Below are positions 1 through 48,379 of a stretch of 48,379 bases of DNA, one piece after another. The stretch comes from Caldilineaceae bacterium (GTDB taxonomy: Bacteria; Chloroflexota; Anaerolineae; Caldilineales; Caldilineaceae). Each line of letters begins with the position of its first letter. Position 1 is the first letter of the stretch. The stretch covers positions 1 to 48,379 of the forward strand of contig JAHDWH010000015.1 of the NCBI GenBank assembly GCA_023384455.1, in the 5' to 3' direction. The notes under the pieces are model-generated. The model saw only the letters and a program-made list of their open reading frames with translations, was not told where the DNA came from and did not search any database. The position numbers and the translations under genes were made by a program.

Positions 1-53
1 AAATCCGTGCAAATCCGTCTTTTCCGTGCGCATCCGTGTTCTATTCTTCAGGG
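1..53. repeat. dispersed atccgtg-type repeat, copy 1
   Basis: A run of aaatccgtg-like units ending in 'gtgttctattcttcag'. It is nearly identical (about 49 of 53 bases by eye) to 13282-13334. Shorter, more diverged relatives lie at 4201-4262 and, on the other strand, 27661-27712. The stop codon of the neighbouring minus-strand membrane gene (48-50) lies inside the repeat. Its function is unknown; it looks like a genome-wide intergenic repeat. Confidence 0.7.
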
Positions 54-2072
54 CAGTTGGTAGACGAAGATGACCGGATCCCCGGCTCGATTGCGCTGAA
101 GCAGAAAGACACCGCCGGGGTAGCGGCTCTGCAATTCCGCGGCCAGGGCCTGATCGTCTGGCTGGAGGATAACTGAGGATTGGGGTGGCAGATTGACCGG
201 CCAATTGTCCGTATGAATGGCAACACCCCGCCCGGCATAGGGGCCACCCGATAGAAACTGAACCGTGCGGTCACTCCACTGGGCCCGGCGGTTGTCACCC
301 GTATCGATCAACACAGCCGTGCGCCCATCGGGCAGGCTGCGGATGGCCCGCCCGGCCAGACTCTCCGGATCGTTATAGACCGTCTGCGCTTCGTACCATT
401 CCACCCAATTGTAAGAAGCGGCCAGAACGATCAGCCCCATCACCACAAAAAGGGTAAATTGGCCCAACCAGACCGCGCCGCTGCGCATCAGCGTCGCTCT
501 GGCCCGGTCCACTGCCAGCCCGCTGATCAGCCCGGCTACAGGCAGGGCAGGCAATAGCCGGGGCCAAAAGGGACTGTTGATTGTCAGCACGCCGCCCAGG
601 ACCACCACTGCGGCCAGCCAGGAAAGCATCTGCCAGCTTTGCAGCCGGTCCAGATTCAGAATCAGATACCCAATGCCCAGGAGCAGGAGTGGCCCGATGA
701 GGCTATCCAGCATTGACCCCTGCCAGCCAAAATGGGTACTCTTGTCGTTGAACAGCCAAAAGGTGAGGAAGGTGCGCCGGGCATTTTCCAGTAGCACGGC
801 GTTGATGCCCTCCACACCGAAGACCCCTTGCATATGGACCAATCCGCCCGGATTAAAGATAGAGACCTCTTGCAGACGGGTGATGAAGGCGGCGGGGCTG
901 CGTAACCAGACCCCTGCAAAGGGCGACAGAAAGAGAAAGCCCCCCCCGACCCAAAGGCCAAATCCAGTCCAGCCTGTCTGTCGCAACCAATTTCGACGGC
1001 TTAACACAAGCCAGAGCCACCAGAGCAGGGCAACCACCCCAAAGACCCGCCCGCTGTAATAGAGCGTACCGGCCAACCCCAGCAGCAGACCGGAAAGCGC
1101 CAGGGCTGGACGAGAACCCGTACGAACGCCTCTGTGCAGGGCCCACAGCCCCAGCACCCCCCAGGCCACTGGCTCCAGATATTCGGGCATCCGGCCAAAA
1201 TGGACGAATGTATAGCCCGCGCCCGTAAATGCAGCAGCCAGCAGCGCGGGAAGCCGTCCGTCATCTCTCTCTATATCTTCTACGGGTGTGCGGCGAAAAA
1301 GCTCGCACCCCAATAGCCAGACGCCCAGGAGTGTCAACAGCCCTGCGTAGAAACCGGCCAACCGGTTGCCCAGCAGCCAGTCACCAGTAAGGTTTATCCC
1401 CAGCGCCGCGGGATAGAAAGCAAAAAGAGGAATATTGGCCCACCCCGGCGCAAAGATACGCTCCTCCAGCCCCGCGACAATTTGCAGGGCTTGCAGGCCG
1501 TGGCTGGCCGGGTCCCCATCCACCCGCACGGGGACGGACGGCAACTGCCAGCCAAGCAGAACTCCGCTTATCAGCAGAATCAGCAGCAGCAGCGGCCAGC
1601 TTCTCTCCGGGGCTATATCTTCCGAGGCAGCGCCATTCCCACCGCCAGACAGCCAACTCCCCCCGACGTACAGCGCGATGGCCGCCAGCCAGAGATAGCG
1701 CGTCCAGGCTGGCTCCGTCTGGTTCTGCTGAAAGTAGTAGAGCAGGAGTGCGCCGACCAGCAGGGCCGCGCCGGTCAGCAAAGCACCGGGCAAAGCCAAC
1801 CGGGCCGCTTTCCTGGGAATTTCATCGACAGGGGTCCGCCGGGGCCAACTATAGGCAGCAACGCCAAAGAGCAGCGCGCCAACCCCGGCCAGATAGAGAC
1901 CGAAATGCTGGCGGTCGCCTGTTGACCAGTGGGAGAGATCCCACAAAAAGGGCAGATTGGTGGATACCCAGGGGATACGCAGAAATTCCAGAGGCTGCTG
2001 GTCGAAGAGATATTGAGCGGCATAGACAGCCAAAAGAGCCGCAAGAATCGCCAAAAAGCGCAGGAATCGCAC
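48..2072 (-). CDS. polytopic membrane protein, GT-C-fold glycosyltransferase-like (family 39-like)
   Basis: A 674-residue protein with roughly a dozen or more hydrophobic segments and a soluble C-terminal tail from about residue 575. After the first N-terminal helices comes RVDGDPASHGLQAL (about residues 183-196). This acidic loop resembles the one that carries the catalytic Asp in GT39/PMT-type lipid-linked sugar transferases. The overall plan (acidic first outer loop, many helices, small C-terminal domain) fits membrane transferases that use polyprenyl-phosphate sugars, but the donor and acceptor cannot be read. The start is a GTG at 2072. The 3' end runs into a dispersed repeat. It could instead be a membrane protein of unknown function with the same fold. 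The coding call is firm; the enzyme call is family-level only. Confidence 0.7.
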   Translation of the reverse strand: MRFLRFLAILAALLAVYAAQYLFDQQPLEFLRIPWVSTNLPFLWDLSHWSTGDRQHFGLYLAGVGALLFGVAAYSWPRRTPVDEIPRKAARLALPGALLTGAALLVGALLLYYFQQNQTEPAWTRYLWLAAIALYVGGSWLSGGGNGAASEDIAPERSWPLLLLILLISGVLLGWQLPSVPVRVDGDPASHGLQALQIVAGLEERIFAPGWANIPLFAFYPAALGINLTGDWLLGNRLAGFYAGLLTLLGVWLLGCELFRRTPVEDIERDDGRLPALLAAAFTGAGYTFVHFGRMPEYLEPVAWGVLGLWALHRGVRTGSRPALALSGLLLGLAGTLYYSGRVFGVVALLWWLWLVLSRRNWLRQTGWTGFGLWVGGGFLFLSPFAGVWLRSPAAFITRLQEVSIFNPGGLVHMQGVFGVEGINAVLLENARRTFLTFWLFNDKSTHFGWQGSMLDSLIGPLLLLGIGYLILNLDRLQSWQMLSWLAAVVVLGGVLTINSPFWPRLLPALPVAGLISGLAVDRARATLMRSGAVWLGQFTLFVVMGLIVLAASYNWVEWYEAQTVYNDPESLAGRAIRSLPDGRTAVLIDTGDNRRAQWSDRTVQFLSGGPYAGRGVAIHTDNWPVNLPPQSSVILQPDDQALAAELQSRYPGGVFLLQRNRAGDPVIFVYQLP

Positions 2073-2189
2073 GCGTTCAGCCTTGCTGGAAGGGGATGGG
2101 ATGGGAGAAAGACAAAACCCGGTTGTCCAAATGGACGGTCAACCGGGTGTGCTTACAACATTGGGGCAAGATAACCAACCAGAGGTAGC

Positions 2190-2285
2190 TGTTCAGCCAC
2201 CCCACCCCCTCCCCATTCCAGGCAGAGAACTGGAGCGACTCCTCCCCAAAGTAGGGGAGGTTGGGAGGGGGTGAGCAGTTACAAC
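2190..2285. repeat. C/G-tract dispersed repeat, copy 1 (inverted relative to 17660-17752)
   Basis: About 95 bp beginning 'gttcagccaccccacccc' and ending 'gggagggggtgagcagtt'. The reverse complement of 17660-17752 matches it over almost the whole length, including the internal 'gactcctcccc' and 'ggggaggttgggag'. The two tracts can pair into a hairpin. Both copies lie just 3' of minus-strand genes (tatA here, ftsH there) but in opposite orientation relative to the gene, so a dedicated terminator role is unlikely. Confidence 0.65.
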
Positions 2286-2291
2286 CAGAGG

Positions 2292-2525
2292 TTAGGCCGC
2301 GTCTTCGGTCTCTTCTACTTCGGCCTGGACGGGTTTGCTCTTCTTGGCAGTGGTCTTCGGTGCCTCGTCTTCGTCTTCGATTTCACTTCCGTCCTTGGCA
2401 GCCCGGCGGAACTCCCGGATACCCTTGCCCAGCCCGCCAAAGACCTCGGGCAGGCGGCCAACGCCGAAAAAGATGACAACAATCACCAGAATCAAAATCA
2501 GTTCTGTGGGTCCAAGAGAAGGCAT
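2292..2525 (-). CDS. tatA: Sec-independent protein translocase TatA/TatE
   Basis: A 77-residue TatA-type protein counted from the Met that begins [13 protein letters not shown]. The frame stays open 11 codons further upstream, but family members start here. It has one N-terminal transmembrane helix (about residues 5-20), the [16 protein letters not shown] hinge and amphipathic helix typical of TatA, then an acidic and lysine-rich tail rich in Glu, Lys and Ala. TatA multimers form the pore that moves folded, twin-arginine-tagged proteins across the cytoplasmic membrane. No tatC is nearby. A likely Tat substrate, the metallophosphoesterase at 20025-20906, is in the same window. A sigma70-like promoter lies upstream at 2605-2633. 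Confidence 0.93.
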
Positions 2526-2604
2526 TGGGATGCTCCTTAGTGAATATTTCGTCGGCAACCCGGCCAGAGGGGAGGGTCGTCTTTACGAGCGATAGAGTGG
2601 ACCT

Positions 2605-2633
2605 ATTATAACACGGGCGCAAAGTGCTGCAAA
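2605..2633 (-). promoter_or_regulatory. candidate sigma70 promoter of tatA
   Basis: On the minus strand, TTTGCA (2628-2633) is followed after 17 bases by a perfect TATAAT (2605-2610). Transcription would start near 2598, leaving a leader of about 70 bases before the tatA start. The -35 box matches only 4 of 6 consensus bases. Confidence 0.4.
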
Positions 2634-2720
2634 TCTCCAACCAGAAGGAAAGAGAACGCACGCATCTCTCCCATTCCTGGGACGTATCCTATGCGGAACG
2701 GGCTGATTGTCGCGGATAGA

Positions 2721-2759
2721 AGCGAGACTTCCGCCTGGCCAGACCCACGGAGTCTCGCT
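2721..2759. other. stem-loop 3' of the molybdopterin oxidoreductase gene
   Basis: The arms agcgagact (2721-2729) and agtctcgct (2751-2759) are perfect reverse complements, with a further ccg/cgg pair inside. The hairpin sits 15 bases past the stop codon of the minus-strand gene ending at 2774. There is no T-tract on either side, so it is at best an imperfect terminator or an mRNA 3'-end stabiliser. Confidence 0.4.
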
Positions 2760-2773
2760 TCGGTCAAGAGGAC

Positions 2774-3406
2774 TTACCAGCCGAAGCGCTCTTCCAGCCA
2801 GGGGTCGCCCTGCATATGATAGCCAGCCCGTTCCCAAAAGCCGGGCCGATCACCCGACATAAACTCCAGCCCCCGCAGCCATTTGGCGCTCTTCCACAGA
2901 TACTTTTTGGGCACGAGGAGACGCATGGGATAGCCGTGTTCCGGGTCCAGAGGCTTGCCGTCGTACGAATAGGCCAGCATTGTGTCGTCGTCGTCCAGCA
3001 CATCCAGCCCGATGTTTGTGGTATAGCCCAGCTCGCAGTGGGCCATCACATGGGTAGCTGTGGGGTCCACGTCGATCAGCTTGGCAAAATCCCGCCAGGC
3101 GACGCCGGTCCAGGCGGTGTCCAGTTTGCTCCAGCGGGTCACACAGTGAATGTCCACCGTCTGGGTCTGCTGGGGCAGGGCCATCAGATCGGCCCAGGAG
3201 AAGCGCTTTTCCTCGTTCACCAGCCCAAAGACCCGCAAGTCCCAGTTGTCCAGATTGGCGTAGCGGGGTGTTTCGCCGTAGGTGAGGACGGGGAAGCGCT
3301 CGCTGAGAAACTGACCGGGGGGCGTGCGTTCATCCCGGTTCTCGCCGGGCAGGTTCTTCACCCGTTTGAGCCGTTCGACTTTTTTGAAGGGGTTTTCAAT
3401 GCGCAT
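2774..3406 (-). CDS. sulfite-oxidase-like molybdopterin oxidoreductase
   Basis: A 210-residue protein made of a single oxidoreductase molybdopterin-binding domain. The segment [19 protein letters not shown] (about 85-102) holds Cys88, the position that ligates molybdenum in the sulfite oxidase/MsrP superfamily. Further family blocks are [11 protein letters not shown] and [20 protein letters not shown]. The length matches the short cytosolic 'sulfite oxidase-like oxidoreductase' group. No Tat or Sec signal is visible, and no heme or C-terminal dimerisation domain is present. The physiological substrate of this group is not established, so no reaction is claimed. It lies 4 bp downstream of a small unknown gene on the same strand. 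Confidence 0.88.
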
Positions 3407-3410
3407 TGGT

Positions 3411-3908
3411 TTATACCTCCGCTGTCACAAAGGCTGAGGAAGCCTTTTGATAAACCATCTGTTCAATCTCAGCCTCAAGTGTATTCAGAAAACGCCTGAA
3501 TTGGGAAACATCAACCGACAGTGTGCCGCCCACATAGGCCGATTTGTTCCTCTCCATTCGTATCATCACACGGACAGTGACTTCGCCCTCGCCATTTTCT
3601 GAGATGTCCCCGTCCAGGAGCGCAAATTCAAAGTCCAACTCCGTGGGGACAAAGACAAATGGCTCTCTGTCATCGAAGATATCGTCATCTCCCGCTGCGC
3701 AGGAATCCAGAAAATTCCGTGCACCAGTCACCAACTGCCGATAGCTGCGCCGGGATAGGGTCGGCACGGATTGTGGTTTTACAAGAACTGCCTGACGATT
3801 GACGATAAGACGCAGTGACAATTCGCTGCGAATCCACTCTTCGCCGGGGAATTCAAGCGCAAGAGGTGTCAATCGGAATATAGATTGGTCGGTTTTGAGT
3901 TCAGCCAT
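3411..3908 (-). CDS. protein of unknown function paired with a DUF4258-like gene
   Basis: A 165-residue soluble, acidic protein beginning [14 protein letters not shown] do not recognise a family with certainty. It looks beta-rich, with alternating hydrophobic stretches such as [19 protein letters not shown] and [17 protein letters not shown]. The last of these faintly recalls small WapI-type immunity proteins; that is speculation. It starts 6 bp after the DUF4258-like gene and ends 4 bp before the molybdopterin oxidoreductase, so the three are probably co-transcribed. The tight pairing with a small basic DUF4258-like protein suggests a toxin/antidote pair, which the sequence cannot prove. Confidence 0.6.
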
Positions 3909-3914
3909 TTGATT

Positions 3915-4190
3915 TCACCGCCACCCGTAGTTGCGGGCCAAATTGCGCAGTTCGTGTTTCGACACGCCTGTCAGAATCGTTACGATCCATCCGTCATCTA
4001 CGACAACGATATCATACCGGTTTGCGCCTTGCCGTTGCACAAAAACCTGTGCGCCGTCATTCTGAAAAAAGCGCTGGGAGAAATTGTTGATCACATCGTC
4101 CACATCCACAGAACGATCTGCCAGTCGGTGAGTCGCGTGCTTTGTAAGCCTTCTGCCGCCTGGCGTGTACTTGTACTCCTCCATCATCAA
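3915..4190 (-). CDS. DUF4258-like small protein (possible toxin)
   Basis: A 91-residue basic protein. TKHATHRLADRSVDVDDVI (about residues 16-34) matches the start of DUF4258-type domains (H-A-x-x-R-x-x-x-R followed by a short helix). IVVVDDGWIVTILTG near the C-terminus matches the final beta strands of the same fold. DUF4258 proteins are small RelE/BECR-like domains, some of them predicted RNases in toxin systems. The gene is followed after 6 bp by an acidic partner protein. Met1, Met2 or Met3 could each be the start. Coding is well supported; the toxin role is inference from fold and pairing. Confidence 0.65.
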   Translation of the reverse strand: MMMEEYKYTPGGRRLTKHATHRLADRSVDVDDVINNFSQRFFQNDGAQVFVQRQGANRYDIVVVDDGWIVTILTGVSKHELRNLARNYGWR

Positions 4191-4200
4191 ACCTCATCGA

Positions 4201-4262
4201 GTGAATCTGAATCCGCTCAAATCCGCCTGATCCGCGGTATCCGCTCCATCCGCGTTCTATCT
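4201..4262. repeat. dispersed atccgcg-type repeat, diverged copy
   Basis: Repeated 'aatccgc' units ('gaatctgaatccgctcaaat', then 'gatccgcggtatccgct') ending 'ccatccgcgttctat'. It is related to 1-53 and 13282-13334, which end 'catccgtgttctat'. It fills the gap between the DUF4258-like gene and the 3' end of fabF. Confidence 0.55.
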
Positions 4263-4265
4263 CCC

Positions 4266-5540
4266 CTATGCCACAAACCGTTTCAACACAATCGTCGCAT
4301 TCTGCCCGCCCAGACCAAAGCCGTTGCACAGCCCCGCATCCACCCGGTGTTCCCGGCTCTCATTCGGCACGTAGTCCAGATCGCAGGCCGGGTCGGGAAG
4401 CTCGTAGTTGATGGTGGGCAGGATGCGGTCTTCCTGCATCGCCTTGACCAGCACAGCCGCGCTCTGGGCACCGGCTGCGCCCATTGCGTGGCCGATACTG
4501 CTCTTAATGCTGGTGATGGGGATGGCATAGGCGACTTCCCCAAAGACCCGTTTGATGGCGGCGGTCTCCATTGTATCGTTAAGCATCGTGCCTGTGCCGT
4601 GAGCCACAATCCAGTCGATGTCTGTAGCGGCCAGAGCGCTCTCGGCCAGGGCCAGGGACATACAGGTCGTCGCGCCTGTGCCGGTTGGCTCTGGGGCCAC
4701 CATATCGTACGCATCTTCGCTCAGGGCATAGCCGGCAAACTCGGCCAGAATCGTTGCGCCCCGGGCCTGGGCGTGTTCCAGGGTTTCCAGCACAAAAACG
4801 CCCGCGCCTTCACCCACTACCATCCCATCCCGGTTGCCGCTGAAGGGCGCGCAGGCTTTTTCCGGGTTGGCGTTGTTGGTGCTGGCCGCGCCCAGACGGC
4901 TGAAGGTGGTGATGATCATTTTGGAGAGATAGCCCTCGGCCCCACCGGCAATCATCACATCCGCATCTCCCCGTTGCAGACGGCGGGCCGCTTCGCCAAT
5001 CGAAGTAATGCCTGTGGCGCAGGCTGTTACCTGGCTGTTGGTCGGCCCGGTGACGCCGAGTTTGATGGCGACAAAGGTGGGCGTGCCACTGATGAGCGCG
5101 GCGGTGCCATTGGCCGGGTTAAAGCGCCGAGGGCCGCCTTCGGTCAATTTGGCGCTCTCTTCTTCCACAATGTCCCAGCCGCCAAAGGCCAGACCGATCT
5201 CCACGCCGATCCGACGCCGGTCTTCCTGTTCCAGCGCCAGACCCGCCATAGCCACTGCGTCCTGGGCCGCTTTGTAGGCAAACTGAGTGCCCCGGCTCGT
5301 GCGTCGGGCTTCCTTGCGGTCCATATAGACCCCGGCATCCCAATCATTCACCCGTGCGCTGATCTGGGTGGGGAAATCTGTGGCGTCCCAGTGGATGATA
5401 GGACCCGTGCCAGATTTGCCCGCGGCCATCTGATCCCAGGACTCTTGCAGGCTGTGGCCCAGGGGGGTGATGAGTCCGACACCCGTAATAACTACCCGAC
5501 GGGATGGGTTTGCAGAGGGAGAATATCCGTTCGTGTTCAT
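4266..5540 (-). CDS. fabF: 3-oxoacyl-[acyl-carrier-protein] synthase II
   Basis: A 424-residue condensing enzyme that elongates acyl-ACP with malonyl-ACP in type II fatty-acid synthesis in the cytoplasm. The N-terminal RRVVITGVGLITPLG is the family signature. The Cys-His-His catalytic triad is complete: Cys174 in VTACATGITS, His314 in VAHGTGTMLND and His351 in SSIGHAMGAAG. The length is normal for FabF. It stands alone here, without acpP, fabD or fabG beside it, although an SDR is encoded elsewhere in the window. It is divergent from the ABC exporter; the 336-bp gap probably carries promoters for both. A chain-length-factor or specialised KAS role cannot be excluded, but the intact triad argues for an active synthase. 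Confidence 0.92.
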   Translation of the reverse strand: MNTNGYSPSANPSRRVVITGVGLITPLGHSLQESWDQMAAGKSGTGPIIHWDATDFPTQISARVNDWDAGVYMDRKEARRTSRGTQFAYKAAQDAVAMAGLALEQEDRRRIGVEIGLAFGGWDIVEEESAKLTEGGPRRFNPANGTAALISGTPTFVAIKLGVTGPTNSQVTACATGITSIGEAARRLQRGDADVMIAGGAEGYLSKMIITTFSRLGAASTNNANPEKACAPFSGNRDGMVVGEGAGVFVLETLEHAQARGATILAEFAGYALSEDAYDMVAPEPTGTGATTCMSLALAESALAATDIDWIVAHGTGTMLNDTMETAAIKRVFGEVAYAIPITSIKSSIGHAMGAAGAQSAAVLVKAMQEDRILPTINYELPDPACDLDYVPNESREHRVDAGLCNGFGLGGQNATIVLKRFVA

Positions 5541-5876
5541 TCGTCTATCCAGTCTTCTGATAATTGTTGTAGGGTGGATCGTGCATCAATAGATAACACG
5601 ACGGGGGGGCTGTTGTCAATGATTGGAAAAGCGATGGAGGTATCCCAGAAAATGGTAAGGGAAATGTGGGTATAGCCATTGGCTAGACTAGAATTTCCTC
5701 TTTCCATCGCTGGCTACACCGGTTCAGTAGCTTCCTTCCCATTCTTGCCCGATCCCCGCCCATCCGCTACAATCAGGAGACCGATGACAGCGGACGGTGA
5801 ACCGCAGCCATTATGCTTTGAGGCGCCGTCCGCGATCTGCCGTCCTACCCGTCCCTTCCACCGCAAAGGCCACCTA
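5541..5876. other. intergenic region between divergent fabF and ABC exporter genes
   Basis: No convincing gene. The plus-strand frame of the exporter stays open upstream to about 5679, but the extra peptide is Pro/Arg-rich and unlike any ABC N-terminus, so it is treated as non-coding. Divergent promoters are expected here, but I could not pick a confident -35/-10 pair. Confidence 0.5.
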
Positions 5877-7634
5877 ATGCAAAAAAGTGGACTCCAAATC
5901 CTGCGTCCCTACCAGCGGCCCTACTATCGGGCACTGGCCATCGGCACGCTCTACGCGCTCATCGGCGCGGGGGCCAGCGCTTTTAGCCCCACCTGGCTGG
6001 GCTGGGCGGTGGACGCGCTCAACAAAGGCGCGCCCCCCCGGGATCTGGCCTGGTACGCCGGCGGGCTGATGCTCCTGGCCGGGATCGTCGCCCTCTTCCG
6101 CTACCTGCTGCGAATGCTCACGGGCAGTATCGCGGCGGGCATCTCCTACCGGATGAGCCAGGACCTCTTCCACCGGCTGCTCCTCTTCGACCGGGAGACC
6201 CGTCAGGACTACGGCACGGGCGATCTGCTCTCCCGCAGCACCAGCGACTTTATTTACGTCTGGCGTTTCTACAGCGCGGGCTTTCAGATGTTTATGCACG
6301 CCTTCTTCCTGCTCCTCATCGGCGCGGGGCTGATGGGGCGCACCAGCCCTCAACTGGCCCTGATGGTGGTGGGGATGCTCACCCTCAGTATCGCCGTGCA
6401 GGTGCGGCTGGGCCGGGTGCTGCAAGCCTCTTTTATTCGGGTGCAGGAGGAGATCGCCAAACTGGCCATCTTTGCCCAGGAGCATCTGAACGCGGCCCGG
6501 ATGCTGGTGGCTTACGTCCAGGGCGATGCGGTGGGGCGTTCCTTCCGGGAGGCCAATGAGAGTTATGTCAACCAGAATTTGCGCTTTGTCCTGCAAAGCG
6601 GCGCCATCTCACCCCTCCCCAGTCTGGTGGTGCGCATCGCGGCCACAATCGTCGTCTTTGTGGGTGGCTCGCTGATTATCGACGGCAGCCTGACCGTCGG
6701 CCAATACGTCCAGTTTATCGTCTATCTGGGGCTGCTCAACAGCGGCGCGCAGCAGATTACCGACGCCTACGAGCGGCTGCAACAGGGCAGCGGTGCGGCG
6801 GTGCGCATCGGCGAGGTGCTGGAACGCTGGCCGAAGGTGGCTGACCCGGAGGATGCCCCGGAGGTCAAACTGGCTGGCCATATCCGTCTGGAAGGGGTGG
6901 GGGTCTGGGCCGAGGATCAGGAACGCTGGGCCTTGCGCCACATCGATCTGGACATCCCGCCGGGGATGACCCTGGGAATCGTCGGGCCGACGGGTTCGGG
7001 CAAGTCGATGCTTATCAGCCTGCTGGGGCGCATCTACGACCCCACCGAAGGGCGGGTGACGATTGATGGCTACGACATCCGGGATATCAAACTGGCCGAC
7101 CTGCGCCAAACCGTCGTCTACGTGCCCCAGGAATCCCTGCTTTTCAGTATGCCCCTGCGCAATAATATCGCGCTGGGCATCCCCTACGTGCCCGACCCCC
7201 GCATCTTCCAGGCGATGGATCAGGCCCGGCTCTCGAAGGATATGGCCCAGCTTCCCCAGGGGCTGGACAGTATTGTGGGCGAGCGGGGCGCCACCCTCTC
7301 CGGCGGCCAACGCCAGCGCACAGCCATCGCCCGGGCCCTGGTGCGGGACCCGAAGGTGCTGCTGCTGGACGACGCCCTGGCCAGTGTGGATATGAAGACC
7401 GCGGCGGAGATTCTGCGGGAGTTGCGCCAGGTGGAGGGCAAGCGCAGCCGGATACTTGTCACCCAACGCATCGCCACTGTCGTCGACGCGGATCACATTA
7501 TTGTCCTGGACCACGGCCAGATTGTGGAGCAGGGCAGCCATACGGAACTGCTGGCCGGGAATGGCTTCTACGCCGAGATGTACCACCGGGAAGTGGAGCA
7601 GGCTCAGGAGGAGACGACAAATGGCCCGGTCTGA
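5877..7634 (+). CDS. ABC exporter half-transporter, degenerate-site subunit
   Basis: A 585-residue half-transporter: six-helix type IV exporter domain (about 1-315) plus one ATPase domain. Walker A is GPTGSGKS (370-377) and the signature is a canonical LSGGQ (474-478). Walker B VLLLD is followed by Asp499 where active ATPases have the catalytic Glu, and the H-loop His is replaced by Gln530 (VTQRIATV). These are hallmarks of the degenerate-site subunit of heterodimeric exporters such as TM287/288 or TmrAB. The start is the ATG at 5877, since family members begin a few residues before the first elbow helix. The partner gene overlaps it by 14 bp. The substrate is unknown: multidrug, lipid or peptide export are all possible. 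Confidence 0.92.
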   Translation: MQKSGLQILRPYQRPYYRALAIGTLYALIGAGASAFSPTWLGWAVDALNKGAPPRDLAWYAGGLMLLAGIVALFRYLLRMLTGSIAAGISYRMSQDLFHRLLLFDRETRQDYGTGDLLSRSTSDFIYVWRFYSAGFQMFMHAFFLLLIGAGLMGRTSPQLALMVVGMLTLSIAVQVRLGRVLQASFIRVQEEIAKLAIFAQEHLNAARMLVAYVQGDAVGRSFREANESYVNQNLRFVLQSGAISPLPSLVVRIAATIVVFVGGSLIIDGSLTVGQYVQFIVYLGLLNSGAQQITDAYERLQQGSGAAVRIGEVLERWPKVADPEDAPEVKLAGHIRLEGVGVWAEDQERWALRHIDLDIPPGMTLGIVGPTGSGKSMLISLLGRIYDPTEGRVTIDGYDIRDIKLADLRQTVVYVPQESLLFSMPLRNNIALGIPYVPDPRIFQAMDQARLSKDMAQLPQGLDSIVGERGATLSGGQRQRTAIARALVRDPKVLLLDDALASVDMKTAAEILRELRQVEGKRSRILVTQRIATVVDADHIIVLDHGQIVEQGSHTELLAGNGFYAEMYHREVEQAQEETTNGPV

Positions 7635-9432
7635 TCTGTCGCAAGGCAAACCGAAAGTGGAGGCCCGGCCCAGCTTTTCCGAAGTTGCCAGCCAGGATTC
7701 GGCGCTGATCCAACTGCTGGCCTCCTCCCTGGCTCCCTACAAAAAGTGGCTCTTTGGCGCGCTGGTGCTGATGCTGGGGGTGGCCGGTCTGAATGCTGTG
7801 CCCCCCTATCTGCTGCAACAGGCCATCGACGGCCCCATCAAAAATGGCCAGGTGGGCGCGCTCTGGCGCATCACCGCCATCTACGGTGGCACAGCCATCG
7901 GCATCTTTCTGCTCACCTTTGCCTTCACCTATTTTCTGCAACAGGCGGGCCAGCGGGCCCTGGCCGACCTGCGCACCCGGGTCTTCACCCACATCTTCCG
8001 CCTGGACCACGCCTTCCTCACCGGCACGCCCACGGGGGAGCTGGTGGCCCGGCTGACCAACGACATCGACCAGCTCAACGCCGTCCTCTCCCGCAGTATT
8101 GTGATTGTGCTGGTGGAGGGGGTGACGCTGATTGTGATTGTGTCGGTGATGGTGGCGGTCAACTGGCGGCTGGCCCTGCTCTCCCTGGCCGTGCTGCCGG
8201 TGGTCTTCCTCGTCACCCGCTACTTCCGCGCCCGCATCCGGGAATCCTCCAGCGGCGAGCGCTCGGCCCAGGCCCGGATCAGCTCCTTTCTCAACGAACA
8301 GGTCCACGGGATGACGGTTGTGCAGCTATTCAACCGGGAGGAGGAGAGCGAGCAGGAGTTTGAGGGCTACAACAAAAGCTACCGGGAGGCGCTGATCGAT
8401 CTGCGCTGGCACAGTGCGCTCTTTCTCTCTGTCCAGGAGATTCTGTCGGCGGTCGGGCTGGGGCTGATCCTCTACGGGGGCGGTCAGGGGGTGCTGGCCG
8501 GTTGGGCCACCCTGGGGACGCTCGTGGCCTTTGTCCAGTACACCGAGCGGGCCTTCCAGCCGGTGTTGCGCCTTTCCCAGGAGTACAATACTGTGCAGAT
8601 CGCGCTGGGCGCGGCCGAGCGCATCTTTGCCCTGCTCAACACCCAGCCCGCGGTGCAGGAGCCAGCCGCGCCGGCTTCTCTGATCGATGTGGAGGGTACG
8701 ATTGAATACGAGGATGTCCACTTCTGGTATATCCCCGACGAGCCGGTCTTGCAGGGCATTTCGCTAAAAATTCCCGCGGGCCAGAGTGTGGCGATTGTGG
8801 GGCCGACGGGCGCGGGCAAGTCCAGTGTCGTCAGCCTGCTGGCCCGCCACTACGACCCCACCCGGGGCGTCATCCGGCTGGACGGGCAGGACATTCGGGA
8901 GTTCGGGCTGGCCGATCTGCGCCGGACCGTCTCCGTCGTGCCCCAAGACCCGGTCTGTCTGGCTGGGAGCATCGCCTTCAACATTCGGTTGTATCGGGAC
9001 GATCTGACGGACGAGGAGGTGCAGCGGGCCGCGGAGTTCAGCAATGCGGCCCGTTTTATCGAGGAACTGCCCGGCGGCTACGATTATCAGGTCTTGCCCA
9101 ACGGGGAGAATCTTTCCCAGGGGCAGCGGCAATTACTCGCCCTGGCCCGTGCCCTGGCCCTGAATCCATCGGGCGTGCTGATTCTGGACGAGGCCACCAG
9201 CAGCATCGACACGGCCACGGAAGCGCTGATTCAGGAGGCGCTGGAACGGGTGCTGCGCAGCAGGACCAGTCTGGTCATCGCGCATCGTTTGAGTACCATC
9301 CGCAACGCCGACCGGATTCTGGTGATGGAGCGGGGGCGGATTATCGAGGAAGGCAGCCACGCGGAGTTGATGGCGGCTGACGGTCACTACGCCCGGCTGC
9401 ACGGCCATCAGTTGATGGGGTCCATCAGTTGA
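7621..9432 (+). CDS. ABC exporter half-transporter, catalytic-site subunit
   Basis: A 603-residue partner of the preceding gene, with its ATG at 7621 inside the end of that gene (14-bp overlap, translational coupling). It has a six-helix exporter domain (about 40-335), Walker A GPTGAGKS (394-401), Walker B with catalytic Glu524 (VLILDEATSSID) and H-loop His555 (IAHRLSTI). The signature is altered to LSQGQ (498-502). The degenerate site would therefore pair this altered signature with the Asp499/Gln530 subunit, while the competent site uses Glu524/His555 with the partner's LSGGQ, exactly the split known for heterodimeric exporters. The C-terminus, AELMAADGHYARLHGHQLMG, is echoed by two downstream remnants at 11068 and 11603. 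Confidence 0.92.
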   Translation: MARSDLSQGKPKVEARPSFSEVASQDSALIQLLASSLAPYKKWLFGALVLMLGVAGLNAVPPYLLQQAIDGPIKNGQVGALWRITAIYGGTAIGIFLLTFAFTYFLQQAGQRALADLRTRVFTHIFRLDHAFLTGTPTGELVARLTNDIDQLNAVLSRSIVIVLVEGVTLIVIVSVMVAVNWRLALLSLAVLPVVFLVTRYFRARIRESSSGERSAQARISSFLNEQVHGMTVVQLFNREEESEQEFEGYNKSYREALIDLRWHSALFLSVQEILSAVGLGLILYGGGQGVLAGWATLGTLVAFVQYTERAFQPVLRLSQEYNTVQIALGAAERIFALLNTQPAVQEPAAPASLIDVEGTIEYEDVHFWYIPDEPVLQGISLKIPAGQSVAIVGPTGAGKSSVVSLLARHYDPTRGVIRLDGQDIREFGLADLRRTVSVVPQDPVCLAGSIAFNIRLYRDDLTDEEVQRAAEFSNAARFIEELPGGYDYQVLPNGENLSQGQRQLLALARALALNPSGVLILDEATSSIDTATEALIQEALERVLRSRTSLVIAHRLSTIRNADRILVMERGRIIEEGSHAELMAADGHYARLHGHQLMGSIS

Positions 9433-9461
9433 TGGGGCAGGGGAAGGTGGTTAAGTCGCCG

Positions 9462-9513
9462 AATTATACATAACGTCGGCATTTGTGGATAAGTGCCGAC
9501 GTTATGTATAATT
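9462..9513 (+). promoter_or_regulatory. 20-bp perfect inverted repeat: AbiE operator/promoter
   Basis: The arms aattatacataacgtcggca (9462-9481) and tgccgacgttatgtataatt (9494-9513) are perfect reverse complements separated by 12 bases. They end 5 bases before the antitoxin ATG at 9519. A perfect TATAAT (9507-9512) lies in the right arm, with a weak TTGTGG 18 bases upstream, so bound protein would occlude the promoter and the transcript would be nearly leaderless. AbiEi-type antitoxins are known to bind inverted repeats upstream of their operon and repress it; this fits in position and symmetry. Confidence 0.8.
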
Positions 9514-9518
9514 TTGTC

Positions 9519-10115
9519 ATGAAACATACCGAGCGTATTCTGAGTCTTTTGCAAACCCAGGAAATCATCCGACTCCAGGAGTTGCGTCCTTTGGGAATAT
9601 CGCCAGCATCGCTCTATTGGCTATACCAGCAGGGGAAAGTCGTGCGCTCCGGTCGAGGAACCTACAGGTTGCCAGAGAGAGATGTCAGCGAATATCATTC
9701 CCTGGCTTTGGCGTGCAAGCGGACGCCTCACGGCATCATTTGCCTGCTTTCGGCGCTGTCGTTTCACGAAATAGGCACACAACTGCCCTTTGAGGTCTGG
9801 ATGGCTATTGACAGAAAGGCGCGGCTGCCTGTCGTTGACTACCCTTCCATGCGTTTCGTGTACTTCTCTGGAGATGCGCTGACTGCCGGTGTAGAGTCCT
9901 ATCAGATTGAAGGGGTTACGGTCTCTGTTTACACCCCGGCCAAGACTGTAGCGGATTGCTTCAAATATCGCAACAAAGTTGGTCTGGATGTAGCCATAGA
10001 GGCATTGCGCGAAGGCAGGCGGTTGGGGAAATGTACAGATCGTGACCTGTGGCATTTTGCCAGGATTTGCCGGGTCGCCAATGTGATGAAGCCCTATTTG
10101 GAGGCAACCGCATGA
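9519..10115 (+). CDS. abiEi: type IV toxin-antitoxin antitoxin, AbiEi family
   Basis: A 198-residue protein with an N-terminal winged-helix region (LLQTQEIIRLQELRPLGISP, then LYWLYQQGKVVRSGRGTYRL) and the AbiEi core. The family-diagnostic block VYTPAKTVADCFKYRNKVGLDVAIEALREGRR occupies about residues 140-171. The protein represses its own operon through the N-terminal domain and counteracts AbiEii in phage-defence and plasmid-maintenance loci. I chose the ATG at 9519 because family members begin around MKHTERIL and upstream codons lie inside the operator. The stop overlaps the toxin ATG as ATGA at 10112-10115. It sits directly downstream of the ABC exporter, in an accessory zone. Confidence 0.9.
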   Translation: MKHTERILSLLQTQEIIRLQELRPLGISPASLYWLYQQGKVVRSGRGTYRLPERDVSEYHSLALACKRTPHGIICLLSALSFHEIGTQLPFEVWMAIDRKARLPVVDYPSMRFVYFSGDALTAGVESYQIEGVTVSVYTPAKTVADCFKYRNKVGLDVAIEALREGRRLGKCTDRDLWHFARICRVANVMKPYLEATA

Positions 10116-11036
10116 ACAGGCCACCGCCCAAAAACCTGTCTGCGTCTTGTACACCAGCGTTTGCTCAATCTGAGCCAGACCAACGGCGATGACTTTAATT
10201 TCCTGCTGATTCGCTATGCGATTGAACGTCTTCTCTACCGCCTCTCCTCTTCCCCCCACGCCGACACATTTGTTCTCAAAGGTGCCTTGCTCTTTTTGGT
10301 CTGGGCAGCGCCCATCCATCGACCGACACGCGACATCGATTTTCTAGGATACGGGGATAAGACTCCTGGGCGGCTGGAACAGATGTTTCGCGATATCTGC
10401 CTGATGGATGTGGTAGCAGATGGCATCACCTTCGATCTGACGACGATTAAAGTGCAACCGATCCGGGAAGAGCAGAGTAACGCGGGCCAGCGTATCACCC
10501 TGGCCGCTTATCTGGGACGAGCCAGGATTCCGTTGCAGATTGACATTGGCTTTGGGGATGCGGTTGTGCCCCCTGCGGTTATGACCAATTATCCAACATT
10601 GTTGGACTTTCCCTCACCAGAAATTCAAGTCTACCCCAGGGAAAGTGTCGTTGCCGAAAAGCTGCACGCGATGGTGGCACTGGATATGAGCAACAGCCGA
10701 ATGAAGGACTTTTTTGACATCTGGACTTTGGCGCGGTTGTTCGCCTTTGAGGGTCTGCTATTGGTACAAGCCATTGGGTCAACCTTTCGAGAGCGGGGAA
10801 CACCTCTACCAAAAAACATCCCTACTGCGCTTTCGCCTGAGTTCTACACTGCGGCGCAGAAAGTTGCCCAATGGCAGTCATTTCTACGCCGCAGCCGGAT
10901 CGATACGGGTGGCGCAGAGCTGGCACAAATTGTGGAAGATATAGTACCTTTTCTCCTGCCGCCACTTCAGGCTGCTGCCCAAGAAGAACCCTTTTCTGTC
11001 CGTTGGCAGCCGAATGGTCCGTGGGTTGTGTCGTAA
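10112..11036 (+). pseudogene. abiEii: AbiEii-type nucleotidyltransferase toxin, 5' frameshift
   Basis: Translation from ATG 10112, in a classic ATGA overlap with the antitoxin, gives MNRPPPKNLSAS and then loses the family sequence; it stops after 26 codons. The frame one base later continues VHQRLLNLSQTNGDDFNFLLIRYAIERLLYRL, the expected AbiEii N-terminus, so there is one extra base near 10147-10150 (within 'gcgtcttgta'). The rest (to 11036) is intact: KGALLFLVW, the catalytic RDIDFLG, LQIDIGFGDAV, and the C-terminal YPRESVVAEKLHAMVALDMSNSRMKDFFDIW. A TTG at 10161 could start a 291-residue product lacking only about 17 residues. This could be an inactivating mutation, a sequencing error, or programmed or alternative initiation. 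The family call is firm. Confidence 0.85.
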
Positions 11037-11067
11037 TTGCGTTACCTGTCGAAGTGGGGGTGGACAT

Positions 11068-11115
11068 TTGAAGCTCTTGGCCCAGGATGGTCACTACGCC
11101 CGGCTGCACGGGCAC
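11068..11115 (+). pseudogene. remnant of an ABC exporter C-terminus (copy 2)
   Basis: Sixteen in-frame codons read LKLLAQDGHYARLHGH. They correspond to ELMAADGHYARLHGH at the end of the intact exporter gene, and the nucleotides 'ggtcactacgcccggctgca' are identical in both. No ATPase domain precedes it. It lies 32 bases after the AbiEii stop, so the AbiE locus is bracketed by two copies of the exporter 3' end. Confidence 0.7.
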
Positions 11116-11136
11116 AGAGGACGGGGGCGGGGGAGG

Positions 11137-11469
11137 TTAGTTGAGCAGCTCGGTTTTGAGCATAACGATTATATGTTCAAGCCGCTCCAATTCGGTCAAT
11201 TCGGCTTGTTCGTCCTCGCTCAACAAACCCGCGTTATTAAGGGCAAATAACCGCTGCAACCGTCCTTGTGAGCGATCCGACGCGTGATACCCCATCACCT
11301 CATCCGTTGTAGGATTTCCCAGCAGAAAATCAACGATCTCGGCCGAAGTCTGCGCGGCGGGCGTCTTCAAGCGCGCCAGCCCCAATTCCAGGACGACTGG
11401 CAGCCAACGGCGCACGGGCATAATCTGTTCTGCCAATTGATCGGGGAGTTGCATCATTACTTGGACCAT
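11137..11469 (-). CDS. small protein of unknown function
   Basis: A 110-residue protein, MVQVMMQLPDQLAEQIMPVRRWLPVVLELGLARLK..., ending in a Leu/Glu-rich helix (LSEDEQAELTELERLEHIIVMLKTEL). I do not assign it to a named family. Its composition, with an amphipathic N-terminal helix and an acidic helical C-terminus, resembles small antitoxin-like or adaptor proteins that accompany PIN or RelE toxins, but no toxin gene is adjacent. It is flanked on both sides by remnants of the exporter C-terminus, so it looks like an independent accessory cassette. Met1, Met5 or Met6 could be the start. Confidence 0.6.
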   Translation of the reverse strand: MVQVMMQLPDQLAEQIMPVRRWLPVVLELGLARLKTPAAQTSAEIVDFLLGNPTTDEVMGYHASDRSQGRLQRLFALNNAGLLSEDEQAELTELERLEHIIVMLKTELLN

Positions 11470-11602
11470 CGGAATCCTGCCTCGGCTGCTTGCAATCTGG
11501 CACGACTAGCTACTTTCAACTCTTGTCGGATTATATCACAATCCTGTACAAACGGCCTGCTGATTATTTAATACTGACGACGCCAACGCCAAGCCTTAAG
11601 CC

Positions 11603-11799
11603 GAGTTGATGGGGCAGGACGGGCATTAGTAAGCGTCAAGAAATAACGTAGGGGTTTCGCAGACACGATTCCGGGAATCGGCCACAATATCTCTCGGCTT
11701 TCCCGTCATCGCCTGGCCGATTCCCGGAATCAGACCGGTAACTTATATCTTGACGTTTACTTAGCGCAGTTGCACGGGCATCAGATGATGGGGGCGGTA
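11603..11799 (+). pseudogene. remnant of an ABC exporter C-terminus (copy 3), split by a MITE
   Basis: The left part (11603-11626) reads ELMGQDGH. After the MITE-like insertion the right part (11761-11799) reads LAQLHGHQMMGAV, with a Tyr-like codon straddling the junction. Joined, they recreate ELMGQDGH(Y)AQLHGHQMMGAV, closely matching ELMAADGHYARLHGHQLMGSIS at the end of the intact exporter. The junction appears to be one base short of the original frame. Confidence 0.7.
11629..11760. mobile_element. 132-bp MITE-like element with TIRs and TTA target duplication
   Basis: Its termini are imperfect inverted repeats: gtaagcgtcaagaaataa at the left, and gtaaacgtcaagatataa as the reverse complement of the right end, 16 of 18 identical. 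It is flanked by direct TTA repeats (11626-11628 and 11761-11763). An internal perfect 18-bp inverted repeat, gattccgggaatcggcca, lies at 11667-11684 and 11714-11731. There is no coding capacity. The size, TIRs and 3-bp duplication fit a non-autonomous MITE mobilised by a transposase encoded elsewhere. Confidence 0.7.
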
Positions 11800-11810
11800 A
11801 GGCCTACGCT

Positions 11811-12059
11811 TCAAAGCGAATTTTGTACAAACTGTAAATGCGCACATACCGCTTGTGCATCCATACTGAATTCCCCAGCGCGCTGTAGTTCGCTCTTGCG
11901 AAGGTCGTCGCCCACGTAATCGATGTCCAGGGTTGGCCGTTCGCTGCCCAGCAAACAAAGAGCGCTCCCGCCCAGAAGTGTCAAAGTCGCCTGCTGTGGA
12001 TAGCGGGAGCCCAATTCGGTCAGGAAAGATTGGATTTGATCGGAAGTGATTGTTGCCAT
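11811..12059 (-). pseudogene. DUF6036-like nucleotidyltransferase, 3'-truncated
   Basis: From MATITSDQIQSFL (ATG at 12059) the frame encodes about 82 residues. TLTLLGGSALCLLGSERPTLDIDYVGDDLRKSEL holds the GGSA and DxD (DIDY) signature of the minimal nucleotidyltransferases called DUF6036, which occur in MNT/HEPN-like and AbiE-like toxin systems. Family members run to roughly 150-200 residues; here the sequence degenerates after ELQR and stops at 11811, next to the exporter remnant. The metal-binding half is present but the C-terminal half is lost, so it is probably inactive. Its start lies 40 bp inside the 3' end of the upstream 188-residue gene. Confidence 0.65.
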
Positions 12060-12586
12060 CGGATTTCCTGTTCCATAAAGCGCAGCCAATTCTGTATCGC
12101 GTGTTCGTATGTACCGCGCCAATTGAGGGTTCGCCCGCTCAATTCTTGCTGGCGATTGGCAAGCGCCTGGAGAGCAGCATCGGGTGTCATCTGCTTGGGC
12201 ATACGCAATTCCTCACTGAAGAGGTCGGGGAGTTGCGGTTTTTGGCCGCACATTGCCGCCAGGCGGGTACGGTATTTCAGATGTAACCAATGAGCAGCGG
12301 TATAGTAGCAGCGCAGTGTGACAGCCGCATCTGAGGATAGGATTTGCAGGGCAGCCGGTACGTCCTCAGCGAACTCCGGGTGAGTCAGAAGCAGGGGAAT
12401 CAACGCCAGGCGCAGACGAGCCTCTGGGCTGGCGGCCAGGGAAGCCAGTAATGTAGCAGGCACAAATGTTGTAGGAGTGCCGCTGCCCCCACGCAAAAAG
12501 CGAACGCCGAGTGTATCCAGAGCGTCAACCAGTTCCGATTGCCTGTGATTGGTCTTGGCAGTGTTCGGCATAGCACTCAAATTCAC
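12020..12586 (-). CDS. protein of unknown function paired with the nucleotidyltransferase
   Basis: A 188-residue helical protein without recognised domains. Notable blocks are LDTLGVRFLRGGSG, a Leu/Ala-rich region (about 48-110) and SGRTLNWRGTYEHAIQNWLRFMEQE near the C-terminus. It is translationally linked to its neighbours: its GTG at 12586 overlaps the stop of the upstream HTH fragment (GTGA), and its 3' end overlaps the nucleotidyltransferase start by 40 bp. Such coupling is typical of toxin-antitoxin or regulator-enzyme pairs, so it may be the antidote or partner of the nucleotidyltransferase. ATG 12571 (MPNTAKTNHRQ) is an alternative start. Confidence 0.6.
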   Translation of the reverse strand: MNLSAMPNTAKTNHRQSELVDALDTLGVRFLRGGSGTPTTFVPATLLASLAASPEARLRLALIPLLLTHPEFAEDVPAALQILSSDAAVTLRCYYTAAHWLHLKYRTRLAAMCGQKPQLPDLFSEELRMPKQMTPDAALQALANRQQELSGRTLNWRGTYEHAIQNWLRFMEQEIRWQQSLPIKSNLS

Positions 12587-12759
12587 CGTTTCCCCTGTAA
12601 CCCCAGCAACCTATCCGCAGAAACCAGCAGCCGAATAGAGCGCGCCTGTCCCGGTGTGCGGGCGATCCAGCCGTTCTCCTCCAGACGCAGTATCATACTG
12701 TGAACAGTGGGCGGGGTGACACGAAACACTCGTTGCATATCGGCCTCGCTGGGCTGCCG
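12583..12759 (-). pseudogene. winged-helix regulator fragment
   Basis: In-frame codons upstream of the 188-residue gene read RQPSEADMQRVFRVTPPTVHSMILRLEENGWIARTPGQARSIRLLV and end at a TGA overlapping the next start. This is the recognition-helix and wing portion of a MarR/LexA-like DNA-binding domain (PPSEADMQR-x-FRVTPPTVH motif). The N-terminal helices expected before it are absent; instead the DNA runs into a GNAT-like fragment in another frame. It therefore looks truncated by recombination. A short 51-residue product from ATG 12738 is possible but would lack a complete fold. Confidence 0.6.
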
Positions 12760-12872
12760 TCGGCGTAGTCGTCCACCAGCCGGTCCACAAAATTGTAGCC
12801 CTCGGCCCGGCTCTCCACCAGCAGAGGTTCTATCTCAGCCGGTGCCAGATCGGTCAATCGTTGGAGAAGCAT
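12757..12872 (-). pseudogene. GNAT-like acetyltransferase N-terminal fragment
   Basis: From ATG 12872 the frame reads MLLQRLTDLAPAEIEPLLVESRAEGYNFVDRLVDDYADG and then loses sense. The pattern 'E-S-x-x-E-G-Y-x-F-(x)2-R-L-V-D-(D/E)' is what I associate with the start of a common GNAT N-acetyltransferase group. The acetyl-CoA-binding core is missing. The fragment abuts the HTH fragment at about 12757, so the two were probably joined by a deletion. The identification is tentative. Confidence 0.4.
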
Positions 12873-13362
12873 TCCTGCACCACCATTTGTTTCGGACGTA
12901 GAGCATCCTGGCTGCGTTCCCACGCGGAGGGGTGGGAACGAGTACTCCGCTGCGGGGCAGGGCGCGGAATTCTTCCATCGAAGTTGGTCGGCGTTTTTTC
13001 TCGGCGCTGATCATTCGTCTTCCATTCTCTGTTTGGTGGGGTCTGCGACAAGGGGGGATTTCGATTAGTCTCCAATGTCCGACCGGGTACAATCGGCACT
13101 GAAAAGCGGACGCAGATTGACGCAGAAACAACTGATCTGCGCAGATTTTTATCCCTTCGACAGGCTCAGGACAGCGCAGCGGCAATCATCTCTTTCCGCG
13201 TCAGGCCACACGACCGGCTGACACCGATAGCGACGAGAATAGGAACGCAGATTGCGCAGATGACGCAGATTTTCGCAGATTAAATCCGTGCAAATCCGTT
13301 TTTTCCGTCTCCATCCGTGTTCTATTCTTCAGAGCACTCCATCAGCCTCGCAATTGTAAGCC
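12873..13362. other. repeat-filled intergenic region
   Basis: No gene recognised. It contains a hairpin cgttcccac/gtgggaacg (12915-12923 and 12932-12940), runs of 'cgcagat' units (13095-13150 and 13246-13280), one copy of the ccttcgacaggctcaggaca element (13154-13173, also at 35234 and 41990) and the atccgtg-type repeat 13282-13334. It reads as a sink of small dispersed repeats between the accessory zone and the minus-strand gene block. Confidence 0.55.
13282..13334. repeat. dispersed atccgtg-type repeat, copy 2
   Basis: Near-identical to 1-53; it shares the same internal order of units and the same end, 'gtgttctattcttcag'. Both copies are in the same orientation and lie immediately 3' of a minus-strand gene. 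Confidence 0.7.
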
Positions 13363-13782
13363 CTATTCGTCCCACCCGTCCACCCCGTCCGGGTCGTAGT
13401 CACCCCATTTGCCGCTATAGGAGGATGCAAACATCTGCGCGTTCGTGCGCTCCGCGTCGTCCAGGGCTTTTTGCAACACTTCGGCGCGGCGGGTTTCCGC
13501 ATCCACCCCAGCGGACGACTGCCCCGGCCCGACGCTGACGATACGAATCTGGCGGATGTCGCCCATCTGATAGGGGATCGTTGCGCCCACAAATTTGCCC
13601 CGCACAGCCTTGCCCAGGGGCGCGTCCGCGCTGAGCAGCCCCCGGCCCATATCCGCCTGACTGGCCGGGACCAGAGCGAAGTCCATCCGTTCAGTATTCC
13701 CGTCCGCGTCGATGAGGTCAACTTCTATGTGGGTTCCCAGGCCGACTTGATTGATAGCTCCATTGGCGTCCATTTTGCCCTC
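13363..13782 (-). CDS. GreA/GreB C-terminal-domain-like protein
   Basis: A 139-residue protein from MEGKMDANGAINQVGLG. It carries the FKBP-like domain found at the C-terminus of GreA/GreB and in Rnk: VGLGTHIEVDLIDADGNTERMDFALVPASQAD, then the diagnostic LLSADAPLGKAVRGKFVGATIPYQMGDIRQIRIVSV. The N-terminal coiled coil of real GreA, which enters the RNA polymerase secondary channel, is missing. The protein could bind RNA polymerase without cleavage activity, as Rnk does; that is inference from the family. The C-terminal 40 residues are acidic and probably flexible. It starts 8 bp after the DUF29 gene stop, so the two are likely co-transcribed. Confidence 0.75.
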   Translation of the reverse strand, partial: EGKMDANGAINQVGLGTHIEVDLIDADGNTERMDFALVPASQADMGRGLLSADAPLGKAVRGKFVGATIPYQMGDIRQIRIVSVGPGQSSAGVDAETRRAEVLQKALDDAERTNAQMFASSYSGKWGDYDPDGVDGWDE

Positions 13783-13789
13783 CATCTGG

Positions 13790-14230
13790 CTACGGCAAAA
13801 ATGCCGGATCGAGAATCGCTTCCAGCGCGTAGGGGCACTCGGCGGGAAAAGCATCTGCTTCCAGGCCAGTCTCATCTTCGGCCAGCAGACGGGCACGGCC
13901 ATAGGCTCGGTCGATATAGTTTTCCAGTTCCGCCCGCAGGCTGGGGCTGTCTTCCAGCAGATCGGCCAGTTCTCCCCGCTGGACTGTCAATGTATTGCGC
14001 CAGCTTCGTGACCGGTGGGTCGGTTGAAATTCCCACTTCAACAAATGGGCCAGCAGAACAGTCAGGCGGCTGATCAACTCCCGGCGCTCACGCTTGCTCA
14101 TCGCTTCCAACTCCTCGGCGATATGTTCGGCGTCGATCTCACGCAGCTCTCCCCAGCGGATAACCTCCACATTGGCAGTCAGCCACAGGTGAAAATCTTC
14201 TTCGTATAGTTCTGTCAATGCCGTTTGCAT
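13790..14230 (-). CDS. DUF29 family protein
   Basis: A 146-residue helical protein with the DUF29 pattern: LYEEDFHLWLTANVEVIRWGELREIDAEHIAEELEAMSKRERRELISRLTVLLAHLLKWEFQP followed by SWRNTL. DUF29 proteins are common in cyanobacteria and Chloroflexota, often in many copies, and have no established function. The length is usual for the family. It is upstream of, and 8 bp from, the GreA/B-like gene. Confidence 0.85.
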   Translation of the reverse strand: MQTALTELYEEDFHLWLTANVEVIRWGELREIDAEHIAEELEAMSKRERRELISRLTVLLAHLLKWEFQPTHRSRSWRNTLTVQRGELADLLEDSPSLRAELENYIDRAYGRARLLAEDETGLEADAFPAECPYALEAILDPAFLP

Positions 14231-14268
14231 TTCTTCCTCCCTTCTCCACGCCGCACGCCTCTCCCATT

Positions 14269-14934
14269 CTACCCATTCGCCAGATGCAACACCAACTCAA
14301 CCTTTCGCCAGATTTCCTCCCCTTCCGGCGCGTCGTCCCACAGATGAAAGTGGGGAAACATTGTGCCGTGCCAATCGGCAGGGGTGTTGTGGGTGGCGAG
14401 TTTGCCCACCCGGGGCGGCGATTCGACCACCTGTGGATATTCCTGATAGAACAAGAGCAGGTCCTCGTGGATGGTAATCAGGCAGTATTTGTCAAAGTTG
14501 CCTGGCTTCTCCTCCTGCATCTGGTAGTGGTAGAAAATATAGCTGCTCACCATCTCCGGCTTCAGCCGGGTGAGCCGGGCGCGCACATTGTCCGGCGGGG
14601 ACTTGCGCTGCCAATCGTCGGTGTTGCGGGGTTCGCCGCAGTGGAAGATGTCCATCATCGGCACAAAGTGACGGGGCTGGGTATCGCCGGGCCAGCTTTC
14701 CAACAGATTGCCCATCTCTCCCGCCAGATCGTCGGGCGACAGTCCTGCATCCGTCGTCTCGTAATAGACGAAGAAGTGACGTTCCCAGCCAAAGACGCTG
14801 GCGGTGAGCAGACGACCATCAGAAAGCAGAGCGCCCAAAGCATCGGAACGGGCGCGCCAGGCCGCGGCGGTAGCGGCTTCCTGACCGGGGCGGCATTGGG
14901 ATCGGTAGACGAAGCGGTGAAGGGGTTGACTCAT
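14269..14934 (-). CDS. unknown protein, possible dimeric alpha/beta-barrel, next to beta-glucosidase
   Basis: A 221-residue protein from ATG 14934 (MSQPLHRFVYRSQCRPGQE). The N-terminal half (RFVYRSQCRPG ... LLTASVFGWERHFFVYYETTDAG) has the beta-alpha-beta pattern of ferredoxin-like dimeric barrels such as L-rhamnose mutarotase. The C-terminal half (WRKVELVLHLANG at the end) is not recognised. The start overlaps the beta-glucosidase stop as ATGA, so the two are translationally coupled and probably work in the same carbohydrate pathway; a sugar-anomer or sugar-binding role would fit. Function is unproven. Confidence 0.65.
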   Translation of the reverse strand: MSQPLHRFVYRSQCRPGQEAATAAAWRARSDALGALLSDGRLLTASVFGWERHFFVYYETTDAGLSPDDLAGEMGNLLESWPGDTQPRHFVPMMDIFHCGEPRNTDDWQRKSPPDNVRARLTRLKPEMVSSYIFYHYQMQEEKPGNFDKYCLITIHEDLLLFYQEYPQVVESPPRVGKLATHNTPADWHGTMFPHFHLWDDAPEGEEIWRKVELVLHLANG

Positions 14935-16253
14935 AACGGCTCCTGGGGTAGATGCTGATTGAGAAGGGAAGCGGGAATGGCGTTGGCCTGGGCAATCGCG
15001 GCATAGACCGCCGCGCTGGGGCGGGGCGTGCGTTCCTGAGTGACCGGGTCCATCTCGAAAAGCCCAAAGCGGAGACCCCAGCCCTCGGCCCATTCGAAAT
15101 TGTCCACCAGCGTCCAGTGGAAATAGCCTCGCACATCGCAGCCGCTGGCAATCGCCCGCTGCAACGCGGTCAGATGGGCCACCAGCCAGCGGGCCCGCTG
15201 ACCGTCATCCCGGTCCGGCAGCCCATTTTCCGTGATATAAATGGGCAGGTCCGGACGAAAGCGGCGCACCTCCTGGCAGAGCTGATAGAGTCCTTCCGGG
15301 TCATACTGGCTGAATGGCCCTTCCCGCCCGGAATCCGAATGTTCGGCGTTGGGCAGATGGGTCACCTTCCCAAACATCTGGCTGGGATCGAGGCTGAAAC
15401 GGATGTAGTCCCGGGTGTAATAGTTCAGCCCAATGTAGTCCAGAGTCTTCGCCAGCCGACCGTCGCGCCGGTTCAGGGAAAGGGGAGGGCGCAGCCAGCC
15501 GTCATCTGTGGCCGCCACCCAGAGATGCTCGAAAAGCCAACGGCGCAGACCCGCGGCATAGCGATCCAGCCGATTGCCGGGCCGGAAGCCAGCGCTGAGA
15601 CGTACGTGCTTGGCATAGCCTACTCGCGCGTCCGGCTGATGGGCGTGGATGGCGTGATAGGCTTCGGCGTGGGCAAAGAGCAGATGGCGCATCACCCCCA
15701 TTGCCAGAGGGAAATTGCTCTTGCCGGGCGGCCAATTGCCCAGAAACCAGCCCTGGGCGATCAACACCAGCGGCTCGTTGATGGTTGCCCAGAAGTCGCA
15801 CAGATCGCCCAGGGCGCGGGTGGCAAAGTCCACATAGCGGCGGAAGAAGGCCACGCTGGCCCCATTCTCCCAGCCGCCCATCCGGGTAAACCAGAGCGGC
15901 TCGGTAAAGTGGTGCAGGGTGACCAGAGGCGTCATCCCCCGACGGCGCAGACCGTCCAGCATCTCCCGGTAGCGGTCGATGGCCGCGTGGTCAAAGCGGC
16001 CCGGCTGCGGCTCGATGCGGCTCCACTCCAGACTGAGCCGGTGGGCGTTGAGTCCCAACCCAGCCATGCGGTCGAAGTCGGCCTCGGCGTTGCGCCACCA
16101 GTCACAGGCCAGGCCGCTGCGGTCCCCGTGCCAGACAGCGCCGGGCTGCTGCTCGAAAGCCCACCACTGGTTGTTGCTATTGTCGCCCTCCACCTGATGG
16201 GAAGCCGAGGCAGTGCCCCAGAGAAAGTGGGGCGGGAAGGAAAGAGTTGTCAT
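14931..16253 (-). CDS. beta-glucosidase, glycoside hydrolase family 1
   Basis: A 440-residue (beta/alpha)8-barrel enzyme starting MTTLSFPPHFLWGTASASHQVEG, the GH1 N-terminal signature. The acid/base Glu160 lies in FWATINEP, and the nucleophile Glu342 in PIYITENGLPD. It hydrolyses beta-linked glucosides or related beta-glycosides with retention of configuration. No signal peptide is visible, so it acts in the cytoplasm on imported oligosaccharides. The length is normal. It is coupled (ATGA overlap) to a 221-residue unknown gene. No sugar transporter is adjacent, and the exact substrate cannot be read. Confidence 0.93.
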   Translation of the reverse strand: MTTLSFPPHFLWGTASASHQVEGDNSNNQWWAFEQQPGAVWHGDRSGLACDWWRNAEADFDRMAGLGLNAHRLSLEWSRIEPQPGRFDHAAIDRYREMLDGLRRRGMTPLVTLHHFTEPLWFTRMGGWENGASVAFFRRYVDFATRALGDLCDFWATINEPLVLIAQGWFLGNWPPGKSNFPLAMGVMRHLLFAHAEAYHAIHAHQPDARVGYAKHVRLSAGFRPGNRLDRYAAGLRRWLFEHLWVAATDDGWLRPPLSLNRRDGRLAKTLDYIGLNYYTRDYIRFSLDPSQMFGKVTHLPNAEHSDSGREGPFSQYDPEGLYQLCQEVRRFRPDLPIYITENGLPDRDDGQRARWLVAHLTALQRAIASGCDVRGYFHWTLVDNFEWAEGWGLRFGLFEMDPVTQERTPRPSAAVYAAIAQANAIPASLLNQHLPQEPL

Positions 16254-16356
16254 AGGGGGTTGGGGATTGGGGACTAGGGATTGGGGGCTAGGGACTGGGG
16301 ACTGGGAAGCGGAGTTCCAATCCCCGATCCCCGTTCCCCAGTCTCCGATCCCCGCT
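16254..16356. repeat. ggggatt/ggggact microsatellite-like tract with inverted half
   Basis: The left half is a run of 'ttggggattggggactaggg' units; the right half is their approximate reverse complement (caatccccgatccccgttcc...). The tract could fold into a long G/C hairpin or G-quadruplexes. It fills the gap between the dCMP deaminase stop and the beta-glucosidase start. Confidence 0.6.
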
Positions 16357-16818
16357 CTACGGTTGATAAACGGTGTCGGCGGGCCGCTGGCGGGGCAGAT
16401 GTTCCAGAGCGACCCCAGCTTCGGTCAGAAAGCGGCGGCTGTTTTCGTCGGGATAGTTGCCGGCGTAGACCACCCGGCGGATGCCTGCGTTGATAATCAT
16501 TTTGGCGCAGGTGAGGCAGGGCTGGTGGGTGACGTAGACCGTCGAACCCGCGGTATTCACCCCGTGCAGCGCGGCCTGGATGATGGCGTTCTGCTCCGCG
16601 TGGAGGGTGCGCACACAGTGGCCGTCGATGAGCAGGTGGCCCACCTCGTCGCAATGGGCCAGACCTGCCGGCGCGCCATTGTAGCCGGTGGTCAGAATGC
16701 GCCGATCCCGCACAATCACCGCGCCCACGTGGGCGCGGTCACAGGTGCTGCGTTCGGCCACGCCAAAGGCAATGTGGATAAAATAATCGTCCCAGGAGGG
16801 GCGGGAGGGATGGGGCAT
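16357..16818 (-). CDS. deoxycytidylate (dCMP) deaminase family protein
   Basis: A 153-residue zinc-dependent deaminase: WDDYFIHIAFGVAERSTCDRAHVGAVIVRDRRILTTGYNGAP is the ComEB/dCMP deaminase N-terminus. The zinc site is HAEQNAI (His73, catalytic Glu75) plus PCLTC (Cys101, Cys104). It converts dCMP to dUMP for thymidylate synthesis. The length is typical of the bacterial enzyme. A similar fold occurs in tRNA or cytidine deaminases, but the N-terminal block and NAGIRRVVYAGNY favour dCMP deaminase. It is followed on the same strand by the beta-glucosidase after a repeat tract. Confidence 0.9.
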   Translation of the reverse strand: MPHPSRPSWDDYFIHIAFGVAERSTCDRAHVGAVIVRDRRILTTGYNGAPAGLAHCDEVGHLLIDGHCVRTLHAEQNAIIQAALHGVNTAGSTVYVTHQPCLTCAKMIINAGIRRVVYAGNYPDENSRRFLTEAGVALEHLPRQRPADTVYQP

Positions 16819-16850
16819 ATTTTAAAATCCATTCAATCCAACCTATGGAT

Positions 16851-17591
16851 TTATCCAGTCAGCGTGCGCCAGGTATCTTGCGGGTGCTTTTTGGCGACGC
16901 CATTCGGCGAACGTTTGCTGGCCGCCTCGGCCGCGTAAGGGTCATAGAGCAGATCGGCCAGAATCGCCAGGGCATCTTCGCTCTTTGTACAGGCCAGATA
17001 CGTAAATTTTCGCATATCCTGCTCGGGCTGAAACCAGTTGCGCCGGGGCATTCGCACCGTATGTGCCACCCGCAGACCGGGCAGGCTTTCCCTGCCAAAG
17101 CGGATTTCCCCCCAGCCAATCTCTACGATGGCATCGGGTTTGAAAAAACAGTACCACATCCCGTGCTGATTCTTCGCCGAACGGCCCACCCCCAGAAAAG
17201 ATGTGGGCTGGCTCAGACAGATGACCGCGTGCTCCCGGCTGGGAAAGGTGCGGAAAAATCCCTGCAACCAGGCGAAGTGCTGATGCCGATTTTCTACACC
17301 GAAATAGCCACTGGCCCAGACAGACAGTTTGGCCGAGGAGGGAAGGATGGCCGGTGTGACCAGGGGCATCTCGCCGGGCAGAAAATCCACAAAATCTTTG
17401 GTCTGCCAGTAGAGATAACCCGCGATCAGGCCCACAAAGAGCAGCAGCGAGACCTCGGCTGTGAACCATCCGCCGGGCAGCCAGCCGAGCAGGGCAGCCC
17501 CACTGATCAGCAAAAGATCGAACTGTAGCCAGCGCAAAAAGTCTTGACCGGCGAATTTGTGACGGGCCATTCCATAGAAGAGTCTACCCAC
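16851..17591 (-). CDS. membrane-anchored protein of unknown function
   Basis: A 246-residue protein with two adjacent N-terminal transmembrane helices (about residues 24-43 and 45-63, the last ending in GLIAGYLYW), followed by a soluble cytoplasmic domain of about 180 residues. That domain contains LPSSAKLSVWASGYFGVENRHQHFAWLQGFFRTFPSREHAVICLS and an aromatic beta-rich stretch, and may be PH-like, but I cannot assign a family. MARHKFAGQD (ATG 17570) is an alternative start. It lies 32 bp upstream of the dCMP deaminase gene, so they may share a transcript. Confidence 0.65.
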   Translation of the reverse strand: MGRLFYGMARHKFAGQDFLRWLQFDLLLISGAALLGWLPGGWFTAEVSLLLFVGLIAGYLYWQTKDFVDFLPGEMPLVTPAILPSSAKLSVWASGYFGVENRHQHFAWLQGFFRTFPSREHAVICLSQPTSFLGVGRSAKNQHGMWYCFFKPDAIVEIGWGEIRFGRESLPGLRVAHTVRMPRRNWFQPEQDMRKFTYLACTKSEDALAILADLLYDPYAAEAASKRSPNGVAKKHPQDTWRTLTG

Positions 17592-17615
17592 GTTCTGTCT
17601 CCACAGAAGTTTCTA

Positions 17616-17652
17616 TCAAAAAGAGCCTCACCGGGTCCGGCAAGGCTCTTTA
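17616..17652 (-). terminator. rho-independent terminator downstream of ftsH
   Basis: On the minus strand the hairpin is aaagagccttgccgg/ccggtgaggctctttt, with a GC-rich stem and a run of T immediately after. It lies about 140 bases 3' of the ftsH stop, beyond the C/G-tract repeat, and just before the next minus-strand gene. Confidence 0.7.
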
Positions 17653-17659
17653 CGAGTAA

Positions 17660-17752
17660 AACTGCTCACCCCCTCCCAACCTCCCCACAGTGGGGGAGGA
17701 GTCGAGCCTGTTCCTTCCCTGGAATGGGTAGGGGTAGGGTGGGGTGGCCGAA
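17660..17752. repeat. C/G-tract dispersed repeat, copy 2
   Basis: An inverted copy of 2190-2285, with the pairing tracts 'ccccctcccaacctcccc' and 'gtgggggaggag'. It lies between the ftsH stop and its terminator-like hairpin. Confidence 0.65.
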
Positions 17753-17793
17753 CTGTTTCCTTTACGATTGACATTCGTTGGAAGAGAGGTGGT

Positions 17794-19761
17794 TCAGGCC
17801 GGTGCGGGCAGGCTTCCGCCCAGCTCCAGCCCTTTGTCCCGGCCTTCGCCTTCCCGCTTGCGCTCGTCGTCACTGATGCTGGGTTGGGCGCGTTCGTTGC
17901 GATTGAGGGCCGGTATACCAGTGGGCGGCTGCTCTAGCACCTGTTCACCCCGCATAATCGCTTCAAATTCCAACCTGTTCAGTGTTTCCACCTCCAGCAG
18001 ACGCTGGGCCACGGCGTCCAATTTATCCCGCTGGTCATTCAAAATCTGATGGGTGCGTTGATAGGCTTCATCTACCAGTCCCCGCACCTCTTCGTCAATC
18101 TCCTGGGCCACTTTGTCGCTATAGTTGCGGCTTTCGCCCAGGCTGCGGCCCAGGAAGATCATCTCATCCCGTTCGCCATATTGGATCGGACCCATCCGTT
18201 CGCTCATCCCCCATTGGGTTACCATTGCCCGAGCCATATCCGTCACCCGTTCCAAATCGTTGCTGGCTCCGGTGGTAATGTCACCGAAACGGACCTCTTC
18301 GGCCACCCGGCCTCCCAGCAGTGCGGCCAGTTGTGCCTTAAATTTGTCCCGACTGGTCAAGTGGGATTCTTCTTCGGGGATAGGCATTGTATAGCCCCCG
18401 GCCATGCCCCGGGGCACAATCGTCACTTTATGAACCGGGTCGTGTTCCGGAATGGCATACATAATTACTGCGTGGCCCGCCTCGTGGTAGGCAACGATCT
18501 CTTTCTCTTTGGGGGTGATCAACCGGCTGCGCCGCTCCGGCCCGGCGATGACCCGCTCGATGGCTTCCTGGAATTCGGCCATACCGATGGAACGCCGGTT
18601 GCGCCGGGCGGCCAAAATAGCTGCCTCGTTGACCAGATTTTCAATGTCTGCGCCCACAAAACCGGGGGTCTGCTTGGCAACCACATCCAGATTCACGTCG
18701 GTAGCCAGGGGCTTGCCTTTGATGTGGACGTTGAGAATGGCCCGCCGCCCCTTCACATCCGGTGCATCCATCGTCACCCGCCGGTCAAAGCGACCAGGAC
18801 GCAGCAGAGCCGGGTCCAGAATATCGGGCCGGTTGGTAGCGGCGATCAGAATGATATTGACATCCGTGTCGAAGCCGTCCATCTCTACCAGGATCTGGTT
18901 GAGGGTCTGCTCCCGCTCGTCATTGGAGCCGCCCAGACCAGAGCCGCGATTACGCCCCACCGCGTCGATTTCGTCGATGAAAATAATACAGGGGGAATTT
19001 TTCTTGGCCTGCTCGAAGAGATCCCGCACCCGGCTGGCCCCCACGCCCACAAACATCTCGACAAATTCGGAGCCAGAGATGCTGAAGAAGGGGACACCTG
19101 CTTCGCCAGAGACCGCCTTTGCCATCAGAGTTTTACCGGTTCCCGGCGGTCCTACCAGCAGCACACCTTTGGGAATGCGTGCGCCCAGGTTGGCAAATTT
19201 TTGGGGTTCCTTGAGAAATTCAACAACTTCGGCCAGTTCCTGTTTGGCCTCGTCGCTGCCAGCCACATCGCCAAAAGTAACAGTGGGCTTGTCTCCCGTA
19301 AACATTCGGGCGCGACTTTTGCCAAAGCTGAAAGCCTGATTGCCCGCGCCCTGGGCCTGACGCAGAATAAAGATGAAGAAGACAGCAATCAGCAGTATGG
19401 GGAGAAAGGCGAAGAGAACACCGCTATAGATTTCCCAGCCGCTGGGTGCTTCCACAAGCAGATTGACCATTGCAATCTGCTCGTCGGTCACATTCAAATT
19501 GCGGAGCATCTCTACCAGGCTGACACCGCTCTCTTTACGCGAGCGCATTTGTCCCAGAGATTTTTCGATAACGATTATATCGTCATTGTGTACTTTAATC
19601 TCTCTCACCTGACCGCCACGCACCAATTCGGCCACTTCAGCGATGGAGACTGTTTCCAAAACGGTATTGTTACGATTGCCGAAAATAGTGTAGAGAAACG
19701 CTCCCAGGGCGACGAACAACAGAAAATAGATCAGCCCATTGCGAAATCGTTTGGAATCCAT
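17794..19761 (-). CDS. ftsH: ATP-dependent zinc metalloprotease FtsH
   Basis: A 655-residue membrane-bound AAA+ protease that degrades misassembled membrane proteins and regulatory proteins as a hexamer. The order is: TM helix (about 10-28), extracytoplasmic domain (30-110), TM helix (112-134), AAA+ module with Walker A GPPGTGKT (204-211), Walker B IIFIDE (259-264) and the second region of homology ending RPGRFDRR, then the M41 peptidase with HEAGH (426-430). The pore motif [14 protein letters not shown] is intact. Length and order are normal. A strong promoter candidate lies at 19859-19887, giving a leader of about 95 bases. The tail is acidic and proline-rich. Confidence 0.97.
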
Positions 19762-19858
19762 TTTTTTACTCGTTGGTCAGGCGGCGAACAGGCGCAACGA
19801 TTGCCCCTATTCCGGTGGTGGTCCTGTTCGCCTCAGTCAGGAGAACGGGACCATTTGC

Positions 19859-19887
19859 AGTGTAGCACAGCCGTTCAGGTACGTCAA
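19859..19887 (-). promoter_or_regulatory. candidate sigma70 promoter of ftsH
   Basis: On the minus strand, TTGACG (19882-19887) is followed after exactly 17 bases by TACACT (19859-19864). The -35 matches 5 of 6 consensus bases and the -10 matches 4 of 6. It lies upstream of the ftsH start, in the gap after the metallophosphoesterase gene. Confidence 0.55.
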
Positions 19888-20024
19888 ACAAAATTGCGAA
19901 GTTTACCTTTCCCTGCATTCTGTTCGTAGCACTCTACCACATCCGCAGCGAGTGACGCAGTAGGGTGGCTTCCAACAGGAAATCAGTCTGCGAAATTGCT
20001 TTGGTTGGCTGTACGCCCGCCAGG

Positions 20025-20906
20025 CTATACCCCAGGCTGAAGCGTAAACAGTGTGATTTCCGGGCGACAGTTGAGGCGAAAAGGCAGGGGCCAAACCCCC
20101 AGTCCCCGGTTTGTATAGACCTGCATCTGACCCACCCGGTACAGGCCGATGGGGTAGCGCTCGCCAAAGCGGGGCAGGATGGGGGCCCGGGTGCAGAGAC
20201 CGACCCCGTCGGGCATAGCGGAGGGGATACGCACCTGTCCGCCGTGGCTGTGACCGCTGAACTGGACCGCCACCGGTGCGTCAGCCCGCACCACCCGGTC
20301 AACGAAATCTGGCTCGTGGGCCAGCAGCAGGGAGAGAGCGCTGGTGGGGACATCCGTCAGCGCGGCGCGGATGTCAGGATGCCCGCTCCAGAAGTCATCC
20401 ACACCGGCCACAAATAGACCGGGCAATGCCTCCCTGCCCTGATTGACGAGTAAGTGTACAGGCGTCTCGGCCAGAAAATCGGTGACAGTCGCCCGGTCGG
20501 TCCACAGGTCGTGGTTGCCCAGGATGGCGTAGGTGGGCGCAGTCAGCATTCTCAACGGCTCTATCAATTCTGTGGCAAGACGGACAAAATCCCCAGGCTG
20601 TCGGGAGATGTGAGTCACATAATCACCAGTGAGGAAGACCAAATCGGGTGCCAGCCGGTTGACCCGTGTCACGGCGTCCAGCAGCTTCTCCGGCCCGGTG
20701 TATTTGCCCAGATGAATGTCGGAGAATTGGGCGATGCGCACACCGGTCAGATTGTCCGGCAGATTGGGAATGGCAAGGGGCTGCTCCACCACCTCCACCC
20801 AATTGGGTTCCAGCAGACGGCTGTACCCGTAGCCTGCCGCGCCCGATAGAGCCAGACCACCAGCCAATTGCAGAAAACGACGGCGGGAAAAAAGGGGAGT
20901 TCTCAT
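20025..20906 (-). CDS. Tat-exported calcineurin-like metallophosphoesterase
   Basis: A 293-residue protein from ATG 20906. The N-terminus MRTPLFSRRRFLQLAGGLALSG is a twin-arginine signal (SRRRFLQ plus a hydrophobic stretch). The phosphoesterase core shows all metal-binding blocks: FSDIHLG, LTGDYV, ILGNHDLW, LLLAHEP and FSGHSHGGQ. It resembles YkuE/YaeI-type enzymes that act outside the membrane on phosphodiesters or phospholipid-like substrates; the exact substrate is unknown. The Tat signal links it functionally to the Tat machinery represented by tatA at 2292-2525. It ends about 120 bp before the ftsH promoter. The first Met of the longer frame, six codons upstream, is less likely. Confidence 0.9.
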   Translation of the reverse strand: MRTPLFSRRRFLQLAGGLALSGAAGYGYSRLLEPNWVEVVEQPLAIPNLPDNLTGVRIAQFSDIHLGKYTGPEKLLDAVTRVNRLAPDLVFLTGDYVTHISRQPGDFVRLATELIEPLRMLTAPTYAILGNHDLWTDRATVTDFLAETPVHLLVNQGREALPGLFVAGVDDFWSGHPDIRAALTDVPTSALSLLLAHEPDFVDRVVRADAPVAVQFSGHSHGGQVRIPSAMPDGVGLCTRAPILPRFGERYPIGLYRVGQMQVYTNRGLGVWPLPFRLNCRPEITLFTLQPGV

Positions 20907-20974
20907 GTGGTCAAAACGCAACAAAGAACAGATGAGTTCCGGGCGGGTGGCAGGTAGCAGATAGCAACACTCGC

Positions 20975-21010
20975 CTCACCCCTTCACCCTGTCACCCCCT
21001 CACCCTGTCA
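20975..21010. repeat. short tandem repeat (caccctgtcacccc)
   Basis: Two to three degenerate copies of a caccctgtcacccc unit between the TrmH-family gene and the metallophosphoesterase gene. It is low-complexity intergenic sequence with no visible function. Confidence 0.4.
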
Positions 21011-21829
21011 CCTCCCCACCCCCCGTTGGCGCACCACCTCGTAGAGTAACAACGCGGTGGATGTTGCCAGGTTCAGGCTGTCGGCCACGCCGTACATAGG
21101 AATTGTGACAGTGGCATCCGCCGCCGCCAGCCATTCAGCACCCAACCCCTCCGCCTCGCTGCCGGTGACAATCGCCAGCGGACCTGTCAGGTCGGTTGCG
21201 GTGTAGATGGCCGTGGCGTCCGGTGTGGCGGCCACAGATGCGATCCCCCGCGCCTTCAGCCAGGCAATGACCGCGCCGGTGGGGGCTTCGGCCACGGGCA
21301 CAGTGAAACGGGTGCCCAGGCTGGCGCGGATCACATTCGGGTTGTGCAAATCCGTGCCCCCGGCGCAGAGGATCAGCCCGTCCACCCCGGCCGCGTCGGC
21401 TGTACGCAGGATGGCACCCACATTGCCCGGCTTCTCTGCGCCTTCCACCACCACCAGAAAGGGATTGGCCGAAAGGGGCAGGTCGTTCAGGGCCGTCTGT
21501 GTATAGGGGATGACGAGGAGAAGGCCGCCGCTGTCACCCCGCACAGCAATTTTGGCGAATACATCGGGTGTGACTGTGGCGTAATGTGAATTGCGAATTG
21601 CGAATTGCGTGGCGAGTCGATGGGCGACGTCCTGATCTTCCGCTGCGGTCAACTCTGGGCAGATGTAAACTTCGGCGGGGACGACGCCCGCGTCCAGACA
21701 GCGGCGCACCTCCCGGCTGCCTTCCACAATTGTCCGCTGTTCCCGCTCCCGATGGCGGCGGTTGGTCGAGAGGCGCACCACATTTTTAATGCGGGGATTG
21801 CTGACGCTGCTGATTGGGGCAGTTGCCAT
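21008..21829 (-). CDS. TrmH/SpoU-family RNA 2'-O-methyltransferase
   Basis: A 273-residue SPOUT methyltransferase. The N-terminal RNA-binding domain is ISSVSNPRIKNVVRLSTNRRHREREQRTIVEGSREVRRCL. The knotted SAM-binding domain shows motif 1 (VVVEGAEKPGNVGAILRTADAAGVDGLIL), motif 2 (LAIVTGSEAEGLGAEWL) and motif 3 (IPMYGVADSLNLATSTALLLYEV). Such enzymes methylate ribose 2'-OH in 23S rRNA or tRNA; the target nucleotide cannot be read. A 'gaattgc' microsatellite (21588-21609) lies within the coding region, giving a local AIRNSHYA segment at the linker between the domains. It starts 9 bp after the MFS gene stop, so the two are likely co-transcribed. Confidence 0.92.
   Translation of the reverse strand: MATAPISSVSNPRIKNVVRLSTNRRHREREQRTIVEGSREVRRCLDAGVVPAEVYICPELTAAEDQDVAHRLATQFAIRNSHYATVTPDVFAKIAVRGDSGGLLLVIPYTQTALNDLPLSANPFLVVVEGAEKPGNVGAILRTADAAGVDGLILCAGGTDLHNPNVIRASLGTRFTVPVAEAPTGAVIAWLKARGIASVAATPDATAIYTATDLTGPLAIVTGSEAEGLGAEWLAAADATVTIPMYGVADSLNLATSTALLLYEVVRQRGVGR
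21588..21609. repeat. (gaattgc)n microsatellite inside the TrmH-family gene
   Basis: Three units of gaattgc in tandem, in frame within the gene. A longer run of the same unit lies at 45611-45641, inside the start of the 15-heme cytochrome gene. Confidence 0.7.
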
Positions 21830-21838
21830 TGATTTCTC

Positions 21839-23365
21839 TCAGTCGGCGGATTGTGGCTCTGTCACGGGAGAAAGAGCCAGGCTATCTTCCTTGCCCCCAA
21901 AAAAGCGCCAGAAAAGCAGAATCCCAGCCAGATAGATGACCGCCATCAGCAGGAAGGGCAGGGCAAAATTGCCGGCAGCCATCATCTGCGCGCCGGCATA
22001 GCCCGCCAACCCGGAAAGAGCAGCCGCCAGTGCCAGTTGCAAGCCCACTTGGGTTCCTCGCTCCTGGGGATCGAGGATTTCCATAGCAAAGGCGGCCTGC
22101 ACCGGTGACGCCATATTGGAAAAGGTGAGCCGGGCGATATGGGCCAGTCCGGCTACGGTAAAGACCGAACCCAGCGCACCGCCCACATCCCCGGAAAAGG
22201 CGATGAGCAGAATAAAGGGAATGGCGATGAGCCGGGTTGCTGCCACAGCAGTCACTTTGCCCAACCGGGCCGCCAACAGGGGGGCCAGGAATGCGCCCAC
22301 CACCAGGAATGCCTGGCCCGCGGCAAAGGTCGCGCCGATCTCCACTTCCGAACTGCCCAGCCCTTCGCTGAAGAAGACATTCATCAGCGGCAGGGCAAAA
22401 CCTGCGCCCAGGGCCAGCAGCACTTCCGGTGCGGTCAAGCGCAGAATGCGGTCCGGGTGTTTGATGGCAGAAAAGAGTTGACGCAGACCGGGCGCTTTTG
22501 CCCGATCGGTGGCGGACTGTTGCAGAAGCACCGCGGGGATGAGCGAAGCAAACCAGCCCCCAATACCCAGATAGGCCACTGTACGGTACAGCCCGACCAG
22601 ATTGCCCCCATCGGCCCCGGCAAAGAGAAGGGGAACCAGCCCGGCCAGGGCCGAACCGATAATCGCCGCGGCCGTGCGCGCCCCGCCCGCCACGCTGAAA
22701 AGGTGGACCCGCTCGAAGTCCTCCGAGTTCTCGGCCATAAAGGCTGGCTCTGCCACCCCGTGCAGCGAACCGAAAACGCCGCCGACAAATCCAGTTACCA
22801 GAATAATCGTGGGGTCACTGGTCGAGATGGCGATGAGTGACATCACCGCGCCCAGGCCATCGCCCAGCACAAAGGAGAGTTTGCGCCCGATACGATCCGA
22901 AATGATGCCGGCGGGCAGGGCGAAGATGGCCGAAGCGGCCGCAGCCAGCAGGATACGCAAGCCGACAAAGGCCACATCGAAACCGACAGCCAGCAGGTAG
23001 AGATTGAAGAGCACCATCCACGTACCGTAAATGACATCCATTCCGACGACGTGAATCATATAGAGCCGGGCATTGCGGCTGAACATACGCATTTTGGCGA
23101 TATAACCGGCAAAACCGCTCTGTCCGGCAAAAGCCGCAGCCCGGTTGCTGCCCGGTGTGGGCGGTTGGCCGCTAAAGAGCACCCATCCCACAGCCACAAT
23201 TACCACCAGGCCAAAGGCCAAAAAGCCCCAGGCCAACGCACCGGCCAGGGCCATCGTCTCCGGGTCGCCGCCGTGGGCCCGGGCCACAGGCGAGCCAACG
23301 AGCCATAGAAACAAAAAGAGAAGCAAGACACGCAACAATCGGGAACGCAGGGTGGGTGCTGTCAC
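21839..23365 (-). CDS. major facilitator superfamily transporter with N-terminal signal-like extension
   Basis: A 508-residue polytopic protein. I chose the GTG at 23365 because GGAGG lies 7 bases upstream; the frame is open further but reads poorly. The N-terminus, RVLLLFLFLWLVGSPVARAHGG, looks like a cleavable signal peptide. It is followed by an extra helix (AWGFLAFGLVVIVAVGWVLF) and then about 12 helices of an MFS domain with the loop motif GIISDRIGRKLSF between helices 2 and 3. The transported substrate is unknown; the family includes drug and metabolite exporters. It is upstream of, and 9 bp from, the TrmH-family gene. A palindrome (23472-23510) lies in the divergent intergenic region. 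Confidence 0.85.
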   Translation of the reverse strand: MTAPTLRSRLLRVLLLFLFLWLVGSPVARAHGGDPETMALAGALAWGFLAFGLVVIVAVGWVLFSGQPPTPGSNRAAAFAGQSGFAGYIAKMRMFSRNARLYMIHVVGMDVIYGTWMVLFNLYLLAVGFDVAFVGLRILLAAAASAIFALPAGIISDRIGRKLSFVLGDGLGAVMSLIAISTSDPTIILVTGFVGGVFGSLHGVAEPAFMAENSEDFERVHLFSVAGGARTAAAIIGSALAGLVPLLFAGADGGNLVGLYRTVAYLGIGGWFASLIPAVLLQQSATDRAKAPGLRQLFSAIKHPDRILRLTAPEVLLALGAGFALPLMNVFFSEGLGSSEVEIGATFAAGQAFLVVGAFLAPLLAARLGKVTAVAATRLIAIPFILLIAFSGDVGGALGSVFTVAGLAHIARLTFSNMASPVQAAFAMEILDPQERGTQVGLQLALAAALSGLAGYAGAQMMAAGNFALPFLLMAVIYLAGILLFWRFFGGKEDSLALSPVTEPQSAD

Positions 23366-23792
23366 AGGTCTACCTCCGGCTGGTTGTATACAAAAGGAGA
23401 GTGGGAACGATAATCCGTACCAGCGAGGAACGAACGCACAAGCGTTAGTCGGTCGGTCAACCAACTGAAAGGTGAAACGTGAGGTGTCGTCACCTGATCT
23501 CACGTTTCACGTCTTCCCGTTTCCCCACGCAAATTGTGGCTGCGCCACCTTATGGAGTATAGCCGCCTTCGGGTAAAAGGTCTAGCGAATAGTCCGCGCC
23601 GCAGATGCAGCAAAGGCCAGGATGAAGTATAATCAGTGGACTGCAATGCTCTCAGACTGGTATCTCTCAGATTGGTATAGGGGCTTTGGACTGGGGATAA
23701 TAGGCCACCGGGACCGTCCCAATTGGATATTTCGCTTTGGGTATCTTCGCTACCCCTCCAGCATCCCATCATCTCACCTCGAGGAACGCAAA
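23366..23792. other. divergent intergenic region with a 12-bp inverted repeat
   Basis: The inverted repeat gtgaaacgtgag (23472-23483) and ctcacgtttcac (23499-23510) could be an operator or hairpin between the MFS gene (minus) and the dehydrogenase gene (plus). A short direct repeat (tctcagactggtat, then ctctcagattggtat) lies at 23649-23677. I see no gene here. The dehydrogenase frame is open upstream to 23622, but no family-like N-terminus is encoded there. Confidence 0.5.
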
Positions 23793-24896
23793 ATGACATC
23801 TACTTCTCCCCTCCGTCACGCGATTGTTGGCATCGGCGCGGGTATCTTCAATCTTCACAAAGCGGGCCTGGCCCTGGACGGCGTGCAGATCGTTGGCGCA
23901 TCGGATGTATTCCCCGCCCCAGGCCAGGAACGGGCCGACGAATTGGATTGCCCCTTCTATTTGGATCACCGGCAGATGCTGGCTGAAACCCAGCCCGATG
24001 TGACTGTCATCATCACCCCCCATCCCTTTCACGCGGCCATCGCCATCGACGCGCTCAACGCGGGCAGCCACGTGCTGGTGGAGAAGCCAATCGCCGTGCA
24101 GGTGGCCGAAGCCGATGGGATGATCGCCGCGGCCCAGGCCAACAACCGGCTGCTGGCGGTCAACTTCCAGCACCGCTTCCGCCCGGACGTGCAGGCCATT
24201 AAGAAGCTGATCGACAGCGGCGGTCTGGGCCGTATCCAGCGGGTGACGGGGGTGCAGCCCTGGCTGCGCACTGCGGCCTATTTCCGTCAGGCTGGCTGGC
24301 GGGGCACGTGGAAAGGCGAGGGCGGCGGGGTGCTGATGAACCAGGCCCCCCACGACCTGGACCTGCTCTGCTATCTGGTGGGGCTGCCCAGCCGGGTCTT
24401 TGCGCTTGCCAGCACCCGTTTCCACGCCATCGAGACCGAAGATACTGTCACCGCGCTGCTCGAATGGCCCGACGGCGGGCAAGGCTCACTCTATTTCAGC
24501 ACGACGGAGTATGGCCCCCGCACGCTGGATATTGCCGGGACCGGCGGTGTGGTCAAGCTGGGCGAAGGCGCGCCCCTATTGGAGCGCTTTACGCCCGACC
24601 TGTTGACCCATATGGCCGAGAATCCCGGCCCCTTTGCCCGCCCCCAGAGCGAAGTGGGCGAACTGCCTTTGGAAGAAGCAGGGGATCAGGGCCATCTGGC
24701 CGTCTATCGGGACCTGCACCGGGCCATTCGGGAAGGGGGCACACCCCTGGCCGACGGCAAGGCAAGCCGCCAATCCCTGGAACTTGCCAACGCGATTATC
24801 TACAGCGGGCAGACGGGCCAGCCGGTGGACCTGCCTCTCGACCGGGAGGCGTATGGAGAGATGCTGGCGGGGTTGATTGGAAGGAACAGAGAGTAA
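23793..24896 (+). CDS. Gfo/Idh/MocA family dehydrogenase 1
   Basis: A 367-residue NAD(P)-dependent sugar or polyol dehydrogenase. The Rossmann fold starts RHAIVGIGAGIFNLHKAGL; the catalytic-site EKP is at 97-99 (SHVLVEKPIAV). The substrate domain has WRGTWKGEGGGVLMNQAPHDLDLLCYLVG, whose Asp/His motif is typical of the family. The ATG at 23793 has GAGGAA upstream. The substrate cannot be read, but the surrounding isomerases and further dehydrogenases suggest oxidation of a sugar, inositol or related polyol. It is followed after one base by the restriction endonuclease gene, an unusual neighbour that suggests insertion of the RM pair here. Confidence 0.9.
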   Translation: MTSTSPLRHAIVGIGAGIFNLHKAGLALDGVQIVGASDVFPAPGQERADELDCPFYLDHRQMLAETQPDVTVIITPHPFHAAIAIDALNAGSHVLVEKPIAVQVAEADGMIAAAQANNRLLAVNFQHRFRPDVQAIKKLIDSGGLGRIQRVTGVQPWLRTAAYFRQAGWRGTWKGEGGGVLMNQAPHDLDLLCYLVGLPSRVFALASTRFHAIETEDTVTALLEWPDGGQGSLYFSTTEYGPRTLDIAGTGGVVKLGEGAPLLERFTPDLLTHMAENPGPFARPQSEVGELPLEEAGDQGHLAVYRDLHRAIREGGTPLADGKASRQSLELANAIIYSGQTGQPVDLPLDREAYGEMLAGLIGRNRE

Positions 24897-24897
24897 G

Positions 24898-25539
24898 GTG
24901 ACATCCGAATCCGACGCCTGTCTCCCCGTTCCGCTTGCCCAAAACGGATTCAACAAACAATGCCGGCTTCCCTATGGGCTGACTGTGGAGGATATACACC
25001 GGGCAATGGCAGAGTTTTTAGAGTTCCTGGGTTTGATCAATCAGCAACTCTTTACGAAGAACCTGCCCCGGTTGGAGAGTTTTCTGATGCCAGCCAACTT
25101 TAGCAGTATTGTGGGGGAGTTCATGAATATGACGATCCCAAAGTATTGCTCAACTCTTGTTCGTAACCAATACCACAACGGCCATCCCGATTTGATCCCG
25201 GAGGGAATGTTCCCAAACGACTCGATACAGTATGCCCACGAGGGAATCGAAATCAAAGGGTCACGCCATTCATCCGGCTGGCAGGGGCACAACCCCGAAG
25301 CGGTCTGGCTGCTGGTTTTTACCTTCGACAGCAACACATCCCGAGACAGTGGGTTAGGGATTCCCCCCAAGTCGTTTCGATTCGTGGGTGTCTATGGCGC
25401 GAAGTTGGAGGAGAGCGATTGGAATTTCTCAGGTCGCAGCGAGACCAGTCGTCGGACCATCACAGCCAGTGTCAACCGGTCGGGTGTGGGGAAGATGCGG
25501 GATAACCGAATATACGAAGACCTACTCGGCCAGGAGTGA
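24898..25539 (+). CDS. putative type II restriction endonuclease (PD-(D/E)XK)
   Basis: A 213-residue protein from GTG 24898, one base after the dehydrogenase stop. Near the middle it has HPDLIPEG (Pro97-Asp98) and, 20 residues later, GIEIKGSR (Glu118-Ile-Lys120): a good PD-(D/E)XK nuclease active site. WLLVFTFDSNTS follows as a core strand. The assignment rests on this motif and on its partner, a DNA methyltransferase gene in tail-to-tail arrangement overlapping it by 18 bp. The recognition site is unknown. A TTG 21 bases upstream is an alternative start. I do not recognise a named subfamily. Confidence 0.75.
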   Translation: MTSESDACLPVPLAQNGFNKQCRLPYGLTVEDIHRAMAEFLEFLGLINQQLFTKNLPRLESFLMPANFSSIVGEFMNMTIPKYCSTLVRNQYHNGHPDLIPEGMFPNDSIQYAHEGIEIKGSRHSSGWQGHNPEAVWLLVFTFDSNTSRDSGLGIPPKSFRFVGVYGAKLEESDWNFSGRSETSRRTITASVNRSGVGKMRDNRIYEDLLGQE

Positions 25540-26472
25540 TAGCTGAGAGTCGGCGGTCCCCAGCCCGGCCAGGGCAGGAATCGCTTCTTTGCTCATTGCG
25601 AAGTATGCCGCATAGCGTTCGATGCCGATACAGGCATAGCCGATTGATTCGGCAGCCGCCACAGTCGATCCCGAACCCATAAACGGCTCCAACACAATCC
25701 CCTCTCCCAGGGGCAGGGAAGCATAAACAATCTGGCGCAGAAAGGATTGAGGTTTCAAACTCGGATGATCCGCAATCGCCCGCTCGCGTCGGGGTGTGCG
25801 TTCGCTTTGGATGACATCCTCAAAGGGATTACCATCGGGCTTGCGGCGCAGACCGCCCGTCTGATATTCGTTGAGGCAATCGCTGACCCGCATCCCTTTG
25901 GGCAAAGGCTTGCGGAAGAGTCCCCACGGCTCATAGCCGCCGCGCGGCATAGAGCAAACATCGGGAAATTCCTGTTCAGCATTTTTGGGTCGGTCGCCCC
26001 CGCGCAGGGTACGCACCGTCCGAATGATCTGCCCGCGAAATTCAAAACCTGCCTCTGTGATGGCGGCAAAGACGATTTGCGAGAGGAAGGAATTGGAAGC
26101 CAGGAAGACGTGACCGCCGGGGCGTAGCACCCGTAGTACCGTCTCGCTCCATTCATTAAAATAGGTGTAGACGCGTTCCCGTTCCTCCTGAGAAAGGGCC
26201 GTAAAACGGGGAAGCGGGGCGCGCTGGTTCCCGTCAAACGAGGGGGGAATCCGCCAGGTGCCGCCATTGCCATTGGCCCGTTTGTCCAATTGGTCAAGAT
26301 CGTATTCTTTGACCCCATAGGGTGGGTCTGTCACCACGGCGTGGACGCTCTCGGCAGGAATCGAGCGCATCCACGCAAAGCAGTCGGCGTGAATGGCAAG
26401 CGACCGGTCGAATCGGTGAAAGTCATAATTTTGGGTAAATTGGGGTTGAAGCACTGGATGGCTATTGCCCAT
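25522..26472 (-). CDS. site-specific DNA methyltransferase (N4/N6, class beta), RM modification subunit
   Basis: A 316-residue enzyme. The catalytic motif DPPYGVKEY (49-57) precedes the SAM-binding motif FMGSGSTVAA (264 onward), the beta-class order. VLRPGGHVFLASNSFL and HPSLKPQSFLRQIV are further family blocks. It transfers methyl groups from SAM to an adenine N6 or cytosine N4 in a specific site, protecting the genome from the convergent endonuclease gene. The large insert between the motifs (about 60-240) probably holds target recognition. The two genes converge and overlap by 18 bp, so expression may be balanced by antisense transcription. The start at 26472 is 18 bp from a small antitoxin gene. 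Confidence 0.88.
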   Translation of the reverse strand: MGNSHPVLQPQFTQNYDFHRFDRSLAIHADCFAWMRSIPAESVHAVVTDPPYGVKEYDLDQLDKRANGNGGTWRIPPSFDGNQRAPLPRFTALSQEERERVYTYFNEWSETVLRVLRPGGHVFLASNSFLSQIVFAAITEAGFEFRGQIIRTVRTLRGGDRPKNAEQEFPDVCSMPRGGYEPWGLFRKPLPKGMRVSDCLNEYQTGGLRRKPDGNPFEDVIQSERTPRRERAIADHPSLKPQSFLRQIVYASLPLGEGIVLEPFMGSGSTVAAAESIGYACIGIERYAAYFAMSKEAIPALAGLGTADSQLSLLAE

Positions 26473-26490
26473 TTTCTGCTGTTCCTTCTG

Positions 26491-26730
26491 CTATTCGAGC
26501 GAACGCCCCAAATCGTAAAGAGGTGTCTGTTCACGGACCAATCGCCCGAATTCCTGTCGCGTATTTTCGCTGGCGGTCATAAGTGCTTCAAAATCAGAGA
26601 GACTTAGCAGAATTGCCTGGGATGCGTGACGACGTTTAATAATATAACGCACATCGTTTTGCACCACATCGTCCAGGATGCGCCCAAAATTATTTTGTGC
26701 TTCAGTGGAAGCAATTGCCTTTGTTGTCAC
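26491..26730 (-). CDS. Phd/YefM-family antitoxin, no adjacent toxin
   Basis: A 79-residue protein: IASTEAQNNFGRILDDVVQNDVRYIIKRRHASQAILLSLSDFEALM matches the Phd/YefM fold, which dimerises and binds operator DNA. The C-terminal tail (REQTPLYDLGRSLE) would be the toxin-neutralising part. The start is a GTG at 26730 with GGGGG nearby upstream. A 13-bp perfect palindrome lies just upstream (26747-26777). No Doc, RelE or PIN toxin follows: the next gene on this strand, 18 bp on, is the DNA methyltransferase. It may be an orphan antitoxin or may have been recruited as a regulator of the RM modification gene. Confidence 0.82.
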   Translation of the reverse strand: MTTKAIASTEAQNNFGRILDDVVQNDVRYIIKRRHASQAILLSLSDFEALMTASENTRQEFGRLVREQTPLYDLGRSLE

Positions 26731-26746
26731 TGTAACCCCCTCAATG

Positions 26747-26777
26747 GTACAATTTAGCTAAGTTAGCTAAATTGTAC
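26747..26777 (-). promoter_or_regulatory. 13-bp perfect inverted repeat, operator of the antitoxin-methyltransferase unit
   Basis: gtacaatttagct (26747-26759) and agctaaattgtac (26765-26777) are perfect reverse complements with a 5-base spacer, 16 bases upstream of the antitoxin GTG. Phd-family dimers bind such palindromes; position and symmetry fit autorepression. Confidence 0.7.
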
Positions 26778-26806
26778 ATCTTCTCTATTCACCTGTCAAT
26801 GGAAGG

Positions 26807-27583
26807 ATGCAAGTCAAAATGCAATTTGGCGTCTGTACTGGCATAGAAAATGGGGAGATCGCCCGCGCCGCGGGCTTCTCCTTCATCGAGCCGACGGTGC
26901 GTTCTCTGCACGGCGGCAACGATTTCCCCGTCATCCAGGCCGCCCACGCGGCTGCTGGTTTGCCAACCCCGACCTTCAATGTCTTTGTCCCCGGCGATCT
27001 GAAGATTACCGGGCCGACGGTTGACCTGGCGAAGTTGCAGGTCTATGTGGCCGAGTCTCTGGGCCGGGTGCGGGCCGTAGGCGGGGAGCTGGTCGTCTTT
27101 GGCAGCGGCGGCGCCCGCAACATCCCCGACGGTTTCAGCCGGGATGCGGCCTGGCAGCAGCTCATCGACTTTTTGCAGATGGTGGCGGTCGAATGTGACA
27201 AAACCGGCATCTCTATCGCCATCGAACCCCTCAACCGCAAGGAGAGTAATGTGATCAACAGTGTGGCCGAGGGGGTGAAGCTGGCCCAGGCCGTGGATCG
27301 GGTCCCTATCCGCGTTCTGGCCGATCTCTACCACATGCAGGAGGACGCTGAGCCAACCGATACCGTCGTAGAAAACGCGGCCTGGCTGACCCACGTCCAC
27401 GTGGCGGACAGCGGGCGGCTGGCTCCCGGCACAGGCAGCTACCCATACGCTGAATTCTTTGGCTATCTGAAACGCACAGGCTACAACGGGCGTATCGCCT
27501 TCGAATGCCGCTGGCAGGATTTTGAGGAAGAGGCAGGGGCGGCGGTGGAATATCTGCGCAGAGCGTGGGATCAGACGGGATGA
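26807..27583 (+). CDS. sugar phosphate isomerase/epimerase-like TIM-barrel protein
   Basis: A 258-residue xylose-isomerase-like TIM barrel. Probable metal ligands are Glu140 (AIEPLNRKES), Asp173 and His176 (LADLYHMQED), His198 (HVHVAD) and Glu233 (AFECRW), the layout of hydroxypyruvate isomerases and ketose 3-epimerases. It probably isomerises or epimerises a keto-sugar or sugar acid. It sits between Gfo/Idh/MocA dehydrogenase genes, the usual setting for inositol- or uncommon-sugar catabolism. ATG 26819 (MQFGVCTG) is an alternative start. The exact substrate is not readable. Confidence 0.87.
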   Translation: MQVKMQFGVCTGIENGEIARAAGFSFIEPTVRSLHGGNDFPVIQAAHAAAGLPTPTFNVFVPGDLKITGPTVDLAKLQVYVAESLGRVRAVGGELVVFGSGGARNIPDGFSRDAAWQQLIDFLQMVAVECDKTGISIAIEPLNRKESNVINSVAEGVKLAQAVDRVPIRVLADLYHMQEDAEPTDTVVENAAWLTHVHVADSGRLAPGTGSYPYAEFFGYLKRTGYNGRIAFECRWQDFEEEAGAAVEYLRRAWDQTG

Positions 27584-27738
27584 TGAGATTGTGAGATGAT
27601 GGGATGCGGGGATGTGCAGCATCTCAGCATCTCAGTATCCCATCCATTGAATCAATGAATAGAACGCGGATGCGCGCGGAAACCACTGATTTACGCTGAT
27701 AAAATCTGCCTTCCGCTTTTCAAACAAAGGAATTCTCA
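27584..27738. repeat. intergenic hairpin plus dispersed repeat
   Basis: Just after the isomerase stop, gatgggat (27598-27605) pairs with atcccatc (27637-27644), a possible transcript 3' hairpin without a T-run. It is followed by 'agaacgcggatgcgcgcgga' and 'tttacgctgat', which look like an inverted, diverged relative of the atccgcg repeat at 4201-4262. Confidence 0.4.
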
Positions 27739-28782
27739 ATGTCGTCTACCCATACCATCGGTTTTGCCATCCTCGGCGCGGGGATGATTGCCGACTATTA
27801 CCGCCAGGCCATCGAAGCCAACCGAGAGAAGGGCGCGGCTCTGGTGGCTATCGGCCATTACAACCCGGCCCGCTTTGACGAAATCTCCCGGCGTTTTGGC
27901 GTCCCCTGTCAGCGCATCGAAGAGGTGCTGGCAAACCCCGCCGTGGATGCGGTCTGCATTGCCACGCCCAGCGGCCACCACCCGGCCCAGGCCATTGCCG
28001 CGGCCAACGCGGGCAAGCACGTGCTGGTGGAAAAGCCTATGGCTCTCTCCCTGACCGACGCAGACGCCATTATTGCCGCCTGCCAGAAGAACGATGTGCG
28101 GCTGGGTGTCACCCTGCAACGCCGGGCAGAGCCGCTCTTTCGCCGGGTACACGACGCCATCCAGGGCGGCGATCTGGGAGAGATTACCCTGGCGGCGGTC
28201 ACAATGCCCTATGCGCGGGGGGAAGCCTATTACGCCCAGGCCGACTGGCGGGGCACCTGGGCGTTGGACGGCGGCGGGGTGCTGATGAATCAGGGCATCC
28301 ATATTATCGACCTGCTCGTCTGGTTTCTGGGCAATCCGGTCGAGGTCCACGCCTTTGGCTCCACGGGTCGCCGCACGGTGGAAGTGGAAAATACGGCCGC
28401 GGCTGTGCTGCGCTTTGGCAACGGGGCAATGGCAAGTCTGACAGGCACAATCACTGCCGCGCCCGGTTTTGCCCACCGCATCGAAATCTATGGCACAAAC
28501 GGCGCTATTCAGATCGAGGGGGAGTCGGTGCTGCGCTGGACGCTGGACGACCCCAGCCTGGCGACGGTAGAGCCGTGGCCTGTGGCGACCGGGCAGGTGG
28601 ACCCGGGGATGGCTGGCGATCCGCGGGGCATCGCGGCCAGCGGACACATCGCCATTCTGGGCGATTTTATCGAGGCCATTCGCAACGGCAAAGACCCGGC
28701 TATCGACGGAGCCGAAGGGCGGCGCAGCCTGGCAACTGTGCTTGCCATCTATCAAAGCGCGGGGTTGCTGCCCAGTGGTTGA
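27739..28782 (+). CDS. Gfo/Idh/MocA family dehydrogenase 2
   Basis: A 347-residue NAD(P)-dependent dehydrogenase. The nucleotide-binding start is TIGFAILGAGMIADYYRQAI; EKP is at 98-100 (KHVLVEKPMAL). The substrate domain has WRGTWALDGGGVLMNQGIHIIDLLVWFLG, with the catalytic Asp/His arrangement. All key positions are intact. It shares WRGTW(x)3GGGVLMNQ with dehydrogenase 1, so the two are probably related paralogues acting on similar sugars or polyols. The start has AAAGGAATTCTCA upstream. It is followed by the third, more divergent paralogue. Confidence 0.92.
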   Translation: MSSTHTIGFAILGAGMIADYYRQAIEANREKGAALVAIGHYNPARFDEISRRFGVPCQRIEEVLANPAVDAVCIATPSGHHPAQAIAAANAGKHVLVEKPMALSLTDADAIIAACQKNDVRLGVTLQRRAEPLFRRVHDAIQGGDLGEITLAAVTMPYARGEAYYAQADWRGTWALDGGGVLMNQGIHIIDLLVWFLGNPVEVHAFGSTGRRTVEVENTAAAVLRFGNGAMASLTGTITAAPGFAHRIEIYGTNGAIQIEGESVLRWTLDDPSLATVEPWPVATGQVDPGMAGDPRGIAASGHIAILGDFIEAIRNGKDPAIDGAEGRRSLATVLAIYQSAGLLPSG

Positions 28783-28833
28783 CATGAAAATATGCCCGTG
28801 TCAAGTTTCGTAGCTACAATTGGAGACCCACCC

Positions 28834-29991
28834 ATGCCCACCCAGCCCGCCCCCCTGCGCGTCGCCATCATCGGCACCGCCCGCCGCTCGGACTATCTCT
28901 ACGGAGCCATCCTCCACGCCCTGCCCGCCGAAGTCCAACTGGTGGCGGTCTGGGGGCGCAGCGAAAGCTCGGCCCAACGGCTGGGTGAAAGCCTGGGCGC
29001 GCCCTGGTATACGGACCTGGACAAGCTGGTGCGAGAGACCGCACCCCAGATAGGCATCGTCTCCGTCACCTACGCAGCCAACGGCGCAGTGGGGCTGATG
29101 GCTGTGGAAGCCGGGCTGCACGTCCTGCTGGAGACGCCCATCGCCCACAAACTGACCGAGGCCGATGCGATTATCGCCGCGGCGGCAGCGCGGGGCGTAA
29201 AGATCGAAGTGGCTGAACAGTTCCACCGCCGCCCGTTGGAAGCGGTGAAGCTGAAACTGCTGGCCTCTGGTCTTTTTGGCAGCGTCCACAGCGCCTTCAA
29301 CGACTTCGCCGGCCACGGCTATCACGGCGTCAGCGTTATGCGCAGCTATCTGGGCTTCGACGCCCGCCCGGTGCAGGTCACCGGCGCAGTGAAAGAGTAC
29401 CCCCTGGCCGCCCACTTCTCCCGTATCCGCAACGAAACAGCACCTCGCAATGAGAGCCAGGAGCACGGCCTCATCGAATACGACGACGGGCGGCTGGGCA
29501 TCTTCCACTGGACAACGGTGGGCTACGATTCGCCCCTGCGCTGGTGGCGCAGCAGCCGCTTTCTGGCTGAGAAGGGGATGGGCATTACCGTTGGCGTGGG
29601 GCTGGAGGTGCAGGAGTGGATGAGTACCCTCGCGCCCGGCGGGGAGGCACCCCGCTTTGTCACACTGGAACGACGCTGGGAGCGGGTGGACGGCGGCGCG
29701 CTCATTGCGATGGTGGCCCACACCGGCGATCCGGACATTCCGATTGTCACCTGGGAGAACCCTTTCCGCCCTGCCAAACAGGGCCACGGCCCCGCCTGGC
29801 AGGACGATGTAATCGGCGTGGCGGGCTGTCTGCTCAGTCTGGTGGAAGCCGTGCGCAGTGACGCCCCACCCAGCTACGGCCCACTACAGGCCCGACTGGA
29901 TCAGGAGATTATTGTGGCAATCCGGGAATCATCCAAACAGGGCGGCCTGCCGATTGCCCTGCCGATGGACCCGGCGAGTCAGACGGTGTAG
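28834..29991 (+). CDS. Gfo/Idh/MocA family protein 3, altered EKP motif
   Basis: A 385-residue protein from ATG 28834 (MPTQPAPLRVAIIGTARRSDYL); a longer start at 28792 is possible but adds an unlike N-terminus. It has a Rossmann fold and the family architecture, but the catalytic EKP reads ETP (Glu100-Thr101-Pro102 in HVLLETPIAHKLTEADAI), losing the lysine that normally positions substrate and cofactor. The substrate-domain helix (FAGHGYHGVSVMRSYLGF) also departs from the usual GG...D..H form. It may be non-catalytic, a binding or regulatory subunit, or use a different mechanism. It lies directly after dehydrogenase 2 on the same strand. Confidence 0.85.
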   Translation: MPTQPAPLRVAIIGTARRSDYLYGAILHALPAEVQLVAVWGRSESSAQRLGESLGAPWYTDLDKLVRETAPQIGIVSVTYAANGAVGLMAVEAGLHVLLETPIAHKLTEADAIIAAAAARGVKIEVAEQFHRRPLEAVKLKLLASGLFGSVHSAFNDFAGHGYHGVSVMRSYLGFDARPVQVTGAVKEYPLAAHFSRIRNETAPRNESQEHGLIEYDDGRLGIFHWTTVGYDSPLRWWRSSRFLAEKGMGITVGVGLEVQEWMSTLAPGGEAPRFVTLERRWERVDGGALIAMVAHTGDPDIPIVTWENPFRPAKQGHGPAWQDDVIGVAGCLLSLVEAVRSDAPPSYGPLQARLDQEIIVAIRESSKQGGLPIALPMDPASQTV

Positions 29992-30120
29992 GGAAGGTTG
30001 TAGGGATAGTTATTGAGCAGAGGAGAGTCTGCGAAGAAAGGCCGAAGGGGTCAGTACGCGAAAAGCAGTCGTTTCTAATTCGGCGAGAAAGTAGTGATTC
30101 CAAAAATGAACTGATTGCTG

Positions 30121-30411
30121 TCAATACAGATGCGCATACTCCGCCTCGAAAAGCTCACTTCGGTGTTGGCGCAGATTGGCAATCACTTCTTCTTTGGTTT
30201 CGCCTAACCCAAAGCCACCGGCTGCCCGCACCTGTTTTTGAAGCGCATAGAATTCTTGTTCCCAGACCATCTGTTGTGTGTCGGCCAGATAGCGCTGGAC
30301 CGCCTGGGTAATCAAATCGCTGATCTGCGGGAAATCAAGTTCTCTCTGTGCCTCGACCAATTCTGTATACAGATTCTCGGAGACTTCCCATACGATGGCA
30401 GTGGATGACAT
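30121..30411 (-). CDS. small antitoxin-like protein of unknown family
   Basis: A 96-residue protein from MSSTAIVWEVSENLYTELVEAQ. The frame is open far upstream, but the sequence there has no protein character. The first 50 residues (SENLYTELVEAQRELDFPQISDLITQAVQRYLAD) look like a ribbon-helix-helix DNA-binding unit. The rest is an acidic helical tail, ETKEEVIANLRQHRSELFEAEYAHLY. This is the shape of CopG-like antitoxins, but no toxin gene is adjacent. It lies downstream of the SDR gene on the same strand, 161 bp away. Confidence 0.55.
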   Translation of the reverse strand: MSSTAIVWEVSENLYTELVEAQRELDFPQISDLITQAVQRYLADTQQMVWEQEFYALQKQVRAAGGFGLGETKEEVIANLRQHRSELFEAEYAHLY

Positions 30412-30572
30412 TTGTGTTCCCCCCTCATTCGACTCAAGGCAAATCTGCTTCATTTGGCCCCAGTATAGCCCAGGAAAAAGCGTTGAGCAATACTTTCCCG
30501 AAAACCCACGAAAATCTGGGCTGTCCTGGGGAAAAATACAGAACAGCCCAAACGACAACGGATCCAATACAG

Positions 30573-31328
30573 TCACCCCGTCTGCCCCTTCACGCTCCAC
30601 ACAGAACCCGTCGTGTAGGTATTGCGCTCGGAGCAGAGGAATTCGATGACCTCCGCCACCTCTTCCGCGTCGGAGTAGCGGCCCATCGGGTTGCCGGGGT
30701 CAGCCAGAAACTCCTTTGTGAAGCGGGGGACCACCATATCCGTCAGCGCCCTGCCCGGCTCTACGCCGTTGACAAAGAGATTCTGTTTGGGGTAAGCATT
30801 GCCCAGCGCGCCGATAAAGGAATGGACCGCGCCCTTCGAGACGCCATAGGGTACCTGATTGGTCGCGCCAAAGCGCGCCCCGGAAGTGATGGAGAGACAG
30901 CGTCCCCAGCCACCGTTCAGCATATGGGGGATGGCCGCCTGGTGCGCGTAGTAGATGCCGTAGAGGTTAATCTTCAGCACTTTGTCGAACTGGGCCGCGG
31001 GCTGTTCCAGAAAGGGCGCTTCTTTGCCCAGAATCCCCGCGCAGCAGACGAGAATGTCCAGGCGGCCAAAGGTGGCGACAGTCTTGGCTACCGTTTCGTG
31101 TACGGCTGCTTCGTCGGTCACGTCCGTGGGAAGGTAGAGCGCTTTTTGGCCCATCGCTTCAATTTCCGCCACTGCGCTCTGGCCGTGCTCGTCCTGCAAA
31201 TCGACAATCACAATATCCCGGCCCGCCTCGGCCATGCGCAGGGCCGAAGCCCGGCCAATCCCCCGCGCCCCGCCGGTGACAATCGCTACCCGCCGCTCGA
31301 CGGGCGCGGCAAAACGTAAATTTGGCAT
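30573..31328 (-). CDS. short-chain dehydrogenase/reductase
   Basis: A 251-residue classical SDR. The cofactor motif is TGGARGIG (19-26), NAG appears as CCAG (about 110), the catalytic Ser is in SITSGAR, and Tyr/Lys are in YGVSKGAV. VDLQDEHG after strand 2 suggests NAD preference (acidic residue). It oxidises or reduces a secondary alcohol of a sugar, polyol or acyl substrate; the genomic setting favours sugar or polyol metabolism over fatty-acid synthesis. AGGAG precedes the start. The N-terminal MPNLRFAAPVER extension is usual in this group. Confidence 0.9.
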   Translation of the reverse strand: MPNLRFAAPVERRVAIVTGGARGIGRASALRMAEAGRDIVIVDLQDEHGQSAVAEIEAMGQKALYLPTDVTDEAAVHETVAKTVATFGRLDILVCCAGILGKEAPFLEQPAAQFDKVLKINLYGIYYAHQAAIPHMLNGGWGRCLSITSGARFGATNQVPYGVSKGAVHSFIGALGNAYPKQNLFVNGVEPGRALTDMVVPRFTKEFLADPGNPMGRYSDAEEVAEVIEFLCSERNTYTTGSVWSVKGQTG

Positions 31329-31408
31329 ACTATCTCCTGGTTATTGAATGGGAGGAATAGACAAAGGACACAGACGTCCACGGATTGGGGGGTACACGGA
31401 TTCTGCTG

Positions 31409-31672
31409 TTATCGTCCCCTGTACACCTCACGGCGATGCCGAATGATGTGTACAGTGATTGTTGATGCGTCGCTGTCGTAGGTGTACAACACTCGATAAT
31501 CACCGACACGCAATTTCAAAACACCTTCCCACTGACCAGTGAGAGGTTCAGGCGTTATTGCTTCGTAGTTCTCCGATAGCCAGCGAATCTTCGTCAATAT
31601 TCGCTGGGCGATGGACTTGTGGATGCGGCCCAGGTCGTCTTTTGCAGCAGGGGTGAAGTGTACGTGAACCAT
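31409..31672 (-). CDS. RelE/ParE-family toxin
   Basis: An 87-residue basic protein with the RelE/ParE fold: VHFTPAAKDDLGRIHKSIAQRILTKIRWL, then PLTGQWEGVLKLRVGDYRVLYTYDSDASTITVHIIRHRREVYR. The last block (R-V-G-D-Y-R-V-x-Y) is diagnostic. Members cleave ribosome-bound mRNA (RelE) or poison gyrase (ParE); which applies cannot be decided. It begins one base after the upstream antitoxin stop, a tight operon with the antitoxin first. Confidence 0.9.
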   Translation of the reverse strand: MVHVHFTPAAKDDLGRIHKSIAQRILTKIRWLSENYEAITPEPLTGQWEGVLKLRVGDYRVLYTYDSDASTITVHIIRHRREVYRGR

Positions 31673-31673
31673 C

Positions 31674-31895
31674 TCACCACTTCAACCCCAATTGTTCTGC
31701 GACATTTTCGGCAGTCACAGTGTTGCTTCCCTGACTCATCATTCGTAAGGAATAACGCAACGCATCTTCTGTTTCAGGCCGTAACGCCAGCCCTTCGTCG
31801 GGATCACGCAAAACGTCTTCCATCGTTTGGGTTACTACTTCCCGAATTAATGTTCGCAGTTCGTCTACGCTTAATTCAGCAACTCGAATAGTCAT
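31674..31895 (-). CDS. antitoxin partner of the RelE/ParE toxin
   Basis: A 73-residue acidic protein, MTIRVAELSVDELRTLIREVVTQTMEDVLRDPDEGLALRPETEDALRYSLRMM..., ending AENVAEQLGLKW. It has helical and acidic stretches suited to wrapping a toxin and no clear named family. Its identity rests on the one-base spacing to the toxin gene, the order and its size. The upstream 150 bp (31896-32045) would hold the promoter and operator; I saw no perfect palindrome there. Confidence 0.8.
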   Translation of the reverse strand: MTIRVAELSVDELRTLIREVVTQTMEDVLRDPDEGLALRPETEDALRYSLRMMSQGSNTVTAENVAEQLGLKW

Positions 31896-32045
31896 CGCAC
31901 ACCTCTTATGGCTAACTTCCCTATGGCGAAACGAATAGCCAAAGTATAGCTGAATCGGATATGAGTAGCAAGCATAGGCGGTGATAAGCCCGACGGATTT
32001 CCAATCCGTTCGATTCGCGTTCCATCCCCAATCTGTGCCTGTTAT

Positions 32046-32924
32046 TTACACACTCTCGTCCGCGTCCAGCACGCGAATACCCAACTCCCGCGCAGTCTTA
32101 TGAAAGAGCCGGGCCACAGCGGGCAGATCTTCTGTGCTGTTGCCCTCAGAGATGATGGGATAGTCTGGGTTCAGCGCCTCCATCCGCCGGAAAAGGGTGC
32201 TGAAATCCATCAGCCCTTTGCCGGGGCAGCCGTCGCTCAGATGCAGGGCCAGGCGATTTTCGATCCAAATGTCTTTGGCGTGGCAACTGACGATGTGTTT
32301 GCCCATCACATCGAAGTGGCGGCTAACCTCCGCACCTGTGTCGAAGACGGTTTCCAGAGTAATCCAGTTGGCCGAGTCGTAGTCGCAGCGCACCCAGGGC
32401 GAATCCACTTCGTCCAGAATGGCCCGGGCGATCTCCGGCGTCTTCAGCGTCACCAGTTGATGGCTCTCCAGGCTGAGAAAGACCCCTGCATCTTCCGCCG
32501 CTGGCTGGCATTCCTTCAGCGTCTTGACCAGTTGACGTTCGGCGGCGACGGTCCAGTTCTCCGGGTGGGGAAACCAGGGACCAGCCGGGTTCATCGAGCC
32601 AGGGCCGGTATCGATGCCCCGTGCCCCCATCCACCCGGCCAGACGCAGCGCGGCCTGCAATGTGCGCACGGACTCGGCGCGCACGCTCTCGTCGGTTGCG
32701 ATCAGATTCTGCCAGTAGCCCGTCACCTGATAGAGGCGCACCCCTTCCCCGGCCAACAGGTCACGCAAACGCTCTGCTTTGTGGCGGGGTGTGGTGTGGG
32801 GATCGTTGGCCCGAAAGCGGGTGAAGATACCGCTGAAGCCCACCTCCCGCACCCGGCGACACATCGCCGGGGTCACGTCGTCCATATCGGACGGCAAAAA
32901 ACAGCCGCTCATTCCAAAACGCAT
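32046..32924 (-). CDS. sugar phosphate isomerase/epimerase-like TIM-barrel protein 2
   Basis: A 292-residue protein from ATG 32924 (MRFGMSGCFLPSDMDDVTPAM), preceded by a strong AGGAGGAAATCCC. It has xylose-isomerase-like barrel blocks: FLSLESHQLVTLKTPEIARAILDEV, WVRCDYDSANWITLETVFDTG, GKHIVSCHAKDIWIENRLALH and PIISEGNSTED near the C-terminus. The Glu, Asp, His and Glu positions match a divalent-metal site. It probably epimerises or isomerises a sugar or sugar acid in the same pathway as the dehydrogenases upstream. It is only distantly like the isomerase at 26807. Confidence 0.87.
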   Translation of the reverse strand: MRFGMSGCFLPSDMDDVTPAMCRRVREVGFSGIFTRFRANDPHTTPRHKAERLRDLLAGEGVRLYQVTGYWQNLIATDESVRAESVRTLQAALRLAGWMGARGIDTGPGSMNPAGPWFPHPENWTVAAERQLVKTLKECQPAAEDAGVFLSLESHQLVTLKTPEIARAILDEVDSPWVRCDYDSANWITLETVFDTGAEVSRHFDVMGKHIVSCHAKDIWIENRLALHLSDGCPGKGLMDFSTLFRRMEALNPDYPIISEGNSTEDLPAVARLFHKTARELGIRVLDADESV

Positions 32925-33275
32925 GGGATTTCCTCCTGAAAGATGGACAGGGATGAAGAATGGAACGCGGACAGGCTTTGTCAAGTCTAAACAGAATATG
33001 CGGAAATTCTTCGCTTTTTTCAGTGTGTTCCGTGTTTTCCGTGGTTAATAAGCAGAGGATGCCTGAGCAGTTACATTCATTTAGCGTCTACTTGCAAACA
33101 TTTCAAATGCCTTTCTCCGACAAGCTGCTCGTTTAGGCGAACCTTTCTGTTCATTCAATTGTTGCTGTGCGTCTCTTCGATTTCCTGCCCTCTCGTCTTT
33201 TGTAACGATGACTTTCTGTTCGTTTGACCCAGCCCCTTTTTGTATCTCTTGCTCTCTTTTTAGCAATTCAGACGC
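32925..33275. other. intergenic region without a confident gene
   Basis: An AT-richer stretch than its neighbours. The minus strand from about 33270 to 33081 is open and Lys/Arg/Glu/Gln-rich (LLKREQEIQKGAGSNEQK...), possibly a fragment of a coding sequence, but there is no start, ribosome site or family match. Nothing else is recognised. Confidence 0.35.
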
Positions 33276-33416
33276 ATGGCTATGTGCCAGGATTTTGTAG
33301 AAGCCGTGGCCGAGGGGCGTCCGACCCGCTTGGATGGGCAAGTGGGGCTGGAGGTGACCCGGGTGATCTACGCCGCCTGCCTCTCCACAGAGCAGGGGTG
33401 GCGGGTGATGTTGTAG
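33276..33416 (+). pseudogene. C-terminal remnant of a Gfo/Idh/MocA dehydrogenase
   Basis: In-frame codons up to the TAG at 33414 read DFVEAVAEGRPTRLDGQVGLEVTRVIYAACLSTEQGWRVML. The block D-F-(V)-E-A-(V)-x-E-G-R-P...D-G..G..V...I-Y-A....S...G is the usual C-terminal helix region of Gfo/Idh/MocA proteins. The preceding 300 residues are absent, so this is the surviving end of a fourth dehydrogenase gene. It differs from the C-termini of the three intact paralogues. Confidence 0.7.
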
Positions 33417-33441
33417 GGGCAGCACGACCTGGCAGACGTAA

Positions 33442-33478
33442 GATCAAAAAGAGAGTCGGGCGGCAAGGCCCGACTCAC
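33442..33478 (-). terminator. rho-independent terminator of the gyrB-mazG-like unit
   Basis: The 9-bp perfect stem gagtcgggc (33453-33461) / gcccgactc (33468-33476) is followed on the minus strand by tctcttttt. It lies 18 bases past the MazG-like stop codon and would end transcription arriving from gyrB. Confidence 0.8.
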
Positions 33479-33496
33479 ACATTTTTGTCTCGTTGT

Positions 33497-33835
33497 CTAG
33501 CGTACATCCCCATCACCCCGGATAACACCCCGATCCAGTCGGTCGAAGAGCTTCTCCAGGTTGTAGGCCGCTACCTCTTCCAGAGTCAGGTCCAGTTCGG
33601 TGCAGATTTGGGCCAGATACCAGAGCACGTCGCCCAGCTCGCCTTTGAGCGCCTGGCGTTCTGCCTCGCCGATCTGACCGCCTTTGTCCCGGAAGATTTT
33701 CTTGATCTTTCCGGCCACCTCTCCAGCTTCATTGACCAGGCCGAGGGTGGGGTAGACAATCGGGTGATCCGTATGCACCAGATTCCAGGTCTTGCGGGAT
33801 TCCCGCTGGTAGAGATTGAAACTGGTCTTGTTCAT
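33497..33835 (-). CDS. MazG-like nucleotide pyrophosphohydrolase
   Basis: A 112-residue all-alpha NTP-PPase domain from MNKTSFNLYQRESRKTW. The metal site is EAGEVAGKIKK (E-x-x-E type) plus LKGELGDVLWYLAQICTELDL (E-x-x-D). Such proteins hydrolyse non-canonical or excess (d)NTPs to the monophosphate and PPi. The single-domain size corresponds to the phage- and bacteria-type MazG-like group, not full-length MazG. It starts 43 bp after the gyrB stop on the same strand and is followed by a strong terminator, so it is probably co-transcribed with gyrB. Confidence 0.87.
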   Translation of the reverse strand: MNKTSFNLYQRESRKTWNLVHTDHPIVYPTLGLVNEAGEVAGKIKKIFRDKGGQIGEAERQALKGELGDVLWYLAQICTELDLTLEEVAAYNLEKLFDRLDRGVIRGDGDVR

Positions 33836-33878
33836 CGACAATCGCTCTTTCCGATATAACAAATCTGCGTCCCGCTTC

Positions 33879-38948
<5,070 letters not shown>

Positions 38949-38965
38949 TCAAATTAAAAAATGCT

Positions 38966-39976
38966 CTATCCCTGTTTTTGTCGGGTCTGCATCCTGTCCG
39001 CTGAGACGAGCAGGCGGGTACGATAAAAGATCAATAGGGCCAGGGCCAGCCCGGTGCCTACAAAGGCATTGCCCAATGCACTGATCAACAGGCCGGCTGC
39101 GCCGCCCGTCACAAGCTGTCGCAACAGGAGTGTAATGCCCACCGAAATCAGATTGGTAAGCAGAAAAAAGCCCAGGGTGGGCCAAAAATTGTGACGCACC
39201 AATACAATACTGCGCATCACCGCGGCCCGGACGGTCAGATTGTCCAGGACCAGGCCCACAGTTACAAAATAGAGATAAAAGAAGATGACTGTCACCAGAC
39301 CACCCATAAGCATCATTGCCCCAGCGCCCAGGGCTGGGCTGATCAGCATCAGAACCGTCACCGCAACGGCGGTAGGGATATAAATCATCAACAGCAGCAA
39401 GAAGAGAGCCAGAATAAAACCCACCGAGCGCAACCAGTGACGCAGCAGGGCCGTAGCAAAACGGGAGGCTGGGACATTCTTCTCGCCTTCGCCGATGGGC
39501 ACAGCCCGGGCCAAGAGATTCATATAGGCGACGCCTAACAGCAGACCGGTTAACCCCAACAGAAGCGCACTGCTGCCGGCATTGAAAAACGACGCAACCG
39601 ACCAGCTTGTCTGCCCGGTTTTGAGTCCGGGCAACGCGACCAGCAGGCTGGGTACGTGATAAAGGGACGAATTGACCAGGAGATCGAAAAGGTTGAAGGA
39701 GCTGCCCGCAGAATCCATTACCTGGGTAACCTGGGCAGGCAGATCAGCCAACTCTGGCCCCAGCGCGTCCGCTGTCTCGCCCAATTGGGCAAAGAGATCC
39801 GCATAAAAGGCGACAAAGCGGCCCAGCAGAGGCTCAATGCCCAGACGGGGTGTAAACCAGAGCAGCCCGTCCAGAAGCAGCGGCAACAGAAGCAGGTCCA
39901 GACGCCGCGCAAGCAGCCTGTAGCCGGCAGAGAGACTATCGATGATACCCAAACCTGTTCCTTCGGCTGATTGCAT
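38966..39976 (-). CDS. polytopic membrane protein of unknown function
   Basis: A 336-residue protein with about six hydrophobic segments. After a cytoplasmic N-terminus (MQSAEGTGLGIIDSLSAGYRLLARRLDLLLLPLLLDGLLW) comes a polar loop (about 60-105). Then follow helices such as ALLLGLTGLLLGVAYMNLLA, GFILALFLLLLMIYIPTAVAV, MMLMGGLVTVIFFYLYFVTVGLVL and FWPTLGFFLLTNLISVGITLLL. It resembles the broad class of YciC/DUF975-like membrane proteins (two repeats of three helices), but I cannot name a family. It stands upstream of gyrB on the same strand with a 107-bp gap. Confidence 0.7.
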   Translation of the reverse strand: MQSAEGTGLGIIDSLSAGYRLLARRLDLLLLPLLLDGLLWFTPRLGIEPLLGRFVAFYADLFAQLGETADALGPELADLPAQVTQVMDSAGSSFNLFDLLVNSSLYHVPSLLVALPGLKTGQTSWSVASFFNAGSSALLLGLTGLLLGVAYMNLLARAVPIGEGEKNVPASRFATALLRHWLRSVGFILALFLLLLMIYIPTAVAVTVLMLISPALGAGAMMLMGGLVTVIFFYLYFVTVGLVLDNLTVRAAVMRSIVLVRHNFWPTLGFFLLTNLISVGITLLLRQLVTGGAAGLLISALGNAFVGTGLALALLIFYRTRLLVSADRMQTRQKQG

Positions 39977-40563
39977 AGGACGAGTGCGATGCCAGAATGA
40001 TTGTCGTGACTGCTTCTATTCTACCACAAATCCGGCTAGGACCGAAGTTACAGGCCATCTGTTTTAGAACATTCGTTCCCAGCCATACCTATTCAGGTTC
40101 ACTCCGGGCAGCTATCCTTTTTGCTCGGTTGTCTTTCGCCTAACTGGTCCAGGGAAAGGGAGGTGAACCGTCCAGTTGACCGGTGCTGTTTTCTGCTGAT
40201 ACCGTTACACTGGACACAGCACCCAGTCGGCCTTCTATATTTGAGGGTCGGCAGTTTGACTATTGCAGGTATCATTGTTGACTAAATTTCGCCTTCTGAT
40301 GCACCTCCAGCAATTCGGATTTTCTGGTAGTTGCGCCTGGGCGCATATTCCTTTATAGTCGAGTTATGTAATTCGTTATGTGGGTGCGCTTCGTGTCACT
40401 GAGCTTCTCTCTTGCCCATCCGCGAGAAGAATCCCCCAGTTTCAGTAGACCGCAATACAGCAAGCCTGACTCAAGACTTTGGGCTGGTGACTGCGGACTA
40501 CTCAGTTTATTTGCCCAAACCGATTCTCTGCCGAATCAAACAGATGTATTGCGGAGGAGGACT
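39977..40563. other. 587-bp regulatory gap upstream of the cytochrome operon
   Basis: No gene is supported. The frame of the octaheme gene is open from 40378, but the upstream peptide has no signal or heme motif, and a strong GGAGGAGG lies directly before ATG 40564. The gap is large for this window and separates divergent genes, so most control of the cytochrome operon is probably here. One promoter candidate is listed separately. No tRNA-like cloverleaf was found. Confidence 0.5.
40331..40359 (+). promoter_or_regulatory. candidate promoter of the multiheme cytochrome operon
   Basis: TTGCGC (40331-40336) is followed after 17 bases by TATAGT (40354-40359). The -10 is one mismatch from consensus; the -35 is weak (3 of 6), which would suit an activator-dependent promoter. 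The leader would be about 200 bases. Confidence 0.35.
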
Positions 40564-41817
40564 ATGAGAAAAATTGCTGTTGTCATTGGGGTTCTGTTGG
40601 TATTGGTTCTGCTTACCGCTTGCGCTGGCGTTGCAGGCCCTATTGGCCCTGCGGGTCCAGTCGGCGCGCCCGGCCCCCAGGGGCCTGAAGGGGTGGCTGG
40701 CCCGCCCGGTCCAGTGGGCGCGCCCGGCCCGCAAGGAGCCGTCGGACCCGCGGGTGTCGCCTTTGCTTCCCCCGTCTACGTCGGCTCGGACGCCTGCCAG
40801 GAGTGCCACGAGGAACTCTACGCCTCCTATCGGCAGACGGGACACCCCTACAAACTGAACAAAGTGGTGGACGGAAAAGCCCCCACCTATCCCTTCTCCG
40901 AAGTGCCCAATCCCCCGGAAGGCTACGCCTGGGATGACATTTCCTACGTCATCGGCGGCTATGGCTGGAAGGCCCGCTTTATCGACCAGCAGGGCTTTAT
41001 CATCACCGGCGGTATCAGCGACACCACCCAATACAATCTCTACAACAAAAACTTGAAGATGGGCGAGAATTGGGTCGCCTATCACGCCGGGGAAGAAAAG
41101 CCCTACGACTGCGGTTCCTGTCACACCACCGGCTACCGGCCCGAAGGCCACCAGGACGGTCTGCCGGGGTTGATGGGTACGTGGGTGGAGGACGGCATCG
41201 GCTGTGAGGAGTGTCACGGGCCGGGCGAACATCACGTAAACGATCCCTATCTGGTGGAAATGCCCATCAACCGGGACTCGGAAACGTGTGGCGCGTGCCA
41301 CCGCCGGGGTGACGTGACGGAAATCGACGCCAAAGATGGCTTCATCCAGCATCACGAGCAGTACGAGGAGTTGTTCGAGTCGAAAAAGCGGGTGATGGAC
41401 TGTGTGGATTGCCACAACCCCCACCAGACGGTCAAGTATGCGGCCAAGGGCGAGGGCATCAAGACCGAGTGTGAAAATTGCCACTTTGAGAATGAAGAGT
41501 ACCAGAAGATCAACGACCGCCGCCACGCCACCTGCATCGACTGTCATATGCCGATGGTGACAAAGAGCGCGCTGGGCGATGCGACCCGCTTCACCGGTGA
41601 CGTACGCACCCACCTGATGGCGATCAATCCGTTGGCGAAATCCCAGTTCGACAAAGAGGGCACATTCTCCCAGCCCTATCTGGCCCTGGACTTTGCCTGT
41701 CGCGGCTGTCACTACGACGGCGGCAAGGGCGCTGAACTGACCGATGAGGAGTTGCAGGCCGCGGCTCTCAACTTCCACGACCGGGAGCTGTCTGGCAGCC
41801 TGAACAAGAAACGGTAG
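40564..41817 (+). CDS. octaheme c-type cytochrome lipoprotein with collagen-like stalk
   Basis: A 417-residue protein from ATG 40564, preceded by GGAGGAGG. A lipoprotein signal ends in the lipobox LTAC (Cys20), so the mature protein is lipid-anchored on the outer face of the membrane. Residues 22-66 are 15 uninterrupted Gly-X-Y triplets ([15 protein letters not shown] ...), a collagen-like stalk. Eight CxxCH motifs follow: CQECH, CGSCH, CEECH, CGACH, CVDCH, CENCH, CIDCH, CRGCH. The stretch around [11 protein letters not shown] ... CGACHRRG resembles cytochrome c554-type modules and has a homologue in the 13-heme protein. It is probably a surface electron carrier or reductase. The collagen stalk implies a trimer holding about 24 hemes away from the membrane. 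Confidence 0.9.
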
Positions 41818-42056
41818 TGGTTGAGCAGGCCAGACCGACCAGTGAGTGCTGATTGAGTAGCCGAGTCTGCGAGGCGTATCGAAATCAAGCGAACGGGTCG
41901 ACGAAAAAATTCTTCCTACCCGCTGGGTTTCACTTCGATACGCTTCGCACTCAGCACAAGCGATACGGCGGGAAAAAGTCCTAGCCTACCCTTCGACAGG
42001 CTCAGGACACCGCTCAACCGGCGCTGGTCGCATAGGGTAACTGACGGATCGGGTGA
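41818..42056. repeat. intra-operon inverted repeats between cytochrome genes
   Basis: gcgaggcgtatcgaa (41869-41883) and ttcgatacgcttcgc (41934-41948) pair with one mismatch around a loop of about 50 bases. Further on lies a copy of ccttcgacaggctcaggaca (41990-42009). The hairpin could attenuate or stabilise the operon mRNA between the lipoprotein gene and the next cytochrome gene, or simply be a dispersed repeat. No coding sequence is seen. Confidence 0.6.
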
Positions 42057-43928
42057 ATGATGGCAAGAAACGACTTCCGTAAAATACGAATGGTCGTCTG
42101 GGCAGGGCTGCTGCTGATCGGGCTGGCCTTTCTGGGCGCGGCAGATGTTTCGACCGTCTACGCGGACCCGCTCCCACCCGACGGCGCGTGTGTGGGCTGC
42201 CATCAGGACAACCAGCGCACGCTGACCCTGCCTTCCGGCGAGGAACTGCCCCTGCTGGCCCTGCCAGAAGAGTTGGCCGCGTCGCCCCACCAGCGCAGCG
42301 GCCAACAGCCGGTAAGCTGCACCAGTTGCCATCAGGGGCCAACCCGCTATCGCTATCCCCACCCGGCCACACCAGCCCGGAGTCTGGATGAATATAGCGC
42401 ATTGGCGGCACAAAATTGTCAGGAGTGTCACATCTATCACAATCCCCTGCACCGCAACGCAGAGGAGGAAGAGTCAGTAACGAATGCAGCGACGGGCGAT
42501 CTGCCGAATTGCGTCGATTGTCACGGCAGCCACGCCATCGCTATTACCGATAAGATTGCCGAAACGATGGCCCCCAACTGTATCGCCTGCCACACAGATC
42601 AGACGAGCGGCTGGGCGGAAGAACTGATCGCCCCCCGGCCCGGTCTGGGGGAAGGCGCACAGGGCTATGTGGGCAGTCGCCGCTGTCTGGGCTGTCACAC
42701 GGACAACTATCTGGGCTGGCGGGATACCCTGCACGCCAAAACGATTCACAACGCATCGGTCACGCCGGGGGCGATTCTGGCCGATTTCGAGCAGCCGGAG
42801 ATGGAATTGCCCTTTGGCCTGGCGGATGTGAAGTTTGTGATCGGCCAGAAGTGGCAGCAGCGCTTTATTACCGAAACGGAAGAAGGCGATCTGCTGGTGT
42901 TGCCCGGCCAGTGGAACATCGCCACGAATGAATGGGTGCTAGACGATCACCGGGCCGAGGGGGAGACGGTCAATTGGCGGACGCAATGTAGCGGCTGTCA
43001 CGTAACCGGGCTGGAGAGCGGGGACTGGGGCTTCCAGGAATTTGGCATTGGCTGTGAGGATTGCCACGGGCCGGGCCAAGCACACGCGGACGCGCCGGAA
43101 GAGGCGGCGATCTTCAGCCAGCCGGACGATCAGGTGTGCGGAGCCTGCCACAGCCGGGGCACATCGCCGGAGGGCCATCCCTTCCCGGCCAGCTACCGGC
43201 CAGGGGAGACGCTGACCGATCACTTCAGCTTTACCGCGGACGCAACGACCCACTGGCCCGACGGCAGCGCCAAAATTCATAACCAACAGTACACGGATTG
43301 GATACAGAGCGACAAAATGCAGGGATCGGATGGGTTGACCTGCTCCACCTGTCACGCGGCCCACGGCAACGGGGCCGGGCCGTCCCAGACCGTTCTGCCT
43401 ACGAATGAGCTGTGCAGCGGCTGTCACGCGGAGAAGACGACCCTGGCCCGCCACATCCCCTATCACCAACAGGCCATCACCAAACGGGACTTTACCTGTA
43501 ACAATTGCCATATGCCGCTGATGGCGACTTCGGCGGTGGAGTATGACATCCACAACCACACATTTAAGCAGCCCAATCCCCAGGGCACGCTGGAGCACGG
43601 CGGGCTGGAGTTCCAGCCCAACGCCTGTAACCAATGCCACACGGACCGGTCGGAGACGGCAGAGTGGGCGGTGGAGACAATCGATTGGGCGCTGGCGAAC
43701 TATGCGATTGTGCGCACGGAATATATCTTTGCGCCAGGACCGACACCCACGCCGCCTCCGGTGCCCACCCCCCTGCCTTCGGTGGGGGAACGCCACGAAG
43801 TCAGCGCCTATGTGGATTTTGCCTGGGTGCGGCCCATCTTTTTCTCTGGGCTGGGGCTGGTCGGGCTGATTCTATTGTTGTTTGCCGGTCGCTGGTTGTG
43901 GTCCAGGAGGGCGTCTGATGCTCGATAG
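42057..43928 (+). CDS. 13-heme membrane-anchored c-type cytochrome
   Basis: A 623-residue protein. A Sec signal peptide (to about VSTVYA) is followed by 13 CxxCH motifs (CVGCH, CTSCH, CQECH, CVDCH, CIACH, CLGCH, CSGCH, CEDCH, CGACH, CSTCH, CSGCH, CNNCH, CNQCH). A Pro/Thr linker (PGPTPTPPPVPTP) comes next, then a C-terminal transmembrane helix (FFSGLGLVGLILLLFAGRWLW) with a basic tail. The N-terminal tetraheme unit (SGEELPLL ... SPH ... CTSCH ... YRYPH) recurs in the 15-heme protein. The centre (FVIGQKWQQRFI ... GIGCEDCHGPG ... CGACHSRG) matches the octaheme lipoprotein. It probably carries electrons on the outer face of the membrane. Its stop overlaps the next gene by 11 bp. Confidence 0.92.
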   Translation: MMARNDFRKIRMVVWAGLLLIGLAFLGAADVSTVYADPLPPDGACVGCHQDNQRTLTLPSGEELPLLALPEELAASPHQRSGQQPVSCTSCHQGPTRYRYPHPATPARSLDEYSALAAQNCQECHIYHNPLHRNAEEEESVTNAATGDLPNCVDCHGSHAIAITDKIAETMAPNCIACHTDQTSGWAEELIAPRPGLGEGAQGYVGSRRCLGCHTDNYLGWRDTLHAKTIHNASVTPGAILADFEQPEMELPFGLADVKFVIGQKWQQRFITETEEGDLLVLPGQWNIATNEWVLDDHRAEGETVNWRTQCSGCHVTGLESGDWGFQEFGIGCEDCHGPGQAHADAPEEAAIFSQPDDQVCGACHSRGTSPEGHPFPASYRPGETLTDHFSFTADATTHWPDGSAKIHNQQYTDWIQSDKMQGSDGLTCSTCHAAHGNGAGPSQTVLPTNELCSGCHAEKTTLARHIPYHQQAITKRDFTCNNCHMPLMATSAVEYDIHNHTFKQPNPQGTLEHGGLEFQPNACNQCHTDRSETAEWAVETIDWALANYAIVRTEYIFAPGPTPTPPPVPTPLPSVGERHEVSAYVDFAWVRPIFFSGLGLVGLILLLFAGRWLWSRRASDAR

Positions 43929-45594
43929 AGTCAATCGGTTTATCACCCCCGAGCGTTCTTCGCCCCTGTGGATGCGGCTGATGCCCTATGCAACGGTCGT
44001 CTTTGCCGGGCTGGTTGTCTTTGCCCTGGCCGGGGCTGGCTGGGAATATACCAACCGCTCCCAATTTTGTGGCACCACCTGCCACACAATGCCGCCCCAG
44101 TACGAGGCGTGGCAGGTCTCCGTACATTCGAGAGTCAATTGCGTGGACTGTCACATCGGGCGGGATTATATCGCCACCCAATTCACCCGCAAAGCCCAGG
44201 ACATCAGCCACGTTGTCGAGTTTGTCGGGGCCAGCTACGAAGTGCCCATCTATTCCAAAAAGCTGCGCCCGGCCTCCCAGGCCTGTGAGCGCTGCCACAG
44301 CCCGGAGAAGTTCTCCGACGACAGCCTGCGCGAGTTCAAGCGCTACGACGCTGAGAAGAACAATGAGCTTTCGGTGATGTATATGGCCTTCAAAACTGGC
44401 GGCGGCACCCAGCGGGAAGGCCAGGGCAAGGGCATTCACTGGCACATCGAAAATCAGGTGGACTACATTTCCACGGATAATCCCCATCTGGAGCAAGAGA
44501 TTCCCTGGGTGCGGGTGACCTATGCGGAGGACGGTCGAGCGGAGGTCTTCACAGACAGCGAAGTCGATCTGCCAGCGGATTTTGCCGAGCAGAATCAGGT
44601 GAAGATCAAAACGATGGACTGTATGACCTGTCACAACCGGGATTCCCATCCCTTTGCCACGCCGGACGACGCCCTGGACGACGCCCTGGCCCGGGGGATT
44701 ATCTCGCCGGATATTCCCTATATCAAGAAATATGCCGTGGCGGTGATGGACCGGGGCTACCCGAATATGGAGGAGGCGCGCATAGCCATTTTGGGGCTGA
44801 AGCAATTCTACGCGGTCAATTGGCCGGATTATACCGCCCGCTACGAAACGACCGTTTCGGACGCAGTGGACCAACTGATGGCGATCTATGAGCGGATGTT
44901 CTATCCCGATATGGATGTGACGTGGGAGACCCACCCCAACAATGTGGGCCACGACGACTCGGCGGGCTGCTTCCGTTGTCACGACGGCAAACATCTGAAC
45001 GAAGCCCAGGAGAGCATCCGCATCGAGTGCAATCTCTGCCATACGATTCCTGTGGAGAGCAGACCGGATGGAACATTGCCCACCCTGGCAATCGCCAATA
45101 CTTTTGAGCCGGAATCCCACATCGACAGCAATTGGATCGGGCGTCACCGCTTCGAGTTCGACGGCACCTGCAAAGGCTGTCACGACATCTCCAATCCGGG
45201 CGGCAGCGACAATGCGGGTTTCTGCGCCAATGCCGCCTGCCACGCCACGGAATGGACGTATGCGGGTCTGGACGCATCCCGCATTATTGAACTGACAAAC
45301 ATCCTGGCCGATTCGCTGCCCACCTACCCGGAGAGCGCGCTCACCTGGGAGGCGCTGGTGGGGCCGATTTTGCAATCCCGCTGCGCGGCCTGTCACGGGG
45401 GCACAGCCGGGCTATATCTGGAAAGTTACGACAAATTGATGGCTGGCGGCAATTTGGGACCGGCATTTGTGCCGGGTGCAGCCGCCGAAAGTCTTCTGGT
45501 TGAGTATCAACGCAACGGTCATCCCAACAGCCTTGCCCCGAAGGAACTGGAGTGGATTATTCAATGGATCGACAGTGGAGCGCCCGAATTTTAA
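43918..45594 (+). CDS. NapC/NirT-like multiheme cytochrome with C-terminal cytochrome c domain
   Basis: A 558-residue protein from ATG 43918. One N-terminal transmembrane anchor (VVFAGLVVFALAGAGWEY) is followed by FCGTTCHTMPPQYEAWQVSVHSRVNCVDCHIG, the NapC/NirT/NrfH-type quinol dehydrogenase start. There are seven canonical CxxCH motifs (CVDCH, CERCH, CMTCH, CFRCH, CNLCH, CKGCH, CAACH) plus CGTTCH (CX3CH) and CANAACH (CX4CH), so up to nine hemes. The last 80 residues, around SRCAACHGGTAGLYLESYDKLMAGG, form a cytochrome c-like domain of the kind found in Planctomycetes-type proteins. It probably takes electrons from menaquinol and passes them to the neighbouring multihemes. It overlaps both neighbours. 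Confidence 0.9.
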   Translation: MLDRVNRFITPERSSPLWMRLMPYATVVFAGLVVFALAGAGWEYTNRSQFCGTTCHTMPPQYEAWQVSVHSRVNCVDCHIGRDYIATQFTRKAQDISHVVEFVGASYEVPIYSKKLRPASQACERCHSPEKFSDDSLREFKRYDAEKNNELSVMYMAFKTGGGTQREGQGKGIHWHIENQVDYISTDNPHLEQEIPWVRVTYAEDGRAEVFTDSEVDLPADFAEQNQVKIKTMDCMTCHNRDSHPFATPDDALDDALARGIISPDIPYIKKYAVAVMDRGYPNMEEARIAILGLKQFYAVNWPDYTARYETTVSDAVDQLMAIYERMFYPDMDVTWETHPNNVGHDDSAGCFRCHDGKHLNEAQESIRIECNLCHTIPVESRPDGTLPTLAIANTFEPESHIDSNWIGRHRFEFDGTCKGCHDISNPGGSDNAGFCANAACHATEWTYAGLDASRIIELTNILADSLPTYPESALTWEALVGPILQSRCAACHGGTAGLYLESYDKLMAGGNLGPAFVPGAAAESLLVEYQRNGHPNSLAPKELEWIIQWIDSGAPEF

Positions 45595-47315
45595 CTTCGA
45601 TTTCTAGTCTGCGAATTGCGAATTGCGAATTGCGAATTGCGGTCCGTCGTCCGCGAACTGCCGTCTTCTTTTCTGTACTCATTGTGGCTGTCCTTTGTCT
45701 CTTGGCCCTCTGGCTGGCATTGCCGACGACAGTTCTTGCCCAATCGCCGTCGCCGGATTCGCCCTGCGCCGGCTGTCACGGGGACAACGAACACAGCCTG
45801 CCTTTGCCATCTGGCGAGCTTTTGCCGTTGGATGTAAACCTGGAAGCGCTGGTGGCTTCTGTCCACGGCGGCGGCGCAGCGGAGCCGGTCAATTGCATCG
45901 ACTGCCATCGCAACGACACGAACTACCGCTATCCCCATCTGCCCAATCCGGCGCTGACCCTGGAAGAGTACAGACAGCGGGTGGGCCAGAGTTGCCAGAG
46001 CTGTCACACGCCCTTGCAACAGCACAACCCCGGCCATCTGAACGCGCTGGATAACCCGAACCTGCCCGGCTGCGTGGATTGCCACGGCCAGGGCCATTCG
46101 GTGACACCTGCGGATGAGTTGGCCGCGGACCCGGTGGCGACCTGCCAAAGCTGCCATCAGACGTACGACGATCCCAAAGTTGGGCAGGTACACGAAGAAT
46201 TGACCGCCAACTTTAGCTCAGAGCAGACATGCCAGACCTGCCACAACGACAAGCCCATCTACCCGGCGGATGTGCGCTGCCGCAACTGCCATCTGCTGTT
46301 GGATGGCAACATTGAATTGGCTTCCGGTGAGCTTGTCTCTCTGCACGTAGACCCGGCTACGATTGCCGGTTCGGTCCACGGCTCGTCGATGGTGGAACAT
46401 CGCTATTCACCCCTGCGCTGCACCAATTGTCACCGGGACGAGGAGCGCTACGCCTTTCCCCACACGCCGCTGACTGTGGAGGATGCGCGAGGATTGACGC
46501 TGGAAATGGACGATCTCTGCCAGGAGTGTCACGCGGATATTGCCGCGCTGGAACACGACGGCATCCACGAGGCGGCCAGAGAAAATGGCGAGCTGGCCGC
46601 GGCTTCTTGCGCCGACTGTCACGGCAGCCACAATATCCAATCCCCCAGCGAACCCCGGGAGCGGGTTTCGGAGACCTGTGGGAGCTGCCATTCGACGATC
46701 AACGAGCAGTATGTGGGTAGTGTCCACGGCGCGGCCCTGGTGGGCGAACAGAACCCGGATGTGCCGGTCTGCACCGACTGTCACGGCGTACACAACATCG
46801 CGCCGCCCCAGACGGCCCAGTTTCGGGTGGAATCGCCCAATCTGTGCGCCAGTTGCCACGCGAACGAAACGCTGATGGCGAAGTATGACATTTCTACAGC
46901 GGTCTTTGATACATATGTGGCGGATTTCCACGGCACGACGGTGGCGCTCTTTGAGAAGCAGGCCCCCTGGCAGGAGACGAACAAAGCCGTCTGCTACGAC
47001 TGTCACGGCATCCACAACATTCTACCCGCCAACGACGAACATTCTCAGGTGATTAAAGAGAATCTGCTGGTCACCTGCCAACAGTGTCACCCGGACGCCA
47101 ATGCGAATTTCCCGGCCTCCTGGACCAGCCATTTCGAGCCATCGCCAGAACACAACCCACTGGTCTATTACATCAATCTTTTCTATGCAATTTTGATACC
47201 CGGAGTAGTGGGCGGCTTTGCCCTGCTCATCGGCTCGGACGTTTACCGGCGCACGGGTGAGAAACTGCGGAGAAGACGGGTAGCCAAGCCCCAGAAAGAG
47301 GAGGCGGAGGAATGA
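45564..47315 (+). CDS. 15-heme membrane-anchored c-type cytochrome
   Basis: A 583-residue protein counted from ATG 45564, overlapping the previous gene by 31 bp; a GTG at 45552 is an alternative. The signal peptide has an unusually long n-region because a gaattgc microsatellite (45611-45641) is translated there (SLRIANCELRIAVR). The h-region (FFSVLIVAVLCLLALWLALP) ends at VLA-QS. Fifteen CxxCH motifs follow: CAGCH, CIDCH, CQSCH, CVDCH, CQSCH, CQTCH, CRNCH, CTNCH, CQECH, CADCH, CGSCH, CTDCH, CASCH, CYDCH, CQQCH. A C-terminal helix (NLFYAILIPGVVGGFALLIG) and a basic tail complete it. A tetraheme unit is repeated twice. Its stop overlaps the cytochrome b start as ATGA. Confidence 0.92.
   Translation: MDRQWSARILTSISSLRIANCELRIAVRRPRTAVFFSVLIVAVLCLLALWLALPTTVLAQSPSPDSPCAGCHGDNEHSLPLPSGELLPLDVNLEALVASVHGGGAAEPVNCIDCHRNDTNYRYPHLPNPALTLEEYRQRVGQSCQSCHTPLQQHNPGHLNALDNPNLPGCVDCHGQGHSVTPADELAADPVATCQSCHQTYDDPKVGQVHEELTANFSSEQTCQTCHNDKPIYPADVRCRNCHLLLDGNIELASGELVSLHVDPATIAGSVHGSSMVEHRYSPLRCTNCHRDEERYAFPHTPLTVEDARGLTLEMDDLCQECHADIAALEHDGIHEAARENGELAAASCADCHGSHNIQSPSEPRERVSETCGSCHSTINEQYVGSVHGAALVGEQNPDVPVCTDCHGVHNIAPPQTAQFRVESPNLCASCHANETLMAKYDISTAVFDTYVADFHGTTVALFEKQAPWQETNKAVCYDCHGIHNILPANDEHSQVIKENLLVTCQQCHPDANANFPASWTSHFEPSPEHNPLVYYINLFYAILIPGVVGGFALLIGSDVYRRTGEKLRRRRVAKPQKEEAEE
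45611..45641. repeat. (gcgaatt)n microsatellite at the 5' end of the 15-heme gene
   Basis: Four tandem gcgaatt units plus a partial one, in the signal-peptide n-region of the coding sequence. The same unit occurs three times at 21588-21609 in the TrmH-family gene. Confidence 0.75.
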
Positions 47316-48154
47316 GTAAAGGGAGCGAACGCTACCCCCGTTTTGACACAGGACAGCGCATCGAGCACGGGCTGCTGGTCCTCAGTTTTACGATCCTGTC
47401 CATCACCGGCCTGCCCCAGAAATATCCCGACACGGGTTGGGGAGAGGGGATGATCTGGCTGATGGGGGGGATCGAACTGACCCGTTTCATCCATCACACC
47501 GCGGCGATTGTGCTGATCGTCGGCTCCATCTATCACCTGGCCAGTGTGGGCTATCGGCTGGTGGTGAAACGGGTGCAGATGTCGATGATGCCGGGCTGGA
47601 AGGATGTGGTGGATGTGGTGCAGACACTGGGCCACAATTTCGGTCTGATCAAAGAAGCCCCGAAGATGGGGCGCTACACTTTTGGCGAAAAGGTGGAATA
47701 TTGGGCGGTGGTCTGGGGCACAGTCATTATGATTCTGACCGGCTTTATGCTCTGGAATCCGATTGCCACCAGCCGTCTGCTGCCCGGCGAGTTTATCCCC
47801 GCGGCCAAAGCGGCCCACGGGGGCGAGGCTCTGCTGGCCGTGCTCTCGATTGTCACTTGGCATCTCTACAACGTTCATGTGAAAAGTTTCAACAAAAGTA
47901 TGTTCAGCGGGTATCTCAGCCGCCACGAGATGGAGGAGGAACACCCGCTTGAATTGGCCGACCGGGAGAAAGGCGAGCAAAAAACGATTGCACCGGCGCT
48001 CCTGCGTCAGCGGCGGCGGCTCTATCTCCCGGTGGCTGTACTCTTTTCTCTGGTACTGCTGATCAGCGTCTATTTCTTTGTCACCTTCGAGGCCACGGCC
48101 ATTACGACTGTACCCCGACAGACGATGGAGATATTCGCGCCGGCGAACCGGTGA
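47312..48154 (+). CDS. b-type cytochrome membrane subunit (cytochrome b561/FdnI-like)
   Basis: A 280-residue integral membrane protein whose ATG overlaps the 15-heme gene stop (ATGA). Four central helices carry well-placed histidines: His19 (RIEHGLLVLSFTILSITGL), His61/62 and His75 (FIHHTAAIVLIVGSIYHLASVGY), and His169, His184 and His189 (AHGGEALLAVLSIVTWHLYNVHVK), enough for two b hemes as in formate dehydrogenase gamma or Ni/Fe-hydrogenase cytochrome b. A fifth C-terminal helix (LYLPVAVLFSLVLLISVYFFVTF) follows a basic stretch. It probably exchanges electrons with the menaquinone pool and feeds or drains the multiheme cytochromes encoded upstream. It is the last gene of the operon. Confidence 0.88.
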   Translation: MSKGSERYPRFDTGQRIEHGLLVLSFTILSITGLPQKYPDTGWGEGMIWLMGGIELTRFIHHTAAIVLIVGSIYHLASVGYRLVVKRVQMSMMPGWKDVVDVVQTLGHNFGLIKEAPKMGRYTFGEKVEYWAVVWGTVIMILTGFMLWNPIATSRLLPGEFIPAAKAAHGGEALLAVLSIVTWHLYNVHVKSFNKSMFSGYLSRHEMEEEHPLELADREKGEQKTIAPALLRQRRRLYLPVAVLFSLVLLISVYFFVTFEATAITTVPRQTMEIFAPANR

Positions 48155-48214
48155 GACTATTGTGTATGGCCGTATTGTGTAGGTAAGTTCCTCGTGCAAC
48201 GAGTTACGTCACGG

Positions 48215-48379
48215 GGCTGAAAAATGTAGGTCGGACTGTTAGTCCGACAGGCCTGCACCGTCGCTGGTCGGACTAACAGTCCGACGTACGAATGGCTATT
48301 TTCGGGGCAGGCTGAAAAATGTAGGTCGGACTGTTAGTCCGACAGGCCTGCAACGTCGCTGGTCGGACTAACAGTCCGA
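48215..48379. repeat. tandem nested palindromic repeat (95-bp period), cut by the window end
   Basis: Two copies start at 48215 and 48310 with ggctgaaaaatgtaggtcgg. Each holds gtcggactgttagtccgac, itself a palindrome with 8-bp arms, and further on its exact reverse complement gtcggactaacagtccgac, giving a hairpin of hairpins of about 56 bp. The copies differ by only one or two bases (cacc/caac). It resembles REP/BIME elements mobilised by RAYT (TnpA-REP) proteins. It lies 60 bp past the cytochrome b stop and could also act as a transcript end. Confidence 0.8.

What the first reader, a model, noticed from the sequence alone, without database searches (positions are those of the whole stretch)
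40564..48154. Five-gene multiheme cytochrome operon that looks like a membrane-to-surface electron conduit
Five same-strand genes, four of them overlapping, encode 8-, 13-, 9- and 15-heme proteins plus a b-type cytochrome: about 45 c-heme motifs. Every multiheme protein is membrane-anchored (lipid, C-terminal helix or N-terminal helix). There is no beta-barrel porin or recognisable catalytic subunit, unlike Mtr-type conduits of diderm bacteria. The combination fits a conduit for a cell without an outer membrane. The terminal donor or acceptor (iron, nitrogen or sulfur compounds, partner cells) is not readable, so this may be an undescribed respiratory complex.
Basis: partly seen in the sequence, partly recalled or inferred. 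Interest (0 to 1): 0.88.

Follow-up and report, generated by a model that had tools for sequence, protein, structure and literature searches.

The report
Chloroflexota surface electron-export cytochrome operon
Five neighbouring genes in a single-membrane bacterium seem to build a heme-protein wire that takes electrons from the membrane and hands them over at the cell surface, combining parts that well-studied metal-breathing bacteria normally encode apart.

Summary
Five + strand genes at 40564-48154 carry 8, 13, 9 and 15 c-heme motifs (45) plus a b-type cytochrome. The order A-B-C-D-E recurs in six related loci, each followed by a decaheme gene X; the window's contig ends 225 bp after E and shows no X. 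C resembles the one-helix form of the ImcH quinol oxidases (CX3CH beside the membrane helix). D+E look like a split CbcL: a MtrA/DmsE-like nonaheme wire with a C-terminal helix, then an FdnI-type cytochrome b. A and B are relatives of OcwA, the surface terminal reductase of monoderm Thermincola; A sits on a lipid anchor plus a collagen-like stretch. Conserved-histidine counts suggest that D is an all-low-spin wire and that A and B each keep at least one open heme, so candidate terminal sites exist. No Omp85 or MtrB match was found in this genome. Best reading: quinol-fed extracellular electron transfer in a cell without an outer membrane; function untested. An ImcH homologue and split-CbcL pairs are already reported in monoderm Carboxydocella, so this is a new variant of a known kind.

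The parts
40564..41817 (+). Gene A: octaheme lipoprotein, OcwA-related
   Evidence: 8 CX2CH, conserved in 23 of 23 rows, 6 conserved extra His; PDB 6i5b E 7.6e-18
40627..40755 (+). Collagen-like Gly-X-Y segment of A (residues 22-64) just after the lipobox Cys (residue 20)
   Evidence: Pfam PF01391 30.2 bits, cut-off 27.2; 15 triplets; 19 of 23 rows (window included) have 8 or more
41831..42029 (.). Dispersed repeat between A and B
   Evidence: repeated across the genome; gap is 16 and 19 bp in L039 and L079; inverted repeat inside
42057..43928 (+). Gene B: 13-heme protein, N-terminal pentaheme + OcwA-like octaheme + Pro-rich linker + C-terminal helix
   Evidence: profile A4 hits 6i5b (OcwA) at 3.7e-52
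42633..43646 (+). OcwA-like octaheme region of B (about residues 193-530)
   Evidence: 8 hemes with 7 conserved extra His
43918..45594 (+). Gene C: 9-heme ImcH-like membrane-anchored cytochrome with NrfH/NapC-type N-terminus and PSCyt1-like C-terminal heme domain
   Evidence: ATG 43918 with upstream aggag
44068..44085 (+). CX3CH heme motif next to the membrane helix of C
   Evidence: 26 of 26 rows in A1; FCGxxCH in 79 of 80 C frames
45564..47315 (+). Gene D: 15-heme protein, six extra N-terminal hemes + MtrA/DmsE-like nonaheme core + C-terminal helix
   Evidence: A3 profile hits 6r2q chain A (Mtr complex) at 4.9e-13
46278..47132 (+). Nonaheme core of D
   Evidence: 9 hemes and 9 extra His conserved in 30 of 30 rows
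47312..48154 (+). Gene E: FdnI-type cytochrome b with an extra C-terminal helix; with D resembles a split CbcL
   Evidence: Pfam PF01292; A2 profile hits FdnI 1kqf at 2.9e-13; invariant His 19, 61, 75, 169, 184, 189, 211
48155..48379 (.). Contig end with two copies of a 70-nt repeat; in relatives the decaheme gene X follows E

Best explanation
A quinol-to-surface electron conduit of a monoderm Caldilineaceae-type Chloroflexota. Menaquinol is oxidised through two entry points: C (ImcH-like) and the D+E pair (split CbcL; quinol site and two b hemes in E, c-heme wire in D). Electrons run along bis-His hemes of C and D, perhaps through the decaheme X encoded next in relatives, to B and A. A and B are OcwA-related and act as terminal reductases facing outwards: B is held by a C-terminal helix and Pro-rich linker, A by a lipid and a collagen-like stretch that could lift its heme domain some 13 nm through the wall (inferred; about 0.29 nm per residue is recalled). 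Acceptor most likely Fe(III)/Mn(IV) minerals, humics, electrodes or partner cells (inferred). Shown: gene content, motifs, conservation, family resemblances, synteny, no Omp85/MtrB match. Inferred: electron direction, quinol oxidation, location, partner, the collagen rod.
For: Synteny A-B-C-D-E-X in six related loci. E has D directly upstream in 44 of 48 cases in 80 loci, 17 with the same 4-nt overlap; 3 of the 4 exceptions lie at the contig edge. The D-E pair also occurs outside the class: in 6 of 10 such regions with D at 120 bits or more, in 3 with a weaker 7-heme D-like gene, and in 1 the E gene lies at the contig edge. Pair distances of C, D and E correlate (Mantel r 0.62-0.77, 0 of 999 permutations; shared ancestry alone could give this). 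D core: 9 hemes and 9 extra His, all invariant. A and B match OcwA, which passages of PMC6703420 identify as the T. potens cell-surface terminal reductase, PDB 6I5B. A also passes the Pfam cut-off for MtrC/MtrF domains II/IV (43.4 against 30 bits). CX3CH beside the helix is given as an ImcH feature (PMC6295460, section 11 read). No Omp85 or MtrB match; c-heme assembly genes present. EET is measured in another Chloroflexota, Ardenticatena maritima (passages of PMC5808234).
Against: I saw no expression or biochemistry for any of these proteins. None of the five passes the NCBIfam cut-off of a named respiratory family. A. maritima has at most 7 heme motifs in a protein, so it does EET without this set. 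Only 4 of the 20 listed same-family genomes, this one included, hold a C homologue, so it is accessory. X is neither in the 225-bp tail nor found elsewhere in this genome. Anaerolineales with large multihemes were mostly planktonic, not on the anode, in a bioanode study (passages of PMC7399161). ImcH and CbcL sequences could not be obtained, so those resemblances rest on architecture. The B model failed (pLDDT 41) and the D model gave no PDB match below E 0.001.
Confidence: 0.6

Rival explanations
1. A wall-side reductase for a soluble acceptor: C and D+E feed quinol electrons to A and B, which reduce nitrite, hydroxylamine, sulfite or a similar small molecule at an open heme, with no mineral or partner involved.
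For: The octaheme cores of A and B belong with the OcwA/c554/MccA group; B lacks the counterpart of OcwA heme 5, the heme whose loss the OcwA paper proposes for MccA (my reading of the alignment). OcwA itself slowly reduces nitrite and turns over hydroxylamine. At least one heme in each lacks a conserved extra His.
Against: OcwA did not reduce sulfite. No CX2CK (NrfA) and no CX15-17CH (MccA) motif in A or B, and B has no Cys outside its 13 heme motifs. 45 hemes and a stalk-like A are more than such a reductase needs.
Confidence: 0.2
2. Electron uptake: the same chain runs inwards, from Fe(II), a cathode or a partner cell to quinone, feeding nitrate or oxygen respiration.
For: MtoC/MtrH homologues of CbcL occur in Fe(II) oxidisers and sequence did not tell the direction. 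A. maritima takes up cathodic electrons with nitrate. A NapA-like gene beside a tetraheme protein lies in this genome (my reading of the sequence). The C-terminal heme domain of C, and the like domain fused to E in relatives, weakly resemble FoxE, an Fe(II)-oxidising cytochrome by recall.
Against: ImcH has so far been implicated only in quinol oxidation; the FoxE matches are weak (1.5e-4, 7.3e-6), and E here lacks that extra domain.
Confidence: 0.15
3. A degenerating or strain-specific cytochrome stock without a defined chain.
For: Patchy in the family; a repeat lies between A and B that the two closest relatives lack room for; X not found.
Against: All five frames open, heme motifs conserved, order kept in six related loci.
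Confidence: 0.05

Closest known systems
Carboxydocella thermautotrophica ImcH homologue and two-gene Cbc-like clusters (PMC6085454, passages)
   Same: Monoderm (Clostridia); ImcH homologue clustered with two other multihemes; CbcL homologues as gene pairs, a b-type diheme membrane protein and a TM-anchored multiheme c protein facing outwards.
   Different: There the ImcH homologue and the Cbc pairs carry separate locus numbers in separate clusters; here all are in one operon with OcwA relatives. Homology not tested.
Thermincola ImdcA-PdcA-CwcA-OcwA pathway (PMC7911101, PMC6703420, passages)
   Same: Proposed porin-free path across a monoderm envelope ending in an OcwA-type protein.
   Different: Quinol side there is a decaheme ImdcA; OcwA is a nonaheme, and no collagen-like stretch is mentioned in the passages seen. 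A and B here have octaheme cores.
Geobacter sulfurreducens ImcH and CbcL (PMC6295460, passages and two sections)
   Same: CX3CH beside the membrane part (ImcH); nonaheme c part plus six-helix HydC/FdnI-type b part (CbcL).
   Different: ImcH has 3 helices (1 here); CbcL is one chain (two here); no porin conduit found here.
PDB 6qvm 'Multiheme cytochrome cf' (recalled as OmhA of Carboxydothermus ferrireducens; not confirmed)
   Same: Second-best solved relative of A and B; OmhA is a surface cytochrome of a Gram-positive Fe(III) reducer (passages of PMC7829351).
   Different: 11 hemes in OmhA; weaker match than OcwA.
ANME Mco: VhtC-type cytochrome b next to a 7-11 heme protein (PMC9012536, passages)
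   Same: Separate cytochrome b and multiheme c genes as a proposed carrier:cytochrome oxidoreductase, no outer membrane.
   Different: Archaeal, methanophenazine, hydrogenase-type b gene placed before the c gene; homology not tested.
Large multihemes of Anaerolineales from bioanode reactors (PMC7399161, passages)
   Same: Chloroflexota without porin-cytochrome complexes, EET suggested.
   Different: No operon with ImcH/CbcL-like parts in the passages seen.

Membership tests
[quoted passage not shown]
   26 of 26 rows, FCGxxCH in 79 of 80 C frames; definition
ImcH | 5-9 typical CX2CH motifs | tested here: met
   7 in C; over 80 C frames 6-9 in 76, 10 in 1, 12 in 3
ImcH | Three N-terminal membrane helices | tested here: not met
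   one helix, one in 78 of 80 frames by a hydropathy scan; the paper lists one-helix exceptions, Anaerolinea thermophila and Intrasporangium calvum. So ImcH-like, not ImcH in the strict sense
ImcH | Sequence relation to Geobacter ImcH | not testable with these tools
   no Geobacter sequence reached; nearest solved relative NrfH 2j7a
CbcL/MtrH/MtoC | c part with 3-23 CX2CH joined to a HydC/FdnI-type b part in one polypeptide | tested here: not met
   heme count and FdnI type fit, but two genes; no fused form seen in 80 + 40 + 20 loci, sets partly overlapping. Works like a split CbcL
CbcL/MtrH/MtoC | Conserved His that may bind the b hemes | tested here: met
   His 19, 61, 169, 184 invariant in 17 of 17 rows and aligned with His of FdnI; not compared with CbcL itself
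CbcL/MtrH/MtoC | Six membrane helices in total | tested here: inconclusive
   D's C-terminal helix and E's last helix are clear; of the four b561 helices two show in the hydropathy scan, the rest are inferred from FdnI
OcwA | Sequence relation over the heme domain | tested here: met
   B profile 3.7e-52, A 7.6e-18 to 6i5b
OcwA | Nine hemes with two open hemes (2 and 5) | tested here: not met
   octaheme cores; counterpart of OcwA heme 5 missing in B by my reading. OcwA-related, not OcwA
Mtr-type porin-cytochrome conduit | MtrB/PioB porin | tested here: not met
   no PF11854 match in the genome (weak control: 1 of 14 control genomes rang, none over the cut-off)
NrfA nitrite reductase | CX2CK catalytic heme / Pfam PF02335 over cut-off | tested here: not met
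   no CX2CK; 13.2 and 16.2 bits against 24.1
MccA sulfite reductase | CX15-17CH heme | tested here: not met
   absent from A and B; the motif as hallmark is recalled
Alternative complex III | NrfD-type and Fe-S/Mo-type subunits (recalled) | tested here: not met
   no such match in the five genes

The most novel reading that the evidence does not exclude
One operon codes a porin-free export line: two kinds of quinol gate (ImcH-like C and split-CbcL D+E), a 15-heme wire, and a terminal octaheme reductase that trimerises on a collagen triple helix about 13 nm long, a heme head on a collagen stalk that fixes its distance from the membrane. The one search made for it found 0 papers holding both 'collagen-like' and 'multiheme cytochrome' among 5.39 million; the spelling 'multi-heme' was not tried.
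Probability: 0.33. Interest if true: 0.8.

Novelty: new variant of a known kind. Interest (0 to 1): 0.62.

Why it matters
How cells with a single membrane and a wall export electrons is known from few isolates (my summary). This gene set gives the Anaerolineae, most of them uncultured, a concrete and testable candidate pathway. The 2018 survey of quinol oxidases counted one ImcH and no CbcL in Chloroflexi; split forms could escape a search for the fused protein (inference). If A is truly held on a collagen rod, it would be a new way to place a terminal reductase outside a wall.

Tried and rejected
Alternative complex III, NrfHA, MccA and Mtr conduits were considered and rejected on subunits or motifs.

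Fused CbcL was looked for in plasmids with E (92 records, 20 listed, 9 of these annotated as formate dehydrogenase subunits, the rest without annotation under the match; hits not opened), with D (one weak Emticicia match) and with C (none), and with E in 400 genomes of the phylum (20 regions looked at): none seen. Long frames carrying E in L163 and L164 are frame extensions, not fusions, by my reading.

Structure route: the B model failed (pLDDT 41) and was not used. The D model (pLDDT 71) gave Foldseek hits to HAO-type proteins (best E 0.014) and chain A of the Mtr complex (0.16), none under 0.001, so D being MtrA-like rests on sequence profiles; that chain A of 6r2q is MtrA is recalled (its sequence record is named otherwise). 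The DmsE family match of D is below its cut-off (61 against 192 bits), and the next best hits are NrfA and HAO types, so the link is to the wider multiheme group with the Mtr chain first.

X has no solved relative at E 0.01. Papers: searches gave no description of this operon in the listings and passages seen; listings were partial (20 of 37; 20 of 1,182; 20 of 170; 15 of 21). Preprints are not held and most subscription papers are missing. Passages of PMC11495043 name Chloroflexota among groups rich in signal-peptide multihemes in sludge; PMC11475568, PMC11650866, PMC9129911 and PMC6896113 added nothing decisive.

Counts and drops: one search's gene caller hid C in L039 because an extended D frame overlapped it; tblastn shows it. 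Some of the 40 regions and the 20 are the same contigs as some of the 80 (for example equal contig lengths of L071 and L153); the sets were not pooled.
Full report
What is there. Window 40564-48154 holds five + strand genes: A (417 aa, 8 CX2CH), B (623 aa, 13), C (558 aa from ATG 43918, read; 7 CX2CH plus CX3CH and CX4CH), D (about 583 aa, 15) and E (280 aa, cytochrome b). The sum of c motifs is 45. 2000 shuffles of A-D give at most 3 motifs, means 0.02-0.1, and no other stop-to-stop frame of the window holds two. In alignments (rows include the window) the motifs hardly vary: C 8 of 9 in 26 of 26 rows (ninth in 23, the other three being cut matches), D core 9 of 9 in 30 of 30, B 13 of 13 in 11 of 11, A 8 of 8 in 23 of 23. 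The six N-terminal hemes of D are kept in only 6 or 7 of the 30.

Surroundings. The window is the complete contig C60 of a 6.77-Mb, 448-contig genome, 98.6% complete and 6.1% contaminated. It ends 225 bp after E in two copies of a 70-nt repeat. The nearest named relatives are a MAG called Litorilinea aerophila (C 92%) and MAGs incl. Caldilineaceae; all 80 named loci kept bear titles of Chloroflexota lineages. Upstream on the other strand lie a membrane-protein-like gene (my reading; Pfam only below cut-off) and gyrB. Between A and B sits a repeat found across this genome; the gap there is 239 bp, against 16 and 19 bp in the two closest relatives L039 and L079 and up to about 140 bp in four more distant ones, so A probably belongs to the same unit by descent.

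Synteny. tblastn shows A-B-C-D-E in that order and on one strand in six related loci, L039, L040, L079, L082, L084 and L085, each followed by the decaheme X; in four of them (L039, L040, L084, L085) a diheme gene Y precedes A. X begins 110 bp after E in L079 and about 270-520 bp after E in the other five. The window's 225-bp tail shows no X and none was found elsewhere in this genome, so X is displaced, lost in the assembly break, or absent. Y is in this genome on another contig, 70% identical. Elsewhere the set breaks into modules: A-B-C without D-E, or D-E-C with or without X. In the 80 loci there are 48 E genes; 44 have D directly upstream, 17 of them with the 4-nt overlap seen here; three of the four others lie at the contig start, and L093 has the order D-C-E. 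C was found in 106 of 298 genomes of the class at E <= 1e-10, some only by its C-terminal domain, and in 4 of the 20 listed same-family genomes, this one included. E was found in 31 of 400 genomes of the phylum at E <= 1e-12, 10 of them outside the class; in the 10 regions fetched from those, D stands beside E at 120 bits or more in 6, a weaker 7-heme D-like gene in 3, and in L171 the contig ends. Distances of C, D and E over 42 loci plus the window correlate (Mantel r 0.765, 0.621, 0.663; 0 of 999 permutations reach them), which shared ancestry alone could also give.

C. Its N-terminus resembles NrfH (2j7a; E 1.9e-7 alone, 9.4e-10 as profile) and its C-terminus PSCyt1. The first heme is CX3CH right after a single helix; FCGxxCH is in 79 of 80 C frames. 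Zhong and Shi 2018 (PMC6295460; passages and sections 10 and 11) give this CX3CH beside the helices as a feature of ImcH, with 5-9 further CX2CH, and name a one-helix form in Anaerolinea thermophila. C is therefore ImcH-like; strict membership fails on helix number and could not be tested by sequence. Its best NCBIfam match, NrfH, is below the cut-off (60 against 134 bits).

D and E. E matches FdnI (1kqf, 2.9e-13 as profile), and seven His are invariant in 17 of 17 rows, four of them aligned with FdnI His. D's best NCBIfam match is the DmsE decaheme family, 1.1e-16 but below its cut-off (61 against 192 bits), and its profile's best solved relative is chain A of the Mtr complex, 6r2q, 4.9e-13, with NrfA and HAO types next. 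A nonaheme c part, then an FdnI-type b part with six helices in all is the layout given for CbcL; here it is two overlapping genes. No fused form was seen in 80 + 40 + 20 partly overlapping loci. Such a two-gene form is already described in the monoderm Carboxydocella thermautotrophica, together with an ImcH homologue (passages of PMC6085454), and ANME archaea have a comparable pair.

A and B. The B profile matches OcwA (6i5b) at 3.7e-52, A at 7.6e-18. The code 6I5B belongs to OcwA, the Thermincola potens surface terminal reductase with open hemes 2 and 5, by the passages seen of PMC6703420. In the alignment B lacks a counterpart of OcwA heme 5 (my reading); that paper proposes that MccA-type octahemes arose by loss of heme 5. 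A also passes the Pfam cut-offs of MtrC/MtrF domains II/IV, cytochrome c554 and NapC/NirT. B carries an N-terminal pentaheme part, and a Pro-rich linker before its C-terminal helix. A begins with a lipobox and 15 Gly-X-Y triplets (Pfam collagen above its cut-off; 19 of 23 rows have 8 or more).

Heme ligands. Counting His conserved outside the heme motifs in 85% or more of rows: D core 9 for 9 hemes; C 9 for 9; B 12 for 13 (5 for its N-terminal five, 7 for its OcwA-like eight, one of these in 10 of 11 rows); A 6 for 8 (one of them in 21 of 23); X 12 for 10. The simplest reading is that D is a bis-His wire, and that A and B hold at least one heme without a His sixth ligand, as expected for a site that meets a substrate. 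Counts cannot assign ligands; Met or Lys could fill a site.

Envelope and genome. No Omp85 (PF01103) match in the genome, while 7 of 14 control genomes ring; no MtrB (weak control). Heme-c assembly genes are present. The Cytochrome_C7 search rings on two further contigs: C253, with two multihemes beside NrfD-like and Fe-S genes (L200), and C172, with a tetraheme protein beside a NapA-like gene (L201; gene names are my reading). That search does not list A or C either, so other multihemes may be missed.

How it most likely works. Menaquinol is oxidised at E and C; electrons pass through D and C hemes, perhaps X, to B and A, which reduce something at or beyond the wall. The two quinol gates would let the cell serve acceptors of different potential, as ImcH and CbcL do in Geobacter; that is inference. 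Direction and acceptor are not readable. I put 0.6 on export to an extracellular acceptor, 0.2 on a soluble N or S oxide, 0.15 on uptake.

What is known and what is new. The five window proteins all have known relatives, so this is a new variant of a known kind. Not found in the listings and passages seen: this operon, an ImcH-like gene and a split CbcL in one operon, or a multiheme cytochrome with a collagen-like stretch. The 2018 survey listed one ImcH and no CbcL for Chloroflexi. Reports of large multihemes and possible EET in Anaerolineales exist (passages of PMC7399161, where those organisms were mostly planktonic), and EET is measured in A. maritima (passages of PMC5808234), whose heme proteins have at most 7 motifs.

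Noticed in passing
window 33879-38858, - strand: gyrB of 1659 aa interrupted by intein sequence: Pfam intein-splicing domain (two stretches) and LAGLIDADG over cut-off, Hint below it; I read it as two inteins.
   Followed up: partly
window 41831-42029: Repeat with a 21-nt inverted repeat, repeated across this genome, between A and B; the gap is 16 and 19 bp in the two closest relatives.
   Followed up: partly
window 48215-48379: Two 70-nt repeat copies (99% alike) with palindromic arms at the contig end, a possible cause of the assembly break.
   Followed up: partly
window 45610-45641: Short GCGAATT-type repeat at the start of D, also found on other contigs; the start codon of D is uncertain.
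   Followed up: no
L039 3239-5416, L082, L084, L085 and others (A6): Decaheme protein X of about 720 aa, which reads as a duplicated pentaheme, with 12 conserved extra His and no solved relative; a frequent neighbour of C, D and E.
   Followed up: partly
L064, L071 (same contig as L153), L074, L157: Proteins with 22-34 heme motifs directly beside the D-E-C module.
   Followed up: no
L091, L101, L135, L181: Tandem duplication of the D-E pair.
   Followed up: no
L199 7183-9147 (own genome C346): Diheme protein Y, upstream of A in four relatives, here lies beside a CcmE-like gene (my reading), which may link it to cytochrome c maturation.
   Followed up: no
L200 and L201 (own genome C253, C172): NrfD-like and Fe-S genes with two multihemes; NapA-like gene with a tetraheme lipoprotein-like protein (my reading): other possible electron outlets.
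   Followed up: no
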